From positions 1 to 34,035 of the forward strand of contig JAGVZZ010000018.1 of assembly GCA_018302205.1 (NCBI GenBank): DNA of 34,035 nt. Direction: 5' to 3'. Origin of the DNA: Candidatus Woesearchaeota archaeon. Lineage in GTDB: Archaea; Nanobdellota; Nanobdellia; SCGC-AAA011-G17; GW2011-AR17. The notes beneath the pieces were generated by a model. It saw only the letters and a program-made list of their open reading frames with translations, ran no database searches and had not been told where the DNA came from. How positions within the stretch are numbered: the first letter of the stretch is position 1; the number at the start of each line of letters is the position of its first letter. Both the position numbers and the translations under genes were made by a program. Below, in pieces: positions 1 through 34,035 of this stretch.

Positions 1-117
1 TTCAGGGTACTTTTTTTTAATTAACTTATAAACCCCATTCACAATGAAATTAGCAGAAATAGCTTCATTTAATGGGCAACTTTTTCCATTGATTAAAACA
101 ACTGAATCCCTTTTCAT
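1..117 (-). CDS. Partial unidentified CDS running off the window edge (MKRDSVVLINGKSCPLNEAISANFIVNGVYKLIKKKYPE...)
   Basis: Open minus-strand frame from CAT at 115-117 to the window edge, just downstream of pth2 on the same strand. Confidence 0.4.
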   Translation of the reverse strand, partial: MKRDSVVLINGKSCPLNEAISANFIVNGVYKLIKKKYPE

Positions 118-153
118 TCCAATATTATAAAGGGATAATATATATAATGTTTT

Positions 154-498
154 CTACAATAATTTCAAATGGGAAGTAATTCTATCAATCTTTGTTTCCT
201 CATCAGGGCCAATTGCTAAACATGTTGTTGTTGGCTTTTCAAATACAGTTTTACCAGCATCTGTAATCAATGAAGTTTTTAATTTAAGAGCATCTGCATT
301 TTTTTTCAAACTAATTAGTTCTTTTAAATCTGCAACTTTTAATACCACTTTTTTCATACCTTCTGAAGACCATTCATCCAATTTGTCTTTTGAAGTTTTT
401 AGAACAGCACTAACAGATGCATGGCAACATTGCGTTGCCAATTTTCCTTTAGGCATTTGTAAATCCATGCGAACTAATATTACTTGTTTTAGGCCCAT
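154..498 (-). CDS. pth2: Peptidyl-tRNA hydrolase, archaeal/eukaryotic Pth2 type
   Basis: QVILVRMDLQMPKGKLATQCCHASVSA and C-terminal TCLAIGPDEETKIDRITSHLKLL are typical of the Pth2 family. Confidence 0.93.
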   Translation of the reverse strand: MGLKQVILVRMDLQMPKGKLATQCCHASVSAVLKTSKDKLDEWSSEGMKKVVLKVADLKELISLKKNADALKLKTSLITDAGKTVFEKPTTTCLAIGPDEETKIDRITSHLKLL

Positions 499-1282
499 TT
501 TTCCTCAATCTTAAATGATTTTCAAATCTTTCCCTTTTTCTCTTTAAATAAAGGTTTCCTGAATTATTATATAGCCAAAAGCTAATTTTTCTGGCATCAT
601 TTCCATAATAACATACCCGAAATATACTTTTGTGCTTGCTGATAGGATGTGGCTTAATCTTTAATAATTTATGGATTTTATTTTGTAAAACAAATAAGAA
701 ATTATAGGGGCCTAAAAAAGAGATTATGATAGTATTTGGTTTATTAAAATAAATCGAACCATCACCATCAAAAAATCCTCTTAAAAAATGGGAAACTAAA
801 GATTCGGGGATATTTGGAAATTCAATTTTCAAACTTTTATTTGGAATACAGCCCAATTTAATTAAATCATTAGCTAAAACTTTACTTTGTATTACTAGAT
901 AAGAAGAATTATTATATTCTTTAATAGGTCTATTATTATTTAATGTTTGACTAATTAAATTTAATATTTCTTTGTCTTTGTTATTTATATGAATACTAAT
1001 CTGTTTTAAATTTTTAGAAACACTACCGTCACTAAACCACCATCCCAATAAGTAAGCCATTTGTGGAGCAAATTCTTTAAAAAAATTATGATTAACAGAA
1101 TATTTTCTTGTTCTCATTTCTCTTTTAAGATTTAATCTTGAGGCTTTATGGTATATTGAACTTTTAGTTTTATTAGGCAAAAATAAAGAAATATTATTAA
1201 AGGAATAATTTTCCTGAAGTACTTTTAATTCTTTATCTGACCATAAATGCAATTTTTTATTTAATTGATTATCTTCCATCAA
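449..1282 (-). CDS. Free-standing LAGLIDADG-type homing endonuclease-like protein with N-terminal SANT/HTH-like region
   Basis: Two LAGLIDADG-like helices (MAYLLGWWFSDGS; LVSHFLRGFFDGDGSIYF) and an N-terminal LWSDKELKVLQENY segment; 3' end overlaps the pth2 start by 50 nt. Confidence 0.8.
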   Translation of the reverse strand: MMEDNQLNKKLHLWSDKELKVLQENYSFNNISLFLPNKTKSSIYHKASRLNLKREMRTRKYSVNHNFFKEFAPQMAYLLGWWFSDGSVSKNLKQISIHINNKDKEILNLISQTLNNNRPIKEYNNSSYLVIQSKVLANDLIKLGCIPNKSLKIEFPNIPESLVSHFLRGFFDGDGSIYFNKPNTIIISFLGPYNFLFVLQNKIHKLLKIKPHPISKHKSIFRVCYYGNDARKISFWLYNNSGNLYLKRKRERFENHLRLRKNGPKTSNISSHGFTNA

Positions 1283-1313
1283 ACCTCCTTAGAAAATGTA
1301 AATAAAATCAGGC

Positions 1314-1350
1314 TTATTTAAAAAGTCTGCGTGGGCATTTGTCCTGTCTG
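1314..1350 (+). promoter_or_regulatory. Conserved non-coding motif, copy 1 (TTATTTAAAAAGTCTGCGTGGGCATTTGTCCTGTCTG)
   Basis: 29/37 identity by eye to the reverse complement of 33991-34027; both copies lie upstream of a gene in the same orientation. Confidence 0.5.
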
Positions 1351-1434
1351 AAGATTAAATTGTTTATAATCATTTCCAAAAAGTTTAAATTAAAGAAATG
1401 TTTACAAGAAGACAATAAAAAGAGGTGATACATA

Positions 1435-2811
1435 ATGAAAAAGATTTTAACATTATTATTTGTATTAATTTTAATGTGTTCTAGTCTTGCAACTGCAGGA
1501 TTTTTTAGTGATAGTATGAGATTTCTTTCTACAGGGAATTTAATTACAGGAGGAGTAGTTGCTGAACTACAAGAGGGTGAAGAAGTAGTTTCTGAACCTG
1601 CACCGGAACCAGCACCAGAACCTGCTCCAGAACCAACATCGGAACCAGTTGTTGAAGAGCCAGTTGCTGAAGAACCGACACAGGAACCAGGCGTAGAAAT
1701 ACCTGCTGAGGATAATTTACCAGAACAGCCTTCTGGAGATCAACAAAGAAGTGGTTGTTGGAATGGAGATACACAAGTCCCTTGTCCAGAAGAAAATCAA
1801 CAACAGAATAACAATCCACAAAATTATTATAATCAACCAAAAACGCAACCGAATTATCAAAATCAACCACAATATAATGCACCCCAACAAAATCAATATG
1901 TGCAAACAGAATGTGGAGATGGTGTTTGTGAAGGTGATGAAAAATATGGATGTCAAGATGATTGTGGTTTTACAGAAGAAAATCCAATGAACCAGTTTAG
2001 TGGAGATTATCAAAAAGAGTTATATGGAGAAGGTTGGTGCGCAGGTGGTAAATGTTGTCCAGATGGTATCTGTGATGATTTCGAACAGAAGATGGGTGCA
2101 TGTTCAATTGATTGTACCGGAACAAGTAGTGGTGGACAGTATGGGCAACAAAGTATGGGAATGCAAAATACATACCAAGTTAGAACCGAAATTGATGCAA
2201 CAGAAGCCTTAACAATTATATTAAAACTTGAAGAGATTCGAATGAAATTAGGTACTGATGGAGCATTATACCAACAGATTCAAAACCTCAACGATTATTG
2301 TGAGAGCAAAGGAGCAGAAGACTGTTCAAGATATCAAAATGCATTGGAGATGATGGTAGAAACTTCTAATAGTATTGATACATTAATGAGTGACCTGAAA
2401 GCGTCAATTGAATCTAGGGGGAAATTAACTCAAGAAGATCTTACAAAACTAAAAAATAATATTGGAAACATTGTCGATAAAGGAATGTTAAAAATTACAT
2501 ATGCATTAATTGGTGTGGATATAGATGTAGAAGATATTGTTATGGAAGAAACATATGTTTACGAAGAAACATCATATGATGATGGACATGTAGCAGTTTG
2601 TGGAGATGGACTTTGTGAACCAAGTTATGGTGAAGACTATTCTTTATGTCCAATGGATTGTATGAGTGATGGAACTGAGCAAATAGACCAAGCAATACTG
2701 ACTGAGGAAGTTGTGGCTGAAGAAACACCGACTGAGGAAGTTGTGGCTGAAGAAACACCGACTGAGGAAGTTGTGGCTGAAGAAACACCGACTGAGGAAG
2801 TCGTAGTATAA
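1435..2811 (+). CDS. Secreted/surface protein with signal peptide, Pro/Glu-rich tract, three Cys-Asp motifs and C-terminal tandem repeats
   Basis: N-terminal MKKILTLLFVLILMCSSLATAG; EPAPEPAPEPAPEP tract; CGDGVC..CQDDC, CCPDGICDD..CSIDC and CGDGLC..CPMDC motifs; RBS agaggtgat. Confidence 0.85.
   Translation: MKKILTLLFVLILMCSSLATAGFFSDSMRFLSTGNLITGGVVAELQEGEEVVSEPAPEPAPEPAPEPTSEPVVEEPVAEEPTQEPGVEIPAEDNLPEQPSGDQQRSGCWNGDTQVPCPEENQQQNNNPQNYYNQPKTQPNYQNQPQYNAPQQNQYVQTECGDGVCEGDEKYGCQDDCGFTEENPMNQFSGDYQKELYGEGWCAGGKCCPDGICDDFEQKMGACSIDCTGTSSGGQYGQQSMGMQNTYQVRTEIDATEALTIILKLEEIRMKLGTDGALYQQIQNLNDYCESKGAEDCSRYQNALEMMVETSNSIDTLMSDLKASIESRGKLTQEDLTKLKNNIGNIVDKGMLKITYALIGVDIDVEDIVMEETYVYEETSYDDGHVAVCGDGLCEPSYGEDYSLCPMDCMSDGTEQIDQAILTEEVVAEETPTEEVVAEETPTEEVVAEETPTEEVVV
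2701..2800 (+). repeat. 30-bp in-frame tandem repeat (ACTGAGGAAGTTGTGGCTGAAGAAACACCG), three exact copies plus a partial fourth, coding TEEVVAEETP
   Basis: Exact copies at 2701-2730, 2731-2760 and 2761-2790, partial at 2791-2800. Confidence 0.97.
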
Positions 2812-2821
2812 AGGAGGAAAA

Positions 2822-3007
2822 ATGATAAGAAAAATAATGGCAATACTATGTATCTTTTGTTTATTGTTTGTGATTACAGGATGTGGATCAACAATAAATA
2901 ATGATGAAGAAGCAGCTGAAGAAATCAGTGGTGCAACAGAAGAAATAACAAGCATCACAGAAGACTTAAATGAAATAAACCAAGGAATAACTGAAAGTTC
3001 TTCTTAA
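2822..3007 (+). CDS. Small putative lipoprotein
   Basis: MIRKIMAILCIFCLLFVITGCGS signal with lipobox; 10 nt after the upstream surface-protein gene, RBS aaaggagg. Confidence 0.75.
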   Translation: MIRKIMAILCIFCLLFVITGCGSTINNDEEAAEEISGATEEITSITEDLNEINQGITESSS

Positions 3008-3013
3008 TTTTTT

Positions 3014-4120
3014 TTATTTTGTATGGATTTCTACAATATCTTCATCCATTAAATCATGTTCTAAACCGACTTTTTGGCCATCGTGCTTTGCAGACTTTCC
3101 CCAAATTCTGGAAAAACTAAATCTCTTAATAAAATCTTTATGGATAACCTTAGCTAAAGTTACAATCTTATCACCATCATGTAATGCAACAGGTGGCCAA
3201 TCATGCTTCTTTCCCGGAGATTTTGTATATACCCTAATTAATTTTAGAGTTTGAAATATTTCATCCTTTAATTTTTCTATATTCTTTTTTGTTTTTGTGG
3301 AGATACCATCCCCCTTAATATCTGATTTAGTTCTTATGATTAATAACGGGAGATATACAATTGATTCATTTAATACGTCTGCTAAATCTTCCAAAGAAAC
3401 ATCTTCAAAAGCAGTAACAACAGCATTATGGTAACCATGAGTAATTAACATTTTTGTTGCGTCACTTAAATCAAATTTGAAATATCTTGCACCCATGTAT
3501 TCTATACCACCAGTGCCCTGACGTTTAATGAAAACTTTAGGGCGTTTAGCATTAAGTTTTATTTGGGCTTTTTCAAACTCAGATTGTAATAATTCAATTT
3601 GGTCACTTTCGTTTAATGTTGGATCAATTAAAAAAATAACTAAATCGGTACTACGAACCATACCAAAGAATGTTGGATACTCTCCCTTGTATGCACAGCC
3701 TTCAAATATACCTGGGAGTTCAATTAATTGGATTAATATTCCATGATAATTTAAGATCCCATGCTCGGGTCTTGTGGTTGTAAATTTATATTCAGCAACC
3801 AAAGGTTTGGCGTTTGTTAGTGTTGCTAATAAACTAGATTTGCCAGCATTTGTAACGGAAGCTAGAATTACTTGTGCAGCGCCTTCTTTTTTAACCGTGA
3901 ATGTTGCTTTTGAGCTACCTTTTGTTTGACGATTCTTTTCTAATTGTTCTCTTAACTTAGAAATTTTGGATTTAATCTCAGCACGAAGGTTTTCTGCGGA
4001 TTTATGATTAGGACCAACTCTTAACATTTCTTCTAAAGCTGTAAGCTTCTCAGGGATAGTTGTTGCTTTGTTATATTTCTCTTCAGCTTTGAAATATTCC
4101 GGGTGTGCATTAATTGGCAT
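3014..4120 (-). CDS. DRG/Obg-type GTP-binding protein with C-terminal TGS domain
   Basis: NAGKSSLLATLTNAKPLVAEYKFTTTRPEHGIL, IELPGI (G3-like), TGS tail ALHDGDKIVTLAKVIHKDF...FSRIWGKSAKHDGQKVGLEHDLMDEDIVEI. Confidence 0.88.
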   Translation of the reverse strand: MPINAHPEYFKAEEKYNKATTIPEKLTALEEMLRVGPNHKSAENLRAEIKSKISKLREQLEKNRQTKGSSKATFTVKKEGAAQVILASVTNAGKSSLLATLTNAKPLVAEYKFTTTRPEHGILNYHGILIQLIELPGIFEGCAYKGEYPTFFGMVRSTDLVIFLIDPTLNESDQIELLQSEFEKAQIKLNAKRPKVFIKRQGTGGIEYMGARYFKFDLSDATKMLITHGYHNAVVTAFEDVSLEDLADVLNESIVYLPLLIIRTKSDIKGDGISTKTKKNIEKLKDEIFQTLKLIRVYTKSPGKKHDWPPVALHDGDKIVTLAKVIHKDFIKRFSFSRIWGKSAKHDGQKVGLEHDLMDEDIVEIHTK

Positions 4121-4151
4121 AAAATAAATATAAAATAAGATTTTTTAAGGT

Positions 4152-4406
4152 TTACTGAATTGCAAATAATAAATAATCTGAATCATAGACTACTAAATCA
4201 GATAAATCAGTATTACCAAGCATTAATTTTCCACCATTCTGATTGATTTTTCCAATGCCTATAGTTTGATAATTATATCTACGGGGTTCTGGGGAAGTAA
4301 CAAAAATCACTTTATATTTTAATGATAAATCTGACACGGGAATATCTTCAAATAAAACCGGTTGTTTTAATCTAAAACCAAAGCCCACTAAATGTTCATA
4401 TGTCAT
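4152..4406 (-). CDS. Hypothetical protein (84 aa)
   Basis: ORF overlapping the 3' end of the upstream ORF by 11 nt on the same strand. Confidence 0.6.
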   Translation of the reverse strand: MTYEHLVGFGFRLKQPVLFEDIPVSDLSLKYKVIFVTSPEPRRYNYQTIGIGKINQNGGKLMLGNTDLSDLVVYDSDYLLFAIQ

Positions 4407-5241
4407 TTTTATCTCCTAGCAAAAAATTTGCTGCTGCAGATTCTAATCTTAATTGTGTTGATTCTGCTCTTTCTGATGAAGCATTACTAATCATTGTTGC
4501 TAAATCGTATCTAGATGCATTATCAAATGAACCTGCTATTTCTCGAAATAAAGTCTTTGCTTTTAAACCTTTCATATTCGAAAAATAAGCCTCAAACTCG
4601 GCTGAGCTCATCCTTGAATCTCGTTGTCTTTGGACTAATGCTTTTACATCTTCCCTTGCGCCTAAAATTGCATCCAACGTAGAAGGAATATCTGCTTCGT
4701 CCCATCTATGAATTATTCTTTGACCGAATAAATTTGGGTTATGAAAATTTAACCAATTTTTTCCATCAGTAACAGAGTAACCAATCCTAATTGCGGTTTG
4801 ACCATTTCCACCGTATAATCCAAATTCACCTGAATCAAATGAAAGATGAAGTTCCGTTTCACCATCAATAAAGTCTAGGGGATAATTAACTAAGAAACGA
4901 TCTTTAGTTCTTGCTAATCTAGTCATACCAGGAACTCTTAATCTACCTTGAATCTCAGAATCAATTTCTCCAATTCTAAGCTCTTGGAATTTGTCTGTGA
5001 CTAATCCAAACCACTGAACACCAGATTCATAATTAATCTTTCCACGGAGGAATAATTCCTTATTATCAACAGCTTCTTGTAAACCATCATACTTACGAGT
5101 TCTTTTGTCTAAAGTACCTTGAAATCTTTCTGGTAGAAGAATGTCTCCAATAATCACTCTTGAATCTACATAACTTACGTCGCCTTCCAATTGATGAACA
5201 ATTGCAGTTTTTCTTGGGATGTACCCTAATTTTTCTATCAT
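4396..5241 (-). CDS. Hypothetical protein (281 aa), divergent from the TrmB-like regulator
   Basis: Long ORF with coding-like composition; no family recognised with confidence. Confidence 0.7.
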   Translation of the reverse strand: MIEKLGYIPRKTAIVHQLEGDVSYVDSRVIIGDILLPERFQGTLDKRTRKYDGLQEAVDNKELFLRGKINYESGVQWFGLVTDKFQELRIGEIDSEIQGRLRVPGMTRLARTKDRFLVNYPLDFIDGETELHLSFDSGEFGLYGGNGQTAIRIGYSVTDGKNWLNFHNPNLFGQRIIHRWDEADIPSTLDAILGAREDVKALVQRQRDSRMSSAEFEAYFSNMKGLKAKTLFREIAGSFDNASRYDLATMISNASSERAESTQLRLESAAANFLLGDKNDI

Positions 5242-5298
5242 TTTTTTTATCTCCTAATTTCGATAGAATTAAATCTGAAAATCAGGTATATAACAAAG

Positions 5299-5320
5299 TG
5301 TGGGTATATAGCTCACCACA
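5299..5320. promoter_or_regulatory. Candidate operator TGTGG-N12-CCACA between the divergent genes
   Basis: Inverted repeat TGTGGGTATATAGCTCACCACA directly upstream of a TATA-like TTATATA (about 5323) for the TrmB-like gene. Confidence 0.4.
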
Positions 5321-5352
5321 AATTATATAAGCTAAAAATCTCTAATAAGATT

Positions 5353-6057
5353 ATGTTTGAAGAACTAGCTAATGTTGGATTAACAGAGTCAGAAGTTAAG
5401 ATCTATTTGATGCTTTTAGATATAAAAAAGGCGCAAGTAGGAGTATTATCTAGAAAAACAGGTTTACATAGGAGGAGCATATACGATGTTCTGGATAGAT
5501 TAATCGAAAAAGGGTTAGTGAGTTATATTCAAGAGAACGGAAAGAGGTATTATATTGCTGAGGACCCAAAGAAAATTCAAGATATTATTGAAAACAAAAG
5601 GGATGCAATAAGTTTAATTTTGCCACAATTAATGGGGAAGTATAATATTAAGAAGGATAAGCAAGAAACCTTGTTCTATAGAGGTAGAGAAGGAATAAAA
5701 TCTATTTTTGAAGATCAGATTAGATCAAAAGAGGATGTTTATATTATAGGTGCATCCAGAAATGCAAAAGAGATTATGAATTATTACCTAAGGCATTATA
5801 CAAAAAGGAGAATTGAGGAGAAAGTTAAATTGCATGCAATATATGCAGGGGAAAGGAAGAAAGACCCGCCATTTGCGGATGTTAAATATCTGAGTAAAGA
5901 ATTTGAGACGATTGTATCAACAAATATCTATGGGAATAAAGTTGCAATAATTATCTGGTTAGAACATGATCCTGTTGCAATAGTTATACAACAGCCGGAT
6001 GTAGTTAAAACATATAAAAACTATTTTAACTTATTATGGAAAATAGCTAAGAAGTAA
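5353..6057 (+). CDS. TrmB-family transcriptional regulator
   Basis: N-terminal wHTH FEELANVGLTESEVKIYLMLLDIKKAQVGVLSRKTGLHRRSIYDVLDRLIEKGLVSYI typical of TrmB. Confidence 0.88.
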   Translation: MFEELANVGLTESEVKIYLMLLDIKKAQVGVLSRKTGLHRRSIYDVLDRLIEKGLVSYIQENGKRYYIAEDPKKIQDIIENKRDAISLILPQLMGKYNIKKDKQETLFYRGREGIKSIFEDQIRSKEDVYIIGASRNAKEIMNYYLRHYTKRRIEEKVKLHAIYAGERKKDPPFADVKYLSKEFETIVSTNIYGNKVAIIIWLEHDPVAIVIQQPDVVKTYKNYFNLLWKIAKK

Positions 6058-6089
6058 GTTATATAAACAAAAAAGGATGTAATTGAAGC

Positions 6090-6617
6090 ATGGCAATCGA
6101 GTATATGACTATAATCACGAACATTATTGCAGGATTGTTAGTAGTCGGGTTTGGGATTATAATCGGGAATATATTCAAGGTTGTAATCCAAAAGATTTTG
6201 CATAGTTTTGAAGTTGAAAGATTATTATCAGAGATTGGGATTCGATTTCCATTAGAAGAATTTATGGGCTCATTAGTCCAATATGGATTGTATATCGCCG
6301 GATTAGTTTTAGGATTAACATTCCTAGGATTAGAAAAGGTTGTTTTGATTGCAATATTAATTGGGATATTCCTGTTGTTGGCATTGTTCATATTATTAGC
6401 ACTAAAAAATTTTATTCCGAACTTCTTTGCTGGGATTATGATTGCAATAAAGAAAAGATTCAAAGAAGGGGATATTATCGAAATGGATACTATTGAAGGG
6501 AAGATTCTTCATATTGGATTAAATGAAATACAAGTTAAAACTAAAGATGGCGATTTAGTTATTATTCCAAATGTTTTGATTTCTAGAAATATTTTAGTTA
6601 AGAAAAAGAAAAATTAA
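6090..6617 (+). CDS. Small MscS-like mechanosensitive ion channel family protein
   Basis: Hydrophobic helices followed by NFFAGIMIAIKKRFKEGDIIEMDTIEGKILHIGLNEIQVKTKDGDLVIIPN. Confidence 0.8.
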   Translation: MAIEYMTIITNIIAGLLVVGFGIIIGNIFKVVIQKILHSFEVERLLSEIGIRFPLEEFMGSLVQYGLYIAGLVLGLTFLGLEKVVLIAILIGIFLLLALFILLALKNFIPNFFAGIMIAIKKRFKEGDIIEMDTIEGKILHIGLNEIQVKTKDGDLVIIPNVLISRNILVKKKKN

Positions 6618-7111
6618 CAAGAATAAAAAGGTTTACCGCAAATATAATCCGATAAATTCTGTCTAATTAGGTGGACATGAACGAAAGCCCTTTCAGGAGC
6701 GAAAGAATGTATAAAATCAGAAGCTTCATCATAACTAAGAGCAGTTAAAGCCCTACCATAATTAAGGCAGTGTTCTTCTAGGGGAGAAATATTTCCTGGA
6801 GTTAGATTAAAATTACCCATAGGAGGACTAATAAAAACTCCAAGTCTGAATAAAATCGCAGCCTTTCTATAGCCAGAAGCAAATTCTAATAATAATTTTG
6901 GCGTGAGTTTTAATTTTCGAGCAACCTCTTCATAAGCTAATATCAAACTTAATTCAGCTGCAATTAATTCAAAACACGATTGGCTATATCTCTTAAACGC
7001 TTGAGGTTCGTGAGGGTTATCAAAAAAAATATCTTCATCAGACAAAACTCTATTAAATAACTGATCTAATTCATTTTCTGTTCCAGTAAATGAAATTAGC
7101 GGATTAGACAT
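6614..7111 (-). CDS. Hypothetical helical protein (165 aa)
   Basis: ORF convergent with the MscS-like gene, 4-nt overlap. Confidence 0.6.
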   Translation of the reverse strand: MSNPLISFTGTENELDQLFNRVLSDEDIFFDNPHEPQAFKRYSQSCFELIAAELSLILAYEEVARKLKLTPKLLLEFASGYRKAAILFRLGVFISPPMGNFNLTPGNISPLEEHCLNYGRALTALSYDEASDFIHSFAPERAFVHVHLIRQNLSDYICGKPFYSC

Positions 7112-7150
7112 TTTAAAAAAAAAAATAAAAGAATTTATAAAAGTTCTGAA

Positions 7151-7639
7151 TTAAACCTTGGCAGCGTGAATAATCTTATCACCAGCTCTTAATTCATCAA
7201 CAACATCCATGCCTTCTGTAACTTTACCAAATACTGTATAACCTTCGTCTAAGAAATCGTTATCAGCTAAATTTACAAAGAATTGAGAACTTGCGCTGTT
7301 TGGGTTTGAACTACGGGCCATACCAACTGTTCCACGATAATGAGAACGACCAATGACTTCTAGTTTAATAGTATCAGCACTACCACCGGTACCATCACCA
7401 TTAGGATCACCACCTTGGATTACAAAGCCAGGCTCATATCTATGGAATGTTAAATTGTCATAGAAACCTTCTTCGATTAATTTTAAGAAATTAGTTGTAG
7501 TGATTGGTGTATCATCATAAAGTTCAATTGTAAAGTAACCTTTGTTGGTTTCAACTAAAACTTTTTGTGAAGTTGATACGGCTGAAGATGAACAACCTGC
7601 TAATAACAGGAATGCTAAAATTAAAAGTAATTTTTTCAT
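7151..7639 (-). CDS. Cyclophilin-type peptidyl-prolyl cis-trans isomerase, putative lipoprotein
   Basis: Signal/lipobox MKKLLLILAFLLLAGCSSS; VETNKGYFTIELYDDTPITTTNFLKLIEEGFYDNLTFHRYEPGFVIQGGDPNGDGTGG. Confidence 0.93.
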   Translation of the reverse strand: MKKLLLILAFLLLAGCSSSAVSTSQKVLVETNKGYFTIELYDDTPITTTNFLKLIEEGFYDNLTFHRYEPGFVIQGGDPNGDGTGGSADTIKLEVIGRSHYRGTVGMARSSNPNSASSQFFVNLADNDFLDEGYTVFGKVTEGMDVVDELRAGDKIIHAAKV

Positions 7640-7685
7640 TTAATGGGGAATTATTTTTTTGTTTTTAAAACTTTTGGGAATAAAA

Positions 7686-9050
7686 TTATATTATTTGTTT
7701 TAAACCTGTTAAATCCGAAGAAGATTGAATCTTTGCACCTAAACCGTCAATAATTTGAATACCTAGTCTTCTACAGATTGGTGTTTCAGGGATTTCTGAA
7801 ATCAAGCGATCTCCACCTTTAGCGAATATATCTGGTTTTAATGCTTCTAAAGATTTACAAACTGATGCATCCTCATCAATAGAAATGAATACTTCGTCAA
7901 CATCACGAAGCGCTTCTAATATTATTTTTCGTTCTCCTAATGGCATAAATGCCTTCCCTTTTTTCAAAGCACACTGTTGATCATTATTCAATAATACAAT
8001 CAGTTTACCACCAAGTTGTTTGGCTAAATGAATACATTCAATATGCCCAGCATGGATTGGGTCGAAATAACCGGAGGTTACAACTGTTAGATGTTTCTTT
8101 TCAAGTTCGTTGTGCCAGTGCCATGCATCTCTGATTATATCATTAATATCTTGTTTTGGAACCCAACCTAAATCTTGTTGGATCTTCTTGTAGTCAGCAA
8201 CTAACACATGAGGATCACCAGGCCTTCTTTCTACGATTTCTACGGGGATCTCGTGCCCAGTAATTTTTCTGCAAGCTTCAATTATTTCTTTTACAGAATT
8301 ACCTTTGCCAGTACCAATGTTATAGAAACCGGAAATTGAATCTAATTTTTCTAATGCAAGAATATGAGCGTCTGCAATATCTAATACATGAATATAATCT
8401 CGGATACAAGTGCCGTCGGGAGTAGGATAATCATTGCCAAATATTTTAATTTTGTCTCTTCTTCCAAATGCAACATCTAATACCAATGGAATCAAATGTG
8501 TTTCTGGCCTGTGATGCTCACCAACATCATATGAAGCTCCTGCTGCATTGAAGTATCTCAGTGCTATGAATTTTAATCCATAATTTTTATTATATACTTG
8601 TAATGCTTTTTCAATTAATAGTTTGGTCAAGCCATAAGGATTGATAGGAGCTTGTTTTTCTGATTCAGTTATAGGAACAATCTCTGGATCGCCGTAAGTT
8701 GAACATGTGGAAGAGAAAATAATTTTGTTGACGTTATTCTTTCTTAATGTTTCTAAAAGTATTAATGATTTTTTTAAATTGTTCTCAAAATATAATCCCG
8801 GATTTTCAACAGATTCGCCTACATACGCGTATGCTGCGAAGTGGATTACTGCTTGAATATTATATTGTTTGATTACCTCACCAACTTTTTCATCTGCAAC
8901 ATCGCATTGTATAAATGGAACATCAGGGATTGAGAATTTATTGCCTCTAGAAAGGTTGTCTATAATAACTACATTGTATCCCTTTTCTAATAACCTTCGA
9001 ACAGTAATTGAACCGATATAACCGGCCCCGCCCGTAACTAAAATGTTCAT
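7686..9050 (-). CDS. Fusion: N-terminal UDP-glucose 4-epimerase-like SDR and C-terminal RfaE/TagD-type nucleotidyltransferase
   Basis: GGAGYIGS, YGLTK, RYFNAAGA and IRDYIHVLDIADAH (GalE-like), then TSGYFDPIHAGHIECIHLAKQLGGKLIVLLNNDQQ (HxGH nucleotidyltransferase). Confidence 0.9.
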   Translation of the reverse strand: MNILVTGGAGYIGSITVRRLLEKGYNVVIIDNLSRGNKFSIPDVPFIQCDVADEKVGEVIKQYNIQAVIHFAAYAYVGESVENPGLYFENNLKKSLILLETLRKNNVNKIIFSSTCSTYGDPEIVPITESEKQAPINPYGLTKLLIEKALQVYNKNYGLKFIALRYFNAAGASYDVGEHHRPETHLIPLVLDVAFGRRDKIKIFGNDYPTPDGTCIRDYIHVLDIADAHILALEKLDSISGFYNIGTGKGNSVKEIIEACRKITGHEIPVEIVERRPGDPHVLVADYKKIQQDLGWVPKQDINDIIRDAWHWHNELEKKHLTVVTSGYFDPIHAGHIECIHLAKQLGGKLIVLLNNDQQCALKKGKAFMPLGERKIILEALRDVDEVFISIDEDASVCKSLEALKPDIFAKGGDRLISEIPETPICRRLGIQIIDGLGAKIQSSSDLTGLKQII

Positions 9051-9155
9051 AATTAACCTTGGAAATATTTGGTTTATAATGTTTATGAATGCATCTTTTA
9101 CAAGAATTTTTGAAGATAGAATTATTTATTAATCCTAAATTAAAAAAAAGAGGTT

Positions 9156-9435
9156 ATGCGATTTCAGACTATTATTTACCCCGAGGGAAAAAGTATTATT
9201 GATAGCCTCAATATTAAAAAGAATGTAAAAGCATTAGAACGTCATAGAGGATTTCTATCTGAGGCTGATATTGTGGTAATCTTTTCGGAATTAAGAGATC
9301 AAGGGATATCAAGCTCCTGAAGATGCAACAGAATTAGTTAAAGGGTTAGTTTATCAAAGTGTAGGAGGATTAGATAGAACACCAAGTTCAGAAATAATGG
9401 AAACCTTGAAATATTATCATGAGAATTTTGAATAG
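9156..9435 (+). pseudogene. Candidate frameshifted ORF of unknown function
   Basis: Frame 1 MRFQTIIYPEGKS...SELRDQGISSS* (stop 9318-9320); +1 frame from GGG at 9303-9305 continues GYQAPEDATELVKGLVYQSVGGLDRTPSSEIMETLKYYHENFE*. Confidence 0.45.
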
Positions 9436-9481
9436 CTAATACTTAGATTTATCCTTTTACTGATTAGGTTCTTTCAACTTG

Positions 9482-9685
9482 GCCTCCAAGACAAAAAGAA
9501 ATGTGGTTATTGAAGAATATAATGAACTTTATAGGGCAGCATATAGATATGTTGGCTCATGAGCAAATGCTGTTGAAGCCGCTGGTTTTGATTACAAAGA
9601 AATAAAAAGATTAAGGAGACAAAGAGGAAACGAACTTAGAAAATCCTCTTCTGCACATCCATATCCACAAGATAGGTCGCCATGA
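9482..9685 (+). pseudogene. Candidate decayed ORF with in-frame TGA
   Basis: ASKTKRNVVIEEYNELYRAAYRYVGS*ANAVEAAGFDYKEIKRLRRQRGNELR...; TGA at 9560-9562; 3' end overlaps the minus gene at 9636. Confidence 0.35.
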
Positions 9686-10229
9686 ACTTCGCTTGCTTTG
9701 TCGCATACTCAATAATATCATCATACTCAAAAACTTCAGACACCGGCAATTCAATATGTTTGATTTTTTTCTCTTCTAAATATTGTGTTAATTGATCTTC
9801 AATTTCTTGCTGCCATTTTCTATCGACAGACCTTACACCATCATTCACTAACCCTAATGGTGATATTGGTGTCTTGAACAAAAAATCATAAGATTTCGTA
9901 TGATGCAACACGAATGGTTCTATCCATCCGGGCAATGGTTGATTTTCTTTTTGATACGCTTGCATTGCATAAATATAATTATCAACCACGCTCCGATCAC
10001 AAATAACATAATCATAAATCTCTTCATACTCTCTTTCAAGCTGCACTTGATTTAGTGTAATCCAATTTTGTGCTAGAACATTCCCTCTCCCATCTTTGAA
10101 ATACGGACAGGCTGTTGCCATCTCTCTGATTATTCCAACAGACTTTCCTTTCGCTTTCAATACGCCGGCTAAGAAATAAACTAATGTAGTCTTAAAAGTT
10201 CCATGCGTTCCTATGATTGCTATTTTCAT
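9636..10229 (-). CDS. P-loop ATPase / nucleoside or NadR-like kinase family protein
   Basis: IAIIGTHGTFKTTLVYFLAGVL Walker A-like; VICDRSVVDNYIYAMQ (DRS motif seen in P-loop kinases). Confidence 0.65.
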   Translation of the reverse strand: MKIAIIGTHGTFKTTLVYFLAGVLKAKGKSVGIIREMATACPYFKDGRGNVLAQNWITLNQVQLEREYEEIYDYVICDRSVVDNYIYAMQAYQKENQPLPGWIEPFVLHHTKSYDFLFKTPISPLGLVNDGVRSVDRKWQQEIEDQLTQYLEEKKIKHIELPVSEVFEYDDIIEYATKQAKFMATYLVDMDVQKRIF

Positions 10230-10999
10230 TTCAAATATACACTAAGATTTTTTGGTCTAACAAAACATTCCCTACATCTAGTAACATAACTAACTTTATC
10301 AGAAACTACATCATCGGTATTCAAATCTTTAGCAACATCCCCAGTAACGTTTGTAGAACCAAAGTATGCTGGTAATATCAATCCTGTTTTCGGATCAACA
10401 GTCCCGTTCTCTACCAAATAAATTAATTTTGGATCCGGCTCAGATTTAGCTCTTAATAATTCTAATAATTCCCTTTTCCTTTTAAAAGGAGTATTGACGA
10501 TTAATTGATTATATCTTCCAATTGGTTCCTCTCCAGGTTTTTGACAATCACATTGCCTATAATGATATAAAATTGAAGTCCCCGAATGTATTAATGCTTG
10601 TAAGACTGGAAAAATCTCTCCTCCATAATCAAATTCTAAACAATCTAAGTTTACATCTCTTCCATCATTCAATAATCCATATACAACTGCTGCAATTGGT
10701 CCTGAAACAAACATATGTGAATCAACAATTGTAACTAAATTTACTTTATCTTTGGCTAGTCTTAATGCTTCAAAAGGATTATCATAAGGAACAATATTAC
10801 TCTCGGCAGCAACACTTGACCTAGCTTTTGTTTCACCTTCACCATCAATCCCTGCTCTTACAGAAACTCCAGGCTGGATTACTAAAACCTTTTCTCTTAG
10901 TTTATGTTTTCTATCATTTGCATCAGAAAGTGCCGCATGAGTTTTCCCACCGCCCATTCCTCCAGTAAAAATCCTTAATACACCTACTTTCTTTTTCAT
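10226..10999 (-). CDS. Divergent P-loop protein resembling type II thymidine kinase
   Basis: IFTGGMGGGKTHAALSDANDRKHKLREKVLVIQP; VTIVDSHMF; Cys pairs CDC and CREC; 4-nt overlap with the downstream kinase-like ORF. Confidence 0.55.
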   Translation of the reverse strand: MKKKVGVLRIFTGGMGGGKTHAALSDANDRKHKLREKVLVIQPGVSVRAGIDGEGETKARSSVAAESNIVPYDNPFEALRLAKDKVNLVTIVDSHMFVSGPIAAVVYGLLNDGRDVNLDCLEFDYGGEIFPVLQALIHSGTSILYHYRQCDCQKPGEEPIGRYNQLIVNTPFKRKRELLELLRAKSEPDPKLIYLVENGTVDPKTGLILPAYFGSTNVTGDVAKDLNTDDVVSDKVSYVTRCRECFVRPKNLSVYLK

Positions 11000-11086
11000 A
11001 CTTCATTTTCCATCAAACTTATTTTATAAATAATTGTATCAAAAAAAATAGAAATTCTTTTATACAATAAACCCGGCTTCTTAATT

Positions 11087-11707
11087 ATGAAACTAATTAT
11101 ATTAGGCAAACCTTCTTCAGGTAAAGGCACCCAAGCTAAACTTCTAGCTCAAAAACTAAACTTAAAACATATTTCTACGGGAGATTTACTCAGACACGAA
11201 CTCAAACTTAAAACTCCTTTAGCCGAAAAAGTAGAATCTTATATGAAAACCGGTTCATTGGTTCCAGATTCATTGATTATAGAATTATTAAAGAATAATC
11301 TCCCCAATGATGATTATATATTAGACGGTTTCCCAAGATCTTTATCCCAAGCAGAAGAATTAGAGAAAATAATCAAGATTGACTTAGTCATAGATTTGTT
11401 TTGTGAGGATGATTTAATTATAAAAAGAACAATTGAAAGAAGAATCTGTCAGAGCTGTGGCGCTATCTATGGACTGACTGTCCCTTCAAAGGTTCCCAAT
11501 GTTTGCGATAAATGCGGTTCAAGCTTATACCAAAGGCCTGATGATAACGAAGAAACCATAAAAAATCGTTTGGACGTATATAATAATGAAACTTCCCCTT
11601 TGATAGACTACTACAAAAGTAAGGATTTATACTTCCTAGTTGATGGCTCGCTCCAAATTCCAGAGGTTCAAGAATTAGCAATGAAAAAAATCGCAACAAT
11701 TAAATAG
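11087..11707 (+). CDS. adk: Adenylate kinase with Cys4-type LID
   Basis: GKPSSGKGTQAKLLAQKLNLKHISTGDLLR; DGFPRSLSQAEEL; CQSCGAIYG...CDKCGSSLYQRPDD. Confidence 0.95.
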   Translation: MKLIILGKPSSGKGTQAKLLAQKLNLKHISTGDLLRHELKLKTPLAEKVESYMKTGSLVPDSLIIELLKNNLPNDDYILDGFPRSLSQAEELEKIIKIDLVIDLFCEDDLIIKRTIERRICQSCGAIYGLTVPSKVPNVCDKCGSSLYQRPDDNEETIKNRLDVYNNETSPLIDYYKSKDLYFLVDGSLQIPEVQELAMKKIATIK

Positions 11708-11728
11708 TTTTTTTATTACTATTATTAA

Positions 11729-11905
11729 ATGCCAGAAATGATTAAACCGAAACAAAAGCCTTTGTTCCAACAAAAGGTTCCTTTTTACAAAGCTAAATGG
11801 TTCAAAGTTATAATCTTAGTTTCATTCATCATAATAGTTTCTGTAGCCATATTCTTAATTTTTGGTATGGATTATAGTGCACAAACCTTAGAAAAAACAA
11901 TTTAA
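11729..11905 (+). CDS. Small single-TM protein (58 aa)
   Basis: MPEMIKPKQKPLFQQKVPFYKAKWFKVIILVSFIIIVSVAIFLIFGMDYSAQTLEKTI; not in the ORF track. Confidence 0.5.
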   Translation: MPEMIKPKQKPLFQQKVPFYKAKWFKVIILVSFIIIVSVAIFLIFGMDYSAQTLEKTI

Positions 11906-11994
11906 TCTTTCTTTTCAGACATAGAAGCCAAATGTTTATGCAATTTTTGTTCTAATCTCGTAGATACCGTCTCAGAAAAGTAAACAATCCCCAT
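11902..11994 (-). CDS. Small ORF (30 aa)
   Basis: MGIVYFSETVSTRLEQKLHKHLASMSEKKD; convergent 4-nt overlap with 11729-11905. Confidence 0.3.
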   Translation of the reverse strand: MGIVYFSETVSTRLEQKLHKHLASMSEKKD

Positions 11995-12069
11995 TTTTAT
12001 TAAAACTCCATTTAGGTCTTTTTAAATCTTATGAAAATTAATAAACCCCAGATATTTATTTTTTCTTGT

Positions 12070-12141
12070 GGGCTTGTGGCTCAGTGGTAGAGCGTTCCCT
12101 TCGCAAGGGAGAGGCCGAGGGTTCAATCCCCTCCAAGTCCA
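12070..12141 (+). tRNA. tRNA-Ala(CGC)
   Basis: Cloverleaf GGGCTTG...TTCCC-TTCGCAA-GGGAG...GAGGGTTCAATCCCCTC-CAAGTCC-A; anticodon CGC; G3:U70 alanine identity pair; no encoded CCA. Confidence 0.96.
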
Positions 12142-12143
12142 GA

Positions 12144-12728
12144 TTATTCCAACCCAATTTGTTCTCTTATTTCTTTTATTGAATTAATACACAATCCAAA
12201 AAATTCATCTAAGCTTAATCCAGCAAGTTCAATCTCCTTGATAATCTCTCTATTACAATTAGCTGCAAATGTTTTGTTATCAAATTTCTTTTTCAGTCCT
12301 TTGACTTCCATATCCGAAATTTTTCTCCCTCTCATCAAAGCATAAGCATAGATTATCCCAGTCATAGTTTCGGCTGCAGCAAGACAATGTTGTATGTCAG
12401 TCACCCTTTTGTTATCTTTGAAAGTGGGAATCTCTTCATAACCATAAGTATGTGACTGTATAATTTCAATAAACTCTTCATCAAATCCTTTTTGTTGCAG
12501 AATTTCTTTTGCTTTGATACTATGCTCTTCCCAATTATTCTTTGTCAAAGCCCAATCCACATCATGCAAAAGCCCTAACATCCCCCAATATTCCTCGTCG
12601 GTATTGAACCTTTTTGCTAAACCTCTCATTATAGCTTCAGATTCTAAGTAATGATTCATATCAGATTCTAATTGAGGCATACTTTTCAAAACCTCAATTG
12701 CTTCTTCTCGAGTTATTGGTAGTTCCAT
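12144..12728 (-). CDS. HD-domain hydrolase
   Basis: MELPITREEAIEVLKS...GLLHDVDWAL...EEHSIKAKEIL...QSHTYG; start trimmed to 12728 because the track start (12770) lies inside tRNA-Leu. Confidence 0.82.
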   Translation of the reverse strand: MELPITREEAIEVLKSMPQLESDMNHYLESEAIMRGLAKRFNTDEEYWGMLGLLHDVDWALTKNNWEEHSIKAKEILQQKGFDEEFIEIIQSHTYGYEEIPTFKDNKRVTDIQHCLAAAETMTGIIYAYALMRGRKISDMEVKGLKKKFDNKTFAANCNREIIKEIELAGLSLDEFFGLCINSIKEIREQIGLE

Positions 12729-12737
12729 TTTAAAAAA

Positions 12738-12821
12738 TGCGGGGGACAGGATTCGAACCTGCGAAACCACTAAGGTAACAGATCTTGAGTCTGTCGCATT
12801 TGACCGCTTTGCTACCCCCGC
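12738..12821 (-). tRNA. tRNA-Leu(CAA)
   Basis: Reverse complement GCGGGGGTAGCAAAGCGGTCAAATGCGACAGACTCAAGATCTGTTACCTTAGTGGTTTCGCAGGTTCGAATCCTGTCCCCCGCA; anticodon CAA, long variable arm. Confidence 0.96.
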
Positions 12822-12969
12822 GTCGAATTTAAGGAATAAACTTTGGTTTAAATAACTTTCTTAAGGCATATTTTAGTATAATGTCTTACAAAAATTCATT
12901 TTTAGAATTTATTTTTTATTTTTGAAATTTTTATTTTTAGAAAATATTTTTGATAAGAAAATAATAAAG

Positions 12970-12977
12970 TTTAAATA
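12970..12977 (+). promoter_or_regulatory. TATA-box-like TTTAAATA downstream of a very AT-rich tract
   Basis: TTTAAATA 52 nt before the micro-ORF ATG, preceded by a nearly pure A/T block at about 12890-12968. Confidence 0.45.
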
Positions 12978-13021
12978 CTACAATACACACTGATATAACA
13001 TTATAATTTAGAGGTGAAAAA

Positions 13022-13054
13022 ATGGCAGCAAAGAAAAAAAAGAAAAGACAATAA
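13022..13054 (+). CDS. Candidate micro-ORF MAAKKKKKRQ (10 aa)
   Basis: ATG GCA GCA AAG AAA AAA AAG AAA AGA CAA TAA, preceded by RBS-like GAGGTG at 13011-13016 and followed by T-rich sequence. Confidence 0.45.
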   Translation: MAAKKKKKRQ

Positions 13055-13100
13055 ATTTCTAATCAATTCGGTTTAACTTTTTTTGTTTTTATTTTCATTT

Positions 13101-13670
13101 TTAATAAATTTCTATGACACTATCAATGTCTTTCTTGTACACGTCGATAATTTCATCAATAATCGGCTCTTTGATAACCAAAATTAACCCATTTATCTCA
13201 TTAACTTTAGCCTTTTTTATATACTCGTTTAGTAACTTCGTTGCTCTATTTTCATCTTCCAAAAATAAATCATTTAGTGAATCCATTAACATAAAGTCTG
13301 GACTTTTTTCTTTGACAGAACTACAGAATGACAAGTTTAATTTAGCCAAATCTGAACTTAGGAAGTAACAATTATCGACGTCGCTTTCACTTCTACTCAC
13401 ATTATCCAAAAAGAATAATTGGCTATGATCAATTCTAGATTGAGAAAAATTTTGAATTAAATTTTCATAAGGCCTATTCAAACTTAGGTATATTCCTTTC
13501 TTAGAAAATGTTTCTGTCCAGGTCTTTAGAATGAAGTTTCTCGTCTCATTATACTTGTCTGGCGAGCAAACGAACATTATTACACCTTTTTTTGGTACGT
13601 CTTCAATTTTCTTTTTAGCACTCTCTTCCATTACCTTTTTATTTATTCTGAAACTTAAATCTATTTCCAT
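13101..13670 (-). CDS. KaiC/RecA-superfamily-like protein lacking a P-loop (tentative)
   Basis: Alternating strands VIMFVCSPDKYNETRNFILKTW..., FFLDNVS, DFMLMDSLNDLF, GLILVIKE; start at CAT 13668-13670 (track start 13727 is TTG). Confidence 0.5.
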   Translation of the reverse strand: MEIDLSFRINKKVMEESAKKKIEDVPKKGVIMFVCSPDKYNETRNFILKTWTETFSKKGIYLSLNRPYENLIQNFSQSRIDHSQLFFLDNVSRSESDVDNCYFLSSDLAKLNLSFCSSVKEKSPDFMLMDSLNDLFLEDENRATKLLNEYIKKAKVNEINGLILVIKEPIIDEIIDVYKKDIDSVIEIY

Positions 13671-13707
13671 ACAAAACTTTTTATTCTCCAAAGACCCATG
13701 GTCATTT

Positions 13708-14385
13708 GTGTCACAATCAATAATCAAAATTGAGGAAGCCTGGAAGACCTATAAATTAGATTTAGTTGAGGTCCATGCAGTCCAAGGAATCAATATTGAC
13801 ATAAAAAAAGGCGAGTTTGTTTCTATTGTTGGTAAATCTGGTAGCGGAAAATCGACGACATTGAATCTAATTGGTTGTTTAGATATTCCAACTAAAGGAG
13901 CTATATATTTGGATGGTCATAATATTGCTCATCTAAAAGAAGATGAACTTGCAAGGATTCGTGGCAAAAAAATCGGTTTTATCTTCCAAACGTTCAATTT
14001 AATCCCTAGTTTAAACATTGTAGAGAATGTTTCTATGCCTATGATCTTCCAAGATAATATTACTGAAGAGAAACGTGAAAGAAAAGCAAAGGAACTTTTA
14101 GAAATGGTTGGCTTGGGCCACAGGCTCCAACATAAACCTTCAGAACTTTCTGGTGGAGAAAGACAAAGGGTTGCAATTGCTAGATCCTTAGCTAATGATC
14201 CTGAAGTTATTCTTGCTGATGAGCCTACTGGTAACTTAGATACAAAGACTGGAGAACAAATTTTAAAAATGTTATCCGATTTAAATCGCAGTCAGGGGAA
14301 AACTTTAATAATTGTAACGCACGATTTATATGTAGCTAAACAAGCTGATAGAATTATTAAGCTCCAAGACGGGAAGGTGATTTAA
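13708..14385 (+). CDS. ABC transporter ATP-binding protein, MacB/LolD type
   Basis: VGKSGSGKSTTLNLIGCLD, LSGGERQRVAIARSLANDPEVILADEPTGNLD; probable GTG start at 13708 (track start 13531 is too far upstream). Confidence 0.93.
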   Translation: MSQSIIKIEEAWKTYKLDLVEVHAVQGINIDIKKGEFVSIVGKSGSGKSTTLNLIGCLDIPTKGAIYLDGHNIAHLKEDELARIRGKKIGFIFQTFNLIPSLNIVENVSMPMIFQDNITEEKRERKAKELLEMVGLGHRLQHKPSELSGGERQRVAIARSLANDPEVILADEPTGNLDTKTGEQILKMLSDLNRSQGKTLIIVTHDLYVAKQADRIIKLQDGKVI

Positions 14386-15767
14386 TGAAAAGAGGTATAC
14401 TATTGCTATTATTTTTGTTATTAGTCCCATTAGCTACTGCTACAGGTATTACTTTTGGTACTGATGCTAATAATTTACTCCAAGTCAAAATTTCCGTTGA
14501 TCGTACTGTTCCTGCTATGATCCAGCCGGGCGAATATTTCGATTTATACCTGTCTTTAGAAACTGAAGGCGTCCAAAGTTCTACTTCTATAATAAATATA
14601 GATGACTTAAGAAATGTTGAATTAGACTTTGTTGAAGATTTCCCATTTACTTTAGAATCTGATGATGATGGTGTTCGTTCTCTTGGTACTGTTAAACCAG
14701 GCACAGAATATTCAATTAAGTACCGAGTAAAGGTTGATGACGATGCATCTCCCGGTGATTATGATTTAAAATTTCTATTCTCTAGCTCAGTAGATGAGAG
14801 CATTACAACTCCAAGCTTAGAGATTTCAGTTCTATCTATTGATTCCACTCTGAATGTTGTTTCTATTGAAACAAACCCCGAACTTCTTTCCCCTGGTGAA
14901 CCTGCTGAACTTTCTGTTACAATCCGTAATGATGCATTTTCCCAATTCAGAAACTTAGAAGCATCTTTGAGTATTGATGGCAATTCTATTCCAATCGTTC
15001 CTTACAAATCTAGTAAAGAACAATCCCTAGTTTCCTTAAGCCCTGGCGAAGAGCATACATTTGTTTTTAGTATCATTGCAGAAGAAGATGCAACTGCTGG
15101 TGTTTACAAAATCCCATTAGCAATTACTTATAGGGACGTAAACAGTTCTGTTCATTATAAGAATGATACCTTTGGAATTTTAATTGGCTCTGATGCAGAT
15201 TTATCTTTTAATTTAGAAGAATTTACTGCTTTCAAAAAATATACTAATGGTGAGATTATAGTCTCAACAAGTAACATTGGTCCTACTGAAGTGAAATATT
15301 TAACATTAAAACTTCTTCCTGGTGAAGGTTATGAAATTATCGGCCCTGATTCCGAATACTTAGGTAACTTAGGTAGTGATGATTTTGAGACTTCCAGCTT
15401 CGATATTTATGTCAAACAAAAAGAAAATGTCGATCTTAATCTTTTGGCAACTTACAAAGATTCATACAACCAAGAATTTGAAGAATCAATTATTTTATCA
15501 TTACCGATTTACACAAGTAGCGAGATAAAAAGTTATGGCCTTGATGGTAATACTACTTCTATTTGGACATTCATATTCTATGTTCTTGGTATCGCTTTTG
15601 TTTATTACTGTTACAAAGGTTGGAGAAGAGAAAAGAAATTTGATTTAGCAATAAAGCATGGATTCAAACGTACAATCCAATTGCCATTTAGAGTATTATT
15701 ATTCTTCAGACCAAGCAATCTCCGAAAAGTCCCTAAAAAGATTAGGGAATTGTTTGATGATCTATGA
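14385..15767 (+). CDS. Exported beta-rich protein with C-terminal TM, ABC-cluster accessory component
   Basis: Signal peptide MKRGILLLLFLLLVPLATATG; CARDB/NEW3-like repeats; TM SIWTFIFYVLGIAFVYYCY; starts at the end of the ATPase gene. Confidence 0.75.
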   Translation: MKRGILLLLFLLLVPLATATGITFGTDANNLLQVKISVDRTVPAMIQPGEYFDLYLSLETEGVQSSTSIINIDDLRNVELDFVEDFPFTLESDDDGVRSLGTVKPGTEYSIKYRVKVDDDASPGDYDLKFLFSSSVDESITTPSLEISVLSIDSTLNVVSIETNPELLSPGEPAELSVTIRNDAFSQFRNLEASLSIDGNSIPIVPYKSSKEQSLVSLSPGEEHTFVFSIIAEEDATAGVYKIPLAITYRDVNSSVHYKNDTFGILIGSDADLSFNLEEFTAFKKYTNGEIIVSTSNIGPTEVKYLTLKLLPGEGYEIIGPDSEYLGNLGSDDFETSSFDIYVKQKENVDLNLLATYKDSYNQEFEESIILSLPIYTSSEIKSYGLDGNTTSIWTFIFYVLGIAFVYYCYKGWRREKKFDLAIKHGFKRTIQLPFRVLLFFRPSNLRKVPKKIRELFDDL

Positions 15768-16951
15768 AACATTATCTGAACTTTGCAGTAAAAAGTATCA
15801 TGCATCGTAAGGTTAGAAGTTGGTTAACCATAGTTGGAATTATTATTGGTATTGCCGCAATAGTTTCTTTAATTTCTATGTCCCAAGGTTTGGAGAATGC
15901 TATTAAAGAACAATTTGAAAGTATGGGCTCAAATAAATTTTATGTTTTCCCTAAGACTGGTGCTGGTTTTGTTTCGATGGAATCAGGAAAGATTACTGAG
16001 GATGATTTAGGCACAATTGATAGTGTTTCGGGTGTTGATTATATGAACTCGTTTCTTTATTCTACAAAATCTGTCCAAGTTAGAAATGAAGATAAATCCA
16101 CAACTGTTCTCGGTTTTGATTCTGACAAAGATTATGGTGATGCATTAGAGAGCGATAGTTTAACTTTAGAAAAAGGTCGTTGGCCACAAAATAACGAAAA
16201 TAGTTTTGTTATTATTGGTAATAGTTTAGCTCATACTACACTGAAAAAAGAAATTTACATTGGGAATAAAATTGAAATAGATTCTATGACCTTTGATGTT
16301 ATTGGAATATTAAACAAAGTTGGTAACGAACAAGATGACAATTCTGTTTATATTGCAATGGATGATGCCCATGTATTATTTGATAATCCTAAAGGCTTGA
16401 GTATGATTGAAGTAGTTGTTATGGACGGTTTTAATCTTAACGATGTTGCTGAGGATACTTTAAACAAACTTGAACGTGCTCGTGATGCAGAGGATGTTGA
16501 AACTTATACTCCTGATCAAATCCTTCAACAATTAGGTATAATCCTTAATGTTGTCCAAGTTGTTTTAGTTGGAATTGCTGCAATTTCATTATTTGTTGGC
16601 GGCATTGGAATCATGAACTCTATGTTTACAAATGTTTTAGAACGAAAAAAAGAAATTGGAATACTAAAAGCGATTGGTGCTTCCCCAAAAGATATAAAAT
16701 ATATGTTCATTGTTGAAGCAGGCTTGATGGGGCTTGTTGGTGGAATAATGGGCGTAACTATCGGTTCATTAATTTCATACGCTATTGGCGCAATTGCTGC
16801 GCAATCCGGTTTTTTGCTTCTCAGTATACATGTTGATTATTGGGTTGTATTATTAGGAATATTATTTGCTTTTGTCGTTGGAATGCTTTCTGGTTATGTC
16901 CCCGCAAACCAAGCTTCCAAACTAACTCCTGTGGAGGCGCTGAAAGATTGA
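15764..16951 (+). CDS. MacB/FtsX-type ABC transporter permease (1)
   Basis: SWLTIVGIIIGIAAIVSLISMSQGLENAI...VGGIGIMNSMFTNVLERKKEIGILKAIGAS...PANQASKLTPVEALKD. Confidence 0.92.
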   Translation: MKHYLNFAVKSIMHRKVRSWLTIVGIIIGIAAIVSLISMSQGLENAIKEQFESMGSNKFYVFPKTGAGFVSMESGKITEDDLGTIDSVSGVDYMNSFLYSTKSVQVRNEDKSTTVLGFDSDKDYGDALESDSLTLEKGRWPQNNENSFVIIGNSLAHTTLKKEIYIGNKIEIDSMTFDVIGILNKVGNEQDDNSVYIAMDDAHVLFDNPKGLSMIEVVVMDGFNLNDVAEDTLNKLERARDAEDVETYTPDQILQQLGIILNVVQVVLVGIAAISLFVGGIGIMNSMFTNVLERKKEIGILKAIGASPKDIKYMFIVEAGLMGLVGGIMGVTIGSLISYAIGAIAAQSGFLLLSIHVDYWVVLLGILFAFVVGMLSGYVPANQASKLTPVEALKD

Positions 16952-18135
16952 TCCGTGACTTATTTTTATATGGTTTGAAAAATATGCGCCATCGTCAATT
17001 AAGAAGTTGGTTAACTGTTCTGGGTGTAGTAATCGGTATTGCTGCAATTGTTTCTTTGATGACCATCGGTCAAGGATTAGAGGATGCAATTATCGAACAA
17101 TTCTCTGCTATGGGCGCAGGTAAAATTAGAGTTGTTCCGGAAGGTTTGACTGGCCCTCCTGTTGGAGATACTGGTTTTACGGAGGATGATGTTGATATTG
17201 TCAAAGATACGATCGGTGTTGATTATGCTGGAGGATTATTTCTAACTTCGGCCCTTGTTACATATGATGATCAAAATTATATCACTTTTTTAAAAGCAAT
17301 AGACTCAAGCCTTGCAGGGGATGGTCATCTCGATATCAATGCTGAAATTGGTGAGGGTAAATTATTCAGCTCTGGCGAAACTAAAGTTGCAATTATTGGT
17401 TATGGGTTTGCGAATAATATTTTTGAAAAAGAAATTCGTTTAAGGAGTAGTATTACTATTAACGGCGTGGACTTCAAAGTTATTGGAATTTTAGAAAAAG
17501 TTGGTAATCAAGAAGTTGATAATGTTCTGTATATCTCAAAAGATGATGCAAAAGATCTCTTTGGCATAGGAAAGAAAGTTAGTTTTATTTTTGCTGCTGT
17601 TGAAGAAGGTAAAAGTTTAGAAGAGGTCGCTGATAAGATCAAAACCAACTTAGAAAGAAGTCGTGGTAATGACAATTTTCAAGTTTATACTCCAGACCAA
17701 TTATTATCCCAATTAGGTAGCATTTTAGGTATAGTCCAATTTATTCTTGCTGGCATTGCTGCTATTTCTCTTGCTGTTGGTGGTATTGGAATCATGAACA
17801 CAATGTACACTTCAGTTTTAGAAAGAACAAAAGAGATTGGTGCAATGAAAGCCATTGGTGCAAATCAAAAACATATTATGTTAATCTTTTTGTTTGAATC
17901 AGGTTTAATTGGTTTAGTTGGTGGTTTGATTGGTGCTATTTTTGGAACTCTATTTGCATTCTCCGTTGGTATTATTGCTTCTTTGCTTGGTTATGATTAT
18001 TTAAGCATTTCAATTCTTTGGAGCGTCATCCTCTTTGCTTTATTATTCGCTTTTGTTATTGGTATGATTAGTGGTTTATGGCCCGCTTACAAAGCATCCA
18101 AATTAAATCCTGTAGATGCATTGAGATATGAATAA
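16948..18135 (+). CDS. MacB/FtsX-type ABC transporter permease (2), paralogue of the preceding gene
   Basis: SWLTVLGVVIGIAAIVSLMTIGQGLEDAI...VGGIGIMNTMYTSVLERTKEIGAMKAIGA...PAYKASKLNPVDALRYE; TTG start overlaps the upstream TGA. Confidence 0.9.
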   Translation: MIRDLFLYGLKNMRHRQLRSWLTVLGVVIGIAAIVSLMTIGQGLEDAIIEQFSAMGAGKIRVVPEGLTGPPVGDTGFTEDDVDIVKDTIGVDYAGGLFLTSALVTYDDQNYITFLKAIDSSLAGDGHLDINAEIGEGKLFSSGETKVAIIGYGFANNIFEKEIRLRSSITINGVDFKVIGILEKVGNQEVDNVLYISKDDAKDLFGIGKKVSFIFAAVEEGKSLEEVADKIKTNLERSRGNDNFQVYTPDQLLSQLGSILGIVQFILAGIAAISLAVGGIGIMNTMYTSVLERTKEIGAMKAIGANQKHIMLIFLFESGLIGLVGGLIGAIFGTLFAFSVGIIASLLGYDYLSISILWSVILFALLFAFVIGMISGLWPAYKASKLNPVDALRYE

Positions 18136-18166
18136 TCTTTTAAATCTGAACTCCTAATTTTATACT

Positions 18167-18868
18167 ATGGTTTTCATTGATATGCATGTACATTCTAAAT
18201 CTTCTGATGGTACTGCCTCTGTAAAAGAATTACTCTCTGTTTCTAAAAAATTAAAAACTGGCCTTTCGATTACTGACCATAATATTATCACTGGTTCTAT
18301 TGAAGCTTGTAAAGACAAGGATGCTTTAGTAATCCCGGGTATTGAAATTGGTTCTAATCGTTTTAATCATCTTTTAGCCTACTTTTATGATATTAATGAA
18401 CTAAAAGAATTTTATCAGAAAGAAATTTTACCTTTTAAAATTAAACATAGATTCCATCTTTATAGAACAAAACTTCCTCTTTTAAAATTATTAGAAATCT
18501 CAAAAAATTATAATTGTATAACCTCTGCTGCTCACCCTTCAGTTAAAACTTTAACCTGGACAAAGAAACCTCTTTTAATGGTTGATGCTATCGAAGTTCT
18601 TAATTCTTCTATTCCCTCAAAATATAATCAAAAAGCTTTCAGTTTATCTGATTCATTAAAAAAATTAAAAACAGCTGGTAGTGATGCACATTCAATTCGT
18701 CACTTGAATTCTGGGGGTATAATTTCTAATGAGGATACGGTAGAAGGGATATTGAATTCAATTAAAAAAAATAAAAATAAAGTTACAGGAACTAGTTATA
18801 CTACTCTACAAAATTTCCGACATAAACTAATTACATCAAATGAAGTATTCCGTGTCAAAAAAAAGTGA
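18167..18868 (+). CDS. PHP-domain metal-dependent phosphoesterase
   Basis: DMHVHSKSSDGTASVKELL, LSITDHN, IPGIEIG, AAHPSV, AGSDAHSIRHL. Confidence 0.9.
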   Translation: MVFIDMHVHSKSSDGTASVKELLSVSKKLKTGLSITDHNIITGSIEACKDKDALVIPGIEIGSNRFNHLLAYFYDINELKEFYQKEILPFKIKHRFHLYRTKLPLLKLLEISKNYNCITSAAHPSVKTLTWTKKPLLMVDAIEVLNSSIPSKYNQKAFSLSDSLKKLKTAGSDAHSIRHLNSGGIISNEDTVEGILNSIKKNKNKVTGTSYTTLQNFRHKLITSNEVFRVKKK

Positions 18869-18943
18869 TATTTTTTTCAACTATTTGATTGATTTTTATT
18901 CACCATTTCTTATTAGAAACCTTTAAAAAGGGTAGTTGAACTA

Positions 18944-19231
18944 ATGTTTCCCATGAGTCATTACCATATAACTCACGATAGGAAGGCTTGTATTGGTTGT
19001 GGTGCTTGCGCTTCAGTCTGCCCAGAAAATTGGGAAATGATTGAAAGAAACGGCGAGTTCAAAGCTAAAGTTAAGAAACAAGATATTAACGAAGACGAGT
19101 ATAGTAGTAATAGCGAAGCCGCAACTATTTGCCCTGTAGAGTGTATCCAAATCGAGAAATTAAAAATAAAAAAGCGCTCTGCTGAAGAATTGTCCTATGG
19201 TGAAGATGAGGAAGATTTAGATTCTGATTAA
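18944..19231 (+). CDS. 4Fe-4S ferredoxin
   Basis: CIGCGACASVCPENW...ATICPVECIQI; acidic C-terminus. Confidence 0.9.
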   Translation: MFPMSHYHITHDRKACIGCGACASVCPENWEMIERNGEFKAKVKKQDINEDEYSSNSEAATICPVECIQIEKLKIKKRSAEELSYGEDEEDLDSD

Positions 19232-19317
19232 GGACGACTTTTTATTAGAAATAGCTATTTCTATGCAAAATTTTTATGAACATAACCTTTATAAATCCTC
19301 CATAATCCAAATTTGTT

Positions 19318-19491
19318 ATGGAAGAAAACGAAGAAATGTCAGCACAAGAATTAGCTATTGCTGCTTACAACAAAGTAGACGCATTAATTGATTTGTTAAT
19401 CAAAAAAAATATTATTACAGAAGCTGAGTTTGAAGCTGCTGAAGAAGATTTATACAAAGAACTTGAAAGCGAAGAAGAAAAAGAAGAATGA
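19318..19491 (+). CDS. Small acidic protein (57 aa)
   Basis: MEENEEMSAQELAIAAYNKVDALIDLLIKKNIITEAEFEAAEEDLYKELESEEEKEE; overlaps the next ATG; not in the ORF track. Confidence 0.6.
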   Translation: MEENEEMSAQELAIAAYNKVDALIDLLIKKNIITEAEFEAAEEDLYKELESEEEKEE

Positions 19492-20177
19492 ATCCAAAAA
19501 GACAAATAATTATTGATGGGCTTAAAGAATCAGGGTTTCAGTATTCAAAACCCTCTTTTTTTAGACCTGGTATTAACCGTTATATGGTTTTTTCAAGGGC
19601 TATGAACTCAGATAGTTATTTAGTCTCTTTTCATGATCGCCCAGATTATCCTCAGGGATTAGAAAATTTTGAAGCTGATTTAAATCTTGCAAGAAGACAA
19701 AGTTTGAATCCGTTACCTATTTTTGATGATTCTGTATTTTTCAGACCTGATCGTGGCAAAGCTGAATATCGCGATTCTCGTAATGCTGATAGAAGAAAAT
19801 TGTTAGGCTTAGAACTAATTGTATATAATTTATTTGGTGAAGTTACTTATGCTTCTGATTCAGAATTATTTGTAGTTACATATGATAATGTTGAAGCTTG
19901 TTATACTAATGCCGAAGTTAAAGGTCATATCCCTAAAGCAAAGGAACATTCTACTTTAGCTACGGTAAAAAGCGTTTTATCTAGAACTAATTATCCTGTT
20001 TTTAATTTGGGTGCACGAGATAGAAAAGGTAGAATTATCTCACCTTCTTATAAAACCACTGTTGGAGATGAAGTTAGAGGCCAACAACTTTTGGATTCTC
20101 ATGGTCATGATGAAGACGGAGATTTAACTTGGCAAGAATTGTGTGACGTTAATGCCGCAGTAATGAACCACAGTTAA
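19488..20177 (+). CDS. Hypothetical protein (229 aa), possible C-terminal EF-hand-like loop (DEDGDLTWQE)
   Basis: ATGA start/stop overlap with the upstream small ORF. Confidence 0.65.
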   Translation: MNPKRQIIIDGLKESGFQYSKPSFFRPGINRYMVFSRAMNSDSYLVSFHDRPDYPQGLENFEADLNLARRQSLNPLPIFDDSVFFRPDRGKAEYRDSRNADRRKLLGLELIVYNLFGEVTYASDSELFVVTYDNVEACYTNAEVKGHIPKAKEHSTLATVKSVLSRTNYPVFNLGARDRKGRIISPSYKTTVGDEVRGQQLLDSHGHDEDGDLTWQELCDVNAAVMNHS

Positions 20178-20221
20178 AAAGATTTATAAAAAGTATTACT
20201 CTTTATTATTCTGAAATAAAA

Positions 20222-20332
20222 ATGGGTGAATACACTTCTGAAGAACATAGAAAAACAAAGAATGAAGGCAAATTAAAAAGAGCTTTCAGAGTTTACAAAA
20301 AAGGTGGTCACTTACGAGACAAAACCTTATAA
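20222..20332 (+). CDS. Small basic protein (36 aa)
   Basis: MGEYTSEEHRKTKNEGKLKRAFRVYKKGGHLRDKTL; TATA-like sequence upstream. Confidence 0.4.
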   Translation: MGEYTSEEHRKTKNEGKLKRAFRVYKKGGHLRDKTL

Positions 20333-20355
20333 ATTAATAACTTCTATTCTTAACA

Positions 20356-21183
20356 ATGAAATTCCCGTATGCAAATGCTGCATTACAAGAAGCAGATTTT
20401 GTTATTATTGGTGTCCCTGATGAATCTGGTTCAATGTCTCAAAGATCCGGTTGCAAAAAAGGCCCTGATGCAATTCGTGCAGTAGCTTATGAAAGATGCA
20501 TCTTCAAACGCAAAGGCACTTTTTCTTTAGCCCAAGTTAGCTCTGGTGCAATAACCCAAAAGATTCATGATTACGGTAATGTTGAGAAAAAGAAAATTTC
20601 TAAGGTTGTTGAAGTACTAAAGGGCAAGATTCCTGTAGTCCTTGGTGGCGATCATTCTATCACAGCCGAAGTTCTAAAAAATTTCAAAGATGTTACAATT
20701 ATTTACTTCGATGCCCATCCGGATATTATTTCTTCTATGCATGGTTACTATGGTTCTGTTCTTTCTGATATTGAAGTTAATCTCGGTCGTTCTATTGAGA
20801 TTGGTGTTAGAGAACCAGAGATTGAAGAATTAAAGAACATAAAAAAACAAAGATTAGAAGTCGTCTATGCCGAAGAATTTTATGAAAAAGGTTTAGAGCA
20901 TATTTGGTCACGAATAAAAAATAAAGTTAAGGGTAGAGTTTATGTTTCTATTGATTTAGATGTTTTCGATCCAGCATTCGCTCCTGGTGTCTCATGTCCT
21001 GTTCCTGGTGGTATTAATTTTAATCAAGCTTTATTTTTATTAAAAAGAATTTTCAAAGAACTCAATATTGTTGGTTTCGATATTATGGAATTAAACCCAA
21101 GGTACGATCAGGATGAAAAAACTTCTCATTTGGCTGCAAAACTAATCCTTGAAATGATCGCTTCTTATAGAAAGAAAAATTAA
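20356..21183 (+). CDS. Arginase/agmatinase family (ureohydrolase) protein
   Basis: VVLGGDHSITAE, IIYFDAHPDI, VYVSIDLDVFDPAFAPGVSCPVPGG, GFDIMELNPRYD. Confidence 0.92.
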   Translation: MKFPYANAALQEADFVIIGVPDESGSMSQRSGCKKGPDAIRAVAYERCIFKRKGTFSLAQVSSGAITQKIHDYGNVEKKKISKVVEVLKGKIPVVLGGDHSITAEVLKNFKDVTIIYFDAHPDIISSMHGYYGSVLSDIEVNLGRSIEIGVREPEIEELKNIKKQRLEVVYAEEFYEKGLEHIWSRIKNKVKGRVYVSIDLDVFDPAFAPGVSCPVPGGINFNQALFLLKRIFKELNIVGFDIMELNPRYDQDEKTSHLAAKLILEMIASYRKKN

Positions 21184-21261
21184 TTATTGAAAAGAACTTA
21201 GAGCTCTTCTTATATCATTAATTTTAATATTATGACTTTTAGCAAGTTATTCAAAATTAGA

Positions 21262-22572
21262 TTATGGTCTACGTTTATAGAGATTATAATAAATTTTTGC
21301 ATTCTTTGCTATAATTGGACTTTCATCTCCAGGAAATATGATTTTAGTATAAACTACTTCCGATCCATAAAAGTAAATCCCTAAAAGACTCGTTGGCGCT
21401 CTTTCTATAATGCTCCGTTTTATTATAGTCCTTGAAGAATTTACCCCTATTGAAAATCTAACTGTATGAAAAGAAAAGTAATCAGCATCAAATGCTAATT
21501 TAACCCAATAAGGAAAATAAGTTAATGCTGTATTCTGAATATTCCCTTCATCAAAATTAAAGCTATCTAAAACTTGACATAAAGTATCTGTACTTACTTC
21601 AAATTCTGGGTTCTTACCGTTCTTCCAAATATCATTAAATGCATTTTTTGGAATGGTCTCTTCTCCACACTGGATTAGATGTAAGTCTGTATCCTTACAA
21701 ACAGGCTCAAATTTTTTAGAGGGAATGAATGTTCCTTCATCTGATAGGTCTTTAAAATTTACTCCTAACCGTCTTGTATAATTAAATCTCCAATTTAAGG
21801 ATTCATATACTTCTCCCTTGGTTATAAAAACTTGTCTCGCTTTGATTCTTTCATATTCTCTAAAATTATTTTTTGGAATTCTAGATCTAGAAACTAAACT
21901 TCCTCTGTCTTCTTCTTCTTCTTCGATTGTTCTTATACGTACTTTACCATTTTTATCACGAACTTTTAATGTATCCCTACGAGAAAGATTTTTCCAATTT
22001 TCCGGATCATTTATTGCTTTGCATAATTGGGTATAAGTACTATTGAAATCCTTACCTTTAACTTCAATTCTTTTCGAGAAATCATACTGATCTGTACTCT
22101 CCACATTATTTACAATGATTTCTATTAAATCTGACTCTTCAACTACTCTCGCCGAAAGCTGCATCTCAGGAGAGATGTCAAATATTCTTCCACAAGTGGT
22201 TCTACGTTTCCGTTTAAGTAATGCCTCTTCCTCGAGATACATTTCATATGTTCCTCTTTCAAATCTTGAAAGTATACATTTCCAATTTTCTTTTTTCAAT
22301 TTGATATCTAAGATATCAACCCTATGAAGATAATTAAATGAAACCTCTAATAATGCTTGTTCAAGAGATGAATTCTGTACTCCAGCTTTTTTATAAGGAT
22401 CTGGACCACTTATTTTAGCAGTAATATCTTGAGAATATTCCTTGTGAGATACATCTAGCCGACATCCTTCTCTTAATGCTTTTTCAATTCCTTCATATTG
22501 GCTCATTTTCATTTCTCTATGATTAATTACTCCCAAAAGATAACCGTCATTATATCCAATTTTACCCTGCAT
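21262..22572 (-). CDS. Hypothetical protein (436 aa)
   Basis: Long ORF; no family recognised. Confidence 0.65.
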   Translation of the reverse strand: MQGKIGYNDGYLLGVINHREMKMSQYEGIEKALREGCRLDVSHKEYSQDITAKISGPDPYKKAGVQNSSLEQALLEVSFNYLHRVDILDIKLKKENWKCILSRFERGTYEMYLEEEALLKRKRRTTCGRIFDISPEMQLSARVVEESDLIEIIVNNVESTDQYDFSKRIEVKGKDFNSTYTQLCKAINDPENWKNLSRRDTLKVRDKNGKVRIRTIEEEEEDRGSLVSRSRIPKNNFREYERIKARQVFITKGEVYESLNWRFNYTRRLGVNFKDLSDEGTFIPSKKFEPVCKDTDLHLIQCGEETIPKNAFNDIWKNGKNPEFEVSTDTLCQVLDSFNFDEGNIQNTALTYFPYWVKLAFDADYFSFHTVRFSIGVNSSRTIIKRSIIERAPTSLLGIYFYGSEVVYTKIIFPGDESPIIAKNAKIYYNLYKRRP

Positions 22573-22613
22573 AAGCAGGAAGATTTAAATAGAAGAAAAC
22601 TCCTAAAAAAAGC

Positions 22614-23264
22614 ATGTGGCTAGCAAAATACAAAGTTTATCATAAAACTTGTCTTATAACCCCTTTATGTATTAAGAATAATGTTGATGATTATGTAACT
22701 TTATTGAGTTCTTGGAAAGAAAAAAATAGATTTTATTATGCGGAAATGCATAATGCCCAAGGGAAAGATAGCGATATTAATAATTTCACAAATGATTTAA
22801 AAATAAACTGTAAAAAATTAGAAAAAAAAGGAAATACTATTTTTACTTTAAATGAAGAATCCATCGAGAAAGAATTTTATGATCCTGTATTCGATCCTAA
22901 AATAATTTATACAAAACCTGTATTAGTTAGTAAATCGGGTTATGAAATTTGGGAAATGGCCTCTTGGGAAAAAGAAGCCTTAACAAAAGTTCTAAAAGTT
23001 CCAACTTTTAAAATTGAGATTAAATCCTTAAAGGCCGCAAAACTCTCAAATATCTTTTTTCCAAAAGTCTGTCCAGAATTATCCCCTAAACAAAAAGAAG
23101 CTTTGGATCTTGCAGTTAAAGAAGGCTATTATCAATTCCCTAGAAAAATAAAACTTGAAGAATTAGCAAAATTATCCCATGTTAAAAGACAAACTTTTCA
23201 AGAGAATCTTCGTAGAGGAGAAAGAAAATTAATCCCATTCCTAGTTGAAGGAATTGAAATTTAA
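22614..23264 (+). CDS. HTH_10 (bacterio-opsin activator-like) transcriptional regulator
   Basis: C-terminal LSPKQKEALDLAVKEGYYQFPRKIKLEELAKLSHVKRQTFQENLRRGERKLIPFL. Confidence 0.85.
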   Translation: MWLAKYKVYHKTCLITPLCIKNNVDDYVTLLSSWKEKNRFYYAEMHNAQGKDSDINNFTNDLKINCKKLEKKGNTIFTLNEESIEKEFYDPVFDPKIIYTKPVLVSKSGYEIWEMASWEKEALTKVLKVPTFKIEIKSLKAAKLSNIFFPKVCPELSPKQKEALDLAVKEGYYQFPRKIKLEELAKLSHVKRQTFQENLRRGERKLIPFLVEGIEI

Positions 23265-23668
23265 TTAATCATATCCGCAGTAATCCCTGAGATTGATGCT
23301 GGAACACTTAATACAACCGTTCTTTGAATAGCAACCAATGTTTCCCCAGCCCATGGTGCCCTATCAATCATTGTTAAAAAAACAGCACAGGTTAAAAATA
23401 TAATCCCATAAGACAATAATACTCTCTTGAAATATATTCTTTCAAAGGTTTTAATTGAATGAATCCTATACCCAGTATGAAAAACCATAACAGCAATTAA
23501 AGAAGTAGAAAGTAAAATCAATAAACCATAGTTAACCCAAGTTAATGATCCTCCTAAGACCCATATTTCTTCAGTAAAAGCCGCCGGTACCCCTAGCATC
23601 AATGCACCGAATATTAATTGAAATACATCCTCTTTTGAAATATGCTGGATTTGTTTAATTCTCTTCAC
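23261..23668 (-). CDS. DUF2391-like membrane protein
   Basis: FQLIFGALMLGVPAAFTEEIWVLGGSL... with several TM segments; family call from memory. Confidence 0.65.
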   Translation of the reverse strand: MKRIKQIQHISKEDVFQLIFGALMLGVPAAFTEEIWVLGGSLTWVNYGLLILLSTSLIAVMVFHTGYRIHSIKTFERIYFKRVLLSYGIIFLTCAVFLTMIDRAPWAGETLVAIQRTVVLSVPASISGITADMIN

Positions 23669-23716
23669 AGTTCATTCACATATGTTTTTTATTTATATAA
23701 GTTCCCGAAAAAAGGA

Positions 23717-25027
23717 TCATAAAACATTCTTCAATGCTCTTGCAAGTTGTTCTGTGTATGCGTATACAGGAATTCCAGCTTTCTCTAACTTTTTAGAAAT
23801 CAATTGTTTACTATGGCTTCCAGTAGAAACTACAAGCACAGGTTTATGAATATGTTTTGCAACATCAATTATTTTCTCATCAATTCCAGGTGTTTGTAAT
23901 AATAATATCAAAACAATAATATCAACATTTTTATCTTTCTCACAAGCTTCTAATGCAATTTTATATCTTTTTGCATCAGCATCTCCCAGCAGATCAATAG
24001 GATTACCAACGGATACAGCCCTTGGAAATTTCTCTTTGAGATATTTCTTCGTTTCTAAACTAATCTCAGCAAGCTCTAATTTATTTTCTTCCAATGCATC
24101 ACTCATTAAAACTCCATAACCACCACCATTTGTAATGATTTGAATTTTTTTATAATCTTTACATTGAAGTTTTTCAAACATTTTTGCTGTATCAAACATT
24201 TCTTCTAATGAATCTACCAAAACAACTCCTGCTTGCTTAAACGCACCTTTGTAAACTTCATACTCTCCTGCCAATGATCCTGTGTGTGACATTATCGCCC
24301 TCGCACCTTTAGAAAATTTCCCACCTTTAACCGCAATAATGGGTTTATTAATTTTAGAAGCAACCTTCAAAAAATTCTTTCCATCTTTTATTCCTTCGAT
24401 ATACATGCATATAACTTTTGTATTTTTGTCTTTACTTAAATATTCTAAAAAATCTGTTTCATTCAAATTCAATCCATTTCCATAACTAATAAATTTTGAA
24501 AATCCATATCCTCCATCAGATAATATATCTAACATTGCAACACCTAATGCTCCAGATTGTGAAATGAATGAAATACTTCCCTTTTCAGGTCTTTTCAATT
24601 TTTCTTCGGGTAAGAATAAACAATCTAATCCACTATGTGCATCAAATACTCCTAAACAATTTGGGCCTATACATTTTATTTTATAATTTTCAAGAACTTT
24701 AAATAATTCATACTCTAATCTTTCATTTCCACTTTCTTTAAATCCTGATGAAATTATAATAACTTCTTTGATCCCTTTCTCTCCACATTCTTTAACAACC
24801 GGCACAACGAACTCTGCGGGTACAGCAATCACAGCCATATCCACTTTTTCTTTAATGTCTGCAACAGAATAATAACACTTTACTCCCAGAATTTCTTTTT
24901 CGTGCATATTAACTGGGATAGTTTTGAATTTCTCTTTGAGATTCTTAAATATAACATTCCCTATTTTCCCTTTCTCTTTAGATACCCCAACTACCGTAAT
25001 TGTCTTTGGTTCAAAAAAATTCTTCAT
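23717..25027 (-). CDS. acdA: Acyl/acetyl-CoA synthetase (ADP-forming) alpha subunit
   Basis: FFEPKTITVVGVSKEKGKIGNVIFKNL, CIGPNCLGVFD, ISQSGALGVAMLD, MSHTGSLAGE, ITNGGGYGVLMSDALEE. Confidence 0.92.
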   Translation of the reverse strand: MKNFFEPKTITVVGVSKEKGKIGNVIFKNLKEKFKTIPVNMHEKEILGVKCYYSVADIKEKVDMAVIAVPAEFVVPVVKECGEKGIKEVIIISSGFKESGNERLEYELFKVLENYKIKCIGPNCLGVFDAHSGLDCLFLPEEKLKRPEKGSISFISQSGALGVAMLDILSDGGYGFSKFISYGNGLNLNETDFLEYLSKDKNTKVICMYIEGIKDGKNFLKVASKINKPIIAVKGGKFSKGARAIMSHTGSLAGEYEVYKGAFKQAGVVLVDSLEEMFDTAKMFEKLQCKDYKKIQIITNGGGYGVLMSDALEENKLELAEISLETKKYLKEKFPRAVSVGNPIDLLGDADAKRYKIALEACEKDKNVDIIVLILLLQTPGIDEKIIDVAKHIHKPVLVVSTGSHSKQLISKKLEKAGIPVYAYTEQLARALKNVL

Positions 25028-25090
25028 TTATCACCTTTCCTAACAAATACTTGAAAAAACTTTATAAACTTTTTCAATATCATATTCAGA

Positions 25091-25670
25091 ATGAAAAGAG
25101 GGATTTATACAGAAGCTCAAGCTGAGGATTTTTTGAAAGCTTACATCCCTGTTGCAAGGCATTACCTTACAAAGAACTACGAAGAAGCTTCTATTGCCGC
25201 AAAAAAGTTAGGCTTCCCTTTAGTACTCAAAATCATTTCTCCGGATGCAATCCACAAATCCGAAATTAAAGGTGTTCGTTTGATCAAGAATCGCCATGAT
25301 TTCGCTTCAGAGTACCATCAATTAATGAAAATTTCTACTCAAAAAAAATTAAAACTTGACGGCATTCTAGTTCAGGAATATATCGAAGGTGAGTACGTTA
25401 TTATCGGTTTAAAGAAAGATCCTACTTTTGGTCATGTTTTAGCCTTTGGTATAGGCGGGATTTATACCGAACTTTTGAAAGATGTTTCCTTTAGAATCTG
25501 TCCAATTACTGAAAAAGATGCTGATGCAATGTTGAATGAATTAAAATTAATAAAATAAAGTCTCAAAAATCCCTTCTAAATTCCCAGATATTCAAGAGAT
25601 GGACATTAATCCTTTCGTAATTAATGATAAAACTGGTAAGGTTGTTGATGCTAGGATGCTTATCGATTAA
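25091..25670 (+). pseudogene. acdB: Acyl/acetyl-CoA synthetase (ADP-forming) beta subunit (ATP-grasp), C-terminally disrupted
   Basis: Intact frame 25091-25558 (LTKNYEEASIAAKKLGFPLVLKIISPDAIHKSEIKGV...ELKLIK*); C-terminal signature KFPDIQEMDINPFVINDKTGKVVDARMLID* continues out of frame to 25670. Confidence 0.75.
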
Positions 25671-25700
25671 TTTTTAAATTCTAAACCTCTATCAAATTCG

Positions 25701-26654
25701 ATGGCAACACCAAAATATGCATATTATTTAGTCCAAACATATGTTGAAACGAAAGTTGGTGATAACATTGTTCAAATTTATTTTAGAATTGTAAATTTCA
25801 TTGAAGAGAGTGGCCCAATCATTGAAAAGGTTTATATAAGTCTTAGAAAACTCGAATCTACTTTATTTAAATTTATTAACAAACGGGATGTCGGAGAAGG
25901 TATCCGTGAAGATCTTGAGGCTTCCCGTGAAGATTTAAAGAATTATAATGAAATTTATGATACTGTAGGTCAAAGGTTATTTAGTATTACCTCTACAATG
26001 GATGTTGAAACATTTCTAGCAGAGAATCGAGTACAAGATATTTCCAAAGAACAAGTTGCTTTTTTTATTTCTGAAGTAAGATTGTATTGGGCTGCTACTT
26101 ATGGGAATCATATTGAAAAAATTGTTAAATTACACCACATTCTTCAAGAATTAAAAGAAAAGTTAGAAGAAGAAATAAATTTTTTGGAAAGATTGCCTCA
26201 AGAAAGTTATCTTGAAGCTCTTGAAATGAGTCAAAGATTAAGAAATTTATTTTATGAAGAACGGAATATTTTTTTGCGATTGGTCGATACAAGTAAGATT
26301 ACTCGTGGTGAAGTAAAAGATTTCGAATCTCAATTAAGGGCCCAAATTACAAAAGTTAGATTTCAGATTGCAGTATACAAAGATATTTCAAAGCGTGTGG
26401 GTTCTAGAATCTATAGTGATATTTATGTTGATCTGGCTACCGCAAGATCAGATTTAGAGAGAGCAATCTTAACTTTAGGTTATTTCCTCGGCGCAGCAAA
26501 TATTTTAATAAAAATTCCAGGCACAATGATCATTGAACAAACCGCATTGTTTGGTAAAAAGTTATTTGATCCAAATTTATCAGAGACTGGTCAAAATTTA
26601 ATTGACCAAGCAGCAGGTTTAATCGTTGGAAAAGTTACCGCACTCCCTTCATAA
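25701..26654 (+). CDS. Hypothetical helical protein (317 aa)
   Basis: Long ORF rich in amphipathic helix, no family recognised. Confidence 0.7.
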   Translation: MATPKYAYYLVQTYVETKVGDNIVQIYFRIVNFIEESGPIIEKVYISLRKLESTLFKFINKRDVGEGIREDLEASREDLKNYNEIYDTVGQRLFSITSTMDVETFLAENRVQDISKEQVAFFISEVRLYWAATYGNHIEKIVKLHHILQELKEKLEEEINFLERLPQESYLEALEMSQRLRNLFYEERNIFLRLVDTSKITRGEVKDFESQLRAQITKVRFQIAVYKDISKRVGSRIYSDIYVDLATARSDLERAILTLGYFLGAANILIKIPGTMIIEQTALFGKKLFDPNLSETGQNLIDQAAGLIVGKVTALPS

Positions 26655-26694
26655 TCAGAAAAGTATATATATTAAGTTTCTCTAGGATAGAATA

Positions 26695-27888
26695 ATGATT
26701 CATATATTAAAAAAGAGGCATCATTTTTCAAAAGTTTCAAAATTAAGTTTAATAGTTTTATTAGTTGCAATTTCATTATCTTTGATTGATACTATTTGGG
26801 CAATTTATTTATACCAGTTTGTAAAGAATGGTTCTTTAGTTGGTTTTACTTCAGCATTATTTACTATTGCTTCATTATTTGGTTTCATTTTCTTAATCCC
26901 ATTCATAGAGAAGCATGATAAAGCTAGATTATATGAAGTCACTTTATTTCTTACTGGGATTTGTTATATTCTCTTCGCAATAAATCCCAATTTTTGGATA
27001 ATTTTATTATTGGGTTTGATAATCACTTTGATTACTGTCATCAGAATAGATAGTTTTGGTATTATTGTTCACGATGCTTCTAAAAAACAAGAGCTTGCAA
27101 AGAACGAAGGCTTAGTTTATACACTTTCTAATTTCGGTTGGCTAATTGGTCCATTGATTGCTGGCCCATTATCTGAAAGATTCAATGTTTCAATTATATT
27201 CATCATTTCAGCATTCTTTGTTTTTGCAGCTTTACTCAGTTACAAGGTAATGCATATTGGCCTCAAAAAAAGAGTTGTTAAAAAACCTAATGGTCATTTT
27301 TTCAAGAATGTTAAATCCTTTTTCAAGAACAAAGATTTACTCAAAACTTACATCATCAGTGGTAATGGTAGTGTTTGGTGGGCATTCACATTCATTTATA
27401 TCCCTCTTTACATGCTTGAGAGAGGTTTTAGTATTAGTCACATAGGTTATTTTCTATTTCTAATGGTTTTACCTTTAATCCTCTTCGAATATGTATTCAC
27501 AGAATATGCTGATAAACTAAAATACAGCAAAATGTTCATTGTTGGAAATATTATTCCCGCAGTAGTATTAATCTCCTGCTTTTTTATCGATAACATCTAT
27601 GCCCAATTAGGTTTATTAGTTCTGGGTAGTGTTGGTATTGCAATGACTGAATCCTCTTCTGAGGCATACTTCTTTTTAATCAGCCCAAAAAGACATATTG
27701 AAAGATATTATAGCGTTTACAATACTGCTTTGGATGTATTCTCATTTATTGGAAAAGTTGTCGTTGCTTCAATTATTTTAGTTTTTGCATTCAAATTTAC
27801 ATTTATCTTCTTAGCATTGATTTTCTTATTATTCGCTCTTGTCTCTTCCATCATGAAACCAGTTTCAGGTAGCCTTAAAAATAAATAA
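26695..27888 (+). CDS. MFS transporter
   Basis: About 12 hydrophobic segments; NEGLVYTLSNFGWLIGPLIAGPLSERFN. Confidence 0.85.
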   Translation: MIHILKKRHHFSKVSKLSLIVLLVAISLSLIDTIWAIYLYQFVKNGSLVGFTSALFTIASLFGFIFLIPFIEKHDKARLYEVTLFLTGICYILFAINPNFWIILLLGLIITLITVIRIDSFGIIVHDASKKQELAKNEGLVYTLSNFGWLIGPLIAGPLSERFNVSIIFIISAFFVFAALLSYKVMHIGLKKRVVKKPNGHFFKNVKSFFKNKDLLKTYIISGNGSVWWAFTFIYIPLYMLERGFSISHIGYFLFLMVLPLILFEYVFTEYADKLKYSKMFIVGNIIPAVVLISCFFIDNIYAQLGLLVLGSVGIAMTESSSEAYFFLISPKRHIERYYSVYNTALDVFSFIGKVVVASIILVFAFKFTFIFLALIFLLFALVSSIMKPVSGSLKNK

Positions 27889-27902
27889 CTATTCTTTTAT
27901 TT

Positions 27903-28937
27903 ATGCAAATTAAAGAAACCCCAGAGGATTTTATTGTTGAAGAGAGAATCAGACTAAATACTAAATCTAAAGGTGATTATACCTATTTTTTATTAGAAAA
28001 AAGAAATTGGACTACATTGAAAGCAATAGAATTCATTTCTAATTACTTGAAAGTTCCTGTAAAACGCTTTTCATTTGCTGGCCAAAAAGATCGTCGTGGT
28101 ATAACTAAGCAACATGTATCTGCATTCCACATTTCAGAAAGCATGCTAAATAAAATTGAATTAAAAGATATTAAAATAAAATTTTTAGGTTATGGTGATA
28201 GACCTCTTTCATTAGGTTCATTAATCGGAAATAAATTCCAAATTAAATATCCCACAAAAAAGAAAATAGATTTCATAGTAAATTATTATGATGAACAAAG
28301 GTTTGGTGGCTATCGTCCTAATTTACATTTAATTGGAAAGAATGTTCTATTAAAAAAATATGAAGAAGCCGTAAAATTATTCTTATTATACCCTTTCGAA
28401 AATGAAACTAAAGATTACAAGGATGCAAGAAAGCGTCAAGAAAAGAATTGGGGTAAATGGCACGTTGATCGTTATCCAAAATATCTTTTAAATGAAAGAA
28501 AAATTATTGGTTACTTATCAAAGCATCCTGATGATTATCAAGGTGCATTACATTCTCTTCCAAAGCAATTATTTGACATGATGACTCAATCTTTTCAAAG
28601 CTATATTTGGAATGAATCCTTATCAAGATACCTAAAATCAAAATTCAAAAATCACAGAGAAGCTCCTTATTCAGTAGGCAAGTTAGTATTTGTTGATGAA
28701 TACCTAAATTTAAAATGGCCAATTGTTGGTAACGATTCTAAATTAACTGGTGATGTAAAAAAGTTCGTCGAAGAAGTTTTAAACGAACAAGGAGTTTGGT
28801 ATAATAATTTCCAAAAAAGCTTAGAGAGAGATGCTATGACAAAAGTAAAAGACTATAAAATTAATGGCGATTGGATTTCGTTCTTTCTTCCAAAGAGTTC
28901 TTATGCAACAATGTTAATAAAAAATTTAGAGAATTAA
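27903..28937 (+). CDS. truD: tRNA pseudouridine synthase TruD
   Basis: ETPEDFIVEE, FAGQKDRRGITKQHVS, NYYDEQRFGG, TQSFQSYIWNESLSRYL. Confidence 0.94.
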   Translation: MQIKETPEDFIVEERIRLNTKSKGDYTYFLLEKRNWTTLKAIEFISNYLKVPVKRFSFAGQKDRRGITKQHVSAFHISESMLNKIELKDIKIKFLGYGDRPLSLGSLIGNKFQIKYPTKKKIDFIVNYYDEQRFGGYRPNLHLIGKNVLLKKYEEAVKLFLLYPFENETKDYKDARKRQEKNWGKWHVDRYPKYLLNERKIIGYLSKHPDDYQGALHSLPKQLFDMMTQSFQSYIWNESLSRYLKSKFKNHREAPYSVGKLVFVDEYLNLKWPIVGNDSKLTGDVKKFVEEVLNEQGVWYNNFQKSLERDAMTKVKDYKINGDWISFFLPKSSYATMLIKNLEN

Positions 28938-28939
28938 TT

Positions 28940-29445
28940 TATTCGTTTAATTTAGTTCCACGTGTCATACTTTCTTCCCAGCCATTTGCAGTAACAACTT
29001 CTTTTGTCATAACTTCTTTTATTGGTCGATTCCAATCATCTTCAAACAGATAATCTTTATATGTAAAAATCCCAGTCATTTAATCTTTGTTCATTACAAT
29101 CAAGCTAGTTACATTCATAGCTTTCATAATCTTTACAGTTTGAAAAATATTAATATCATCTTGTGCGATTAAAGGATTATCAAAGATGTAACTTGTACTC
29201 CTTTTTATTTTTTTAATTTATTCAACTTGTTCTTCAACACTACAAAATTGATGAATAACTCCAAGTCCGCCATTTCTAGCCATTGCAATAACCATTTTAC
29301 TTTCAGTAACAGTAGCCATGTTAGAACTAACTAAAGGTATATTCAAAGTAATATTCTTAGTAAAACCTGTAGTAACATCTGCTTCTCCACGAGAATATAG
29401 ATGTGTATTTTTAGGCACTAAAAGTACATCATTATAAGTCAGCCC
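28940..29445 (-). pseudogene. guaB: Decayed IMP dehydrogenase remnant (N-terminal barrel start plus CBS segments)
   Basis: GLTYNDVLLVPKNTHLYSRGEADVTTGFTKNITLNIPLVSSNMATVTESKMVIAMARNGGLGVIHQFCSVEEQVE*, then SYIFDNPLIAQDDINIFQTVKIMKAMNVTSLIVMNKD*MTGIFTYKDYLFEDDWNRPIKEVMTKEVVTA...*; no catalytic C-terminal barrel. Confidence 0.85.
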
Positions 29446-29590
29446 AACCTAATTTTTACTTAACTTCAAGTTTAGCACTTTAAAAAGATTCTTGTTATAA
29501 AATATCTAAAAATAACTTTAATTATTTTTTGGAAATATATTTAATTTTTACGATTTCTTTTTAAATTCTACTAGTTAATTGTTTTAAAAT

Positions 29591-31369
29591 ATGACTCAAT
29601 CAGAAGAACTTACTCTACATTCTTTAAAATCAATTTCTTCTATTGATGGTAGACATAGAATTATTACTGAACCATTAAGCGAATGGCTTTCTGAATATGC
29701 TTTACATAAATATAGATTCTATTTAGAAGTTGAATACCTAATAGCCCTTTCTGAATGGAAAGAATTTAAGGCTGCAAGAGAAATGACTTTAGAAGAGAAA
29801 GAATTTTTAAGAAATTTAGTTACTAATTTCACATTAGAAGATGCAAATATTGTTCAAAATTTAGATAGATTTGGATATAAAGACCAAAAGCCTACAAATC
29901 ATGACGTTAAAGCTGTTGAATATTTCTTTAGATTAAAATTAAAAGGTACTTCTTTGGAAGATCTATCTGAAATCATTCATTTTGGTTTGACTTCTGAAGA
30001 TGCAAATAATATTGCTTACAACTGTATGATTAGAGGGGCTTTGAAATATTATTATTTCCCTGCATTAATTTCTTTGTTGGATCAATTAAAAGCTTTAGCT
30101 GAAATTGAAAAAAATACTCCTATGCTAAGTAGAACTCATGGACAGCCGGCTACTCCTACAACTTTTGGAAAAGAGATGGCCAATTATTTAGATAGAATTA
30201 GAAAAGTTTTTGAGTCTCTTTATGAATATAAATTGCCTGCAAAATTAAATGGCGCTGTAGGTTGCCATAATGCTCAATATTTTGCCGAACCTAATTTAGA
30301 TTGGATTACTTTTACAGAAGATTTTTTAAAACAATTAGGTTTTATGCCTAATTTATTAACAACACAAATTGAGCCTCATGATGGTTTTACAGAAATATTC
30401 TCTAAAATGATTAGTATTAATAATATTCTTAGAGATATGAGCATTGATTATTGGTTATATATTATGCAAAATTATATTGTTCAAAAAAAAGTTAGTAATG
30501 AAATTGGTTCTTCAACAATGCCTCACAAAATAAATCCTTGGAGAATGGAAGTTGCTGAGGGTAGTACAATAGAAGCTAACTCTCGATTTACAGGATTTAT
30601 TTGGAAACTTCAAACTTCAAGATTACAAAGAGATTTATCTGATCATGAAGCACAGAGATCAATTGGGACTGCAATTGCGCATTCTTACATAGCTATTTTA
30701 CATGTATTAGAGGAATTAGGGAGATTAGAAATAAATAGAGAGTGCATGAAAAAAGATCTTGAGGATAATGGTGTTATTTTAACTGAAGCCATTCAAACTA
30801 TACTCCGAAAAGATGGATATCCAAATTCATATGAACTTATGAAAGATCTTTCAAGAGGTCAGTATCTTACTGTTCAGGAAGTTTACAAAATGGTCAACGA
30901 TTTAACAATAAAAGAAGAAACTAAAAATTATATTAAAACTTTGAAACCAGAAACATATCTTGGTTTGGCAGTAAAACTGACTGAGGTTGCTATAGGAAAT
31001 TGGATTTCATTTAAGGATAATTATAATGCTCCTTATCCACAAATAAAAAAAATAATCATTGATTGTGAAGGTCTTGAAATATCCGAAAAAGAATCTTTAA
31101 TTCTAAATAAAATCAAAGAAGGAAAAATCGAACTTCTGGGACTTAATACAAATAAAAGTTTATTCTCAGCAATGATTTCTTCAGAAAAACTAAATGATTT
31201 TTCAACAAAAAGTAATTTGTTTATAGGAAAGTCTAATGCTAATTATTTGTTAGCTAAACAAAAAGGTTTACTCTGCGTGCCATTCAATAGTTCTCAGGAA
31301 AAAGCTGAATTTAAAATCACAACTTTTGAAGAACTGCCATCATTAATCAAAACAATACAGGAGTCTTAA
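29591..31369 (+). CDS. purB: Adenylosuccinate lyase (E. coli PurB-like) with about 107-aa C-terminal degenerate HAD-like extension
   Basis: SISSIDGRH, FGLTSEDANNIAYN, SRTHGQPATPTTFGKEMANYL, SSTMPHKINPWRMEVAEG; extension from about residue 486 (IKKIIIDCEGLE...FIGKSNANYLLAKQKGLLCV). Confidence 0.93.
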   Translation: MTQSEELTLHSLKSISSIDGRHRIITEPLSEWLSEYALHKYRFYLEVEYLIALSEWKEFKAAREMTLEEKEFLRNLVTNFTLEDANIVQNLDRFGYKDQKPTNHDVKAVEYFFRLKLKGTSLEDLSEIIHFGLTSEDANNIAYNCMIRGALKYYYFPALISLLDQLKALAEIEKNTPMLSRTHGQPATPTTFGKEMANYLDRIRKVFESLYEYKLPAKLNGAVGCHNAQYFAEPNLDWITFTEDFLKQLGFMPNLLTTQIEPHDGFTEIFSKMISINNILRDMSIDYWLYIMQNYIVQKKVSNEIGSSTMPHKINPWRMEVAEGSTIEANSRFTGFIWKLQTSRLQRDLSDHEAQRSIGTAIAHSYIAILHVLEELGRLEINRECMKKDLEDNGVILTEAIQTILRKDGYPNSYELMKDLSRGQYLTVQEVYKMVNDLTIKEETKNYIKTLKPETYLGLAVKLTEVAIGNWISFKDNYNAPYPQIKKIIIDCEGLEISEKESLILNKIKEGKIELLGLNTNKSLFSAMISSEKLNDFSTKSNLFIGKSNANYLLAKQKGLLCVPFNSSQEKAEFKITTFEELPSLIKTIQES

Positions 31370-31370
31370 T

Positions 31371-33476
31371 ATGTTTAATCAAGTAATAGCAATTGTTGGT
31401 GGTCAATGGGGCGATGAAGGTAAAGGTAAAGTAGTAGACTGGGCTGGAAGCTTTGTTGATGTTTCTGCAAGAGCTACTGGCGGAAGCAATGCAGGTCACA
31501 CAATTTATATTGGAAACGAGAAGCATGTTTTCCATTTGATTCCTTCAGCAATAACTTGGGAAAATGTTGATTGTATTCTTGGTAATGGAATGGTTATTGA
31601 TCCTTTTGTGCTTCAAAAAGAAATGGATATTCTTCAAAAGAAAGGTTATTCTTTAAAAAATTTAAATATCTCTGGTCGTGCTCATATAATACTAATTTAT
31701 CATTTATTTATGGATGAATTTCAAGAGAATTCTAAAATGGATAAAAAAATAGGTACCACTAAGACGGGTATAGGACCTAGTTATTCTGATAAATTTAATC
31801 GTATAGGCATAAGAGTGAATGATCTTTTACATAAGGATCTTCTTTCAGATAAAATCTATTTAAACCTCACTGAAAAATTAAAATTATTTAGGACGTTTTT
31901 TTCCGATGATGAAATATTAGACAGAATTAAAAAAGTTCTTTTATCCAACTTAACTTCAAAAAAATTAATTGATAAAGTGAAGGGACTAAACGTATTGGAT
32001 TTAAAATTAATCAGTGAGTTATTCACAGATATTTATTTTAATTTTGGATTGAAATTAAAACCCTATATTATAGACGCCTCAGATAAAATTCATTGTGATT
32101 TATCTAATGGTAAAAGATTGCTTATTGAAGGAGCTCAAGGTTTGCTTTTGGATATAGATCATGGAACTTATCCCTTTGTTACTTCTTCAAATCCATCTGT
32201 TGGAGGATTATATACAGGGTTAGGAATTTCTAAGATTGATGAAACCTTTAGTGTAATTAAAGCTTATGTCACTCGTGTTGGTGCAGGTCCATTCCCTACT
32301 GAATTAAATGATGAAATAGGAGTATATATCCGGGAAAAAGCTTCTGAGTATGGCTCCACTACTGGTCGTCCTAGAAGGTGTGGTTGGCAGGATGCTTTAA
32401 TTCTGAGATTCACTTCAAAAATAAATGGTCCTAAAATAATCGTCACAAGATTGGATATTCTTTCAGGGATAAAAACCTTAAAAATTTGTAATACCTACAA
32501 GTATATTGGCTTCAAGAAATATTTTAATGGTGAGGTTTATTTTAATGGAAAAATTCTAAAAGATTTTCCAGCTGATGCAGAAATTCTTCAATATTGCATC
32601 CCTCATGATTTTATCGAAGTCAATGGTTGGACAGAGGATATTTCTAATTTGAGAGATTATAATTCTTTACCATCTGCTGCAAAAGAATATCTAAAATGTT
32701 TGGAAAATTATGGAAATGTAAATATTGCTGCAATTGGCATAGGTCCAAAGAGAGAGCAAATGATTGTTCTTGAAGGATGGAATTTAGACAAGAATAAATA
32801 TAAGGCTATAATCTATGATCTGGATAATACTTTGGTTGCAACAAATGATTATGTATTTTCTTTATTAAAAACAACAGCTTCTCAAATTAAACAAAACATC
32901 GAATTTGAAATTCCATCTGATGATCTGATAAAACAAGTTTTAAAAAAGAATCTTCCTTTTGAAGAAATATTTGTACAATTATTTCCAAATCCAATTAGCT
33001 ATACTGAAAGTGAACCATTATCAAAGATAATATTATCTAAGTACAGATTATTGGCACAAAACATTCCATATTTATCAATAGAAAATGGCCCTTCAATTTA
33101 TAATCTATTTAATAAAAGAAATATCCTTCAAGGAATAACTACAAATAGAGTTGCAATGGCTGAAGAAAGACTTTCTCAAGCTGGTTATGGTCAGTTTGAT
33201 TTTATTATCGCACCAAAAAAACCTGAAAACAAAAAGCCTAATCCCCAAATAATCTATGATGCTTTAGAAATTATTACCTCCAAGGGAATTGAAAAATCTA
33301 AAGTTTTATCCGTTGGTGACCATACGGATGATTATCTTGCTGCAAAGAGTGCTGGATTAGATTTTGTTGCAATTTTAACAGGTTTTACAACGAAAGAGGA
33401 TTTTATTAGTTTAGGTTTAGAAGAAAAAAAAATTATTTATAACCTTAATCAATTGAATGAAATTATGGAAAAATAA
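31371..33476 (+). CDS. purA: Adenylosuccinate synthetase fused to a C-terminal HAD-superfamily hydrolase domain
   Basis: GGQWGDEGKGKVVDWAG, GTTKTGIGPSYSDK, GAQGLLLDIDHGTYPFVTSSNP; HAD from about residue 478: KAIIYDLDNTLVATND, GITTNR, KKPNPQ, VGDHTDDYLAAKSAG. Confidence 0.95.
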   Translation: MFNQVIAIVGGQWGDEGKGKVVDWAGSFVDVSARATGGSNAGHTIYIGNEKHVFHLIPSAITWENVDCILGNGMVIDPFVLQKEMDILQKKGYSLKNLNISGRAHIILIYHLFMDEFQENSKMDKKIGTTKTGIGPSYSDKFNRIGIRVNDLLHKDLLSDKIYLNLTEKLKLFRTFFSDDEILDRIKKVLLSNLTSKKLIDKVKGLNVLDLKLISELFTDIYFNFGLKLKPYIIDASDKIHCDLSNGKRLLIEGAQGLLLDIDHGTYPFVTSSNPSVGGLYTGLGISKIDETFSVIKAYVTRVGAGPFPTELNDEIGVYIREKASEYGSTTGRPRRCGWQDALILRFTSKINGPKIIVTRLDILSGIKTLKICNTYKYIGFKKYFNGEVYFNGKILKDFPADAEILQYCIPHDFIEVNGWTEDISNLRDYNSLPSAAKEYLKCLENYGNVNIAAIGIGPKREQMIVLEGWNLDKNKYKAIIYDLDNTLVATNDYVFSLLKTTASQIKQNIEFEIPSDDLIKQVLKKNLPFEEIFVQLFPNPISYTESEPLSKIILSKYRLLAQNIPYLSIENGPSIYNLFNKRNILQGITTNRVAMAEERLSQAGYGQFDFIIAPKKPENKKPNPQIIYDALEIITSKGIEKSKVLSVGDHTDDYLAAKSAGLDFVAILTGFTTKEDFISLGLEEKKIIYNLNQLNEIMEK

Positions 33477-33502
33477 AAAAAACTTTATTATTCAGAATAT
33501 GA

Positions 33503-33886
33503 CTAATCATCAACAATTACTAATCCTAATCTATTAAATAGATCAGTTGCTTCAGCCTGTTCTAGTCTGTATGACCAAACAAATCTTTCTCCAGAATCAT
33601 AAGCATATCTTCCAGAAGAAAAATAATCACTATCAAGTTTACTTTCTATTCCTAAGTCATTTCTAACTTTTTCGGGTGTTGAATCTAAAATTCTAGTGAA
33701 TCCTAATAATCTATAAGTACTCCCCAAATTCTCTGTTTGTTCTTCTAAACGTTTAAGGAGATATGTTAAGGCCCCTGTAAAAGAAGGTGTTGTTCCCTTT
33801 ACATGAAGATGAAAAGTTCTATTTCCGTCAGAAATAGGAATTTCCCTGGTCATTATTATAAGTGTATTGTTGTCTATCCATTTCAT
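33503..33886 (-). CDS. Hypothetical protein (127 aa)
   Basis: ORF preceded by RBS-like GGAGGAAT on the minus strand. Confidence 0.6.
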   Translation of the reverse strand: MKWIDNNTLIIMTREIPISDGNRTFHLHVKGTTPSFTGALTYLLKRLEEQTENLGSTYRLLGFTRILDSTPEKVRNDLGIESKLDSDYFSSGRYAYDSGERFVWSYRLEQAEATDLFNRLGLVIVDD

Positions 33887-33953
33887 TTATTCCTCCTTCC
33901 TCTTTTACTAAAAAATATTAATCCACTATTAATAAATTTTATTTATCATAAAT

Positions 33954-33976
33954 ACCCCACTGCTCTGCGGTGGGGT
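33954..33976 (-). other. Strong RNA hairpin in the leader region of the 33503-33886 gene
   Basis: ACCCCACTGC-TCT-GCGGTGGGGT, 10-bp stem with one G.U pair. Confidence 0.7.
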
Positions 33977-33990
33977 TCGTAATTAAGCCC

Positions 33991-34027
33991 CGGACATGAC
34001 ATTTGCCCGCGTAGACTATATAAATAA
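33991..34027 (-). promoter_or_regulatory. Conserved non-coding motif, copy 2 (minus strand TTATTTATATAGTCTACGCGGGCAAATGTCATGTCCG)
   Basis: 29/37 match to 1314-1350; TATA-like start; upstream of the 33886 gene. Confidence 0.5.
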
Positions 34028-34035
34028 ATTTTTCT

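Follow-up and report, generated by a model that had tools for sequence, protein, structure and literature searches.

A short promoter element of Woesearchaeota is probably the operator of an unrecognised SOS-like DNA-repair regulon, which homing endonucleases and TnpB share. Read from the genome sequences, the element lies next to the TATA box, precedes a recurring set of genes, is conserved across species and is present on TnpB and homing-endonuclease genes. A sequence-specific putative regulator would bind to it and control DNA repair and recombination. The core host members would be the helicase-nuclease Hef, the helicase Lhr, Nre, DinD-like/Bro-N proteins, nucleases and two small-protein families.

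Copies of the element in the window and in related genomes

The window, which is the whole stretch of 34,035 nucleotides that was analysed, is contig 41 of the archaeal bin G000 (645 kb; 71% complete) and comes from a woesearchaeote. A sequence-only reading of it had noticed that positions 1314-1350 match the reverse complement of 33991-34027 at 29 of 37 positions. This similarity held up, since in 60 dinucleotide-shuffled windows no two 37-mers were identical at more than 25 positions (mean of the best values 22). The IUPAC pattern given by that reading had exactly 2 matches in the window, where 0.00 were expected, and 7 in G000, where the reversed control had 0. A near-identical pattern was found 8 times in the sister genome G009 of the same genus (Candidatus Woesearchaeota archaeon RIFOXYA1_FULL_29_14) and 0 times when reversed.

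For the further searches, two models were used. R1 is a sequence-only model built from 16 sites, and R2 is a family model built from 35 sites, with which we searched 103 genomes of the order and 376 of the class, most of the genomes being incomplete and metagenome-derived (MAGs). At E<2e-5, R1 matched 25 sites in G000 and G009 together (about 12 and about 13, respectively), and it extended the element by a few bases to 1314-1356 on the minus strand and 33985-34028 on the plus strand. The two copies of the window are therefore neither alone in the genome nor unrelated to gene starts, and the family of co-regulated promoters that had been proposed is borne out by this genome-wide search. An exact order-wide pattern was misleading, as it led to 2 genomes only; the diverged form became visible only with the profile models.

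Among the GTDB genomes, the strict core pattern was found in the sister woesearchaeote and in scattered single bacterial matches, which we take as chance. It had no match in IMG/VR, and a viral origin was rejected. A search of the window for Rfam families and tRNAs returned two tRNAs only, none at the element. We found no description of the element in the open-access literature.

A decayed copy was observed in G000 (C14, L058/L128), where a 105-aa gene, intact in G009 (L022), has lost its start codon in a deletion that also took the TATA half of the element.

The element adjoins a TATA box and serves the gene on that side

In the aligned copies, the element is immediately followed by a TATA box, and the gene that this box serves is opposite to the one chosen in the sequence-only reading. 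The start codon follows on the TATA side, usually 20-60 nt on, in nearly all copies, and the genes on the other side are mostly unrelated neighbours. The claim that each copy faces its downstream gene thus has to be reversed, the conserved start-codon distance being on the opposite strand. At the left end of the window, the features are as follows.

1314-1356, minus strand: left promoter element copy (R1, E 2.1e-11; R2, E 4.5e-7; the training of both models includes this site or close relatives), in promoter sense AATCTTCAGACAGGACAAATGCCCACGCAGACTTTTTAAAT
1315-1324, minus strand: TATA-like box TTTTTAAAT directly after the left copy, read from the sequence and at the same place in the aligned copies
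449-1279, minus strand: gene of a LAGLIDADG homing endonuclease with its ATG at 1279, which has the left copy as its promoter element

The left copy had been placed upstream of the surface protein gene (1435). Because its TATA side carries the conserved start-codon distance, we assign it instead to the minus-strand endonuclease, which starts 35-45 nt from the TATA box. The encoded protein (452-1279, minus strand) matches Pfam LAGLIDADG_3 (PF14528, E 8.9e-11). The gene behind the left copy is thus of the kind known from free-standing LAGLIDADG homing endonucleases, whereas here many unrelated endonuclease types and host repair genes share one promoter element.

In one G009 contig (C60, L131), the whole stretch corresponding to 451-1444 of the window, endonuclease and element, is missing, and the junction also lacks the start codons of pth2 and of the surface protein gene. 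This gap reflects a deletion around the endonuclease or else a mis-assembly. In G000 (C39, L007/L126), a homing endonuclease gene lies between sequences that resemble tRNA 3'-halves, one of which abuts the promoter element, and a tRNA-targeted insertion is possible. A split tRNA or attachment site, considered from the tRNA-3'-like tail of this C39 copy, was rejected since it is not general among the other copies.

In its layout, the element has a direct repeat, GGACA/GGCA, and then GCGCGCAG, which adjoins the TATA box, with GACA ... GCGCAG as the conserved core. The diverged family form, read from the hef promoters, is TGGACA-n-GGCA-n-GCGCGCAG-nn-TTTATAAA. By their sequence, GGACA and GGCA look like direct-repeat half-sites, and GCGCGCAG is at the BRE position, where TFB would contact the promoter. 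A repressor on GCGCGCAG would block TFB/TBP, or a special TFB would read GCGCGCAG. Of derepression and activation, we prefer derepression as the likely mode of control, because the element abuts the TATA box.

The second of these possibilities leads to a somewhat unlikely alternative, namely that the element is not an operator but an alternative BRE of the core-promoter class that is read by a special TFB paralogue, which would fit either signal discussed below. The position of GCGCGCAG, exactly that of the BRE, is in line with it, as is the finding that in many distant genomes only the GCGCGCAG half and the TATA box were matched. However, a normal BRE would not reach the invariant GGACA repeats, which are 10-25 nt farther upstream at variable spacing.

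A leader RNA had also been suggested. Being located upstream of the TATA box, the element is outside the transcript, which makes a structured leader RNA or a small RNA on the strand of the earlier reading extremely improbable. The arms AAGCC/GGCTT and GGGC/GUCC are pairable in several copies and their G-U pairs fit that strand, but they fail in the hef, lhr and C15 copies. The arms pair in register in 57/79 cases versus 58/79 when slid by one column, the GGAC arm is nearly invariant and not covarying, and no conserved gene lies downstream on that strand. Pair counting on both strands likewise led us to reject an RNA structure of the element.

The right copy probably belongs to a TnpB element

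At the right end of the window, the following features were found.

33985-34028, plus strand: right promoter element copy (R1, E 2.8e-13), in promoter sense AAGCCCCGGACATGACATTTGCCCGCGTAGACTATATAAAT
34017-34025, plus strand: TATA-like box TATATAAAT, read from the sequence and by comparison with G009 as that of the missing TnpB gene
33955-33975, plus strand: hairpin CCCCACTGCTCTGCGGTGGGG at the left end of the TnpB element, common to five copies and two remnants
33938-34035, plus strand: left end of the repeated TnpB element, which the contig end truncates

Five copies in G000, including the right one of the window, end 18-36 bases from a contig end and are 97-100% identical over about 98-115 bases of DNA. 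Judged by this identity, they are one end of a multi-copy element with an unassembled interior. In G009, the same upstream DNA leads directly into tnpB (MQRTI...; guided_TnpB, E 1.8e-48). From this we infer that the right copy is the promoter of a TnpB gene that runs off the contig, and not of the 127-aa ORF at 33886 to which it had been assigned. No tnpB was found in the G000 bin, probably because the interior of the repeat was not assembled. The suggestion of a small repeated element was thus partly correct, five of the copies being carried by a TnpB transposon.

As with IS200/IS605-type TnpB elements, the tnpB element whose upstream end holds the right copy is present in several copies and has a subterminal hairpin; the difference is the promoter element of host repair type between the end hairpin and tnpB. 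No tnpA-like ORF was recognised beside the intact tnpB of G009. The hairpin was also seen in two remnants of G000 that lack the promoter element (C8, L029; C29, L030). Their inner sequence is a different one, suggesting a second, related element family.

Repair, recombination and homing genes behind the element

The element was found upstream of hef in 11 genomes, all 7 of the genus and G002, G003, G004 and G005. The R1 matches in the five other genomes of the genus were weak, but there was one per genome exactly in the hef promoter. Further weak R1 matches precede lhr, nre, Bro-N/DinD-like, recombinase, PD-(D/E)XK nuclease and homing endonuclease genes. The lhr gene follows the element in 4 genomes (G007, G008, G009, G010) and nre in 3 (G007, G008, G010). 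DinD-like/Bro-N genes are behind it in 8 genomes in all. They comprise Bro-N genes in G002, G005, G008, G011, G012 and G079, a Bro-N DinD-like protein in G223 of another order, and a PRK11525-type DinD (NCBI DNA damage-inducible protein D; E 1e-70) in G014, which is the best DinD homologue. One operator-like site is hence present at the promoters of several DNA-repair genes and conserved across species.

The nuclease and recombination targets include PDDEXK/Cas4-like, DHH, RNase_H_2, tyrosine recombinase, Mrr-like and HNH genes. About 20 LAGLIDADG-type endonucleases and TnpB are also located behind the element; the homing endonucleases behind R2 matches are of the LAGLIDADG, NUMOD3 and HNH types. 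R2 matches also precede a C5 methyltransferase gene, members of an 85-aa family and paired ORFs of about 40 aa. Several sites are without a clear gene nearby (G000:C44, G009:C42, G008:C13, G008:C52, G012:C20, G005:C112). The gene radA was not among the identified targets, but no radA-like gene of any kind turned up when G002 was searched for Walker motifs either.

With this many mobile genes, the element might be a promoter piece that was dispersed by TnpB transposons and homing endonucleases and has no host regulatory meaning. In favour of this, TnpB ends account for five of the G000 copies, and homing endonucleases follow most of the others. Yet in 11 genomes the element is present at the orthologous hef position amid diverging surroundings, and several genomes have it at lhr and nre, so that we already disfavour such a dispersal as very improbable.

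The Lhr helicase of G009 (C2, L123; 1184-5401) contains an intein, which places a homing element inside a gene of the same putative regulon.

A held-out scan of a complete genome

To reduce circularity, the complete genome of the relative G002 (984,719 bases, 985 kb) was scanned with a model trained without the G002 site. Nine sites reached 13.0-27.6 bits, after which the score fell to 5.0 bits for the tenth match. In the reversed G002 sequence, none was found at 8 bits or above and seven at 3 bits or above. All nine sites were upstream of regulon-type genes or small ORFs. The targets are a 146-aa protein, a Bro-N gene, hef, a member of the 85-aa family, the small-ORF pair, three LAGLIDADG endonucleases and one 78-aa ORF. 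The 146-aa protein, which has no Pfam or NCBIfam match, was read as helix-turn-helix-like. Six sites are followed by a gene of 90 codons or more, and there the start codon was 21-35 nt downstream; about 6% of random positions have such a start within 90 nt.

A putative operator distinct from known damage responses

Archaea have no LexA and are commonly described as having no classical SOS regulon, and a UV study of Sulfolobus reported no repair-gene induction (PMC2246294). The element is similar to the operator of the bacterial LexA/SOS system in that both are short and near the promoters of repair helicases or nucleases and dinD-type genes, and in that the LexA operator is also used by mobile-element recombinases, for example integron integrases. 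LexA operators have forms such as CTGT-N8-ACAG or GAAC-N4-GTTC, with which the consensus TGGACA-n-GGCA-n-GCGCGCAG-TATA does not agree. Unlike them, the woesearchaeal site abuts the TATA box and consists of a GGACA/GGCA direct repeat and GCGCGCAG, and its gene set includes LAGLIDADG endonucleases and TnpB. The Orc1-2/DDRE system of Sulfolobus also has a promoter element (ANTTTC) for a damage-responsive archaeal gene set (PMC9738581). These six bases are unrelated to the woesearchaeal element, with no ANTTTC in its GACA ... GCGCAG core, and the known targets differ, being for example the ups pili and orc1-2.

DNA damage would be the most likely signal, because Hef and Nre are both needed for the repair or tolerance of mitomycin C damage in Haloferax (PMC4929162). 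The DNA-cutting homing endonucleases and TnpB that have the same promoter would then be made when recombination repair is switched on. These enzymes would need recombinational repair of their own break to spread, so that acquiring a repair promoter would pay.

The selfish nucleases outnumber the host repair genes, so the shared regulatory site could also respond to another signal, such as DNA uptake, host contact, the replication state or a recombination-active growth phase. We regard this as rather unlikely. The gene set, heavy in recombination and nuclease functions and dominated by mobile genes, would suit it, as would the absence of radA from the targets seen. It is opposed by the crosslink-repair role of Hef and Nre in Haloferax (PMC4929162) and by the recurrence of the PRK11525 DinD homologue and other repair nucleases in distant genomes.

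Returning to DNA damage, a wider proposal, to which we give even weight for and against, is that in Woesearchaeota and neighbouring DPANN orders an SOS-type regulon independent of LexA would be inducible through an operator of its own, and that homing endonucleases and TnpB would have acquired this operator repeatedly, cutting only during recombinational repair. If hef, lhr, nre and the DinD-like genes do share an operator, it would be a first point of entry to damage-controlled transcription in uncultured DPANN archaea and offer a route to the regulator. It would also show unrelated selfish nucleases using the repair control of their host, and the link of homing and TnpB activity to host repair becomes directly testable.

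Small-protein families behind the element

The element marks two small-protein families as candidate repair or checkpoint proteins. The 85-aa family (80-92 aa) is a recurrent target, with a member in G009 (C21, L020) and homologues in G001, G002, G004, G012, G026, G038, G062 and G076. It has no sequence relative in PDB, Pfam or NCBIfam. The AlphaFold model (pLDDT 80) predicts a beta sheet and a long helix and gave no convincing fold match. The second family is a pair of about 40-aa ORFs that is conserved behind the element in several genomes, with the motifs FSxQLMxLP and MLExDxIxxFEExFMxGYM; these are possibly checkpoint-type small proteins. The pair was found at the following places.

G009:C18 (L120), G000:C27 (L032), L225, L229, L230 and L228: pair of about 40-aa ORFs
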